Source: Prevotella sp. (lineage in GTDB: Bacteria > Bacteroidota > Bacteroidia > Bacteroidales > Bacteroidaceae). Taken from it: a DNA stretch of 45,320 bases. Numbering within the stretch: position 1 is the first letter of the stretch; every line of letters starts with the position of its first letter. Under the pieces are notes generated by a model. That model did no database searches. It was not told where the DNA came from and saw nothing but the letters and a program-made list of their open reading frames with translations. Below, piece by piece: positions 1 to 45,320 of this stretch. The translations under genes were made by a program, and so were the position numbers. The DNA is taken from positions 1 through 45,320 of the forward strand of contig JAFSNR010000022.1 of assembly GCA_017443345.1 (NCBI GenBank). The letters run 5' to 3'.

Positions 1-1
1 G

Positions 2-187
2 GCGCAGCTCGACGAGTTCTACAAGGACTGGTCGCTGACCATCGAGGGGCTTTCGCCCGACGAGAAGAATCTAAAGGAACTCCTCGACTGGGTGAAGGAG
101 CTGACGCCCCTCAAGCGCGAGGACGTCTACACAATCGAGGGTGCGGTGATGAACCGCGAGTACCACCTCACGGGAAATATAATTTAA
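2..187 (+). CDS. C-terminal fragment of an unrecognised protein
   Basis: An open frame enters from the left edge and stops at TAA 185-187, giving 61 residues. The visible part is rich in Lys, Glu and Leu, with segments such as LSPDEKNLKELLDWVKE and EDVYTIEGAVMNREYHL, and looks like a soluble alpha-helical C-terminus. Codon use matches the GC-richer core genes of the window, so it is probably a genuine coding end. I do not recognise the family, and the N-terminal bulk lies outside the window. It is followed by an AT-rich spacer and then the end of a convergent helicase gene. Confidence 0.6.
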   Translation, partial: AQLDEFYKDWSLTIEGLSPDEKNLKELLDWVKELTPLKREDVYTIEGAVMNREYHLTGNII

Positions 188-434
188 TAGACCTAAATAT
201 ATAATTTCTTTACTCTCAATAATCACTTCAAAAACCACCTTTTGTCCGTTGTCCGTTTGTCCGGATAAAACTAGAAAAACATGTTTTGTTGACTGTTGAC
301 TTTGTTGTCTTTGTTGATTTTTCCTCTGAAATTGTGCTTTTTTGCTCAGATAACTCGGAAAAACTCGGAAGAACTCGGAATGTATAATATTAATAATGTA
401 ACTTTGCCGCTGCAAACAAGATAGTGCAGCGGTG
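188..434. repeat. Spacer with three different short tandem repeats
   Basis: No gene is seen in this convergent spacer. It contains TGTCCGT-like units (241-264), GTTGACT/TTGTTG-like units with period 7-8 (284-337), and three copies of AACTCGGAA with period 10 (352-380). It ends with a perfect 8-bp stem (407-414 with 425-432) followed on the plus strand by TGTTATTTTT. The low-complexity units resemble the period 7-8 spacers found between many other genes here. Function unknown. Confidence 0.6.
399..432 (+). promoter_or_regulatory. Promoter-like -7 box followed by a terminator-like hairpin
   Basis: TAACTTTG at 399-406 matches the Bacteroidetes -7 consensus TAnnTTTG. It is followed at once by an 8-bp hairpin (407-414/425-432) and, on the plus strand, a T-rich tract. 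No TTTG box is visible at the expected distance upstream, and the only downstream gene lies on the opposite strand. It may be a chance match, or a short antisense transcript. The hairpin could equally end transcription of the helicase gene, although its T-tract is on the wrong side for that. Confidence 0.25.
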
Positions 435-2180
435 TTATTTTTGCTGGAGCTTTTTGAGGCGGCGGCGGGCGTCGTTGGCGTCGGGGTAGAGTTCGAGGGC
501 TTTCTCGTAGTTGCGGATGGCGGCATCGGTCATGTGCTCGTGTTCGCATTCGCGGCCGAGGATGGTGTATTCGGCTGCGAGGCGCTTCAGGAGTTCGTTC
601 TTCTGGTGGATCTCTTTCTGGAGGGTCTCAACCTCGGCGGCATGTTCGGTCTTCAGGTCTGCCAGCTCCTGCCGCTGGCGGTTGATGATGCCGAGCTTGG
701 AGCGTATATAGCGCTGGATATGGGGCTTCTCGATGTCGTAACGCAGATGGATGGCGGTGAAGAAGTGGCTGAGGAAGTCGGTGAAGTTGCCTTTGTCGAA
801 GGCTCTGACGGCATCGCGGTATTCGCGGTCGGCCTTGCCTTCCTCGAGTGCCTGGGCGATGAGCCGCTGGTCGTTGTAACGATTGGCAAACTGCACGACC
901 TCTGCGCGCACGAAGATGTCGCTCTGACGGAGGGGCGCCTTGAGGGTGATGCCTTGGAGCGAGGTGCAGCGGGAGAGGGCGACGTAGGTCTGTCCGCCAG
1001 CGAAGGCGCCTCCGCCTCCGAAGTCGATGGACACCTGGTTGAACGTCAGTCCCTGGCTCTTATGGACGGTGATGGCCCAGGCGAGTCGGATGGGGAACTG
1101 GGTGTAGGTGCCGAGCAGCTCTTCCTCGATCTTCTGTTCCTTCTCGTTGAAGGTGTAGCGCATGTTCTCCCAGACTTCGCGCTCGACGTCGTGCTCGAGG
1201 CCTTCCTCAGTGATGATGCCGATGAGTCCGTCTTCCTCGTCGATATAGTCGATGACGCCGAGGGTGCCGTTCACCCAGCGCTTGTCCTTGTCGTTCTTGA
1301 TGAAGATGACCTGTGCGCCTGGCTTGAGCTGGAGTTCCATCGGCGTGGGCAGGGAGGTCTCGGGGAAGTCGCCCTTGATGACGCCTGTGAAGGTGGTGGG
1401 CTGGCCTTCGAGTTCGGCGAGGTGCTGTTCGTTGGTGTAGTCGACGATGTCGCGGCGGGTGGCGAGGGTGATGCTCATCGTCCCTTGTGGTGGAGTTGGC
1501 ATTACCCTTGCGTTGAGGGCTTGGAGATCGGCCGGGGTGGCGGTGTTGTTGCGGATGCGGTCGAGGATGGCGATGAAGTTGCTGTCGGTCTGGCGATAGA
1601 CCTTGCGGAGCTCGATGGAGACGATGGGCATCTGCTGCCACACCTTCGCGTTGAAGAAATAGGAGCTGGGGTAGAAGGGCTGCAGCAGTTGGCGGTCTTC
1701 GTCCTTGAGCACGGGTTCCAACTGGTAGATGTCGCCCACGAGCAGCAGCTGTTTGCCACCAAAGGGCTCGGGGTTGCGGGTGTAGATGCGCAGCACCTTG
1801 TCGATGAAGTCGATGATATCGGCACGTACCATCGAGATCTCGTCGATGATGATGAGCTCGACCTCGCGGATGAGTTTGCGCTGGGCTCCCGTGTACTTCA
1901 GGGTCTCCTTGATATGGCGGTAGCTGTAGCGCGAGTCGTTGGGCAGCAGGGGGAAGAAGGGCAGACGGAAGAAGCTGTGGAGGGTGGAGCCTCCGGCATT
2001 GATGGCAGCGATACCCGTCGGCGCGAGGATGACATGCTTCTTCTTCGTGTGGCTGGCCACGTAACGGAGGAACGTAGACTTACCCGTCCCTGCCTTTCCC
2101 GTGAGAAAGAGCGAGCGACGGGTATAGTTGATGATCTGGAGGGCGTCCTGCCACTCCTTGTTATCGAGATCGAGTTCCAT
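435..2180 (-). CDS. PIF1/RecD-like DNA helicase with TPR-like tail
   Basis: A 581-residue superfamily 1 helicase of the PIF1/RecD2 type, presumably an ATP-driven DNA unwinding motor in the cytoplasm. Walker A is GKAGTGKS at residues 28-35 and Walker B is LIIIDEISM at 109-117. VGDIYQLEPV follows as motif III, and the C-terminal helicase motifs include TVHKSQGLTF and ALSRC. After the helicase core there is a charged coiled-coil stretch and a single TPR-like unit (roughly residues 545-575). The start codon overlaps the stop of the penicillin-binding protein gene by one base (TAATG), which indicates translational coupling and places it last in the lpx-mia-pbp operon. The family assignment is firm; the physiological substrate is not known. 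Confidence 0.9.
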   Translation of the reverse strand: MELDLDNKEWQDALQIINYTRRSLFLTGKAGTGKSTFLRYVASHTKKKHVILAPTGIAAINAGGSTLHSFFRLPFFPLLPNDSRYSYRHIKETLKYTGAQRKLIREVELIIIDEISMVRADIIDFIDKVLRIYTRNPEPFGGKQLLLVGDIYQLEPVLKDEDRQLLQPFYPSSYFFNAKVWQQMPIVSIELRKVYRQTDSNFIAILDRIRNNTATPADLQALNARVMPTPPQGTMSITLATRRDIVDYTNEQHLAELEGQPTTFTGVIKGDFPETSLPTPMELQLKPGAQVIFIKNDKDKRWVNGTLGVIDYIDEEDGLIGIITEEGLEHDVEREVWENMRYTFNEKEQKIEEELLGTYTQFPIRLAWAITVHKSQGLTFNQVSIDFGGGGAFAGGQTYVALSRCTSLQGITLKAPLRQSDIFVRAEVVQFANRYNDQRLIAQALEEGKADREYRDAVRAFDKGNFTDFLSHFFTAIHLRYDIEKPHIQRYIRSKLGIINRQRQELADLKTEHAAEVETLQKEIHQKNELLKRLAAEYTILGRECEHEHMTDAAIRNYEKALELYPDANDARRRLKKLQQK

Positions 2181-4657
2181 TAATCTTCCTTCGTGGCGTC
2201 AGCGTTTTGCAGGGGTGTATGGGTGTTGTCGGCATTCTCGGGCTCAGGATCCTTTACGGGGCGTTGCAGCGGGTTGCCGAAGTCGTCGTAGAAGATGGCC
2301 TCACCGTCGGTCTCTACAGCGAGCGAGTCGACGCCGATGGAGTCGGAGTCGGCTGGTGCCTGGAAGTAACCGCCGCAGTCGTACATGTCGCTGGAGAGGT
2401 CAGCCTGGTGGGGCTGGGCAAACTTCGCACGATACTGCTTGAAGGCGGGGTCGTTGAGTACCGAGCCGAGGAAGTAGCCGCAGATGGGGAGTGCCGTGCG
2501 GTTACCCTGTCCGAGCATACCCGTGCGGAAATGGATGGAACGGTATTCACCACCTACCCAGGCGCCAACGACGAGGCGGGGCGTGACGCCGATGAACCAG
2601 GCATCGGAATGGTTGTTGGAGGTTCCAGTCTTGCCGCCGAAGTCGGTATCGGCAGCCTTGTCGTAGCCGACGAATCCCATCAGGCGCGAGCTGGTGCCGC
2701 TCATGCCACCCTTCAGCAGCTGCTGCACGAGGAAGGCGGAGCGATAGGGGATGGCCTGCTTGGTCTCGGTGGGTGCCTTGAAGATGACGTTGCCGTCGCG
2801 ATCCTCAATCTTCGCTACGAGCACGGGGTCGATCTGTCCACCGTCGTTCACTGGTGTACAATAGGCGTCGACCATCTCGAGAAGGTTCACGTCGCTGGCT
2901 CCGAGGGTGAGCGACGGGGTGGGGTCGAGCTTGGACTTGATGCCCATCTTATGGGCTGTGCTAACGATGTTGTCGATGCCACACTCCTGACCCAGACGGA
3001 CGGCTACGGAGTTGATACTCATGGCGAAGGCCTGCTTCAGCGTGATGTTGACGTTGGAGAAACGGCCATCGGCATTGTGGGGTGCCCAGGTCACTTCCTT
3101 ACCATCCTGCATCACTTTCATGGCGAAGTATTCGTCCTTACGCGTGTCGCAGGGCGTGACACCCTGGTTCATCGCCTCGGTATAGACGAAGAGCTTGAAG
3201 GTGGAACCAGGCTGGCGCATGGCCGTCACCTTGTCGTACTTCCATGAGTGGAAATCGATGTCGCCCACCCAGGCCTTCACATGACCTGTCTGTGGCTCCA
3301 TCGCCACGAAGCCGCAGTGCATGAAGTGCACCATGTAGCGGATGGAGTCCATCGTCGACAGTTCCTTCTCCACGCGGCCCTGCTCGTAGTCGAACACCTT
3401 CACCTTGTGGGGCAGGTTCAGATAGTAGTTGATGGAGTCCTCGTTGCCGTTGTATTTCTTGGAGAGGTATTTGTAGACGGGCTGTCGCTTGGCGATGTCC
3501 TCGATGAAGTTCTTGATCTCCACATGGCGCTCGTCCTGCCAGGGGTTGGTCGAGCCCCAGTGGGCGTTGAAGGACTGCTGCACCTGCTTCATCTGCTTGA
3601 AGGCGGCTTCCTCGGCATATTTCTGCATGCGCGAGTCGAGCGTCGTGTAGATTTTCAGACCTTCGGTATAGAGGGCGTTGCGGTTGTCGAAATACTCCTC
3701 GCACCAGTCCTTCAGGTAGTCGGCAACAGCCTCGCGGAAATAGTTGGCATCGCCGTCGTAGGCTGACTCGACGCTGTAGTCGAGCTTGATCTCGCGCTGT
3801 TTCAGTGAGTCGCATTCTGCCTCGGTGAGGTCGCCGTGCTGCTTCATGAGGTCGAGCACTATGTTGCGACGCTTCTGTGCGTTATCGGGGTTGATGAGGG
3901 GGTTGTAGTAGGTGGTGGCTTTGAGCATACCCACGAGGATGGCGGCGTTCTCGGGCGTCAGATCCTTGGGTGCACAGCCGAAGTAGGTCTTGCAGGCGGT
4001 CTTGATGCCGAAGGCGTTCGAGCCGAAGTCGACGGTGTTGGCATACTGCGTCAGGATCTCATTCTTCGTGAAGAAGAACTCGAGCTTGTAGGCCGTGATC
4101 CACTCCTTGCTCTTCATGATAAGCATCTTGAGGCCTGGGATGTTGCCCAGCAGTCCAGTGGAGTATTCGGAGCGTGTGCGGAAGAGGTTCTTGGCCAGCT
4201 GTTGGGTGATGGTGGAGGCGCCTCGTGCATCGCGATGCAGGATATACTCCTTGGCTACGGCTACGAAGGCAGTATAGTCGATGCCGTGATGATGGTAGAA
4301 TCGCTCGTCCTCTGTGTCGATGAGGGCTTTCCAGAACACGGGGTTCACCTCTTCGTAAGTGACGGGTGTGCGGTTCTCGCTGAAGAACTTGCCAATCAAC
4401 TTGCCGTCGGCACTGTAGATCATCGATGCTGCCGCAGGGCGCTTGTTCTTAATGGTCGACATGGAGGGCGACTTGCCGAAGAGCCACAGGAAATTGATGT
4501 CGACGGCTCCCAGATAGAGGAAGAAAGCGACGATCAGGGAGACGATGGCCGCCAGGGTCTTGACGTACCAGGGGCGACCTTTATAGAGGCTCTTATACCA
4601 AGGCCAGATGCCTTTGATCTTTTTCATGATGGGCTGTGCCCACGCGTATTTGCTCAT
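2180..4657 (-). CDS. Class A penicillin-binding protein (PBP1A family)
   Basis: An 825-residue bifunctional murein synthase. A short cytoplasmic N-terminus is followed by one membrane anchor (about residues 33-52) and a glycosyltransferase family 51 domain with EDERF at 116-120 and GASTITQQLAKNLF at 146-159. The transpeptidase domain has the serine motif STFK near residue 480, SIN near 545 and KTG at 676-678. It polymerises lipid II and crosslinks peptidoglycan on the periplasmic side. The C-terminal 100 residues are acidic and low in complexity. It lies 12 bp downstream of miaA and overlaps the helicase start by one base. ATG at 4657 is used here; an internal Met at codon 11 is an alternative. 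Confidence 0.95.
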   Translation of the reverse strand: MSKYAWAQPIMKKIKGIWPWYKSLYKGRPWYVKTLAAIVSLIVAFFLYLGAVDINFLWLFGKSPSMSTIKNKRPAAASMIYSADGKLIGKFFSENRTPVTYEEVNPVFWKALIDTEDERFYHHHGIDYTAFVAVAKEYILHRDARGASTITQQLAKNLFRTRSEYSTGLLGNIPGLKMLIMKSKEWITAYKLEFFFTKNEILTQYANTVDFGSNAFGIKTACKTYFGCAPKDLTPENAAILVGMLKATTYYNPLINPDNAQKRRNIVLDLMKQHGDLTEAECDSLKQREIKLDYSVESAYDGDANYFREAVADYLKDWCEEYFDNRNALYTEGLKIYTTLDSRMQKYAEEAAFKQMKQVQQSFNAHWGSTNPWQDERHVEIKNFIEDIAKRQPVYKYLSKKYNGNEDSINYYLNLPHKVKVFDYEQGRVEKELSTMDSIRYMVHFMHCGFVAMEPQTGHVKAWVGDIDFHSWKYDKVTAMRQPGSTFKLFVYTEAMNQGVTPCDTRKDEYFAMKVMQDGKEVTWAPHNADGRFSNVNITLKQAFAMSINSVAVRLGQECGIDNIVSTAHKMGIKSKLDPTPSLTLGASDVNLLEMVDAYCTPVNDGGQIDPVLVAKIEDRDGNVIFKAPTETKQAIPYRSAFLVQQLLKGGMSGTSSRLMGFVGYDKAADTDFGGKTGTSNNHSDAWFIGVTPRLVVGAWVGGEYRSIHFRTGMLGQGNRTALPICGYFLGSVLNDPAFKQYRAKFAQPHQADLSSDMYDCGGYFQAPADSDSIGVDSLAVETDGEAIFYDDFGNPLQRPVKDPEPENADNTHTPLQNADATKED

Positions 4658-4669
4658 TGTAACTGATTT

Positions 4670-5569
4670 TTAGTTTTGTTGCTCAATATAACTGATGATC
4701 TCTTCTTTGTCGTCGGGGTGGAACCAGCGGATCTGTTCGTCCTTCTTGTACCACGTCAGCTGCTTGCGGGCGTAGCGGCGGGTGTTGCCCTTGATGCGCT
4801 CGACGGCCTCGTGGAGGGTAAACTTGCCTTTCAGGTATTCGAACAGCTCCTTGTAGCCCACGGTGTTCAGGGCATTGACCTCGCGTTTGGGGTACATCTC
4901 CTTCGCCTCCTCAAGCAGTCCGTCCTTCATCATTTTGTCGACGCGGCGGTTGATGCGCTTGTAGAGTTCCTCACGCGGACGTGTCAGTCCGATCTTGATG
5001 ATGCGGAAGGGGCGAACTTTCTTTTCCTGTGTACGGAAGGATGAGTAGGGCTTGCCCGTCATCACACAGATCTCGAGGGCATGGACCACGCGACGGGGAT
5101 TCTGCTTGTCGACTATCTCATAGTATTCGGGATCGCGCTGGCGCAGCTCTTCGCAGAGGCTTTCGAGACCCTCCATGAGGAGACGTTTCTTCAGCGTCTC
5201 ACGCGTTTCGTCGTCGACGGTGGGAATGTCGTCGATGCCATTGCAGACGGCATCGATATACATCATGCTGCCGCCTGAGAGTAGGGCATAGTCGCTGGTC
5301 TTGAAGATATCGTCGAGCAGGGAGAGTACCTGTTGCTCATAAAGCGAGGCGCTGTAGTAATCGTCCATACCCAGTGTGCCAACAAAGTAGTGCTTGACTT
5401 CACTCATCTGTTTGTTGGACGGGCGGGCCGTGCCGATTTTCAGTTCTCTGTAAATCTGTCGTGAGTCAGCGTTGATGATGGGGGTGTTGAAGTGTTTCGC
5501 CAGATCCATGCACAATGCCGTCTTTCCGACTGCAGTAGGCCCCGTGATGACTATCAGCGTCTTTTCCAA
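4670..5569 (-). CDS. miaA: tRNA dimethylallyltransferase
   Basis: A 299-residue enzyme that transfers a dimethylallyl group to A37 of tRNAs reading UNN codons. The P-loop GPTAVGKT is at residues 10-17, [16 protein letters not shown] follows, and the C-terminal KQLTWYKKD segment is typical of MiaA. Length is normal. The start is unusual: no ATG precedes the P-loop in this frame, and the first plausible initiator is TTG at 5567-5569, nine bases after the lpxA stop; the next Met is well inside the domain. The gene is tightly packed between lpxA and the PBP gene and surely co-transcribed with them. Confidence 0.95.
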
Positions 5570-5578
5570 ATGAATTGA

Positions 5579-6352
5579 TTATCGGATGATGCCGCGTTTT
5601 GAATTCTCGATGAACGAGCAGATGTACTCCACCTCCTTGCTGTCGGGGAACTGTTCACGAGCCATAGCTACACCGTCTTTCAGTACCCCCTGGGAGTAGA
5701 TGATGCGGTAAGCTTCGTGGATGGCCTCGATGGTCTCGCGTGGGAAGCCGCGACGACGGAGTCCTACCAGGTTGACGCCAGCATAGCGAACGGGCTCCTT
5801 GCCTGCGATGACATAGGGAGGAATGTCCTGACTGGTGCGCGAGCCACCCTGGAACATGATATAGCTGCCCACCTTACAGAACTGGTGGAAGAGGCAGGTG
5901 GCCGAGATGATGGCGAAGTCGTCGACCTCGACCTCTCCAGCAAACTTCGTGGAGTTGCCGATGATGCATCCATTACCAATCACACAGTCGTGAGCCACGT
6001 GCATGTTCTCCATCAGCAGGTTGCCATTACCGATCACCGTCTTACCCTTCGAAGCGGTACCACGACTGATGGTGACATTCTCGCGGATGGAGTTGTTGTC
6101 GCCGATTTCGCAGATGGTCTCTTCGCCACGGAACTTCAAATCCTGCGGTTTCGTAGAGATACTGGCTCCAGGGAAGAACTCGTTGCCGTTGCCGATGCGT
6201 GCACCGAAGTGGATGGTCACATTGTTGAGTAAATGATTGTTGTCGCCAATGACCACATTCTTGTCGATCACACAGAAAGGACCGATGATGTTTCCGTCGC
6301 CCAACTTGGCCTCAGGGTCAACAACTGCTAAAGGATGTATCTGGTTTGCCAT
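5579..6352 (-). CDS. lpxA: Acyl-ACP--UDP-N-acetylglucosamine O-acyltransferase
   Basis: A 257-residue left-handed beta-helix acyltransferase that starts lipid A synthesis by placing an R-3-hydroxyacyl chain on UDP-GlcNAc in the cytoplasm. Hexapeptide repeats run from residue 10 to about 185. The catalytic His lies in ENMHVAHDCVIGNG, the region of E. coli His125, and a helical C-terminal tail follows. The length equals that of typical LpxA. It sits downstream of lpxC/fabZ, separated by a 57-bp tandem-repeat spacer, and nine bases upstream of miaA. Having lpxD, lpxC, fabZ and lpxA together gives the first committed steps of lipid A synthesis in one operon. Confidence 0.97.
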   Translation of the reverse strand: MANQIHPLAVVDPEAKLGDGNIIGPFCVIDKNVVIGDNNHLLNNVTIHFGARIGNGNEFFPGASISTKPQDLKFRGEETICEIGDNNSIRENVTISRGTASKGKTVIGNGNLLMENMHVAHDCVIGNGCIIGNSTKFAGEVEVDDFAIISATCLFHQFCKVGSYIMFQGGSRTSQDIPPYVIAGKEPVRYAGVNLVGLRRRGFPRETIEAIHEAYRIIYSQGVLKDGVAMAREQFPDSKEVEYICSFIENSKRGIIR

Positions 6353-6409
6353 ATTTCAATATTTCAATTCTTCAATATTTCAATTCTTCAATATTTCAAT
6401 TCTTCAATT
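6353..6409. repeat. Period-8 tandem repeat spacer (ATTCTTCA/ATATTTCA)
   Basis: The whole gap between lpxC/fabZ and lpxA consists of alternating 8-mers ATATTTCA and ATTCTTCA, about seven units. On the coding (minus) strand it reads TGAAGAAT/TGAAATAT, purine-rich, ending just before the lpxA ATG. No hairpin or promoter box is seen in it. Confidence 0.85.
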
Positions 6410-7792
6410 CTATTTGTTCTTAACAATCTGAGCGGTGAAGGTGGCTTCGGCCACGATATGGTCGCCTACGAAGATATAGCCTTTCATCGAAGATATACCG
6501 TGACGAACGGGCGCCAGCAGCTCGACCTTGAAGATCAGCGTATCGCCAGGAACAACCTTCTGACGGAACTTCACACCGTCGATCTTCATGAAGTAGGTAG
6601 ACCAGCGCTCAGGCTCCTCGAGGGTGTTCAGTACCAGCAGACCGCCACACTGAGCCATCGCCTCGATCTGGAGCACGCCAGGCATGACGGGCTCCTGTGG
6701 AAAGTGACCCTGGAAGAAAGGCTCGTTGGACGTGATGTTCTTGATACCCACGATGGTGTTGGCTCCCAGTTCCACGACCTTGTCGACCAACTGCATCGGA
6801 TAGCGGTGGGGCAGGAGCTCGCGGATGCGGTTCACGTCCATGATCGGCTCCTCGTTCGGATCGTAGATAGGCGCCTGGATCTCGTGCTTGCGGATCTCCT
6901 TACGCATCAGACGGGCGAACTTGTTGTTGATGGTGTGACCAGGGCGGGTGGCGATGATACGACCCTTGATGGGTTTGCCGATGAGGGCCATGTCGCCAAT
7001 GATGTCGAGCAGCTTGTGACGTGTGCACTCATTCTCCCACTGCAGCGGCTTGTGCTGGATATAGCCGAGGTCGGTAGCATCGCGATGCTCTACGTGTAGC
7101 ATATCAGCCAGCATGTCGAGGCGCTCCTGTGTGGTCTGCCGCTCGTAGATGACGATGGCATTGTCGAGGTCACCACCCTTGATCAGGTTAGCCTGCAACA
7201 AGGGCTCGATGTCGCGAACGAAGACAAACGTACGGGCACTGGCGATCTCAGAGATGTAATCCTGCTGATTGTCGAGAGTCGCAAACTGACTGTTGATGAA
7301 CTTAGACTCGAAGGAGCACATGGCTGTCAGCGAGAAGGAGTCGTCGGGGAGGATAGTGATGCAAGAGCCACTCTGCTCGTCCTTCACCTCGATCTTCTTA
7401 CGGATGATATAGTAGTCCTTCGGTGCGTTCTGCTCTTCGACGCCCACCTCCTGGATCTTCTCCACATACTTGATGGCTGAACCATCGAGGATGGGGAACT
7501 CGGGACCATTGACCTGAATCAGACAGTTGTCGATGCCCAGTGCGTAGAGGGCTGAGAGTCCGTGCTCTACTGTAGAGATACGAGCGTCACCCTTGCCAAG
7601 CACCGTACCACGCTGGGTGTCGATCACATTCTCAGCAATGGCGTCAATGACGGGCTGACCTTCGAGGTCGATGCGCTGGATCTTATAGCCTGAATTCTCA
7701 GGGCCGGGGTTGAATGTCACAGTCAGGTTCAAACCTGTATGCAGTCCCTTGCCAAACAAAGAGAAACTGCCTTTAAGAGTTTTCTGCTTCAT
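6410..7792 (-). CDS. lpxC/fabZ: Bifunctional UDP-3-O-acyl-GlcNAc deacetylase / 3-hydroxyacyl-ACP dehydratase
   Basis: A 460-residue fusion characteristic of Bacteroidetes. Residues 1 to about 305 are LpxC, the zinc deacetylase committing lipid A synthesis, with the zinc-binding TVEHGLSALYALG and the C-terminal motif around NECTRHKLLDIIGDMALIG. Residues from about 310 on are FabZ, with LLPHRYPMQLVDKV and the catalytic HFPQEPVMPGVLQIEAMAQ. The two halves compete for or share 3-hydroxyacyl-ACP pools, so the fusion may balance lipid A and fatty-acid synthesis (inference). It starts three bases after the lpxD stop, so it is co-transcribed with it. ATG at 7792 is the natural start. Confidence 0.97.
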   Translation of the reverse strand: MKQKTLKGSFSLFGKGLHTGLNLTVTFNPGPENSGYKIQRIDLEGQPVIDAIAENVIDTQRGTVLGKGDARISTVEHGLSALYALGIDNCLIQVNGPEFPILDGSAIKYVEKIQEVGVEEQNAPKDYYIIRKKIEVKDEQSGSCITILPDDSFSLTAMCSFESKFINSQFATLDNQQDYISEIASARTFVFVRDIEPLLQANLIKGGDLDNAIVIYERQTTQERLDMLADMLHVEHRDATDLGYIQHKPLQWENECTRHKLLDIIGDMALIGKPIKGRIIATRPGHTINNKFARLMRKEIRKHEIQAPIYDPNEEPIMDVNRIRELLPHRYPMQLVDKVVELGANTIVGIKNITSNEPFFQGHFPQEPVMPGVLQIEAMAQCGGLLVLNTLEEPERWSTYFMKIDGVKFRQKVVPGDTLIFKVELLAPVRHGISSMKGYIFVGDHIVAEATFTAQIVKNK

Positions 7793-7795
7793 ATT

Positions 7796-8845
7796 TTAAG
7801 TTTCAATTGTAATCTTCTCACGGAGTTCCTTGAGTTCGCGTTCAAGCGTTGCTATCTGGCGATACATATCGGGCAACTTGGAGTAAATGGCCTTGGCCTT
7901 GAAGAACATCTTTGGATCCATAGCAGGAGAGCCGATGAGTGACTCACCGTTGCCATTCGTATTCTTGATGACACCACACTGGGCACCCACGAAGGTCTTG
8001 TCGGCTACTTGGATGTGTCCAGAGAAACCAGCCTGTCCACCAACCATGCACCAGGCACCAATCTTCGTAGAGCCTGCCATACCCACCTGAGCAGACATGA
8101 CGGTGTTCTCGCCAATCTCGCAGTTGTGGGCTACCTGAATCAGGTTATCGAGTTTCACACCCTTGTGGATGGTCGTCTGTCCCATCGTCGAGCGGTCTAT
8201 GCAGGTGTTGGCACCAATCTCCACATCGTCCTCAATGACTACGATGCCAATCTGTGGAATCTTGTCGTATCCACCGGTGTTAGGTGCGAAACCGAAGCCG
8301 TCAGCGCCAATGACGCTTCCTGCATGAATTGTCACATTATTTCCTAATTTGCATCCTTGGTAGATCGTGACGTTCGGATAGAGGATACATTTCTCACCTA
8401 TGGTGACACCGTCACCAATGACGGTATGCGGATAGACCTGAGACCCCTTTCCTAAGACAGCCCCGTCGCCGATATAGGCAAAGGCACCCACGTAGACATC
8501 ATCGCCGATCTGTGCCTTTGGAGAGATATAGGCTAGGGAGTCAATCCCTTTCTTGGCAGGTTTCATCGACTCGTAGAACTGCAGCAGCTTGGCTACGCAC
8601 TCGTAGGCATTCTTCACGCGTATGAGCGTAGCGCTGACGGGCTTCTCCAGCTCGACATCTTCGTTGATGAGTACAACGCTCGACTTGGTGTCGTAAATGT
8701 AATGGGTATATTTCGGATTCGACAGGAAGGAGATGGCTCCAGGCACTCCTTCTTCGATTTTCGCGAAGGTCGTAACGGCTGCATTCTCGTCGCCTTCCAC
8801 TCTTCCCTGAATCAATTCTGCAATCTGTTTTGCTGTAAATTCCAT
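7796..8845 (-). CDS. lpxD: UDP-3-O-(3-hydroxyacyl)glucosamine N-acyltransferase
   Basis: A 349-residue hexapeptide-repeat acyltransferase of lipid A synthesis. It has an N-terminal uridine-binding domain ([14 protein letters not shown]), a beta-helix with the family signature VIGADGFGF, the catalytic-region His in [12 protein letters not shown], and a C-terminal helical extension. The start is set at ATG 8845 because family members begin MEFTA. The frame is open further upstream to 8890, but that stretch overlaps a TATCTTTG promoter box at 8879-8886 and so cannot be part of the message. The gene leads into lpxC/fabZ, lpxA and miaA. Confidence 0.96.
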
Positions 8846-8878
8846 ATCGTTGAAATCAGTTTCATACAAATAATGCTG

Positions 8879-8886
8879 CAAAGATA
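8879..8886 (-). promoter_or_regulatory. Bacteroidetes -7 box upstream of lpxD
   Basis: TATCTTTG on the minus strand, 33 bases before the lpxD ATG and just inside the intergenic gap after the HD gene (stop at 8894). It matches TAnnTTTG exactly. No clear TTTG lies at the expected 19-21 bp upstream. It suggests the lpx genes can be transcribed independently of the HD phosphohydrolase. Confidence 0.6.
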
Positions 8887-8893
8887 GCAAAAA

Positions 8894-10117
8894 TTATTCT
8901 ATTCTTTGATAACAAAGGTAATATTTTCTTATTTTTTTAGAAAGTAATTGAACATTTAGCAATTCTGAAGCCTCGGAAATGTCCTTTATTTCTCCGTTTT
9001 TGTAAAGAATTGCGATGCTGTCATCGTCGACATTATACATATCTTTCTGGATGGTGTTGAGACTCATCAGGTAATGGGCTTCTTCAACAGGAATATCCAT
9101 CTTGCGGGCGATAGTCTGCTGCAGTTCGTCGATGCGCTCTTGAGGGATGGGCTCCTCGTGGACTTCCACCTTGAAGATCTTACGGTCGAGCATATCCGTG
9201 GCCAGCGTCGAGAGAATCTTGTCGTCGTCGTGCTTCCAGGCTTTCATGGCACTCCATATGTCGGAATCGTCGAGTTCCTCATAATTGGCGAGTGCCTCAG
9301 GATGGGTGTTGAACCACTCAGCGTCGACCTCATTAGATAGGAAATAATGGAGGGCAGGGGAGGCGAATACATCGTGCCCCCTGCGGACGAGTTCCTTGGC
9401 GCGGTTCAGCATATTGACCAGCACCTTTTCATAGGCCACACAAGTGCGGTGGAGATAGACTTGCCAGTACATCAGACGGCGTGTCGTCAGGTAGTTCTCA
9501 AGCGAGTAGATGCCTTTCTGCTCTACTACAAGGGAATCGTCTATCACGTTGAGCATCTTGATGATACGTGCACTTCCGATGTTGCCTTCCGTCACACCTG
9601 TATAGAATGAGTCGCGACGCAGATAGTCGAGTCGGTCCATGTCGAGCTGGCTGGATATCAGCTGGTGCAGGAAGTTCTTCGGATAGTTGCCCTTGAAGAT
9701 GGAGATGGCCAGGTTCAACTGTCCGTTCAGACTCTGGTTGATCTCCTCCATCATCATCAGTGAGATCTCTTCATGGGAGATGCCGCTGATGAGTGTGTTC
9801 TCGAGCACATGTGAGAAGGGGCCGTGTCCGATGTCGTGCATCAGGATGGCTGCTTGTACAGCCTCAGCTTCTGATTCGAAGATGAAGATGCCTTTCTGCT
9901 GGAGATTCAGAATGGCCTCACTCATCAGATGGAAGGCGCCCAGTGAATGCTGGAAGCGCGTATGGCGGGCACCAGGATAGACCACCGAAGCCAGTCCCAG
10001 CTGATTGATGCGGTTCAATCGCTGAAAAAGCGGGTGTTCAACGACATCGTAAAGCAGTCCTTTGGGTATCTTGATGAATCCGAAAACGGGATCATTGATA
10101 ATCTTCACATCGTTCAT
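8894..10117 (-). CDS. HD-domain phosphohydrolase
   Basis: A 407-residue HD-superfamily metal-dependent phosphohydrolase related to dGTPases and YdhJ/SAMHD1-like proteins. The metal ligands are visible in ARHTRFQHSLG (His), AAILMHDIGHGPFSH (the HD pair) and a later Asp in SSQLDMDRLDYLRRD. The length and the FxRLxxIxQLG N-terminal motif are typical. Substrate is not predictable with certainty; (d)NTPs are likely for this clade. It is the first gene of the minus-strand lpx cluster, with its own TTTG-N20-TAACTTTG promoter, and diverges from a secreted GH43-like gene. Confidence 0.9.
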   Translation of the reverse strand: MNDVKIINDPVFGFIKIPKGLLYDVVEHPLFQRLNRINQLGLASVVYPGARHTRFQHSLGAFHLMSEAILNLQQKGIFIFESEAEAVQAAILMHDIGHGPFSHVLENTLISGISHEEISLMMMEEINQSLNGQLNLAISIFKGNYPKNFLHQLISSQLDMDRLDYLRRDSFYTGVTEGNIGSARIIKMLNVIDDSLVVEQKGIYSLENYLTTRRLMYWQVYLHRTCVAYEKVLVNMLNRAKELVRRGHDVFASPALHYFLSNEVDAEWFNTHPEALANYEELDDSDIWSAMKAWKHDDDKILSTLATDMLDRKIFKVEVHEEPIPQERIDELQQTIARKMDIPVEEAHYLMSLNTIQKDMYNVDDDSIAILYKNGEIKDISEASELLNVQLLSKKIRKYYLCYQRIE

Positions 10118-10167
10118 GTATGGTCGATTTTGACAGTTTGAGAATATAATCTTTGTTGTTTAGGGTG

Positions 10168-10199
10168 CAAAGTTACGACAAAAATGTTGTTTTTCCAAA
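10168..10199 (-). promoter_or_regulatory. Promoter of the HD phosphohydrolase gene
   Basis: On the minus strand TTTG (10196-10199), 20 bp, then TAACTTTG (10168-10175): a full match to the Bacteroidetes sigma-ABfr consensus, about 50 bases before the ATG at 10117. Confidence 0.7.
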
Positions 10200-10207
10200 A
10201 AAATACC

Positions 10208-10215
10208 TATCTTTG
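10208..10215 (+). promoter_or_regulatory. -7 box of the GH43-like gene
   Basis: TATCTTTG, exact consensus, 30 bases before the ATG at 10246. A partial -33 (GTTG at 10186-10189) lies 18 bp upstream and overlaps the divergent HD promoter region. Confidence 0.65.
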
Positions 10216-10245
10216 CATCCACAAATCAAAAAGAAGAAAAGAAAT

Positions 10246-11331
10246 ATGAAGAAAATGTTCCTACTTACCCTGTTGACACTGCTTTGTTCATCCACTAATG
10301 CCCAGTCGCAGAAAGGTAATCTGCAGAAAGGCGACTATGGTTATTTGTATTGTCATATGAACGATCGTGGACGTGCCTGGACAGCCTATGCCTTGAGTCG
10401 TGATGGTTTCCATTATCACGACCTGCTGAAAGGCGACTCCGTGTTCAGTGATGCTGAGGTAGCCCGTATCGAGGGTGCCACGCGTGATGCCTATATCTGT
10501 CGTAAGCACGACGGCACTGGTTATCTGATGGTTTGTACGGATATGAACATCGAAGCCACCAAACGTCTGGGGAAGTTGGAGACTTGGGATAACTATGGTA
10601 TCGATCTTCTGACCAGTGATGACCTGATTCACTGGAAGTCGGTGACGCTCGATTATCGCAAAGGGAAGGCGATCTTCTCTGATCCTCAGTCTGAGAGTGT
10701 CTATCAGAACTGGTCGACCATCAATCGTGTCTGGGCACCACAGATTGTTTGGGATGCCGACTACGTGTGGCCTGATGGCAAGAAGGGTGGCTACATGGTC
10801 TATTACTCCATGTGGAATCGCGCTGAGGAAGCCTACGACCGTATGTACTATTCGTATGCCGATGAAAGCTTTACCACACTGACACAACCCAGACTGCTGT
10901 TTGATTGGGGCTATGCCACCATCGATGCGGATATCAATTGGGTGGCTGCTGACCAGCAATGGCACATGATGATCAAGAAGGAGGGTGGAAAGCCCGGACT
11001 TTTTACTGCCACAGCCCCAGAACTGACAGGACCTTGGAGTGAGCCCGTGGAGGATGACTATGTGGATTTTGAAGGCAATAAGAAATGCGAGGGTGTCAGT
11101 GCCTTCCAGTTGGCTGGTGATTCTACCTGGGTGATTGGTTACATCGAATACTCCTCAAAGCCCAAGAACTATCGACTCTGTCTGGCAGATCAGTATATGC
11201 GCAATTTCCATTCTCCGAGGAATATCCAAGGTGTAGACCGCCCACAGCATGGATCCTTCCTCCGTCTGACGAAAGAGGAATACGAGCGTCTGCAGCAGTG
11301 GAGTGATAAGTGTCTAGAGGTTGGCGATTGA
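10246..11331 (+). CDS. Secreted glycoside hydrolase, GH43-like five-bladed propeller
   Basis: A 361-residue protein with a clear signal peptide (MKKMFLLTLLTLLCSSTNA). The mature part has repeated WD/DW-type blade motifs (SRDGFHYHDL, TSDDLIHWKSV, RVWAPQIVWD, ATAPELTGPWSEP) typical of family 43/62-type propeller arabinofuranosidases and xylosidases. The WAPQIVWDADYVW and DADINWV segments are candidate catalytic-acid neighbourhoods. Likely acts in the periplasm or outside on plant or host glycans; the exact linkage cannot be read from the sequence. The start at 10246 is chosen because the longer frame would run through the -7 box at 10208. The last 18 bases overlap the convergent Crp/Fnr regulator gene. 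Confidence 0.85.
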   Translation: MKKMFLLTLLTLLCSSTNAQSQKGNLQKGDYGYLYCHMNDRGRAWTAYALSRDGFHYHDLLKGDSVFSDAEVARIEGATRDAYICRKHDGTGYLMVCTDMNIEATKRLGKLETWDNYGIDLLTSDDLIHWKSVTLDYRKGKAIFSDPQSESVYQNWSTINRVWAPQIVWDADYVWPDGKKGGYMVYYSMWNRAEEAYDRMYYSYADESFTTLTQPRLLFDWGYATIDADINWVAADQQWHMMIKKEGGKPGLFTATAPELTGPWSEPVEDDYVDFEGNKKCEGVSAFQLAGDSTWVIGYIEYSSKPKNYRLCLADQYMRNFHSPRNIQGVDRPQHGSFLRLTKEEYERLQQWSDKCLEVGD

Positions 11332-11997
11332 CTTCAGCTTCTCGCGGTCGATAATCGTGATGGTCTTTCCCTGAAGCATGATGATTTCATCATTTGCAAA
11401 CTCAGTGAGTGTGCGCTGGAGGGAGTATTTCTGGATAGCAAGCTTGTCAGCAATCTCCTGACGCGAAATGTTGAATCTTAATACAACAGAGTTGCGGCGT
11501 TTTGATTCATTCAGAAGGAAGATGGCCGTCTTCTCTCTGGCGGTGTGAAGGGTTAACATGCCCAAGGCGTCGACCATATCGATACACAGCGTGGAGAGAT
11601 AACTGATAAATAGTTTCTGAACCCTGACATCACGTTTCATGATCTCTAACAGTGAATCGATAGACATGCGGAGTACCACAGTAGGTCTGCTGGCTTCTAC
11701 CATTACAGGCCAATTTCCACTTTTGGAAAAGATGATAGTCTGTCCCAGAAATTGTCCGATGGTGTAGGAACCAGCCGTTACACTTCTTCCGGATTTATTG
11801 ACCAACTTGCGGTTCAGCTGCCCTGATACAACCATATCGACATACTCAATAGGCTGCCCTACATGGGCATAAACCTCTTTCCGGTTATAGCTCACCAGTT
11901 TGTACTCCACCCCTTCCATGAGCTTCAGCACCTCCTGTTCGGAAAGGTTTTCAAAAAGAGTACTAATCAGAAGGGCTCTTAATACTTCTTTTTCCAT
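11314..11997 (-). CDS. Crp/Fnr family transcriptional regulator
   Basis: A 227-residue protein with an N-terminal cyclic-nucleotide-binding-like beta-roll (about residues 15-120), a long dimerisation helix (MVDALGMLTLHTAREKTAIFLL) and a C-terminal winged helix (FNISRQEIADKLAIQKYSL is the recognition region). No cysteine cluster of the Fnr type is present, so it is not an oxygen-sensing iron-sulfur regulator; the effector is unknown. It lies six bases downstream of pyrF, so it is probably the last gene of that operon, and its 3' end overlaps the convergent GH43-like gene by 18 bases, a possible source of mutual interference. Confidence 0.9.
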   Translation of the reverse strand: MEKEVLRALLISTLFENLSEQEVLKLMEGVEYKLVSYNRKEVYAHVGQPIEYVDMVVSGQLNRKLVNKSGRSVTAGSYTIGQFLGQTIIFSKSGNWPVMVEASRPTVVLRMSIDSLLEIMKRDVRVQKLFISYLSTLCIDMVDALGMLTLHTAREKTAIFLLNESKRRNSVVLRFNISRQEIADKLAIQKYSLQRTLTEFANDEIIMLQGKTITIIDREKLKSIANL

Positions 11998-12003
11998 GAT
12001 GGT

Positions 12004-12864
12004 TTATACGAGACCGATTTTCCCAAGTTCTACAGCCATTTCCTGTTGCAGGTCTTTGGCTTTCTGGGCTGCCACCTCGGCAAAGTCCTCACCGTTGGAG
12101 GCATAGATAATGCCACGCGAGGAGTTGACCAGCAGACCGCAGTCCTTGGTGATACCGTATTTGCAGACTTCCTGCAGACTTCCACCCTGAGCACCCACAC
12201 CAGGAACCAGGAGGAAGTGGTCGGGAGCCACCTTGCGGATATCTTCAAACATCTGCCCCTGTGTGGCACCGACGACATACATCATGTTCTCGGCATTGCC
12301 CCACTGCTGGCTTGTTCTGAGTACCTTCTCAAAGAGACGCTCCCCCTGCTGGTCTTCTGTCAGCTGGAAATCGTGCGAACCCTTGTTACTGGTCAGCGCC
12401 AGAAGGATCACCCATTTGTCGTCATAACCCAGGAAGGGTGTCACTGAGTCCTCACCCATATAAGGGGCAACTGTCAGGGCATCGACATCATACGCCTCGA
12501 AGAAGGTCTTGGCGTACATCTTCGACGTGTTGCCGATATCGCCACGTTTGGCATCGGCGATGATGAAATGATCAGGATATTCCTCCTTCAGGTAATCGAT
12601 GGTGGCTTCGAAGGCCATCAGACCATCCACACCATAAGCCTCGTAGAATGCCAGATTGGGTTTGTAGGCCACACAATAGGGTGCTGTGGCGTCGATGATG
12701 AGGGCATTAAACTCACAGAGGGCTCTGAAGATATAGTCTTCACCATCGTGGCTCTTTGCCTCGTCGATAACACACTGGGGTATCTTGTTGATATCCGTAT
12801 CAAGTCCAACGCAGAGGAAACTCTGCTTCTCACGTATCTGCTGTATTAACTCTTGCCTGGTCAT
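12004..12864 (-). CDS. pyrF: Orotidine-5'-phosphate decarboxylase (long form)
   Basis: A 286-residue TIM-barrel enzyme making UMP from OMP, the last step of de novo pyrimidine synthesis. It shows the N-terminal [14 protein letters not shown], the catalytic [15 protein letters not shown], and phosphate-binding [10 protein letters not shown] and NSSRGIIYA. The length and motif spacing are those of the long PyrF subgroup found in Bacteroidetes and actinobacteria rather than the short E. coli form. It is downstream of prfA behind a 94-bp repeat-rich spacer. Confidence 0.97.
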
Positions 12865-12958
12865 AATTCAAATTATCAATTATCAAATCGTTTCTTTAGT
12901 ACGCTTTGTACCTTTAGGTCAAAGAATTGTCAATTTTCAATTATCAATTGTCGATTAT
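12865..12958. repeat. Two blocks of period-7 repeats flanking a small hairpin
   Basis: The pyrF-prfA spacer has AATTATC-type heptamers at 12869-12888 and GTCAATT/TTCAATT/ATCAATT units at 12927-12957. Between them is a short stem (CTTTG.ACC with GGT.CAAAG, 12904-12924). On the coding strand the repeats read TTGATAA/TTGACAA, the same units as in the tkt-rpiB and leu leader spacers. Confidence 0.75.
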
Positions 12959-14068
12959 CTAAAGCTCCGTCTCTTTCATACGCTCAGCATTCTCAGCGAC
13001 GGTCAGTGCATCGATCATCGCCTGGATATCACCACCCAGGAAACCTTGCAGATCGTGAGTGGTATAGCCGATGCGATGGTCTGTCACACGGCCTTGAGGG
13101 AAGTTGTAGGTACGGATCTTCGCACTGCGGTCGCCTGTAGATACCAGACTCTTACGACGGCTGGCGATATCATCCATATATTTCTGATGCTCCTTATCAT
13201 ATATAAAGGTGTACAGGCGCGAGAGGGCACGCTCCTTGTTCTTGGGCTGGTCGCGGGTCTCGGTACATTCGATGAGGATTTCCTCAGTCTCACCCGTATT
13301 GGGGTTCTTCCACATATAGCGCAGGCGCACGCCTGATTCCACCTTGTTCACATTCTGACCTCCGGCACCTGAACTGCGGAAAGTATCCCACTTGATCTCA
13401 CCCTCATTGACATGTACCTCGAACTTATCGGCCTCAGGCAGTACGGCAACGGTAGCTGCAGAGGTGTGCATGCGTCCTTGGGTCTCTGTGGCAGGCACGC
13501 GCTGTACACGGTGAACACCTGACTCATACTTCAGTGTACCATACACATCGGCACCGCTGACGGCGAAGTCGATCTCCTTATAACCACCCACGGCACCTTC
13601 TGACACGCTGGTGATAGAGAGTTGCCAACCCTTCGAGTCGCAGTAGCTCTTGTACATCTTAAAGAGGTCGCCAGCAAACAGACAGGCCTCGTCGCCACCT
13701 GTTCCTGCACGGATTTCCATCTGTACGTTCTTGGCGTCCTCAGGATCCTTCGGAATGAGGGCAATCTTGATTTCCTCCTCCAGTTTGGGCTGAAGCTCTT
13801 CGTTCTCAGCCAGCTCCTCGCGAGCCATCTCTTTCATCTCGGGATCATCCTCGTTAGCGAGAATGTCCTTGGCCTCCTTGATGCTGTTCAGACAGGCGAT
13901 GTAACGTTTGCGGGCATCCATGATGTCGCCCAGATCCTTATATTCCTTCGTCAGTTTAACGAAGCGGTTCTGGTCGGCAATCACATCGGGGTCCGTAATC
14001 AGGGTCGATACTTCCTCGAAGCGTGCCTCCAGTCCGTCGAGTTTTTGTAATATGCTGTTATTCTCCAT
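12959..14068 (-). CDS. prfA: Peptide chain release factor 1
   Basis: A 369-residue class I release factor terminating at UAA and UAG. The codon-recognition tripeptide region reads RVPATETQGR, with the PxT motif that defines RF1 rather than RF2. The catalytic GGQ is in SSGAGGQNVNKVESGVRLR, which positions water in the peptidyl-transferase centre and is the methylation site. The N-terminal coiled-coil domain is complete. It lies between purM and pyrF on the same strand, with only repeat-filled gaps. Confidence 0.97.
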   Translation of the reverse strand: MENNSILQKLDGLEARFEEVSTLITDPDVIADQNRFVKLTKEYKDLGDIMDARKRYIACLNSIKEAKDILANEDDPEMKEMAREELAENEELQPKLEEEIKIALIPKDPEDAKNVQMEIRAGTGGDEACLFAGDLFKMYKSYCDSKGWQLSITSVSEGAVGGYKEIDFAVSGADVYGTLKYESGVHRVQRVPATETQGRMHTSAATVAVLPEADKFEVHVNEGEIKWDTFRSSGAGGQNVNKVESGVRLRYMWKNPNTGETEEILIECTETRDQPKNKERALSRLYTFIYDKEHQKYMDDIASRRKSLVSTGDRSAKIRTYNFPQGRVTDHRIGYTTHDLQGFLGGDIQAMIDALTVAENAERMKETEL

Positions 14069-14104
14069 TTCTTAAGTTGAGAGTTGAAAGTTGAGTGTTG
14101 AGAG
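14069..14104. repeat. Period-7 repeat spacer (AGTTGAG units)
   Basis: Five AGTTGAG/AGTTGAA-type heptamers fill the gap between purM and prfA. Here the purine-rich strand is the non-coding one, opposite to most other spacers in the window. Confidence 0.75.
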
Positions 14105-15268
14105 TTAATACTCAAAGGTTCCGAATTCGCTCTTGATTGTCAGGCTCTTCTGACCTTCTTCAATATGGCCGACAATCTGGGCATCGATATTGAAGCTCTT
14201 CGAGATGGCAATCACCTTCTCGGCCACCTCAGGACGCACGTAGATCTCCATGCGGTGTCCCATGTTGAATACCTGGTACATCTCGCGCCAGTCAGTGCCT
14301 GAGCACTCATGGATAGCGCGGAAGAGTGGGGGAACAGGGAACATGTTGTCCTTGATGACGCGACAGTTGTCGCTCACGAAATGCAGCACCTTTGTCTGGG
14401 CGCCACCTGTACAGTGAACCATACCGTGAATCTCTGGACGCAGTTCGTCGAGCAGTTTCTTGATGACTGGGGCATAGGTGCGAGTGGGGGAGAGTACGAG
14501 CTGGCCTGCATCGACAGGTGACCCCTCAACGGCATCCGTCAGCTTATATTTTCCACTATATACTAACTCATCAGGCACGGCGTGGTCGTAGCTCTCAGGA
14601 TAGTTCTCAGCCAGATATTTGGCAAAGACATCATGACGGGCTGAGGTCAGTCCGTTAGAACCCATTCCACCGTTATAGCGTTTCTCGTAGGTGGCCTGTC
14701 CTGTGGACGAGAGGCCCACAATGACATCGCCAGGACGGATGTTCGCGTTGTCGATGACGTCGCTGCGCTTCATGCGGCAGGTGACGGTAGAGTCGACGAT
14801 GATGGTGCGAACGAGATCGCCCACATCAGCTGTCTCGCCACCAGTAGGATAGATGCCGATGCCCATCTCACGGAGTTCGGCTAGCAGCTCGTCGGTACCG
14901 TTGATGATGGCTGAGATGACCTCACCTGGTACCAGCATCTTGTTACGTCCGATAGTCGATGAAACAAGGATATTGTCGACAGCTCCCACACAGAGCAGGT
15001 CGTCGGTATTCATCACAATAGCATCCTGGGCAATACCCTTCCATACGGAGAGATCGCCAGTTTCTTTCCAGTACATGTAGGCAAGACTCGACTTGGTGCC
15101 AGCACCGTCGGCATGCATGATGTTACAATACTCAGGGTCGCCCCCCAGGATATCTGGAATTATCTTACAGAAAGCCTGTGGGAAGATTCCCTTGTCGATG
15201 TTCTTAATTGCGTTGTGGACGTCCTCCTTCGCGGCACTCACGCCCCTCATCATATATCTATTATCCAT
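14105..15268 (-). CDS. purM: Phosphoribosylformylglycinamidine cyclo-ligase (AIR synthetase)
   Basis: A 387-residue PurM-family enzyme that closes FGAM to AIR in purine synthesis. Family signatures include HADGAGTKSSLAYMYW, the metal/ATP-binding NTDDLLCVGA, TGGETADVGDL and VGLSSTG, with the C-terminal HCTGGAQTKVL. Length exceeds the roughly 345 residues of E. coli PurM, as is usual for this Bacteroidetes branch. I use ATG 15268 (MDNRYMMRGVSAAKEDVH), four bases after the aroE stop. ATG 15289 is also possible and would overlap aroE; the frame is open further upstream but only inside aroE. Confidence 0.93.
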   Translation of the reverse strand: MDNRYMMRGVSAAKEDVHNAIKNIDKGIFPQAFCKIIPDILGGDPEYCNIMHADGAGTKSSLAYMYWKETGDLSVWKGIAQDAIVMNTDDLLCVGAVDNILVSSTIGRNKMLVPGEVISAIINGTDELLAELREMGIGIYPTGGETADVGDLVRTIIVDSTVTCRMKRSDVIDNANIRPGDVIVGLSSTGQATYEKRYNGGMGSNGLTSARHDVFAKYLAENYPESYDHAVPDELVYSGKYKLTDAVEGSPVDAGQLVLSPTRTYAPVIKKLLDELRPEIHGMVHCTGGAQTKVLHFVSDNCRVIKDNMFPVPPLFRAIHECSGTDWREMYQVFNMGHRMEIYVRPEVAEKVIAISKSFNIDAQIVGHIEEGQKSLTIKSEFGTFEY

Positions 15269-15272
15269 ATTA

Positions 15273-16025
15273 TCATTTTTCTTTTCCATTCCAGAATTCC
15301 CACGAGGCAAAAGCCTGCAGCAGGAGCATCTCCAATCCATTTTTCACGTCGGCACCACGTTCTGCTCCCTTTCTCATGAACAGTGTCTGATCAGGATTAT
15401 AGATCAGGTCATAGAGAATGGTGTGTGAGTCCATCGCCTCATAAGGCAACTCCGGACATTCGTCTGTATGCGGATACATGCCGACGGGGGTACAGTTGAC
15501 GATGACATTGTACTCCTTGATCACCTCAGGCGTGATACGCTTGTACTGGATGGTGTCAGGACGTTCGTAGCGGCTGACGAAGATGGTTTCCAATCCTAAG
15601 GATTTCAGACCGTAGTTGATGGCCTTCGACGCACCGCCCGTACCCAGGATCAGGGCTTTCTTGTGCCATTTCTTGTCGAGCATGGGTTCGATGCTCTGAG
15701 TGAATCCGATGACATCACTGTTGAAGCCTTTCAGGATGGTCTTGTTCTTCTCGTGAGTCACCCTGATGACATTCACAGCTCCAATGGCTCTGGCCTCTGG
15801 CGATAGCGAATCGAGGAATGGTATCACCTTCTCCTTGTAGGGGATGGTTACATTCAGTCCTTTCAAGTTCGGGTTCTTGTCCAACACCTCTGTGAGGATG
15901 TCGATACTTGGAATCTCAAAATTCTCATACCGTGCATTGATACCTTCGTCAGCAAACTTCTGATTGAAGTAGCTGATGGAAAATGAATGCCCCAAAGGGT
16001 AGCCGATTAAACCATACTTATCCAT
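15273..16025 (-). CDS. aroE: Shikimate dehydrogenase
   Basis: A 250-residue enzyme reducing 3-dehydroshikimate to shikimate with NADPH. It has the N-terminal substrate motif YGLIGYPLGHSFS, the catalytic Lys in NVTIPYKEKV, Asn/Asp of GAVNVI and the nucleotide loop GTGGASKA. It is somewhat shorter than E. coli AroE (272) but complete for this phylum. It lies between menG/ubiE and purM on the same strand. Confidence 0.95.
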   Translation of the reverse strand: MDKYGLIGYPLGHSFSISYFNQKFADEGINARYENFEIPSIDILTEVLDKNPNLKGLNVTIPYKEKVIPFLDSLSPEARAIGAVNVIRVTHEKNKTILKGFNSDVIGFTQSIEPMLDKKWHKKALILGTGGASKAINYGLKSLGLETIFVSRYERPDTIQYKRITPEVIKEYNVIVNCTPVGMYPHTDECPELPYEAMDSHTILYDLIYNPDQTLFMRKGAERGADVKNGLEMLLLQAFASWEFWNGKEK

Positions 16026-16073
16026 ATCTTTTCACTTTATCACTTTTCACTTTCACTTTTCACCTTTCACTTC
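16026..16073. repeat. Period-7 repeat spacer (CTTTTCA units)
   Basis: The gap between ubiE/menG and aroE is made of CTTTTCA/CTTTCA/CCTTTCA/CTTCTCA units. On the coding strand it reads as TGAAAAG-type heptamers leading directly to the aroE ATG. No promoter box is visible. Confidence 0.75.
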
Positions 16074-16805
16074 TCATTTCTCCCCGAAGTACATGGTGCA
16101 TATGCCGAATGTCAGCCGTTGGAAGGATGCCTTCCTGAAACCGGCCTTTTTGAGGATCCCCACCATCTGCTCTCCTTGTGGGAAGGCTTCGATGGTCTTG
16201 GTCAGATAACTGTAGGCACTGGTGTCCTTACTGATCAGTCGTCCGTAGACGGGTAGTACCGTGTGCGCATAGATGTGGAAGAGCTGTTTCATCGGGAAAC
16301 TCACCGGTGAGGTCAGTTCCACTATACTCAGGTGTCCCCCAGGCTTCATCACGCGACACATCTCTGCGAGTCCTTTGTCCAGATCGGCGAAGTTACGGAT
16401 GCCGAAGGCTGCTGTCACAGCATCGAAGGTGCCGTCGGCATAACTGAGATTCAGACAGTCTTCCTTGTCAAAGCTGATGATCTGTTCCAGTCCCTCCTTC
16501 TTGACCTTCTGTCTGCCTATCTCCATCATACCCTCACTGATATCAGCACCGATAAGTTTCGTGGGCTTCAACAGCTTGGCTGAGAGGATGGCAAAATCGC
16601 CGGTACCTGTTGCGATGTCGAGCATGGTCTGAGGACGGAAGGGCTCCAGTTGTCTGATGGCCTTCTTGCGCCAGCCTTTATCGATGTCCCACGACAACCT
16701 GTGGTTCAGTTTGTCGTAGGTGGGGGCTATGTGGTCGAACATCTGTTCCACCTGTTGGGCTTTCCCACCATCGTGATAGGGCTTGATCTCCTCTTGCTCG
16801 TACAT
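16074..16805 (-). CDS. menG: Demethylmenaquinone methyltransferase
   Basis: A 243-residue UbiE/MenG-family SAM-dependent methyltransferase; in an anaerobic Bacteroidales background the product is most likely menaquinone. It shows [25 protein letters not shown] at the N-terminus (cited as family hallmark, shown here in part), SAM-binding [13 protein letters not shown] and the acidic GADISEGM segment. It begins four bases after the purC stop. The symbol ubiE is used for the same family in organisms that make ubiquinone. Confidence 0.93.
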
Positions 16806-16809
16806 TTCC

Positions 16810-17766
16810 CTAAACCTTCTTATAAGCCTTCAGCCAGTCGCTGACGTTCTTCTCGATGCGCTGTGAGATATCCTCGTTGCTCTCCTCGCGCTCGAACTTC
16901 TCACCTACGATGTTCTCGTAGAGTTCGATATAGCGGTCGGATACACTTTCTGCATATTCGTCGGTAATCTCGGGCATCACCTGTCCAGGCTCGTTCATGA
17001 AGTTGTGCTCGATGAGCCACTGGCGTACAAACTCCTTCGAGAGCTGTTTCTGGGGCTCACCCTTGGCGAGTTTCTCCTCATAGCCGTCTGCATAGAAATA
17101 TCGGCTGGAGTCGGGGGTGTGGATCTCGTCGATGAGGTAAACCTTACCGTCGCGCTTGCCAAACTCGTACTTGGTGTCTACGAGGATCAGGCCACGTTTG
17201 GCAGCAATCTCCTGTCCGCGGGCAAAGATCTTGCGGGTGTAGTCCTCCATCACGGCATAGTCCTCAGCCGATACGATACCCTGAGCGATAATCTCTTCCT
17301 TAGAGATGTTCATGTCGTGACCCTCATCAGCCTTGGTCGTCGGTGTGATGATGGGCTCGGGGAAACGTTCGTTCTCCTTCATACCGTCGGGCAGCTTCAC
17401 GCCACATAGTTCACGGCATCCGTTCTTGTACTCTCTCCAGGCACTACCTGTGAGGATCGAGCGGATAATCATCTCCACGCGGAAGCCTTCACACTTCAAG
17501 CCGATGGTCACCATAGGGTCTGGGGTTGCCAGTTTCCAGTTCGGGCAGATGTCTGTCGTTGCATCGAGGAACTTGGCTGCAATCTGGTTCAGCACCTGTC
17601 CCTTAAAGGGGATACCCTTCGGCAGTACCACGTCGAAAGCCGAGATACGGTCGGTAGCTACCATGACCATCAGGTCGTCATTGATGTTATACACATCACG
17701 GACTTTTCCGTGATAAACGCTTTTCTGTCCTTCGAACTCAAAGTCCGTCTTTGTTAATGCTTTCAT
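16810..17766 (-). CDS. purC: Phosphoribosylaminoimidazole-succinocarboxamide synthase
   Basis: A 318-residue SAICAR synthetase joining CAIR and aspartate with ATP. Signatures: [26 protein letters not shown], the internal [18 protein letters not shown], and [13 protein letters not shown] and [11 protein letters not shown] near the C-terminus. It is the longer form of the enzyme. Together with purM in the same run it links two purine steps to PhoH, MenG and AroE, an arrangement I recall as conserved in Bacteroidetes. Confidence 0.96.
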
Positions 17767-17822
17767 ATCTTTTAAAAATTTCTCATTCTTTCATTTTCTC
17801 ATTTTCTCAATCTCTCATTTTC
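17767..17822. repeat. Period-8 repeat spacer (ATTTTCTC units)
   Basis: About seven units of ATTTTCTC/ATTCTTTC/AATCTCTC fill the gap between phoH and purC. On the coding strand it reads GAGAAAAT/GAGAGAAT, the same unit that brackets the S23 gene at 30504 and 30930 and the start of the TPR gene at 34174. Confidence 0.85.
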
Positions 17823-18770
17823 TCATTCTCTCACTTCCTTGTCAAACTCCTCGTAGGCATTGACGATGCGAGTCACGAGTTTGTGGCGCACGATGTCACT
17901 TCTGTCCAGGTTCACAACCCCGATGCCCTCTACATTATTTAATATATGCAAGGCCTCTATCAGTCCGCTTTTCTGCGAGTGGGGTAGGTCTATCTGGGTC
18001 ATATCGCCCGTGATGATCATCTTCGTGTTCCATCCCATACGGGTGAGGAACATGCGGATCTGAGCTGGCGTGGTGTTCTGGGCTTCGTCGAGGATGACCA
18101 CAGCGTCGCTTAAGGTCCTACCTCGCATAAAGGCCAGTGGCGCAATCTGTATGACGTGCTTCTCCATCATGTCCTGTAGCTTCACCTGTGGCAGCATATC
18201 CTCCAGCGCATCATAGAGTGGTTGCAGATAAGGGTCGATCTTCTCCTTCATGTCACCAGGCAGGAACCCCAGTTTCTCGCCGGCCTCTACTGCCGGACGA
18301 CTTAGGATAACCTTCTTGGCTGTCTTCTCTTTCAGGGCCTTCACGGCCAAGGCTATCGACAGGTAGGTCTTTCCAGTACCTGCAGGACCCACGGCGAATA
18401 TCATGTCGTTTTTCTCGTAGGCCTCTATCAGCCTCTGCTGGTTGGCTGTACGTGCCTTGATGGGGCGACCCGACATCGAATAGACTACCACTCCCTCCGG
18501 AATATCGTCTTTCGAACGCTTGCCCTTCACGATGTCGAGGATGTATTCTTCCTTTAAGGAGTTGAATCTGAGCACATGTTGACGCATTTTCTCCACATTC
18601 TCCTCGAAGGCTGCCATCTGCTCCTCATCGCCGAGCACACGGATCACATTATCGCGGGCCACGATGCGCAACTTCGGGTAAAGTGAGCGTATCATCTGTA
18701 GATGCCCGTTGCCAACCCCATAGAAAACGACGGGGTCAATGTCCTCCAATACTAGATGTTTCTCAATCAA
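17823..18770 (-). CDS. PhoH family ATPase
   Basis: A 315-residue PhoH-like protein, a RecA-like P-loop NTPase associated with RNA metabolism. Walker A is AVGPAGTGKTYLS, Walker B is DAVVILDEAQN, and the N-terminal third (IRVLGDEEQMAAFEENVEKM) is a KH-like segment. The conserved family N-terminus IEKHLVLEDIDPV begins directly at TTG 18768-18770, and no ATG precedes it before the -7 box at 18799-18806, so TTG is the likely initiator. First gene of the phoH-purC-menG-aroE-purM-prfA-pyrF run. Confidence 0.93.
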   Translation of the reverse strand: MIEKHLVLEDIDPVVFYGVGNGHLQMIRSLYPKLRIVARDNVIRVLGDEEQMAAFEENVEKMRQHVLRFNSLKEEYILDIVKGKRSKDDIPEGVVVYSMSGRPIKARTANQQRLIEAYEKNDMIFAVGPAGTGKTYLSIALAVKALKEKTAKKVILSRPAVEAGEKLGFLPGDMKEKIDPYLQPLYDALEDMLPQVKLQDMMEKHVIQIAPLAFMRGRTLSDAVVILDEAQNTTPAQIRMFLTRMGWNTKMIITGDMTQIDLPHSQKSGLIEALHILNNVEGIGVVNLDRSDIVRHKLVTRIVNAYEEFDKEVRE

Positions 18771-18797
18771 TTTGTATACAAATAATTATTTTTGCGT

Positions 18798-18828
18798 GCA
18801 AAGTTACATTTTTTTTTTGTAACTTTGC
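18798..18828. promoter_or_regulatory. Palindromic divergent promoter pair (phoH / DUF5715)
   Basis: A perfect 11-bp inverted repeat, GCAAAGTTACA and TGTAACTTTGC, separated by nine Ts, contains two -7 boxes pointing outwards: TAACTTTG on the minus strand at 18799-18806 for phoH and on the plus strand at 18820-18827 for the DUF5715 gene. The boxes are so close that both promoters cannot be occupied at once. No ideal TTTG lies at the -33 spacing of either. Confidence 0.7.
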
Positions 18829-18849
18829 CCCCGAAATAGATTTTTCTTT

Positions 18850-19575
18850 ATGATATTGACAAAAAAATCATATTTGCAGGGTTTTGCAGTCGTGGTATTG
18901 CTGCTGGCTGTTATCCGTCTGCTCTTTCCACAGGTAGCCGGCTCTCCCGCTCAGGCTGCCGGCACCATGACTCCCGACGTTCGGCCTGCCGTCCGTTCGG
19001 CCAAGGCTCATCGTATCTTGTCTGTTCCCAGCTATGCTGAGGCTTTTCCTGATACGAATGCCGTGCAACTGGTGGCTGCCCGGAAGTGGGGTGTCTCTCC
19101 GGTCAAGAATCGTGAGGATGCCGAGGCGCGTAAGCGCGAACTGGTCTATGTGGGGGCCAATCCCTATTACCATGTCGACCCGCTTTACTCCAGCATCCCT
19201 TATCTGGTGCCCCGGGCCGCTGTGCTGTTGCAGGATATCGGACAGGCCTTCTTCGACAGCCTTTATGTCAAGGGAGTCCCCATGCATAAGCTGATAGTGA
19301 CCAGTGTGCTCCGTTCTCAGGAGGATGTCGCCAGGCTGCGTCGCCTTAATGGCAATGCCACCGAGAACTCCTGCCACCTATACGGCACCACTTTCGACAT
19401 CTGCTATAACCGCTATAATACGGTCGAGGATCCCGAAGGCCCAGCCCGTCGTCAGGTGCGTAACGACACGCTGAAGTGGGTGCTCAGTGAGGTGCTGCGC
19501 GATATGCGAGACCAGGGTCGCTGTTACATTAAGTACGAGGTGAAGCAAGGTTGTTTTCACATGACAGTTCGTTGA
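18850..19575 (+). CDS. DUF5715 family protein with M15-peptidase-like residues
   Basis: A 241-residue protein with an uncleaved or cleaved N-terminal hydrophobic segment (about residues 10-30), so it is exported or membrane-anchored. I recognise it as DUF5715, a family of Bacteroidetes. The segment at residues 174-183 (SCHLYGTTFD) fits the SxHxxGxAxD zinc motif of M15/VanY-type D-Ala peptidases except Thr for Ala, and a C-terminal FHMTV at 236-240 could supply the third ligand. Inference: a periplasmic murein peptidase. Single gene, divergent from phoH. Confidence 0.75.
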   Translation: MILTKKSYLQGFAVVVLLLAVIRLLFPQVAGSPAQAAGTMTPDVRPAVRSAKAHRILSVPSYAEAFPDTNAVQLVAARKWGVSPVKNREDAEARKRELVYVGANPYYHVDPLYSSIPYLVPRAAVLLQDIGQAFFDSLYVKGVPMHKLIVTSVLRSQEDVARLRRLNGNATENSCHLYGTTFDICYNRYNTVEDPEGPARRQVRNDTLKWVLSEVLRDMRDQGRCYIKYEVKQGCFHMTVR

Positions 19576-19620
19576 TAATCAATTAATTACAATTCAATAT
19601 TAACTTAAAACGTAAGCATT

Positions 19621-20493
19621 ATGAGATTAGACGGAAGAAGAGAAAGCTCTAACGTGGAAGATCGCCGCGGAATGAGTGGAAAAGCAGTTGCCGGTGTCGG
19701 TGGTATCGGTGCAGTAATCGTGGCAGCATTGTTTGCCTGGATGAGTGGAGGCGATCCGCTCTCTGCAGGTCTGCAGGCAGCCCAGGAGCAGATGGCCGCT
19801 CGTACAGAGACCGTCGACGAGGCCAACTTTACTGAGGAGGAGCAGGAACTCGCATCCGACTGCAAGAAGATCCTGGCCTCTACCGAAGATGTTTGGGGAA
19901 AGGTGTTCCAGGAGATGGGTGGTACCTATACACCTCCTACACTCGTGTTGTTCTCAAATCAGGTACAGTCTGCCTGTGGTAATGCGACGGCAGCCGTAGG
20001 TCCTTTCTATTGCTCTGGCGACCAGAAGCTTTACATCGACCTCTCGTTCTTCACACAGATGAAACGTCAGTTGGGTGTCGAGGGTAATACCTTCGCCTAC
20101 GCCTACGTGATTGCCCATGAGATCGGCCACCATGTGGAGAACCTCACGGGAACGCTTGGCAAGGCCCATCAGGCGATGAACCAGACCGACAAGGTGCAGG
20201 CCAATCAGATCAGCGTCCGACTCGAGCTGCTCGCCGACTACTATGCTGGTGTCTGGGCACATTATGAGGACGCTATGAACCACTCGATGGAGTATGGCGA
20301 TCTGGAGAAGGGACTCGAACTGGCCAAGGCTATTGGCGATGACTGGCTGCAGAAGAAGGCACAGGGTCGCGCCACACCCGAGTCGTTCACCCACGGTACC
20401 TCAGACCAGCGTAAACGTTGGCTGAAGCGAGGCTTCGAGACGGGCGATATGCGCACCTCGACCTTCAGTATCCAGAACTACAACGATCTCTAG
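19621..20493 (+). CDS. YpfJ-type neutral zinc metallopeptidase
   Basis: A 290-residue protein of the YpfJ/KPN_02809 family. It starts with the family hallmark MRLDGRRESSNVEDRRG, has one membrane segment (about residues 22-41) and a zinc motif HEIGHH at 166-171. The third ligand is probably in LELLADYYAGVWAH, and the C-terminal HGTSDQRKRWLKRGFETG is typical. Natural substrate unknown. It lies 45 bp after the DUF5715 gene on the same strand and ends at a strong terminator. Confidence 0.92.
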   Translation: MRLDGRRESSNVEDRRGMSGKAVAGVGGIGAVIVAALFAWMSGGDPLSAGLQAAQEQMAARTETVDEANFTEEEQELASDCKKILASTEDVWGKVFQEMGGTYTPPTLVLFSNQVQSACGNATAAVGPFYCSGDQKLYIDLSFFTQMKRQLGVEGNTFAYAYVIAHEIGHHVENLTGTLGKAHQAMNQTDKVQANQISVRLELLADYYAGVWAHYEDAMNHSMEYGDLEKGLELAKAIGDDWLQKKAQGRATPESFTHGTSDQRKRWLKRGFETGDMRTSTFSIQNYNDL

Positions 20494-20500
20494 TTCACCA

Positions 20501-20542
20501 AAACTAATCAGGCATCCGGTTGGGTGCCTGATTAGTTTTTTT
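20501..20542. terminator. Strong bidirectional terminator
   Basis: A perfect 14-bp stem (20501-20514 with 20525-20538) around a 10-base loop, with Ts on both sides, separates the convergent ypfJ-like gene and the TIGR03915 gene. The stop codon of the latter (20532-20534) lies within the stem. Confidence 0.9.
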
Positions 20543-21335
20543 CTGTCATGTATTTCCAGTAGCGGCGTGGCATGTCGCTGAGTTGTTTCTTGGGGTTCAT
20601 GCGCTCCTTGATGCAGATAGCTTTGAAATACGTGCGCCACAACTGCTGGAACAGCTGGTCGTTCTCGCTCAGGATGTCGGCATCCATCTTTCCGTTCGAC
20701 AGATCGAAGGGTACTTCTGCCTCGTTTTCAAACGTGATGCGAATGACTATCTTGCCGTCGTAATTATAGCCATAATGCCGTTTCGCATCGTATATCAGCC
20801 AGGGCTGGTCGTTGAAACGGTCTGCGAAGTGGTCTGTAATCAGCGGCAGCACGTTATGGTCGGGCGACACCACACCTAGATACGTGCCGTCCTTCGCCTT
20901 CTGGAACCGGATGAACTGCTTCATCCTCAACGTCTCGTGTAGCACCCGACGACACGTATTCCTCACGGCCAGCACGTCATCGTCAGAGGCATTCTTGGCA
21001 AAGTCAAGCGGCAAAGCCGAGCGGTGAGAGATATCCCGCTTCTGACGGAATACCTTACAAATCATGTTAAACAGCGGCTGATTCAGTGCCCGTTCTTCCG
21101 ATAGCCAGCTGATGGTGATCATGTGCAAACCCTCTTTCGACAGCTGCTTCTCCAGTCCCTTCCACACACGCTCAGCTTTCTCTGTGTCCGTCACCACCTG
21201 GTGCGGCTCGTCGGCAAACAGCGGCAGCAGTTCCCCCTCCGCCAGCAGCGTCACGTCTTGCTGCTTGAGGAAGAAACTGTCGAACACTGCCGTCAACAGT
21301 CCGTCGAGCGTATTATCAAACAGGTATATAATCAT
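20532..21335 (-). CDS. TIGR03915-type DNA metabolism protein (radical-SAM partner)
   Basis: A 267-residue protein that I recognise as the conserved partner of the radical SAM family TIGR03916. It begins MIIYLFDNTLDGLLTAVFDSF, has a central RHYGYNYDGKIVIRITFENEA block, and ends with MPRRYWKYMTEK, all family features. In other genomes it is often fused to a uracil-DNA-glycosylase-like domain; no such domain is present here (short form). Encoded 51 bp downstream of the radical SAM gene on the same strand. Function is not established; DNA repair or modification is inferred from the fusion partners. Confidence 0.85.
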   Translation of the reverse strand: MIIYLFDNTLDGLLTAVFDSFFLKQQDVTLLAEGELLPLFADEPHQVVTDTEKAERVWKGLEKQLSKEGLHMITISWLSEERALNQPLFNMICKVFRQKRDISHRSALPLDFAKNASDDDVLAVRNTCRRVLHETLRMKQFIRFQKAKDGTYLGVVSPDHNVLPLITDHFADRFNDQPWLIYDAKRHYGYNYDGKIVIRITFENEAEVPFDLSNGKMDADILSENDQLFQQLWRTYFKAICIKERMNPKKQLSDMPRRYWKYMTEKN

Positions 21336-21386
21336 AGAGCGGTAGCAAATTGGCTCTCCCCTTCGGGCCGCCGAGCTAAACCTTCT

Positions 21387-22685
21387 TCACAATTCATTTT
21401 CTTTGAAGTCGAGGGTCAGCTGAAGCTCCTCTGCCGTGCGTTTCTGTTGGGCTTTCGAGAGCAACAGGGGGCGGAGGCGTTCGGGACGCAGTTCATTGAT
21501 GCCGATAATGGGCTGCGAGAAGGCCGAGGTCAGTTCGCCGCAAGTGATGAAATACTTCGCCTTCTTCATCACCACGCCCATCTTCTTCAGGTGGTAGGAG
21601 GTGATGCGGTTGAAACGGCGCGAGTTCACAATGAGCACGGCCGACTTCACACCAATTCCAGGCACTCGGAGAATGTCCTCGTAGGGAGCTTGGTTGATGT
21701 CGACGGGGAAGAACTCGGGATGTCGCAACGCCCAGCCCAGTTTGGGGTCTACGTCGAGGTCGAGGTGAGTATGCTTGTCGTCCACAATCTCGTCGACGCT
21801 GAACTGATAGAATCTCATCAGCCAGTCAGCTTGGTACAATCGGTTTTCGCGCACCAGTGGCGGCTGTTTCAAGACGGGTAGGCGAGGGTCGTAGGTGTTC
21901 ACGCTGATGTAGCCTGAGTAATACACGCGCCGCATGGTGGGCTGCTGGTACATAGCGTTCGACATTTTCAGGATGTCCAGGTCGCTCTCCTTCGTGGCGC
22001 CCACAATCATCTGCGTTGATTGTCCTGCGGGTACGAAACGGGGTGCATGGCGGAATTTCTTCCTGTCCTCCTTATTCTCGAGCACACCCTGCTGGATCTG
22101 CTTCATGGGCAGGAATACGCTCTGGTGGTCTTTCTCGGGTGCCAGGGCCTTCAGCGACTCCTCCTTTGGGATTTCTATGTTGACGCTCATACGGTCGGCA
22201 TAGCGCCCAGCCTCTTGCAGCAGCTCCTGTGAGGCTCCGGGAATGGTCTTCAGGTGGATGTAGCCGTTGAATCGGTGTACCGTCCTGAGGTCGCGCACGA
22301 TGGCCGTCAGCCGCTCCATCGTGTAGTCGGGGTTCCTCACCACGCCACTCGACAGGAACAGTCCCTCGATGTAGTTGCGCCGATAGAACTCCATGGTGAT
22401 CTCCTCGAGTTCCGAGACGGAGAGCGTGGCGCGCTGGATGTCGTTCGTCCGACGGTTGATGCAGTAGGCGCAGTCGTACATGCAATAGTTTGTCAGCATC
22501 ACCTTCAACAGCGAGATGCAGCGCCCGTCGTCGGCAAACGAGTGACAGATGCCCACCCCGCCGACGGTATTGCCCACCATGCCCTTCTTGCCTTTGCGCA
22601 CGGTGCCGCTCGACGAGCACGACACGTCGTACTTCGCCGACTCTGCGAGGATCCGCAGCTTCTCCATCGTCTTTTCCGTCAGCAT
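21387..22685 (-). CDS. Putative DNA repair/modification radical SAM protein (TIGR03916)
   Basis: A 432-residue radical SAM enzyme. The cluster-binding cysteines are C68, C72 and C75 (CMYDCAYC); an N-terminal Cys/Ser-rich region (YDVSCSSSGTVRKG) precedes them, and a C-terminal helix-hairpin-helix (DINQAPYEDILRVPGIGVKSA) suggests DNA binding. This fits the family described as linked to uracil-DNA glycosylase. It pairs with the downstream TIGR03915 gene. Two starts are possible: ATG 22685, only eight bases after a -7 box, or ATG 22667 (MEKLRILAESAKYDV), which leaves room for a leader. Confidence 0.88.
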   Translation of the reverse strand: MLTEKTMEKLRILAESAKYDVSCSSSGTVRKGKKGMVGNTVGGVGICHSFADDGRCISLLKVMLTNYCMYDCAYCINRRTNDIQRATLSVSELEEITMEFYRRNYIEGLFLSSGVVRNPDYTMERLTAIVRDLRTVHRFNGYIHLKTIPGASQELLQEAGRYADRMSVNIEIPKEESLKALAPEKDHQSVFLPMKQIQQGVLENKEDRKKFRHAPRFVPAGQSTQMIVGATKESDLDILKMSNAMYQQPTMRRVYYSGYISVNTYDPRLPVLKQPPLVRENRLYQADWLMRFYQFSVDEIVDDKHTHLDLDVDPKLGWALRHPEFFPVDINQAPYEDILRVPGIGVKSAVLIVNSRRFNRITSYHLKKMGVVMKKAKYFITCGELTSAFSQPIIGINELRPERLRPLLLSKAQQKRTAEELQLTLDFKENEL

Positions 22686-22693
22686 ATCGCCCG

Positions 22694-22701
22694 CAAAAAT
22701 A
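22694..22701 (-). promoter_or_regulatory. -7 box of the radical SAM pair
   Basis: TATTTTTG on the minus strand, matching TAnnTTTG. It is so close to the first possible ATG (22685) that the message would be nearly leaderless unless translation begins at 22667. Confidence 0.5.
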
Positions 22702-22754
22702 GTTATTTTTTTGCAAAAAACATCATATTACAAGGCAAATAATAAAAAAATGTG

Positions 22755-22762
22755 TATCTTTG
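22755..22762 (+). promoter_or_regulatory. -7 box of the LRR-CHAP gene
   Basis: TATCTTTG, exact consensus, 39 bases before ATG 22802. It overlaps the upstream part of the open frame, which rules out the longer start at 22760. Confidence 0.65.
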
Positions 22763-22801
22763 CCCACTGGTTATGAAAAGTGTATTCAATCATTTGGGAA
22801 T

Positions 22802-24091
22802 ATGAGAAGAATCTTATCTTTTTTGTTCGTATTGGGAGTGTCTGTACTTCACCAACAGATTTTTGCACAGACTGACAGTGGTAATTACGGGGGAATCTCA
22901 TGGAGTTTGACCAGCGATGGAACCTTGACATTAAGCGGTCATGGTGCAATATCGGACTTTAATAAGTGGAACGGCGAATCGCCCAATACCGGTGACCGGC
23001 CTTGGCAGCGCTATCGTCAGAAGGTTAAGAAATTAGTAGTGAAACAGGGTGTCACTCGAGTAGGACATCGAGCCTTGCAGGGATTCAGTCGGTTGAAGAG
23101 TGCGCAGTTGGCAGAGAGTGTGAAGAGCGTAGGGCAGTGGGCGTTCCAGAACTGTGAGCAGTTGGAGGAAGTGTCGCTCCCCAAGGGCATAAGGTTGGAG
23201 TCTGGGGCTTTTAACAACACACCTGCCGAAGAGGATATCAGTGCTGTGGAGAGCGACGAATATTCCAAGAGTGTCTACTTCTACCGTCTGTGTAGAACCA
23301 GACTGACTGGGAGGATGCGAGAGGATATGATCTATATTGCCAAATCGCAAATTGGCTACCATGAGGGTAATAGTGAAGCCGATTATGGTGGTGGAAACAC
23401 CAGAGGCAATGGCGACTTTTCGGAATATGGGCGTTATTTGCAGAGTAGCGGAAACGCCTGGTGCTCTGAGTTTGGTTCTTGGTGCGTCAGGATGTCGGGG
23501 CTGCCCAAACAGATTTTGAAAAGCAGTCGAGGGGCCAACGCGGCTACACTGACCGAAGACACACCGTCGCAGTACTACCGATGGAAGGAAGTGAGTTTTG
23601 CTGGTGGTAACTATACGCCCCGACCAGGTGATATCTTGCTCTGGGCATGGGATATGGACAGCCACGAATATGATGAATCGCTGGGACACACGTCGATATT
23701 CAACAGGGCGGTGGATAATGGTAATACCGTTACTATCTACACAATTGACGGCAATAATGGTGGCTGTGTTTCTGAAGAAACATATACTGTCAGGAAGGCC
23801 GACGGCGTTTTGGCGAAGGGGAAGGGCCGACTGTACTATCTGGTTGCTCCCGACTATGAAAATGCCAGCATCGACACGCATCGGGTGTCTTTTGTTCCTT
23901 GTGGCGGTATGGTGGAATATCATAATAAGAAGGTGGCAACTGGCGGTGTGTACGGACCATTGCCCGTACCAGAGAAGGCTGGATGCAAGTTCGTTGGCTG
24001 GTATACTAAGCCTGATGGAGGCAAGCGCGTCAATATCTATACGCCAGTAAGAAAAACGACTGACGAGTCGCTTTTTGCGCACTATGAATAA
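22802..24091 (+). CDS. Secreted LRR_5 - CHAP - InlB-repeat protein
   Basis: A 429-residue exported protein with signal peptide MRRILSFLFVLGVSVLHQQIF. Residues about 28-140 resemble BspA-type leucine-rich repeats (GAISDFNKW, LVVKQGVTRVGHRALQGF, LAESVKSVGQWAFQNC, LEEVSLPKGIRLESGAF). Residues about 175-355 resemble a CHAP-type NlpC/P60-fold amidase with Cys221 (NAWCSEFGSW), His296 (GHTSIF) and polar Asn318. Residues about 365-429 are an InlB B-repeat-like unit (GWYTKPDGGK). Inference: a cell-surface or secreted protein binding host or bacterial surface with a murein amidase. Only about four LRR units are present, fewer than in most BspA proteins. Confidence 0.75.
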   Translation: MRRILSFLFVLGVSVLHQQIFAQTDSGNYGGISWSLTSDGTLTLSGHGAISDFNKWNGESPNTGDRPWQRYRQKVKKLVVKQGVTRVGHRALQGFSRLKSAQLAESVKSVGQWAFQNCEQLEEVSLPKGIRLESGAFNNTPAEEDISAVESDEYSKSVYFYRLCRTRLTGRMREDMIYIAKSQIGYHEGNSEADYGGGNTRGNGDFSEYGRYLQSSGNAWCSEFGSWCVRMSGLPKQILKSSRGANAATLTEDTPSQYYRWKEVSFAGGNYTPRPGDILLWAWDMDSHEYDESLGHTSIFNRAVDNGNTVTIYTIDGNNGGCVSEETYTVRKADGVLAKGKGRLYYLVAPDYENASIDTHRVSFVPCGGMVEYHNKKVATGGVYGPLPVPEKAGCKFVGWYTKPDGGKRVNIYTPVRKTTDESLFAHYE

Positions 24092-24108
24092 AGTGTGAAC
24101 CGCAGAGG

Positions 24109-24579
24109 TTATTCGTGGTGATAGGGTTCGCCTTTGATGATGGTGCAGGCGCGGTAGACTTGTTCGGTGAAGACGAGGCGGATCATCTGGTGGGAGAACG
24201 TCATCTTCGAGAGGGAGAGCTGCTCGTTGGCACGGGCATAGACGGCTGGGGAGAAACCGTAAGGACCGCCGATGATGAAGACGAGCCGGCGGGCAGTGTT
24301 ACGTTTCTGTTCGAGCCATCGGGCAAACTCGATGCTGCGCAGCTCACGGCCGTGTTCGTCGAGCAGGACAACGGTGTCGGAGGGTTGGAGGAGCTTCAGG
24401 ATCAGCTCGCCCTCGGCCGTCTTCTGCTGGTCCTCGGAGAGGCTCTTCGTATTCTTGAGTTCAGGAATCGTGACGAGCTCGAAGGGCATGTAGTGACTGA
24501 TGCGCCCGGCATAGTCGCTGATGCCTGCCTGGAAATGTCGGTCGGCGGTCTTGCCAACCAGTATCAACAGCGTCTTCAT
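24109..24579 (-). CDS. rlmH: 23S rRNA pseudouridine-1915 N3-methyltransferase
   Basis: A 156-residue SPOUT methyltransferase with the expected FIIGGPYGFSPAVYARA SAM-binding knot and the C-terminal HQMIRLVFTEQVYRACTI segment and terminal YHHE. It modifies helix 69 of 23S rRNA on assembled 70S ribosomes. Length is normal. It lies six bases downstream of the GH25 lysozyme gene, so the two are co-transcribed, and converges with the LRR-CHAP gene 17 bases away. Confidence 0.97.
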   Translation of the reverse strand: MKTLLILVGKTADRHFQAGISDYAGRISHYMPFELVTIPELKNTKSLSEDQQKTAEGELILKLLQPSDTVVLLDEHGRELRSIEFARWLEQKRNTARRLVFIIGGPYGFSPAVYARANEQLSLSKMTFSHQMIRLVFTEQVYRACTIIKGEPYHHE

Positions 24580-24585
24580 AGGTCC

Positions 24586-25917
24586 TTATCTTTTGATGGT
24601 TTCTTCTTGGAGGAACGCCTCGAACTGACTCTTGTAGCCGTTGAACACGTTGATGTCGACATCGCCCTGGATACCGGCCACGCGACCGTCTGGACAGAGC
24701 TGCCAGTAGGTCAGGCGCACGTCGGGCTTATACTCGCTGTAGCGGGCAATCCACACGCGGTAGTCGCGTTTCAGGTCGGGCTGTTTCGACAGATGGTTAT
24801 TGACGAACATCTGGTTGACGTAGAGGATGGGTTTGACACCCGTGTGACGCTCGACAGCCTTCAGCCAGACGCGTATCTCGCGGAACAAGCGCTCGGCACC
24901 GCCCGACTGGGCAATCTGGGCGTTCGTAGGCTCCACGTCGAGAACGGGAGGCAGGTCGCCGTCGCGGAACAGGGTGTTGCGGATGAAGTAGGTGGCCTGT
25001 TCGGCACCGTCCGTGCGGACGGACCAGAAATGGTAGGCTCCCGTGCGGATGTCGTGCTTACGGGCCTGCGCATAGTCGTTCAGGTAGAAACGGTTGCGGA
25101 TGCTGGTGCCCTCGGTCGACTTGATATAGACAAACGAGACGGGGTAGTCAGCCGTGCCGCTGACGTTATTGCTGCCCCTCTTGCCGATGTGGATGATGCG
25201 CAGTTTGTCCCAGTGGATAGGAACGGCTCGACGACCCTTGCCGTGCTGGTATTTCGCGATGTCGATGCCGTAGATGCGCTCTGTGGTGTAACGCATGCGC
25301 TCGCCCATGAAGCGGTTCTTGCTCCATTCGCCAGCCTGCAGTCGCGGTTCGTCACCAAAAGGATGGAGTAATTGGACACCGAAGCCCTGACGGAGATCGC
25401 CCGTCCAGTGACCCTCCGAATAGCTGCCGTCGGGCTGGTACAAGGCTCCGTGACCGTCGGCCTTCAGTCGGGAGAAGTCACCCATGTAGATACCCGTCGA
25501 GTCGGCTCTGATACCCGTCTCGATGGTGTCGGCCTGCCAGGTGGCCACAACGGTGCGCTGCAGGGAGTCGAGACTGAGGACGGTACCTTGTCGCTGGTGA
25601 CCCTTCCAGGTGCCGACGCTCAAGGCCGTGAGGGTGGGGTCGACGCTGACGTTCAACCGCTGGCCCGAGGCGATGGCAGCCACCATCTCGAAGCCCTCGT
25701 CCTGCACGTCGTGGCGGTCGAAGTAATACTTCAGCTCCTCGACCACAGCAGGAGAGACCGCCGAGGTCGTGTCGACGCTGTCGTTGGGCAAGTATTCACT
25801 TCCATCCGGTGCTGCCTGAAGCCTCATGCCCACATGCTCAGGCGTACCGACAAGATGGCTGGCACCCATCAGTGCCGACGTACCTATTATTATATATAAA
25901 AGAATCCTTTTCATCAT
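24586..25917 (-). CDS. GH25 lysozyme-like protein with MORN repeats
   Basis: A 443-residue exported protein (N-terminal hydrophobic segment MKRILLYIIIGTSALMG). The middle part has MORN-type units (YMGDFSRLKADGHGALYQPDG, SEGHWTGDLRQGFGVQL, AGEWSKNRFMGERM). The C-terminal half is glycoside hydrolase family 25: YGIDIAKYQ, VYIKSTEGTSI, GAYHFW, the acidic PPVLDVEP, and YVNQMF and YWQLC. GH25 enzymes cleave the MurNAc-GlcNAc bond of murein. The catalytic DxE (DVE) is intact. MORN-GH25 fusions are common in Bacteroidetes. ATG at 25917 or the adjacent one at 25914. Confidence 0.88.
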   Translation of the reverse strand: MMKRILLYIIIGTSALMGASHLVGTPEHVGMRLQAAPDGSEYLPNDSVDTTSAVSPAVVEELKYYFDRHDVQDEGFEMVAAIASGQRLNVSVDPTLTALSVGTWKGHQRQGTVLSLDSLQRTVVATWQADTIETGIRADSTGIYMGDFSRLKADGHGALYQPDGSYSEGHWTGDLRQGFGVQLLHPFGDEPRLQAGEWSKNRFMGERMRYTTERIYGIDIAKYQHGKGRRAVPIHWDKLRIIHIGKRGSNNVSGTADYPVSFVYIKSTEGTSIRNRFYLNDYAQARKHDIRTGAYHFWSVRTDGAEQATYFIRNTLFRDGDLPPVLDVEPTNAQIAQSGGAERLFREIRVWLKAVERHTGVKPILYVNQMFVNNHLSKQPDLKRDYRVWIARYSEYKPDVRLTYWQLCPDGRVAGIQGDVDINVFNGYKSQFEAFLQEETIKR

Positions 25918-25926
25918 TTGACGCTG

Positions 25927-25958
25927 CGAAGGTACAACATTTTTCCGACCCGTCCAAG
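25927..25958 (-). promoter_or_regulatory. Probable promoter of the GH25-rlmH unit
   Basis: Minus strand CTTG (25955-25958), 20 bp, TACCTTCG (25927-25934). Both elements differ from TTTG and TAnnTTTG by one base but the spacing is right. Confidence 0.45.
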
Positions 25959-25986
25959 TAGAAAATGAAAAATAATCCTAATTTAT

Positions 25987-26017
25987 TTTGCATTTTGCTC
26001 ACTTAATCGTATCTTTG
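25987..26017 (+). promoter_or_regulatory. Promoter of the alcohol dehydrogenase gene
   Basis: TTTG (25987-25990), 19 bp, TATCTTTG (26010-26017): a complete Bacteroidetes promoter about 30 bases before ATG 26047. Confidence 0.75.
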
Positions 26018-26046
26018 CGGCATGAATACTAAAACGAACAAGCGAT

Positions 26047-27264
26047 ATGATGAAGGATTTTAATTTCTATGCGCCGACACGCGTCGTGTTCGGTCGCGAG
26101 GCGGAGGAGAAGCTTCCGCAGTTGATTCAGCAGTATGGTGGTGGCAAGGTGCTGATCCACTATGGTGGTGGCAGTGCCCGTCGTTCGGGATTGCTCGACA
26201 AGGTGGAGAAGATGCTCACCGAAGCAGGTATCAACTACGTGGAGTTGGGTGGGGTCGTGCCCAACCCGTTGCTCTCGAAGGTGAAAGAAGGTATCGAACT
26301 CTGTCGGAAGGAGAACGTCAACTTCATCCTCGCCGTGGGTGGCGGATCGGTGATCGACTCGTCGAAGGCCATCGGCTACGGTGTGGGTTATCCTGGTGAC
26401 GTCTGGGACTTCTGGGACGGTAAGGCTGTGCCTCAGACCTGTCTGCCCATCGGTGTGATGCTGACGATACCTGCAGCTGGAAGTGAGATGTCATCGAGTT
26501 GTGTGATCACCAATGATGAGGGTATGCTGAAGCGTGGCGTGAACAGCGACATCTGCCGTTGCAAGTTCGCCATCATGAACCCTGAGCGCACCTACACATT
26601 GCCCCCTTATCAGACAGCTGCCGGAGCGACAGACATCATGATGCACACGATGGAGCGCTACTTCTCGAAATACGAGGACGCGATGTTGACCGATGCCATC
26701 GCCGAAGCCTTGCTGAGGACGGTCATAGAGGCAACACCCGTGGTGCTGAAGGATCCCGAGGATTACAAGCATCGTGCTGCCATCATGTGGGCTGGCTCGC
26801 TGTCGCATAACGACCTGACGGAGTGCGGTACGGAGAAGGACTTCGCCTCTCATCGTCTGGAGCATGAGTTGAGCGGACTCTTCGGAGTGACCCATGGTGC
26901 CGGACTGGCTGCCATCTGGGGTTCCTGGGCCCGTTACGTGAAGGACAAGCACCTGAATCGCTTTGTGAAGTTCGCCGTGAACGTGATGGGGATTGCTGTT
27001 CCTGCCACCGACTCTGCGATGCTGGCCACCGAGTCCGAGGTACAGAATGCCATCGCCCAGCGCGGTATCGAGGCCGTCGAGCGCTTCTTCACGAGCATCG
27101 GCATGCCCACGAGCATTCCTGAGCTGATAGGTCGCAAAGCTACCGACGAGGAGATCCAGATCATGGTGGACAAGTGTTCGCGTGGCGGCAAGATCACCGT
27201 CGGAGCGATGGAGGTTCTGGGACCGAAGGATATGGAGGCAGTTTATCAGCTGGCAAACGCTTAA
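26047..27264 (+). CDS. Iron-containing alcohol dehydrogenase (butanol dehydrogenase type)
   Basis: A 405-residue member of the Fe-ADH family. The N-terminal FYAPTRVVFG, nucleotide-binding VGGGSVIDSSKAI and the metal-ligand region around HRLEHELSGLFGVTHGAGLAAIW are clear. It probably reduces aldehydes to alcohols with NAD(P)H, resembling the YqhD/BdhA branch. A single-gene unit with its own promoter; the tandem ATGs at 26047 and 26050 cannot be told apart. Confidence 0.92.
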   Translation: MMKDFNFYAPTRVVFGREAEEKLPQLIQQYGGGKVLIHYGGGSARRSGLLDKVEKMLTEAGINYVELGGVVPNPLLSKVKEGIELCRKENVNFILAVGGGSVIDSSKAIGYGVGYPGDVWDFWDGKAVPQTCLPIGVMLTIPAAGSEMSSSCVITNDEGMLKRGVNSDICRCKFAIMNPERTYTLPPYQTAAGATDIMMHTMERYFSKYEDAMLTDAIAEALLRTVIEATPVVLKDPEDYKHRAAIMWAGSLSHNDLTECGTEKDFASHRLEHELSGLFGVTHGAGLAAIWGSWARYVKDKHLNRFVKFAVNVMGIAVPATDSAMLATESEVQNAIAQRGIEAVERFFTSIGMPTSIPELIGRKATDEEIQIMVDKCSRGGKITVGAMEVLGPKDMEAVYQLANA

Positions 27265-27307
27265 AGTAACAAAATGTAACGATTTGAGTAAAAAAAGTGT
27301 CTTTTTA

Positions 27308-27339
27308 TTTGTTTGTTTCGAAAATTATGTTTACTTTTG
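27308..27339 (+). promoter_or_regulatory. Promoter of the leu operon
   Basis: TTTG (27308-27311), 20 bp, TACTTTTG (27332-27339), matching the Bacteroidetes consensus, 27 bases before the leader peptide ATG. Confidence 0.65.
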
Positions 27340-27366
27340 CCCCCGATTTCAAAAACAAAAGAACGT

Positions 27367-27450
27367 ATGAAGAGTCTGAATCTACTTAACGGCCTTATTA
27401 TTATTCGACTGCAGAGAGCAGCCGGAAGTGACAGGGCGTTGGTAAATTGA
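27367..27450 (+). CDS. Leu/Ile/Val-rich leader peptide of the leu operon
   Basis: A 27-codon open frame, MKSLNLLNGLIIIRLQRAAG followed by SDRALVN. Ten of its 27 residues are branched-chain: six Leu, three consecutive Ile and one Val. It starts 27 bases after the promoter box and ends before a terminator, with the codons for residues 20-22 lying in one arm of an antiterminator. The composition and placement are those of an attenuation leader sensing charged tRNA-Leu and tRNA-Ile. No Shine-Dalgarno is visible, as is normal here. Confidence 0.8.
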   Translation: MKSLNLLNGLIIIRLQRAAGSDRALVN

Positions 27451-27520
27451 CAATTGACAATTGATAATTGAAAATCATACGAGCCTTTCTCACTTCCGGG
27501 TGTGAAAGGCTTTTTGTTTT
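27422..27520 (+). promoter_or_regulatory. Attenuator: antiterminator and terminator of the leu operon
   Basis: Antiterminator: CCGGAAGTGA (27422-27431, inside the leader peptide gene) pairs perfectly with TCACTTCCGG (27490-27499). Terminator: 27482-27493 pairs with 27500-27511 with one T-T mismatch, loop TTCCGG, followed by TTTTTGTTTT. The two structures share 27490-27499 and exclude each other. A ribosome stalled on the Ile run (27397-27405) would leave the antiterminator arm free; one reaching the stop at 27448 would cover it and let the terminator form. Confidence 0.8.
27446..27476. repeat. Period-7 repeat (TTGACAA units) in the leu leader
   Basis: TTGACAA, TTGACAA, TTGATAA, TTGAAAA heptamers form the linker between the leader peptide stop and the terminator. 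Same unit as the pyrF and rpiB-tkt spacers. Confidence 0.75.
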
Positions 27521-27571
27521 GAAAAAGGTAAAAAGGTAAAAGGGTAAAAAAGTAAAAAGGTAAAAGTAAAC
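27520..27571. repeat. Repeat spacer (GGTAAAAA units) before leuA
   Basis: Six GGTAAAAA-like units of period 7-8 lie between the attenuator's T-tract and the leuA start. The A-rich run just before the ATG may help translation in the absence of a Shine-Dalgarno (inference). Confidence 0.75.
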
Positions 27572-27590
27572 AAATAAACGCAAAAAGACA

Positions 27591-29090
27591 ATGAACGACA
27601 GACTTTACATTTTCGACACGACCCTCCGCGACGGGGAACAGGTGCCTGGCTGCCAGTTGAACACCGTAGAGAAGATACAGGTGGCTAAGGCACTCGAACA
27701 ACTCGGTGTGGATGTGATCGAAGCAGGATTCCCGATTTCGAGTCCTGGTGATTTTAACTCGGTGATTGAGATTTCCAAGGCCGTTACGTGGCCCGTGATC
27801 TGTGCGCTGACAAGAGCCGTTGAGCGTGATATCGACACGGCTTTCGAAGCCCTGAAGTATGCCAAGCACAAGCGCATCCACACGGGTATCGGTACCAGCG
27901 ACGAGCACATCCTGTATAAATTCAACTCCGACCGCGAGCATATCCTCGAGCAGGCCATTGCCGCCACGAAGTATGCCAAGCGCTACGTCGACGACGTGGA
28001 GTTCTACTGTGAGGATGCTGGTCGTACGGACAATGAATACCTCGCCCGTGTGGTAGAGGCCGTCATCAAGGCTGGAGCTACGGTGGTGAACATCCCCGAC
28101 ACGACGGGCTATTGTCTGCCACAGGAGTATTTCGAGAAGATCAAGTACCTGAAGGAGCATGTGGACGGAATCGACCGTGCCATCATCTCTACCCACTGTC
28201 ATAACGACCTGGGTATGGCTACGGCCAACACCCTGAACGGTGTGATGGCAGGTGCGCGACAGGTGGAGGTGACCATCAACGGCATCGGTGAGCGTGCCGG
28301 TAACACCTCGCTCGAGGAGATTGCCATGATCCTGAAGTGTCACAAGTCGCTCGAGATTGATACGAACATCAACACAACGAAGATCTATCCGACGTCGAGA
28401 ATGGTGTCGAGTCTGATGAACATGCCCGTACAGCCCAACAAGGCCATCGTGGGTCGTAACGCCTTTGCCCACTCGAGTGGTATCCATCAGGACGGTGTCC
28501 TGAAGAACGTGCACACCTACGAGATTATGGACCCGAAGGATGTGGGTATCGACGATAACTCAATCGTACTGACAGCCCGTTCCGGACGTGCAGCACTGAA
28601 ACACCGTCTGCACGTGAACGGTGTCGATCTGGAGGAGGACAAGCTCGACAAGATCTATGAGAAGTTCCTGATACTGGCCGACCAGAAGAAGGAGGTGACC
28701 GATGCCGATGCCCTGATGTTGGCAGGTGCCGATATGGCCGATACACACGCCGTTCGTCTCGACTTCCTGCAGGTGACCACTGGTAAGGGTGTGAAGAGTG
28801 TGGCCTCCATCGGTCTCGACATCTCTGGTCAGAAGTTCGAGGCAGCTGCTTCAGGCAATGGTCCTGTAGACGCAGCCATCAAGGCGCTGAAGAAGATCAT
28901 CATGAAGCAGATGACGCTGAAGGAGTTTACCATCCAGGCCATCTCGAAGGGTTCCGACGATGTGGGAAAGGTCCACATGCAGGTGGAATACGACGGCAGT
29001 CTGTACTACGGCTTCGGTGCCAATACCGACATCGTGACGGCCTCGGTGGAAGCGTATATCGATTGTATTAATAAGTTTAAGGGAGAATGA
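27591..29090 (+). CDS. leuA: 2-isopropylmalate synthase
   Basis: A 499-residue enzyme condensing 2-ketoisovalerate and acetyl-CoA, the first step of leucine synthesis. The N-terminal [16 protein letters not shown], metal ligands [13 protein letters not shown], and [14 protein letters not shown] are clear, and a C-terminal LeuA dimer/regulatory domain (about residues 370-499) binds leucine in relatives. Controlled by the leader attenuator upstream. It is followed by leuC after 25 bases. Confidence 0.96.
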
Positions 29091-29115
29091 GAAATGGGTT
29101 TATAATATCATCAGT

Positions 29116-30504
29116 ATGAATACATTATTTGATAAAATATGGGATAGGCACGTGGTGCAGCAGGTGGAGGACGGACCGACGCAACTCTATATCGACCGTC
29201 TGTACTGTCACGAGGTGACCTCGCCACAGGCATTCGAAGGCATGAGGGCCCGAGGGCTGAAGTGCTTCCGTCCTGAGAAGATCTACTGCATGCCCGACCA
29301 TAACACCCCGACGCACGATCAGGACAAACCCATCGAGGATCCTGTATCGAAGACGCAGGTGGACACGTTGGCGAAGAACGCGGCTTACTTCGGACTGACG
29401 CACTACGGCATGATGTCGAAGGACAACGGTATCATCCATGTGGTGGGTCCTGAGAAGGGTCTCTCGCTGCCAGGCATGACCATCGTTTGTGGCGACTCTC
29501 ACACCTCTACTCATGGTGCGATGGGGGCTGTGGCCTTTGGTATCGGAACATCGGAGGTGGAGATGGTGATGGCCTCGCAGTGTATCCTCCAGCAGAAGCC
29601 CAAGTCGATGCGTATCACGATCCACGGTGTGTTGCAAAAGGGTGTGACAGCGAAGGATGTGGCCCTCTACCTGATGTCGAAGCTGACGACCAGTGGAGCG
29701 ACGGGCTATTTCGTGGAGTATGCAGGTTCGACGGTGAAGGCCATGTCGATGGAAGGTCGTCTGACGCTCTGTAACCTCTCGATAGAGATGGGTGCCCGTG
29801 GAGGACTGATTGCCCCCGACACCACGACCTTCAATTATATCAAGGGCCGTGAGTTCGCCCCGAAGGGAGAGGACTGGGACAAGGCCGTAGAGTATTGGAA
29901 GACGCTGAAGAGTGGTCCTGACGCCGTGTTCGACAAGGAACTCACGTTTGATGCTGCCGACATCGAGCCACGCATCACTTACGGCACCAATCCCGGTATG
30001 GGTATCGGTATCACGGAAGAAATACCTCTAATCACTAACCCCTCACCACAAACCACTGGTCTTGAAAAGGCCCTCAACTATATGGGTTTCAAGCCTGGCC
30101 AGAAGTTGCTCGGCACGAAGGTCGACTACGTCTTCCTGGGTGCCTGTACGAACGGTCGTATTGAGGATTTCCGAGCCTTTGCCTCTATCGTTGCAGGTCG
30201 TCAGAAAGCCAAGGACGTCATCGCCTGGCTGGTACCTGGTTCGTGGGCTGTGGATGCTCAGATCCGTGAGGAGGGACTCGACAAGGTGCTAGCAGCAGCA
30301 GGTTTCGAGATCCGACAGCCTGGTTGTTCGGCCTGTCTGGCGATGAACGATGATAAGATCCCGGCTGGTAAGTTGAGTGTATCGACCTCTAACCGTAATT
30401 TCGAAGGTCGTCAGGGCCCCGGTGCCCGTACCATCCTCGCCTCGCCGCTAACAGCAGCTGCAGCAGCGATCACGGGTGTCATCACTGATCCACGAGAAAT
30501 GTAG
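29116..30504 (+). CDS. leuC: 3-isopropylmalate dehydratase, large subunit
   Basis: A 462-residue aconitase-family subunit that with LeuD isomerises 2- to 3-isopropylmalate. It has [20 protein letters not shown], the iron-sulfur ligands in [11 protein letters not shown] and [11 protein letters not shown], and the C-terminal [19 protein letters not shown]. Normally leuD follows directly; here a foreign-looking S23-type gene lies between. The same LeuCD complex could also process citramalate made by the LeuA paralogue downstream. Confidence 0.97.
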
Positions 30505-30545
30505 AAAATGAGAGAATGAGAAAATGAGAAATTAAGAAATTAAGC
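30504..30545. repeat. Left arm of inverted repeat around the S23 gene (GAGAAAAT units)
   Basis: A period-8 block, GAAAATGA/GAGAATGA type. Bases 30504-30529 are the exact reverse complement of 30930-30955 (26 bp). It begins at the very end of leuC: its first base is the last base of the leuC stop codon. Confidence 0.9.
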
Positions 30546-30559
30546 TGTGAACAATAATT

Positions 30560-30928
30560 ATGTTGAGAGACAATTTGATAGCAGACATGACGGAGAATTT
30601 TGCTTTACGTATTATTGAAATGTATCGGTATTTACGGAAAGAAAAGCATGAGTATGTCATGTCTTTACAGATTTATCGTTCAGGAACAAGCATTGGCGCT
30701 AATATCTCTGAAAGCAAGAATGCTCAAAGCAAAGCAGATTTTGTAAGTAAGTTAAGCATAGCTTTAAAAGAAGCAGGCGAGACAGAATTTTGGTTGAAGC
30801 TTCTCTATAAGTCTCAGACAATCTCAGAAATAGAATATAATTCTATTCAGAATGATTTAAACATTATCATAGGAACATTAGTAAAAATAATAAAGAAAAC
30901 AAAGGAAAATATGGAGGTTGAGAAATAA
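30560..30928 (+). CDS. Four-helix-bundle protein (S23 / 23S rRNA-intervening-sequence type)
   Basis: A 122-residue protein with the family signature RSGTSIGANISES (residues about 41-53) and a mostly helical Lys-rich sequence. Homologues are encoded in intervening sequences of 23S rRNA genes and in diverse other contexts; their function is unknown. The gene is visibly AT-rich compared with leuC and leuD and interrupts the usual leuC-leuD junction. It is bracketed by a perfect 26-bp inverted repeat, so the whole unit (30504-30955) looks like an inserted cassette. Confidence 0.85.
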   Translation: MLRDNLIADMTENFALRIIEMYRYLRKEKHEYVMSLQIYRSGTSIGANISESKNAQSKADFVSKLSIALKEAGETEFWLKLLYKSQTISEIEYNSIQNDLNIIIGTLVKIIKKTKENMEVEK

Positions 30929-30929
30929 T

Positions 30930-30966
30930 ATCTCATTTTCTCATTCTCTCATTTTCTCAATTTCAG
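30930..30966. repeat. Right arm of inverted repeat around the S23 gene (TCTCATTT units)
   Basis: A period-8 block of ATTTTCTC type directly after the S23 stop and four bases before the leuD ATG. In RNA it can pair with 30504-30529 to enclose the S23 message in a long stem-loop. Confidence 0.9.
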
Positions 30967-30969
30967 ATT

Positions 30970-31566
30970 ATGAAACAGAAGTTTAATGTTATTACATCGA
31001 CTTGCGTGCCATTGCCATTGGAGAATGTGGATACCGACCAGATTATCCCGGCGAGGTTCCTGAAGGCCACGACGAGGGAGGAAAGTTTCTTCGGAGATAA
31101 CCTCTTCAGAGACTGGCGATATCAGGCTGACGGTACGCCTAATCAGGACTTCGTACTCAACGATCCAACCTATAGCGGTTGTATCCTCGTGGCAGGCAAG
31201 AACTTCGGCTCGGGATCGAGTCGCGAACACGCTGCCTGGGCCATTGCCGGCTATGGCTTCCGTGTGGTCATCAGCAGTTTCTTTGCCGATATCCACAAGA
31301 ACAACGAACTGAACAATTTCGTACTGCCCGTACAGGTTAGCGAAGGTTTTCTCGCTGAGTTGTTTGAGAGTATCAAGGCCGATCCGAAGACAGAGGTGGA
31401 GGTCAATCTGCCCGAGCAGACGGTGACCAACAAGGCTACCGGCAAACAGGAGCATTTCGATATCAACGGCTATAAGAAGCATTGTCTGATGAACGGTCTC
31501 GACGATATCGACTTCCTGGTACAGAATCAAGAAAAGACAGCGTTATGGGAACAGCAGAACAAGTAG
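30970..31566 (+). CDS. leuD: 3-isopropylmalate dehydratase, small subunit
   Basis: A 198-residue swivel-domain subunit, partner of LeuC. It has NVDTDQIIPARFL near the start and the substrate-binding FGSGSSREHAAWAI. Length is normal. The downstream LeuA paralogue starts inside it (ATG 31545), giving a 22-base overlap and probable translational coupling. Confidence 0.97.
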   Translation: MKQKFNVITSTCVPLPLENVDTDQIIPARFLKATTREESFFGDNLFRDWRYQADGTPNQDFVLNDPTYSGCILVAGKNFGSGSSREHAAWAIAGYGFRVVISSFFADIHKNNELNNFVLPVQVSEGFLAELFESIKADPKTEVEVNLPEQTVTNKATGKQEHFDINGYKKHCLMNGLDDIDFLVQNQEKTALWEQQNK

Positions 31567-33119
31567 GCCATTACAAGAAGTTGCAGCCGTTTGTGGAGAT
31601 CATGGACTCCACGCTGCGTGACGGTGAGCAGACGAGTGGTGTCAGTTTCCTTCCTCATGAGAAACTGATCATCGCCCGCATGTTGCTTCGCGACCTGAAT
31701 GTGGATCGTATCGAGGTGGCATCGGCACGTGTCTCCGAAGGTGAGAAGGAGGCTGTGAGCATGATTTGTCGCTACGCCCGACAGATAGACATGCTGGAGC
31801 GTGTGGAGGTCCTCGGCTTCGTGGATGGCGGACAGAGTGTGGACTGGGTGGAGTCCTGTGGTTGCAAGACCATCAACCTCCTGGCGAAGGGCTCGTTGCG
31901 CCATTGTCAGGAACAGTTGCACAAGACGGCTCAGGCGCATATCGACGACATCATCAAGGAGGTGAGATATGCCCGTGGGAAGGGACTCACCGTGAACCTC
32001 TATCTCGAGGACTGGTCGAACGGTATGAAGGATTCGCCCATCTATGTCTACGACATGATGGACGCACTCTGCGACATCGGCATCCGACGGTTTATGTTGC
32101 CCGATACCCTCGGCATCATGAACCCCCTGCAGTGTATCGAGTATTTCCGTAAGATGATGAAGCGGTATTCCGACACCCATTTCGATTTCCACGCCCATAA
32201 CGACTACGATCTTGCCGTGTCGAACTCGTTGGCTGCTGTATTGAGTGGCGTCAAGGGACTACACGTGACGGTGAACGGTCTGGGTGAGCGTTGTGGCAAT
32301 GCCCCCTTGTCGAGTGTGCAGGTGATCCTCAAGGATCAGTTCCACGCCAAGACGAATATCATCGAGAACAAGCTGAACGACATCTCCCGTCTGGTGGAAA
32401 GCTACAGCGGTATTGCCGTCGCTCCTAACCAGCCGATTATCGGTGATAATGTTTTTACACAAGTGGCAGGCGTTCATGCTGATGGTGACAAGAAAAACGG
32501 CCTCTATCAGAACGAGTTGGTGCCTGAGCGCTTTGGCCGTAAACGCGAGTATGCCCTGGGTAAGAACAGCGGACGGGCGAACATCGCCAAGAACCTCGAG
32601 GAACTGGGATTGGAACTCACCCCCGAGCAGACGAAGCGCGTTACCCAACGTATCACCGAACTGGGTGACAAGAAGGAAATCGTGACGCAGGATGACCTGC
32701 CATTCATCGTGAGCGATGTGCTGAAGCACGATGCGCCTGAGGATAAAGTGAAGCTGGTAAGTTATGTGGTATCAACGGCTTACGGTCTGAAGCCTGGAGC
32801 AAATATTAAGGTTGAGATTAATGGCCAGGAGTATGAGGCTTCAGCGACTGGCGACGGTCAGTATGATGCCTTTGTGAAGTCGCTCCGTTATATCTACAAG
32901 AAGTACCTCGACCGCACGTTCCCCATCCTGCAGAACTATCAGGTGAGCATCCCTCCAGGTGGTCGTACGGATGCCTTGGTGCAGACCGTCATCACCTGGA
33001 ACGACAACGGTAAGATACTGCGCACGCGTGGTCTCGATGCCGACCAGACGGAAGCGGCCATCAAGGCTACCTTCAAGATGTTGAATTTATTTGAAAAAGA
33101 GCAAAATAACGAACTATGA
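31545..33119 (+). CDS. Second LeuA-family synthase, citramalate-synthase-like
   Basis: A 524-residue paralogue of LeuA with [16 protein letters not shown], metal ligands in [31 protein letters not shown], and a complete C-terminal LeuA-dimer regulatory domain ([20 protein letters not shown]). It diverges clearly from the first LeuA. In this family the alternatives are citramalate synthase (pyruvate plus acetyl-CoA, leading to isoleucine) or a second isopropylmalate synthase. Citramalate synthase is favoured by the presence of a normal leuA and the Ile-rich leader, but this is inference. Start ATG 31545; ends ATGA-overlapping leuB. Confidence 0.82.
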
Positions 33120-34177
33120 AACTGAAGATTGCGATTTTGGCGGGTGATGGAATTGGACCCGAGATTATGAAACAAGGTGTGGCTGTGCTCGACGCGATAG
33201 CCGAGAAGTTTGGTCACGAGTTTGAATACGAGGAAGCCATCTGTGGCGCTCATGCCATTGATGAGGTAGGCGATCCTTACCCTGAGTCCACCCACGAGGT
33301 GTGTATGCGTGCCGATGCTGTTCTCTTTGCTGCTGTCGGCGATCTGAAGTACGATCATGACCCCACGGCCAAGGTCCGTCCTGAGACTGGTTTGCTGGCC
33401 ATGCGTAAGAAGCTTGGACTCTTCGCCAACGTTCGTCCTGTGGCTACCTTCGACTGTCTGCTGCACAAGTCACCCTTGAAGGACGAACTCATCCGTGGTG
33501 CTGACTTCGTCGTGTTGCGCGAGTTGACGGGAGGCATGTATTTCGGTGAGAAGTATCAGGATAACGACAAGGCCTACGACACGGACATCTATACCCGTCC
33601 TGAGATCGAGCGTATCGTGAAGCTCGGCTTTGAGATGGCGATGGAGCGTAACAAGCACCTGACTGTGGTCGACAAGGCCAACGTCCTGGCATCCTCACGC
33701 CTGTGGCGACAGATTGCCAAGGAGATCGAGCCCCAGTATCCTGAGGTGCGCACCGATTATATGTTTATCGACAACGCCTCGATGCGCGTGCTGACAGAGC
33801 CTCGTTTCTTCGATGTCATCGTCACGGAGAACACCTTCGGCGATATCCTCACCGACGAGACGGCCTGTATCACGGGTTCTATGGGACTTCAGCCATCGTC
33901 CTCACTGGGTGAGCACACACCGCTTTTCGAGCCCGTACACGGCTCTTGGCCACAGGCAGCAGGACAGAACCTCGCCAATCCGTTGGCTCAGATCCTCTCA
34001 GCCGCCATGTTGCTCGAGCACTTCGGTCTGAAGAAGGAAGGCGCCCTCGTGCGTGAGGCTGTCGATGCCTCGTTGGCTGCTAATGTCCGTACCCCAGAGA
34101 TCCAGGTCGAAGGTGGTGCAAAGTACGGCACCCGTGAGGTAGGAGAGTGGATTGTGAGATATATTTTGGGAAAATGA
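33116..34177 (+). CDS. leuB: 3-isopropylmalate dehydrogenase
   Basis: A 353-residue NAD-dependent oxidative decarboxylase. It shows [13 protein letters not shown] at the start, [13 protein letters not shown], and [30 protein letters not shown] (cited in part) with the metal-binding Asp residues. It shares ATGA with the preceding stop. The enzyme can also act on 3-methylmalate in the citramalate route, matching the neighbouring paralogue. Confidence 0.97.
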
Positions 34178-34223
34178 GAAATGGTGAAAATGAGAGAATG
34201 AGAAATGGTGAAAATGAGAGTAT
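34171..34223. repeat. GAGAAATGGTGAAAAT repeat at the leuB-TPR junction
   Basis: Two copies of a 24-base unit (GAAAATGAGAAATGGT and following) at the end of leuB, extending into the start of the TPR gene. An inverted, imperfect counterpart lies at 34263-34303. Confidence 0.8.
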
Positions 34224-34914
34224 AAGAGATTGGAAATTACGCGTGTTGATGACTGTCGTATTCCTTTCTCATTTCCTCATTTTCTCATTTTCTCAATCTC
34301 CAACTCCCAAGCAATGGCGCGACTCCGTTTCGGTTCTCATTGATGCCATCAACAAGAACCCCAAGGACGTCAATCTGAGGCTGTTGAAGGGCGAGGCCAA
34401 TATCAATCTCAAACAGTGGGAATATGCCGTACAGGAGTATGGCTACGTGCTCCGTCTCGATGAGAAAAATCTGGCTGCTCTGTTCTTCCGTGCTTTCTGT
34501 CATACCCAACTGCGTCATTATGATCTGGCGAAGGTCGACTACGAGACGTTCCTCACTATCCAGCCCGAACATTTCGAGGCCCATATAGGACTGGCCCATA
34601 CCCTTAGGCAGTTAGGAAGGAAGACTGATACCTTCGACGAGTTGAACCGTATCGTACAACTCTTCCCCGACAGCGCTGAGGCCTATGCAGCCCGTGCTTC
34701 CTACGAAGTGGAGCAACGGCTCTACAATGCAGCCGTCTACGACTGGGATGAGGCCTTGCGCCTGCAACCCTCCAATGTGGAATATGCTGTGTCGAAGGTC
34801 GATGCGCTGATCCGTCAGGGACGTCGTCATGAAGCCCGCGATGTCCTCGATGCGCTGGTACGTCGAGGCACCCCTCGTGGGGCTCTCAAAGAGTGGTATG
34901 ATCAGTTGAAGTAG
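34174..34914 (+). CDS. Exported TPR protein with repeat-encoded N-terminus
   Basis: A tetratricopeptide protein of about 246 residues. TPR-like helices run through the whole mature part ([60 protein letters not shown]). The hydrophobic segment [18 protein letters not shown] is a signal peptide; its second half is encoded by TCTCATTTT-type spacer repeats (34263-34303). The start is uncertain: ATG 34174 overlaps the leuB stop (ATGA) but gives a long n-region, ATG 34198 keeps positive charges before the core, and ATG 34249 leaves none. Ends four bases from the convergent MBL gene. Specific role unknown. Confidence 0.75.
34263..34303. repeat. TCTCATTTT repeat inside the TPR gene signal-peptide region
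   Basis: CTCATTTT/CTCATTTC units, the inverted form of the block at 34171-34223. They are read in frame as Ser-His-Phe-Leu-Ile-Phe-Ser-Phe, the hydrophobic core of the signal peptide. Confidence 0.85.
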
Positions 34915-34918
34915 TCGC

Positions 34919-35563
34919 TTAGTGCAGATAGGGATTGTAGCGCAGTTCCTCACCGATATTGGTCTTCGGCCCGTGTCCGCTGTAGACCACCGTATCAGCA
35001 GGCAGTTTCCCAACCACGTTCCTCAGGCTGTTCATGAGATCTTCGTATGAACCGCCTTTGAAGTCCGTGCGCCCTACACTCATCCTAAAGAGCGTGTCGC
35101 CCGAGAAGGCCACCTTCTCTTCCTCACAATAGAACACCACGCCTCCAGGTGTGTGACCTGGCGTCTTCAGCACCTTTAGTTCGTGGTTGCCGAAGCGGAT
35201 GACCTCATCGGCATCAAAGAAACGTCCGGCCTTGGGAAAATCGCGTCTCAGGGGCGCACCCACGATGTCCTTGAACTGTTCGTTCAGGTCGTTGATGAGG
35301 AAGGCGTCTTCAGCAGCGATCTCTGGTCTCAGTCCGTAGGTCTGGAAGATGGTGTCGATGCCGAAGTTATGGTCGAAGTGCCCGTGTGTGCAGAGCAGGT
35401 GCTTGGGCGTCAGTCCTTCCTGCGCGATATATTGGGTGATGGCTGTGCGCTCCTCTTCGTAGTAGGCGCCACAGTCGATGATGACGCACTCCTTGGTCTC
35501 ATCGCTCACCACGTAAGTGTTCTCCTGTAACAGGTTACATTGTAAACATTGAACTTTAAACAT
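34919..35563 (-). CDS. MBL-fold metallohydrolase (glyoxalase II-like)
   Basis: A 214-residue metallo-beta-lactamase-fold protein with the two-metal motif THGHFDHNFG (HxHxDH), further ligands in KTPGHTPGGVV and AFSGDTLF, and a C-terminal YSGHGPKT His. It belongs to the YcbL/glyoxalase II-like subgroup, hydrolysing thioesters or related compounds; substrate not known. The start at ATG 35563 (MFKVQCLQCNLLQEN) is the family-like one; the frame is open upstream into rsmG. Confidence 0.9.
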   Translation of the reverse strand: MFKVQCLQCNLLQENTYVVSDETKECVIIDCGAYYEEERTAITQYIAQEGLTPKHLLCTHGHFDHNFGIDTIFQTYGLRPEIAAEDAFLINDLNEQFKDIVGAPLRRDFPKAGRFFDADEVIRFGNHELKVLKTPGHTPGGVVFYCEEEKVAFSGDTLFRMSVGRTDFKGGSYEDLMNSLRNVVGKLPADTVVYSGHGPKTNIGEELRYNPYLH

Positions 35564-35574
35564 AATGATGAATG

Positions 35575-36201
35575 TTAAATCGGCAGATATATCACGTGTT
35601 TCCCTTTGAACCATTCTTCTTTGAAGAAGGAACTGATGTCGGTGGTCTGAACGATCTTATGGAAGGGCTGTAGCTCAGCCTGCAAGTCGCCCCCCTTCAG
35701 ACACAACACCCCATTTGGTAGGGCGTTCCGCTGTGGTTTGGCGATGTTCTTTCTCACAATCTTCACCAGGTCGGGTAGGGGCATGACGGCCCTGCTGACC
35801 ACAAAGTCGTACTTCCCTTTCTCCTCCTCACCACGCAGATGCTCCGGCTGGCAGTTCTTCAGTCCGATGGCATTCGCCACTTCCTGGGCCACACGGATCT
35901 TCTTGCCTGTGCCATCGATCAGCTTGAAGTGGCACTCGGGAAAGAGGATGGCGAGGGGGATACCTGGGAATCCACCACCTGTGCCGAAGTCCAGGATCTC
36001 CGTACCAGGACGGAAGTTCACGACCTTGGCAATGGCCAGCGAGTGGAGCACGTGGTGCTCGTAGAGGTTGTCGATATCCTTGCGCGAGATGACGTTGATC
36101 TTCGCATTCCACTCACGATACAGCTCGTCGAGGGCCTCAAACTGTCTTTGCTGTTCCTCGCTGATCTGTGGGAAATAGGTTCTGATGATATCTGATGTCA
36201 T
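35575..36201 (-). CDS. rsmG: 16S rRNA m7G527 methyltransferase
   Basis: A 208-residue SAM-dependent methyltransferase (GidB). It has ILDFGTGGGFPGIPLAI, KLIDGTGKKIRVAQ and the SRAVMPLPDLVK region. Loss of RsmG gives low-level streptomycin resistance in other bacteria. The ATG at 36201 is used, four bases after the upstream lipoprotein stop; the frame extends to a TTG at 36216. Length is slightly above E. coli GidB. Confidence 0.95.
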   Translation of the reverse strand: MTSDIIRTYFPQISEEQQRQFEALDELYREWNAKINVISRKDIDNLYEHHVLHSLAIAKVVNFRPGTEILDFGTGGGFPGIPLAILFPECHFKLIDGTGKKIRVAQEVANAIGLKNCQPEHLRGEEEKGKYDFVVSRAVMPLPDLVKIVRKNIAKPQRNALPNGVLCLKGGDLQAELQPFHKIVQTTDISSFFKEEWFKGKHVIYLPI

Positions 36202-36205
36202 GTCT

Positions 36206-37003
36206 TTAATAGTCAAATGAGTTCTTGAGGATCTTATCCACGTCGCTATACGGGATGATGAGTTCCGTCGCTCCCATCGTGTAGGGTGCTATCTCGTAGG
36301 GGTTATAGTAGAAGGTGATGGTCTCTTCTCCGAGGATGAAATTCTCCGTGGGGAACATGTCCATCGCGTTGAGATAACCCTTTTCCTTCAGCGCTGCGAG
36401 GTCTTCAGAGCCCGTCTTCTCCTTCAGGGCCTTCAGCAGTATGGCCGTCAGCTGTTGCTCGTATCCCGTGGCAAAGACGTCCGAGAGTGTCAGGTGCTTC
36501 CCCGTCTCCTTGTCGAAGTTCATCACCAGCAGCTCGTTGATACCGTGCGAAGCCCCCTCGTAATAGTCGATGGTGGTCAGATACACGATGGTATGCTCAT
36601 TGCCTGTCTGCGTCTCCGTCGTGATGATATAGTGGTAGTCATACCAGGCCCGTTTGGTGGTGTCGGCCTTGTCCTGATGATATAGCGGCAGCAGGGTGTT
36701 CTTATAGTTCTGGATGTAATTCTGTGTGAACTGCTCAGCCGCAGCCTCTATCGAGATGTCCTGCATGTTGAAGAGTCGCTCCACCAGGTATTCGTTGATC
36801 ACTTGGGCAGCTTTACCCGATTTCTGTCTGGCATTCTGAACCTTCAGGCTGACACTACAGTTAGGCGAGAGGTCTTCGTCCGTGAGATCCACCGTCTTCT
36901 CCATGCTGATCGTCTCGAACCACACCTCCTGATCATCGCCCCCCTTGCAGCTGGCGAACAACCACAAGGAAACCACGAAAAAGGTCAGAATTTTTCCATT
37001 CAT
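36206..37003 (-). CDS. DUF3298/RsiV-like lipoprotein
   Basis: A 265-residue exported protein with a lipoprotein signal (MNGKILTFFVVSLWLFASC, lipobox LFASC). The remainder resembles DUF4163/DUF3298 proteins: a VSLKVQNARQ-type N-terminal part and HTIVYLTTIDYYEGASHGI and PTENFILGEETITFYYNPYEIAPYT (cited in part) near the C-terminus. Function unknown; relatives include the RsiV anti-sigma periplasmic domain, which binds lysozyme. Start ATG 37003 is supported by a promoter box at 37030-37037. Upstream of rsmG in the same unit. Confidence 0.82.
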   Translation of the reverse strand: MNGKILTFFVVSLWLFASCKGGDDQEVWFETISMEKTVDLTDEDLSPNCSVSLKVQNARQKSGKAAQVINEYLVERLFNMQDISIEAAAEQFTQNYIQNYKNTLLPLYHQDKADTTKRAWYDYHYIITTETQTGNEHTIVYLTTIDYYEGASHGINELLVMNFDKETGKHLTLSDVFATGYEQQLTAILLKALKEKTGSEDLAALKEKGYLNAMDMFPTENFILGEETITFYYNPYEIAPYTMGATELIIPYSDVDKILKNSFDY

Positions 37004-37029
37004 GATCTTGTTAAAGCTATATTTTGGCA

Positions 37030-37061
37030 CAAAAATACACTAAAATCTTGAAAAAAGCAAA
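37030..37061 (-). promoter_or_regulatory. Promoter of the lipoprotein-rsmG unit
   Basis: Minus strand TTTG (37058-37061), 20 bp, TATTTTTG (37030-37037): full consensus, 26 bases before ATG 37003. Confidence 0.7.
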
Positions 37062-37079
37062 TTTCTCATCCAAAATTAT

Positions 37080-37087
37080 TAATTTTG
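37080..37087 (+). promoter_or_regulatory. -7 box of the HAD phosphatase-MFS unit
   Basis: TAATTTTG, matching TAnnTTTG, 19 bases before ATG 37107. No clear -33. Confidence 0.5.
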
Positions 37088-37106
37088 CACCCAAAATTTT
37101 TAAGAT

Positions 37107-37760
37107 ATGCAGGAAACAAAGTTCAAAGCGGCACTGTTCGACCTCGATGGCGTCGTGTTCGACACCGAGCCCCAGTACTCGATTTTCTGGGGGATGATCT
37201 GTCGCCAGTACCACCCTGAGCACCCTGGTCTGGAACATGAGATCAAGGGGTCCACCCTCGTTCAGATCTACGATCGGTGGTTCAGTGGTCCGTTGGAGTC
37301 CGAGCGTGCTGACGTGACCCGTCGCCTCGATGCCTACGAGCAGTCGATGCACTACGATTATATCTCCGGCTTCGAAGCCCTGATTGCCGATCTTCATGCC
37401 CACGGGGTGAAGACTGCAGTCGTCACGAGTTCGAATATCCCCAAGATGGAGAGTGTCTATCGCTACCAGCCTGCCTTCCGCACGCTGTTCGACGCCATCC
37501 TGACCTCAGAGGATTTCTCACGTAGCAAACCCGATCCCGACTGTTATCTCCGTGCAGCCCAGCGTCTGGGTGTTGACATCTCGGAGTGTATCGTCTTCGA
37601 GGACAGCTTCAACGGTCTCCGTTCAGGTCGTGCTGCTGAGATGAAGGTTGTAGGTCTGGCCACGACCAATAGTGCCGAGGCGATTGCTCCTTATTCTGAT
37701 CTACAGATATCCGATTATCAGGATGTCAGTTTCGATACGTTTTCTTCGCTTCTTTCGTAA
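37107..37760 (+). CDS. HAD-superfamily phosphatase (beta-phosphoglucomutase-like)
   Basis: A 217-residue HAD hydrolase with motif I FDLDGVVFDTEP, motif II VVTSSN, motif III Lys in SRSKPDPDCYL and motif IV CIVFEDSFNGLRSGRAA, with a helical cap between I and II. It is of the sugar-phosphate phosphatase or phosphoglucomutase type; substrate not predictable. It is followed by an MFS gene after three bases, so transport and dephosphorylation may be linked (inference). Confidence 0.9.
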   Translation: MQETKFKAALFDLDGVVFDTEPQYSIFWGMICRQYHPEHPGLEHEIKGSTLVQIYDRWFSGPLESERADVTRRLDAYEQSMHYDYISGFEALIADLHAHGVKTAVVTSSNIPKMESVYRYQPAFRTLFDAILTSEDFSRSKPDPDCYLRAAQRLGVDISECIVFEDSFNGLRSGRAAEMKVVGLATTNSAEAIAPYSDLQISDYQDVSFDTFSSLLS

Positions 37761-37763
37761 CAG

Positions 37764-38939
37764 ATGAATTCACAGAACACACCAGTACATATCCGTCTCT
37801 GGCATCGCGACTTCTGGTTGATGGCCATTGCCAACTTGTTGCTGACGATGTCTGTCTATATGTTGATACCGACGATGCCCCGTTGGTTCATCGATGTCCA
37901 GAACTTCTCTCCGTTGGAGACGGGACTGTCTATGGCTGCCTTCGGCTTTGGCCTGTTTGCCTTCGGCTCGTTTGTGTCGTTCCTGGTACAGCGTTATCGT
38001 CGTCATCATGTCTGCATGTGGTCCGTCGTGGCGATGGCAGCCCTGCTCTTTTCGCTCTATTATTTCGACAGCCACGTCTGTCAGTTCGTGGAGATCCCGA
38101 TGGTGTTGCTCCACCGTTTCTTCTTGGGTGCCACATTCGGACTGGCCCAGATGGTGCTCACCAGTACGCTGATCATCGACACTTGTGAGAGTTATCAGCG
38201 AACGGAGGCCAATCATTCTGCAGCGTGGTTTGGGCGCTTTGGGCTGTCACTGGGCCCTTTGGCGGGCTTGTTGATCGATCGTTTCATGGGTTTCGATGCC
38301 GTGCTGCTGGCTGCTGCTGGCGTTTTGGCCGTCAGCGTGGTACTCATCATGATGGTCAACTTCCCCTTCCGTGCCCCCGCTGACGATGTGCCCACGACGA
38401 GTCTCGACCGTTTCTTCCTGACGCAGGGCTTCCCCCTCTATGTCAACCTCCAGCTGGTGTCTCTGGCGATAGGCATCCTGTTGTCGGTGGTCTTCTCCGA
38501 CCTGTTCTTCGCCATGATGATGGTCGGCTTCCTCTTGGCTATCATGGCCCAACGCATAGTCTTCCGTGATGCCGAACTGAAGAGTGAGGTGGTGACGGGA
38601 CTGATCCTTATCGCTGTGGCCCTGTTGATGATGATGACGCGCACCCAACAGGTGGTCCACTATGCGGCGCCGATGTTTGTCGGCATTGGTACAGGACTGA
38701 TCGCCTCGCGCTTCCTGCTCTATTTCATCAAACTGAGCCGTCATTGTCAGCGAGGCACGACGCAGAGCACGTTCATGCTCGGGTGGGAGAGTGGTCTTGC
38801 CTGGGGACTGGGCATCGGATTGGCGCTGTCCTATGGCCGTCCGCAACTGGCCCTGATGATGTCGCTGGGTTGTGTCGTCATCGCCCTGCTGATGTACCAC
38901 TTCGTTCACGACTGGTTTACACGTCACAAGAACAGATAA
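37764..38939 (+). CDS. MFS transporter
   Basis: A 391-residue membrane protein with about 12 hydrophobic segments and a short cytoplasmic loop rich in Arg/His (QRYRRHHVC) between helices 2 and 3, the usual position of the MFS basic motif. Several conserved Gly-rich helices are present. Substrate unknown; drug or sugar export are both possible. Co-transcribed with the HAD phosphatase. A run of Ts and an inverted repeat follow the stop. Confidence 0.88.
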   Translation: MNSQNTPVHIRLWHRDFWLMAIANLLLTMSVYMLIPTMPRWFIDVQNFSPLETGLSMAAFGFGLFAFGSFVSFLVQRYRRHHVCMWSVVAMAALLFSLYYFDSHVCQFVEIPMVLLHRFFLGATFGLAQMVLTSTLIIDTCESYQRTEANHSAAWFGRFGLSLGPLAGLLIDRFMGFDAVLLAAAGVLAVSVVLIMMVNFPFRAPADDVPTTSLDRFFLTQGFPLYVNLQLVSLAIGILLSVVFSDLFFAMMMVGFLLAIMAQRIVFRDAELKSEVVTGLILIAVALLMMMTRTQQVVHYAAPMFVGIGTGLIASRFLLYFIKLSRHCQRGTTQSTFMLGWESGLAWGLGIGLALSYGRPQLALMMSLGCVVIALLMYHFVHDWFTRHKNR

Positions 38940-38944
38940 TTTTT

Positions 38945-39041
38945 TTTAGAGTTTATAGTTTAAAGTTTATAGTTTATAGTTGATTACCTTGCAAGCCATT
39001 CTGCCTGTAGAACAAATCATCTATAAACTATAAACTCTAAA
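38945..39041. repeat. Inverted period-7 repeats between convergent genes
   Basis: TTTATAG-type heptamers (38945-38981) are mirrored by CTATAAA-type heptamers (39021-39047). A perfect 18-bp match (38945-38962 with 39024-39041) can form a long stem over a 61-base loop. It lies between the convergent MFS and rpiB genes, where it may limit read-through, but it lacks a clean T-tract. Confidence 0.75.
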
Positions 39042-39048
39042 CTAAAAA

Positions 39049-39486
39049 TCAAACAGGTATTTTATCAATACGTTTCTGATGTCTTCCACCTTCGAACTCG
39101 GTGGTGAAGTACTCGTCCATGATGGCACGAGCCGTCTCCTCAGAAATGAAGCGACCAGGCATCACCAGCACGTTCGCATTGTTGTGCTGACGAATCAGGT
39201 GGGCAATCTCTGGAATCCAGCAGAGACCGGCACGGATCGACTGGTGCTTGTTGAGTGTCATGTTGATGCCCTCACCTGAGCCACAGATGGCGATACCTGG
39301 GAACACCTCGCCCTTCTCGATGCCCTCAGCCAGCGCGTGGCCGAAGTCAGAGTAGTCGCATGAGTCCTCGGTATAGGTACCATAGTCCTTATACTCGTAG
39401 CCCTTCTCCTCGAGGTACTTCTTTACGATTTGTTTTAAGGCAAAGCCAGCGTGGTCGCTGGCAATGCCTATGGTCTTAACGTCCAT
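39049..39486 (-). CDS. rpiB: Ribose-5-phosphate isomerase B
   Basis: A 145-residue RpiB/LacAB-family isomerase interconverting ribulose-5-phosphate and ribose-5-phosphate. It has GIASDHAGFALK, DYGTYTEDSCDYSDF, CGSGEGINMTLNK (with the reactive-Cys loop) and the NVLVMPGRFI segment. Start ATG 39486; the frame extends a little further only with a TTG. Downstream of transketolase, giving two non-oxidative pentose phosphate steps in one unit. Confidence 0.95.
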   Translation of the reverse strand: MDVKTIGIASDHAGFALKQIVKKYLEEKGYEYKDYGTYTEDSCDYSDFGHALAEGIEKGEVFPGIAICGSGEGINMTLNKHQSIRAGLCWIPEIAHLIRQHNNANVLVMPGRFISEETARAIMDEYFTTEFEGGRHQKRIDKIPV

Positions 39487-39516
39487 AATTGTCAATTATC
39501 AATTGTCAATTATCAA
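39487..39516. repeat. Period-7 spacer (TTGATAA/TTGACAA) between tkt and rpiB
   Basis: Four ATTGTCA/ATTATCA heptamers; on the coding strand TTGATAA and TTGACAA alternate and run to the rpiB ATG. Confidence 0.85.
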
Positions 39517-41529
39517 TTACGCAAGTAAAGCCTTTACTTGCTTATACACGTTCTCACCGGTGAAGCCGAGCTTTTCGTCGAGCACCTTGTAAGGAGCAGA
39601 GAAACCGAAGCTCTCGAGTCCCCATACAGTACCGTCGGCACCTACCAGACCCTCGAGGTTCACGGGCAGACCAGCGGTCAAACCGAACTTCTTCTTACCA
39701 GCGGGCAGAACGCTCTGCTGATACTCCTTGCTCTGAGCGCGGAACAGACCCTCAGAAGGAACGCTGACCACGCGCGTCTTGATGCCATCGGCAGCCAACA
39801 GCTTAGCACCAGCCTCGAGGGTAGAAACCTCTGAACCTGAAGCGAGCAGGATGACGTCGTAGTCCTCGTCTGAGCCAGCAACCACGTAAGCACCCTTGGT
39901 AGCCTGTGTGTAGTCGTTGCCCTCGGGCAGCATCTCGATGTTCTGACGAGAGAAGATAAGAGCCGTAGGCGTATCGATGTTCTCCATAGCCATGCGCCAG
40001 CAAACGGTGGTCTCCTCGGCATCGGCAGGACGAACTACGAGTACGGAGTTCTTGCCGTGGTGGTTCTTCAGCTTCTCCATCAAGCGGATCTGTGCCTCCT
40101 GCTCAACGGGCTCGTGGGTAGGACCGTCCTCACCAACGCGGAAGGCATCGTGAGTCCAGATGAACTTCACGGGGAGCTCCATCAAGGCAGCCATACGAAC
40201 GGCAGGCTTCATGTAGTCAGAGAATACGAAGAAGGTACCGCAAGCGGGGATGACACCACCGTGCAGAGCCATACCGATACAGCAGCAAGCCATAGTGAGC
40301 TCAGCAACTCCAGCCTCGAAGAATGCACCGCTGAAGTCGCCACGAACGAGGTCGTGCGTCTTCTTGAGGAAGCCGTTGGTGTTATCCGAGTTAGAGAGGT
40401 CGGCCGATGCGCAGATCATGTTGGGCACCTGCTCAGCCAGCTGACCGAGAACGGCTGCAGAGGCACTACGAGTAGCGCTGCCAGCCTTCTGCTCAACCTT
40501 GCTCCAGTCAATCTTCGGAGCCTTACCGCTGAACCACTCCTCGAGCTGGGCAGCCTTCTCGGGATTAGCCTTGGCCCACTCAGCCTTCTGTGCATAGCGC
40601 TCAGCGCAGATCTTCTTCAGTTCCTCAGCACGCTTTGCATAGAGCTCCTGAACCTCTGGGAAGATCTGGAATGGGTTCTCAGGATCAGCACCCAGGTTCT
40701 TCATCGTGTTGATGTAAGCATCGCCACCGAGAGGAGCACCGTGAGTAGCGCAGTTCGACTCGTATGAGCTGTTGTCAGCCTTACGGGCACCCTTACCCAT
40801 CACGCAGTGACCGATGATGAGGCTTGGACGCTCCTTCTCAGCCTGAGCCTTCTTGATGGCCTCACGGATCTGGTCAACGTCGTTACCGTCGATCTTCTGT
40901 ACATACCAGCCCCAAGCCTCGTACTTCTTGGCGGTATCCTCGCAGGTCACCACCTCAGTCTTGGTAGAGAGCTGAATATCGTTAGCGTCGTAGAACATGA
41001 TCAGGTTGTCGAGGCCGAGGTTACCAGCGATACGGCCGGCACCCTGAGAGATCTCCTCCTGCACGCCACCGTCAGAGATGTAGGCATAGATGGTCTGGTT
41101 CATCACGTCGCCCAGACGAGCCTTCAGGAACTTAGCGGCGATGGCAGCACCTACTGCGAAGCAGTGACCCTGTCCGAGAGGACCAGAGGTGTTCTCGATA
41201 CCACGCTCAATCTCGCGCTCGGGGTGACCGGGAGTCACTGAACCCCACTGACGCAGGTTCTTCAGATCCTCGAGTGTGTATTTTCCAATCAGAGTGAGCT
41301 GGCTGTAGAGCATTGGAGCCATGTGACCTGGATCGAGGAAGAAACGGTCGCGACCCTCCCATGCGGGATTCTCGGGATCGTATACCAGGAACTCACTGTA
41401 CAGCGTGTTGATGAAATCAGCACCACCCATTGCACCGCCGGGGTGACCCGACTTTGCCTTTTCAACCATAGAAGCAGCCAGGATACGGATATTATCCGCT
41501 GCCATGTTCATAACTTTGTTGTCGTTCAT
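39517..41529 (-). CDS. tkt: Transketolase
   Basis: A 670-residue thiamine-diphosphate enzyme transferring two-carbon units between sugar phosphates. It has GHPGGAMGGADF, the cofactor-binding ISDGGVQEEISQGAGRIA segment with later DAND, and in the pyrimidine domain GVAELTMACCCIGMALHGG and THDAFRVGEDGPTHEPVEQ. Length is that of bacterial transketolases. Transcribed from its own promoter (41574-41605) and followed by rpiB. Confidence 0.97.
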   Translation of the reverse strand: MNDNKVMNMAADNIRILAASMVEKAKSGHPGGAMGGADFINTLYSEFLVYDPENPAWEGRDRFFLDPGHMAPMLYSQLTLIGKYTLEDLKNLRQWGSVTPGHPEREIERGIENTSGPLGQGHCFAVGAAIAAKFLKARLGDVMNQTIYAYISDGGVQEEISQGAGRIAGNLGLDNLIMFYDANDIQLSTKTEVVTCEDTAKKYEAWGWYVQKIDGNDVDQIREAIKKAQAEKERPSLIIGHCVMGKGARKADNSSYESNCATHGAPLGGDAYINTMKNLGADPENPFQIFPEVQELYAKRAEELKKICAERYAQKAEWAKANPEKAAQLEEWFSGKAPKIDWSKVEQKAGSATRSASAAVLGQLAEQVPNMICASADLSNSDNTNGFLKKTHDLVRGDFSGAFFEAGVAELTMACCCIGMALHGGVIPACGTFFVFSDYMKPAVRMAALMELPVKFIWTHDAFRVGEDGPTHEPVEQEAQIRLMEKLKNHHGKNSVLVVRPADAEETTVCWRMAMENIDTPTALIFSRQNIEMLPEGNDYTQATKGAYVVAGSDEDYDVILLASGSEVSTLEAGAKLLAADGIKTRVVSVPSEGLFRAQSKEYQQSVLPAGKKKFGLTAGLPVNLEGLVGADGTVWGLESFGFSAPYKVLDEKLGFTGENVYKQVKALLA

Positions 41530-41573
41530 AATGAATGAATAATTAATAAACTAGGTAATAATTTATGTGCCTG

Positions 41574-41605
41574 CAAAGATACACAAAATATCTGAATTGA
41601 CCAAA
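41574..41605 (-). promoter_or_regulatory. Promoter of tkt-rpiB
   Basis: Minus strand TTTG (41602-41605), 20 bp, TATCTTTG (41574-41581): full consensus, about 45 bases before the tkt ATG. Confidence 0.75.
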
Positions 41606-41640
41606 CTATTTAGACGTTTTTTAGAAATATGTCCAAAATG

Positions 41641-41672
41641 TTTGGAGTTTCATCCGATTTTTACTATCTTTG
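41641..41672 (+). promoter_or_regulatory. Promoter of the lipoprotein hydrolase gene
   Basis: TTTG (41641-41644), 20 bp, TATCTTTG (41665-41672): full consensus, 36 bases before ATG 41709. Confidence 0.75.
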
Positions 41673-41708
41673 CGCCCACATAAGTATTTAACTACCTAAC
41701 TGAAAGAA

Positions 41709-42995
41709 ATGAAAAAGGGTCTATATTTAATCATGTTCTGGGTGATGCTGCTCTCTGCTGGAGTAGTGACCACGTCATGTAGTTCAGACGACAGTCCGAG
41801 TCCCGTCGAGGAGCCGGCCAAGAGTACCCCCGATGTCCGCATTACCGAGACCATCCGCATGGCTGATAAGAAGGCAACGGTCTATAACATCGAATATCCT
41901 TCCGTCGACCCCTTCGGCAAACCCGTGACGCTCTCGGGCAGCATCGTCGTAGGCGACGAGGTGGATGCCAACAACAAGAAGGCCGAGGGAATGGTGCTCT
42001 ATAACCACTTCACCGTGTTCCACAAGAGTGAGTGCCCCTCTAAGGGCGACGTGGGCGTGCCCCTGTTGGTCGTTGGCAGTAAGATGATTGCTGTCGCTGC
42101 CGACTACTACGGCTTCGGCGTCACCGAGGACAAGGATCAGGCATACTGCATCTCACGTGTCAATGCCCAGGCCAGTGTCGATGCCCTGTTGGCTGCACGG
42201 GAGTTGCTCAAGGAGAAGGGTTACACCTGGGAAGACCGCCTGTTCAACCTAGGCTATTCGCAGGGCGGTCAGACCTCCATGGGCGTGCTGCGCCTGGTGG
42301 CCGAGAAATATCCCGACATCAAGGTGACCCACACCGTCGCTGGTGGTGGTCCTTACGACATCGGTGAGACCTATCGCCAGCTCGTCAGCATGGGCGAGAG
42401 CACCATGCCCTCCACCGTTATCAGCTCCGTATGGGCCTACAACGAGTACGCCCCCCTGGGCATCAACAACGCCGACATGTTCAAGGACGATATTCTCCAG
42501 AAGATCCCCGTCTATCTGCTCTCCAAGAACTATCACCGAGCCGAGATCGAGCAGCATCTGGGCTACACGAAGTTCACCGACATGTTCTATCCAGTCATGT
42601 TCGACTTTGGCAGCGACATCTCCAAGAAGCTGATGGCGGCCTTCGAGAACGACAACCTCTGTAAGGGCTGGACGCCACGCAAGACCGAGCGCATCACGCT
42701 GGTACACAACGAGCTCGACGGCTGCGTGCCTTATGCCAATGCCACCAATATGGCCGACTTCCTCGAGAAGCAAGGCTTCAAGGTCGACAGAGGCACCACC
42801 GACGACAGATACGTGGACGGCAAGGTCTTCCTCTACCATTTCGCACTCCCCGATGGCTTCCTGTTATCCTCACTGGGTGCTCACGAGGCTGGCGCATTGC
42901 CCTTCACCATTGAGTTCCTGACGATTGCCTGCCACTATCTCGGTCTGAAGACCTGGTGGTTCATCCCCACAGCCGAGGACATCGAAGCCCTCTGA
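41709..42995 (+). CDS. Lipoprotein alpha/beta-hydrolase (secreted lipase/esterase-like)
   Basis: A 428-residue protein with a lipoprotein signal (MKKGLYLIMFWVMLLSAGVV, then TTSC). The fold is alpha/beta-hydrolase: nucleophile elbow GYSQGG, a likely catalytic Asp in HNELDGCVPYANA and His in LGAHEAGALPF. The architecture resembles fungal-type secretory lipase (LIP) and prolyl-oligopeptidase-like hydrolases of Bacteroidetes. Substrate unknown. Single-gene unit with its own promoter and a strong terminator. Confidence 0.85.
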   Translation: MKKGLYLIMFWVMLLSAGVVTTSCSSDDSPSPVEEPAKSTPDVRITETIRMADKKATVYNIEYPSVDPFGKPVTLSGSIVVGDEVDANNKKAEGMVLYNHFTVFHKSECPSKGDVGVPLLVVGSKMIAVAADYYGFGVTEDKDQAYCISRVNAQASVDALLAARELLKEKGYTWEDRLFNLGYSQGGQTSMGVLRLVAEKYPDIKVTHTVAGGGPYDIGETYRQLVSMGESTMPSTVISSVWAYNEYAPLGINNADMFKDDILQKIPVYLLSKNYHRAEIEQHLGYTKFTDMFYPVMFDFGSDISKKLMAAFENDNLCKGWTPRKTERITLVHNELDGCVPYANATNMADFLEKQGFKVDRGTTDDRYVDGKVFLYHFALPDGFLLSSLGAHEAGALPFTIEFLTIACHYLGLKTWWFIPTAEDIEAL

Positions 42996-43091
42996 GCAAA
43001 TCTTTCATCTTTCATCCATTTCCACCTATTTCTTATAAAATGGTCAATCATGATCACCCAGTGATTTTGTAAGATGATATAAATAATTAAA

Positions 43092-43126
43092 GCCCCCGAT
43101 AGACTTAACTATCGGGGACTTCTTTT
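43092..43126 (+). terminator. Terminator after the lipoprotein hydrolase
   Basis: A perfect 9-bp stem CCCCGATAG (43094-43102) with CTATCGGGG (43109-43117), 6-base loop, then ACTTCTTTT. On the other strand the stem is followed by an A/T-rich stretch after a short gap, so it may also end the smalltalk transcript. Confidence 0.85.
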
Positions 43127-43139
43127 AAGATTCAGGGAA

Positions 43140-43241
43140 TTAATAACCCATACAACTTGTAGCACCCAGTGCCGTCAGCACAGCTGAGATAATCGAAGCC
43201 AATATCTGCAGCGACCACTTAAGCGTTTCCTTCTTAGTCAT
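43140..43241 (-). CDS. Smalltalk-type micro-protein
   Basis: A 33-residue gene: MTKKETLKWSLQILASIISA, then VLTALGATSCMGY. It has a Lys-rich start, a hydrophobic helix and a lipobox-like GATSC near the C-terminus, the pattern of the Bacteroidales 'smalltalk' family. A strong Shine-Dalgarno (AGGAGGTGA, minus strand 43245-43253) lies three bases before the ATG, an exception in this genome. In intact loci smalltalk lies between an HU-like gene and an N-acetylmuramoyl-L-alanine amidase gene (from memory of such loci). Here the amidase is absent and HU is a remnant. Confidence 0.8.
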   Translation of the reverse strand: MTKKETLKWSLQILASIISAVLTALGATSCMGY

Positions 43242-43261
43242 AGTTCACCTCCTTTCCTAAA

Positions 43262-43308
43262 TTCAGAATTCTTCAATTTTTCAATTCTTCAATTCTTCAA
43301 TTCTTCAT
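43262..43308. repeat. Period-8 spacer (AATTCTTC units)
   Basis: AATTCTTC x4 with one AATTTTTC variant between the HU remnant and smalltalk. On the coding strand it reads GAAGAATT. Confidence 0.85.
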
Positions 43309-43418
43309 TTAGTTGCCAAGGTCAAATCCGCCGCTTTCGCCACTCTTAGTGAACTGTCTTTTCCTGGTTTCTTGCCGAGCTTCACTTCTCGGCGCTGTGC
43401 AATTACTTTAATAGCCAT
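43305..43418 (-). pseudogene. HU-like DNA-binding protein gene with deleted middle
   Basis: From ATG 43418 the frame reads MAIKVIAQRREVKLGKKPGK, the typical start of the Bacteroidetes HU-like (HU-related) protein, then turns into unrelated residues and stops at 43305-43307 (37 codons). In another frame the same stretch reads KSGESGGFDLGN and stops at 43309-43311, which looks like a genuine C-terminus of that family. Together this suggests an internal deletion with frame change, leaving N- and C-terminal stubs of a protein normally over 100 residues long. A promoter (43608-43639) remains upstream. Confidence 0.7.
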
Positions 43419-43607
43419 AATTCAATCTAGTTTTGCTTTTGTGTTGTATTAAATAATTTTGTTAATACTCTCAATGTCTCTGAAAGTCACGTTGTGCGAA
43501 GGCTTTAAAGGAAAATTTTGCTACTATTAATGCGCGCAATTTCTAGATTTAATGCTCACAATTTTAATCCTTAATGGCCGGCACTCCGATCTTTTCTTTC
43601 GACAATG

Positions 43608-43639
43608 CAAAGGTGCAAAAAATTCAATGTTATTCCAAA
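43608..43639 (-). promoter_or_regulatory. Promoter of the HU remnant/smalltalk unit
   Basis: Minus strand TTTG (43636-43639), 20 bp, CACCTTTG (43608-43615): the -7 box has CA in place of TA, but the spacing and TTTG are right. It would give a leader of about 180 bases before the HU start. Confidence 0.5.
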
Positions 43640-43659
43640 TAAATTCTCAAAAAAGACAC

Positions 43660-43696
43660 AAAAAAAAAGCACGTTTTGAAAATCGTGCCTTTTTAT
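43660..43696. terminator. Bidirectional terminator-like hairpin
   Basis: GCACG (43669-43673) pairs with CGTGC (43684-43688), extended by A-runs and T-runs on both sides. It may have ended transcription of a gene now lost upstream. Confidence 0.65.
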
Positions 43697-43726
43697 TCAC
43701 TTTTTCAGCCGCAAATCTGCTCAATC

Positions 43727-43866
43727 CGTTGCAGTGTTGCAGTGTTGCAGTTAAAAAACATACTATCCCCAATACTTAGAATTAATTCTATATATATAAT
43801 ATATAGACATATTTTGGGGTAGGTGGAGGGCACAAAAACTAACTGCAACACTGCAACACTGCAACG
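43727..43866. repeat. Large hairpin: inverted triple repeat of TTGCAGTG
   Basis: A 26-bp arm with three tandem copies of an 8-mer (GTTGCAGT) at 43727-43752 has its exact reverse complement at 43841-43866. Inside, CCCCAA (43767-43772) pairs with TTGGGG (43814-43819), and the centre is a near-palindromic TA-rich run (CTATATAT...ATATATAG). No gene lies within. It could form a cruciform or a strong RNA hairpin. Confidence 0.85.
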
Positions 43867-43987
43867 CAAGACATATATTACCCGATTGTAAGTATTTGAA
43901 AACGAGGTACTTATAAATTTCAGACAAGACGTCTATACTTGATTAACCTACTCAAATACCTGAAAATTACCCATCTCAAAATATTAG
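43867..43987. other. Short AT-rich gap before the insertion sequence
   Basis: Nothing recognisable except an 8-bp inverted repeat, GTATTTGA (43892-43899) and TCAAATAC (43952-43959). Confidence 0.5.
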
Positions 43988-44079
43988 TGGTGCGATAAAT
44001 TTTAATTAATTGATATAAATCCATTTGTTAATAAGGGTTCTAGAGCGTTCTTTGATTTTTTGATTTGAAACTAACTGAG

Positions 44080-44087
44080 TAATTTTG
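44080..44087 (+). promoter_or_regulatory. -7 box of the transposase gene
   Basis: TAATTTTG, matching TAnnTTTG, 20 bases before ATG 44108. TTTG candidates upstream have non-ideal spacing. Confidence 0.4.
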
Positions 44088-44107
44088 CAGCCAAAAACAG
44101 CAAGATT

Positions 44108-45295
44108 ATGAATATCGGTCGCTATATTTTTGCCCAAGTCATGGATTTCCTTCCAAGATATCAGTTTGACAAGGCCGTAGCCAAGTATCGTGGCAACTGG
44201 CACGCCAAGGATTTGACATGCTACAGTCAACTGCTGCACTTGCTGTTTGGTCAACTCACGGGTTGTGATTCCCTGCGGGACATCTGTCTTTGTCTTAAGG
44301 CGCATGAAGAGAGTCTCTATCATCTTGGTTTTCGCAAAACTGTGGAGCATACCAATCTTTCTCGTGCAAACGAAAAGCGTGACTATCGTATCTATGAAGA
44401 GTTCGGCATGTACCTCATCAGCATCGTAAGGCCGTTGTATGCAGATGCAAATGTTCCTGGGATTACCATTGACAACGTACTCTATGCCCTTGACTCCACG
44501 ACCATATCCACCAGCATCAAACTGGCCGCATGGGCTTTGGGCAAGTACAGCAAGGGAGCCGTCAAGATGCACACTCTGCTTGCATTGCGTGGAAACATCC
44601 CTGCCAATATTCATATAACGGACGGCAGATGGCATGACAGTAACGAACTTGATCTGCTTGTCCCTGCAGCTTCGGCATTCTACATGATGGACAAGGCTTA
44701 TGTGGACTTTGACGCACTGTTTCGTTTCCATCTTGCTGGTGCCTATTGGATAAGCAGGCCTAAGTCGAATATGAAGTATGAAATTATCGGCCACAGGAGT
44801 TTGAAGGAAACAGACAGGAAGGCAGGCATCACCGGCGACTTCATCATACGTTTGACACAGGCAAATACGATGTCGCTGTACCCGGAACCGATAAGAGCCG
44901 TATGTTACTATGACGAGGAGACTGAAGATGAAATCGTATTCATCAGCAACAACTTCGACATCAGTGCATTGGAGGTCGCTAACCTGTATAGGCACAGATG
45001 GGATATAGAGGTCTTCTTCAAATGGATTAAGCAAAACATTGTTATCAAGGCCATGTGGGGATACTCTGAGAATGCTGTCCGTACGCACCTCTGGGTAGCG
45101 ATAATCGCGTATCTGCTCATAGCCAAGATAAAGAAGGACTATGAAAGCCCGTACTCTATAACAGAGGTTGCGACGCTGATAAGAGTCTCTGCTTTGGAGC
45201 GCACCCCACTCAGAGAACTTATTACTCAGCCTAAAAACTCGGTCAATCTCAATCATAATCTCACGGAATTAACTCTATTTGATGATATGGAATAA
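44108..45295 (+). CDS. IS4-family transposase
   Basis: A 395-residue DDE transposase. D129 (YALDSTT), D195 (MMDKAYVDF) and E301 in the YREK signature Y294-R297-E301-K308 (LYRHRWDIEVFFKWIK) form the complete catalytic set, and the N-terminal DUF4372-like segment (FDKAVAKYRGNWHAKDLTCYS) defines the subgroup. Full length with no frameshift, so probably active. It begins 120 bp inside the left end and stops 22 bp before the right end. Confidence 0.95.
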   Translation: MNIGRYIFAQVMDFLPRYQFDKAVAKYRGNWHAKDLTCYSQLLHLLFGQLTGCDSLRDICLCLKAHEESLYHLGFRKTVEHTNLSRANEKRDYRIYEEFGMYLISIVRPLYADANVPGITIDNVLYALDSTTISTSIKLAAWALGKYSKGAVKMHTLLALRGNIPANIHITDGRWHDSNELDLLVPAASAFYMMDKAYVDFDALFRFHLAGAYWISRPKSNMKYEIIGHRSLKETDRKAGITGDFIIRLTQANTMSLYPEPIRAVCYYDEETEDEIVFISNNFDISALEVANLYRHRWDIEVFFKWIKQNIVIKAMWGYSENAVRTHLWVAIIAYLLIAKIKKDYESPYSITEVATLIRVSALERTPLRELITQPKNSVNLNHNLTELTLFDDME

Positions 45296-45320
45296 TTAAC
45301 GCGATTTTATCGCACCAGTA

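Follow-up and report, generated by a model that had tools for sequence, protein, structure and literature searches.

In the window (the whole stretch of 45,320 nucleotides of Prevotella sp. DNA that was analysed), a dehydrogenase gene on the plus strand ends at position 27264 and is followed by a promoter, a short leader gene, a hairpin and leuA. The promoter, on the plus strand like the leader elements and operon genes described below, consists of a -33 element (TTTG, 27308-27311), a 20-nt spacer and the -7 element TACTTTTG (27332-27339), which we take to be of the Bacteroidetes type. Such a motif was found within 120 nt 5' of the leader start codon in 58 of 61 leaders of the genus, the window included, compared with 15 of 12,200 shuffled regions. 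The genes downstream are leuA (27591-29090), coding for 2-isopropylmalate synthase (TIGR00973, 663.2 bits; cut-off, 598.7), leuC (29116-30504; TIGR00170, 630.1 bits; cut-off, 560.25), leuD (30970-31566; TIGR00171, 186.8 bits; cut-off, 116.25), a cimA-like citramalate synthase gene (31482-33119, with the homologous core starting at 31596) and leuB (33116-34177; TIGR00169, 423.9 bits; cut-off, 353.2). The best NCBIfam match of the cimA-like product was (R)-citramalate synthase NF042433, with an E value of 2.2e-181 and a score of 603.9 bits that lies under the cut-off of 950. Citramalate synthase catalyzes the reaction with which the citramalate pathway to isoleucine begins. As seen in all 13 of the leuA-first operons examined, leuA, leuC and a CimA homologue occur together. 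We also observed a gene for a 23S rRNA-intervening-sequence (four-helix bundle) protein at 30560-30928, between leuC and leuD; no such gene was seen at this place in those 11 of the 13 leuA-first operons for which both neighbors were called.

Two further sequence features were observed before leuA. Repeats of AATTGACAATTGACAATTGATAATTGA lie in the spacer at 27447-27476 and have similar counterparts in the spacers of five other loci of the genus (L009, L010, L028, L040 and L050); they yield sigma-70-like hits and may correspond to a small intergenic DNA repeat. An A-rich AAGGTAAAAAGGTAAA stretch (27524-27570) directly precedes the start of leuA. Comparable stretches are found before leuA or ilvD starts elsewhere, in the 5' untranslated region of ilvD from the same genome (L123) and in loci L054, L061, L062 and L064, and they may be a feature of translation starts in this genus.

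The leader gene (27367-27450) has 27 codons and specifies the peptide MKSLNLLNGLIIIRLQRAAGSDRALVN, which contains six Leu residues, three consecutive Ile residues and one Val residue. It lacks a Shine-Dalgarno sequence, and an SD-like 4-mer was found in none of the 61 genus leaders. The putative sensing codons are Leu10 (CTT) and Ile11 to Ile13 (ATT ATT ATT), at 27394-27405. Ile and Leu are conserved at this place in the genus alignment, whose consensus consists of ATG, a Leu-rich start, (I/L)IIIRL and then the arm GGAAGTGA. The presence of in-frame Ile runs in all leader open reading frames (ORFs) is partly a consequence of how the ORFs were selected. Ile is written as ATT in 243 of 276 cases in the genus leaders versus 30 of 163 in six genes of the window. 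The single Val codon (27442-27444) lies 3' of the antiterminator arm.

The RNA of this region contains two structures that exclude each other. An intrinsic terminator is formed by a stem (27482-27489 with 27504-27511, extended by 27491-27493 with 27500-27502) and a T-rich tract (27511-27520). The 5' arm of the antiterminator, CCGGAAGTGA (27422-27431), lies within the leader gene and pairs perfectly over 10 bp with the 3' arm, TCACTTCCGG (27490-27499), which is common to the 5' arm and loop of the terminator. When the leader was shuffled 20,000 times with its dinucleotides preserved, a complement to the terminator 5' arm as long as 10 bp arose in 64 cases. A 1:2 or "protector" hairpin, predicted in the ribosome-free full leader, pairs 27404-27412 with 27418-27426 around a 5-nt loop. 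Its left strand is the end of the Ile run and its right strand overlaps the antiterminator arm; the inner pairs are compatible with the antiterminator, RNAalifold showing both, and the outer pairs are incompatible with it.

The original prediction had proposed to fold the RNA from 27340 to 27520, and this 181-nt region gave a free energy of -51 kcal/mol (z = -3.88), with none of 200 shuffles equally stable. A simple scan of 26900-27700 returned no terminator-like sites, and a terminator finder tolerating one mismatch gave the hairpin a score of 27.4; we think that the simple scan missed it owing to a T.T mismatch after 8 bp of stem. At gathering scores, Rfam 15 had no matches in the window, and the amino acid leader families were absent from a permissive Rfam search of 27250-27600. 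The consensus promoter, the composition of the 27-codon leader, the 10-bp antiterminator and the terminator at 27482-27511 with its T tract all proved to be as the original prediction had them; that description did not yet include the 1:2 stem or the cimA-like gene.

Next, the leader was compared within the genus. A LeuA match (in a few genomes, a paralogue alone) was found in 159 of 200 genomes, and the set of 91 loci, minus one paralogue and one 76-base scrap, gave 89 upstream regions, the window included. A leader was present in 61 of these 89 (59 picked by script, minus one false pick, plus three added by eye). No leader was seen in the remaining 28, many of which have a promoter motif near leuA. 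Homologues without the leader had been named beforehand as evidence against an attenuator; they do exist, and we read them as a different promoter arrangement and not as a refutation. The distance from the last Ile codon to the antiterminator arm was 21 nt in 42 and 22 nt in 13 of the 59 leaders tested (55 together). The frame of the arm reads Gly-Ser-Asp or similar in 47 of the 61 leaders, and in 13 the arm is one base out of that frame, 12 of these reading Arg-Lys-stop with the stop codon inside the arm; the arm was not found in one leader. The arm retains its bases in either frame. The part before it behaves as codons and the arm itself as RNA.

The alignment of the 61 homologous leaders, which had also been suggested as a check, showed covariation in both stems together with conserved Leu and Ile codons. 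Terminator positions were paired in 92.8% of cells, with double changes in 4 of 11 pairs, and those of the 1:2 stem in 90.0%, with double changes in 2 of 9 pairs. For these two helices combined, 91.6% of cells were paired, and 6 pairs and 16 cells were doubly changed, compared with shuffle means of 2.6 pairs and 3.0 cells; the observed values were reached in 4 and 0 of 500 shuffles. The antiterminator was paired in 94.1% of cells, with 4 of 10 pairs and 21 cells doubly changed, compared with shuffle means of 1.7 pairs and 9.3 cells, values reached in 0 of 500 shuffles in both cases, and all of these shuffles ignore kinship. In slid controls, no more than 8 cells were doubly changed and pairing did not exceed 61.4%. 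The antiterminator covariation rests on few columns because most of its pairs hardly vary, and one covarying column is paired in just 62.3% of cells. Compensatory changes in the alignment thus show up in all three predicted helices.

To describe the predicted folding switch, the ribosome was represented as 33 to 36 blocked nucleotides, all values being those at equilibrium. For the full window leader (to 27516), the terminator had a probability of 0.999 when the ribosome was absent, lay on the arm or had reached the stop codon, and the antiterminator had a probability of 0.999 with a stall at Ile13, Leu10 or Leu7. The arm within the leader gene would thus be freed by a stall at the Ile run, as originally proposed, and the mutual exclusion of the two structures is seen both in their common segment (27490-27499) and in this predicted switching. 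A stall at Leu15 left the terminator at 0.918, suggesting that not every Leu codon reports. When the RNA ended at 27500, with the terminator incomplete, the antiterminator reached at least 0.998 in every state except that with a ribosome on the arm; it was favored without a ribosome too, so the order of events matters. Among 59 genus leaders, the terminator exceeded 0.5 in 58 with no ribosome, in 55 with a ribosome on the start codon and in all 59 with a ribosome on the arm; the single exception without a ribosome, leader L020, preferred the antiterminator. With the ribosome at the last Ile codon, the antiterminator exceeded 0.5 in 37 of the 59, and the terminator was kept in 22.

The locus therefore holds what characterizes an attenuator, namely, a leader ORF with codons for the product, an intrinsic terminator, an antiterminator that excludes it and a 1:2 stem that sequesters the antiterminator arm; a stalled ribosome would mask the first arm and free the second, a switch predicted at equilibrium in those 37 leaders. 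We consider it very probable that this is a classical ribosome-mediated transcription attenuator of leuA-leuC-leuD-cimA-leuB, sensing charged Ile and Leu tRNA, and the class named in the original prediction is borne out by covarying helices, conserved codons and the folding switch. RNA polymerase would start a few bases 3' of the -7 box and transcribe the leader gene, on which a ribosome would load without a Shine-Dalgarno sequence. With an ample supply of Ile and Leu, the ribosome would proceed to the arm at 27422-27431 and cover it, and with no ribosome the 1:2 stem would hold the arm; with the arm covered or held, the terminator would form and transcription would end in the T tract. When Ile is short (or Leu, at codon 10), the ribosome would halt at 27394-27405 and mask the left strand of this stem, so that the arm stays free, pairs with 27490-27499 and prevents the terminator, and the operon would be transcribed. 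That the ribosome stalls, that transcripts end early in cells and that amino acids are the signal is inferred from these elements, from how they are conserved and from the predicted thermodynamic switching of the RNA.

A covariance model built from the genus leaders was used to follow the element further. In the window's own genome, up to an E value of 10, it matched this locus only, plus the mirror image of the leuA hairpin (E value of 2.58). In the order, 49 of 246 other genomes had matches at an E value of 0.01 or less, at 64 places; of the 50 places inspected, 30 lie before leuA, 20 before ilvD and none elsewhere, the genes being identified by protein sequence and, for 13 leuA and 9 ilvD genes, also by BLAST. 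Among the best 80 named loci, the model matched just upstream of leuA in 19 (E values of 9e-25 to 0.2), including Bacteroides gallinarum, B. rodentium, Phocaeicola plebeius, Tannerella, Prolixibacteraceae and Ancylomarina euxinus, and before an ilvD-like gene in 6 (E values of 4e-5 to 0.05) from Flavobacterium, Lutibacter and Lutimonas. In a draw across the phylum, 5 of 197 other genomes had matches, which is either a lower bound, given a model fitted to the genus and strict filters, or a sign that few genomes outside the order carry the element.

These relatives bear on the original claim that the leader reads three amino acids. An attenuator that senses Val along with Ile and Leu would agree with the one Val codon of the leader, but this codon lies 3' of the arm, and Val falls within the densest 10-residue Ile/Leu/Val window in only 2 of 61 genus leaders. 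Outside the genus, Val occurs in that window in 2 of 30 leuA leaders of the order and in 1 of 16 named ones (3 of 46; the three leaders closest to the window, L124-L126, are excluded from the named set), as opposed to 18 of 20 ilvD leaders of the order and all 6 named ones (24 of 26). The difference between ilvD and leuA has a Fisher p value of about 1e-13, uncorrected for kinship; the picking of leader ORFs by Ile/Leu/Val density favors such peptides generally and not Val at ilvD. Sensing of all three amino acids is accordingly very unlikely, and we rejected it on the position of the Val codon and these counts. The codons sensed here are, judging from the sequence comparison, those for Ile and Leu and not Val, a reading to be expected because the operon makes Leu and, via citramalate, Ile. 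Across loci, the leader codons follow the product of the operon, with Ile and Leu at leuA and Val added at ilvD.

The model trained on leuA leaders also matched other operons. The five matches of the phylum draw (loci L246-L250) lie before two ilvE genes, with Ile/Val leaders; before trpE, with four Trp in a row (WWWW); before an aspartokinase gene of the kind fused to homoserine dehydrogenase, with Thr and Ile codons; and before an ACT-domain gene that may be ilvN, the ACT match lying under its cut-off. The trpE and aspartokinase proteins are both cut by the end of their loci, and their scores lie under the cut-offs of the best models. In the window's own genome, where trpB precedes trpE, the leader MIRTANFWWWQCSRFKRS with three Trp codons and a promoter motif lies about 170 nt upstream of trpB (L251, minus strand); a strong hairpin was seen by eye, to which the finder gave no score for want of T. 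Of the 29 trpB loci of the genus that were examined (4 of which were not parsed properly), 16 have a run of 2 to 4 Trp before the gene, and 12 of those 16 have a scored terminator. No leader was seen upstream of ilvD and thrA in the own genome, and hisG was not found in this genome, which is 92.1% complete.

A terminator and antiterminator pair alone would also be compatible with a leader bound by a metabolite, a tRNA or a protein (riboswitch, T-box, PyrR or ribosomal protein), the small ORF being incidental. The permissive Rfam search placed a PyrR binding site at 27388-27519 (25 bits; E value of 0.19), its highest score, which is far under the cut-off of 54 bits and was rejected as chance. 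The lack of matches at gathering scores speaks against such a leader, as does the way in which the codon runs track the operon (Ile/Leu, Val, Trp or Thr) in leaders that otherwise differ; we regard this explanation as highly improbable. Just as improbable, in our judgment, is an arrest by the nascent peptide, in which a conserved IIIIRL would halt the ribosome upon binding of a free amino acid and not for lack of charged tRNA. The peptide is indeed strongly conserved in the genus, including R and L after the Ile run, but the conserved bases after the run also build the 1:2 stem there, and leader peptides outside the genus have little in common beyond the amino acids of the pathway. That the hairpin is the ordinary terminator of the dehydrogenase gene, accompanied by a chance ORF and a leuA with its own promoter, would suit the position of that gene upstream on the same strand and is hardly credible given the strong promoter motif before nearly all genus leaders and the conservation of leader, spacing and all three helices.

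The proposed Ile- and Leu-sensing attenuator can be compared with known systems. In Escherichia coli and Salmonella, the leuABCD operon is controlled by the leuL attenuator, whose leader has four Leu codons and which Rfam names Leu_leader. Both have runs of regulatory codons, 1:2, 2:3 and 3:4 helices and an intrinsic terminator before leuA. Unlike leuL, the Prevotella leader has Ile as well as Leu codons, lacks a Shine-Dalgarno sequence, carries the antiterminator arm inside the leader gene, has no Rfam match and precedes an operon with a cimA-like gene. The E. coli ilvGMEDA attenuator (ilvL) is likewise multivalent for branched-chain amino acids, but Val is absent from the Prevotella sensing run, and a closer parallel to ilvL is found in the ilvD leaders of relatives.

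The work on Corynebacterium ilvBNC and the ilvB-II motif (PMC10272879) describes a branched-chain leader peptide, a terminator and comparative evidence outside the proteobacteria; phylum, gene and sequence differ, and reporter gene assays are mentioned there. Within the phylum, a section on Flavobacterium psychrophilum reports strong clues, from transcriptome and structure, that amino acid operons are preceded by attenuators with leader peptides, and it names no leu operon, codons or helices (PMC9723704). A Bacteroides thetaiotaomicron study reports small ORFs reminiscent of leader peptides (PMC7366714). The original remark that no experimental description was known in the phylum has to be qualified by the flavobacterial clues. 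No description of a leuA attenuator in Bacteroidota was found in the literature searched; Lopatovskaya 2010 and Vitreschak 2004 may contain predictions for this phylum. The absence of a Shine-Dalgarno sequence, which had been presented as a peculiarity, is real and not distinctive, being normal in a phylum whose members are naturally without them (PMC6847099).

Overall, what is new is this member and its spread; the kind of mechanism is already known and hardly described in the phylum. For a major group of bacteria from gut and rumen, the element provides a well-defined regulatory RNA that no Rfam 15 family matches, and its reading of Ile and Leu suits an operon in which a cimA-like gene accompanies the leu genes. 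We find it somewhat probable that, in much of Bacteroidota, branched-chain, Trp and Thr operons are routinely regulated by ribosome-mediated attenuation from leaders without Shine-Dalgarno sequences, the codons being matched to each operon: Ile and Leu where leu shares an operon with cimA, and Val in addition at ilvD. In that case, the leading ribosome has to stay near RNA polymerase, and transcription-translation coupling in the phylum would become directly testable. Such attenuation depends on a ribosome that follows RNA polymerase closely, and its spread would therefore be indirect evidence for coupling in a phylum without Shine-Dalgarno sequences, and these leaders could serve as ready-made reporters to test it.
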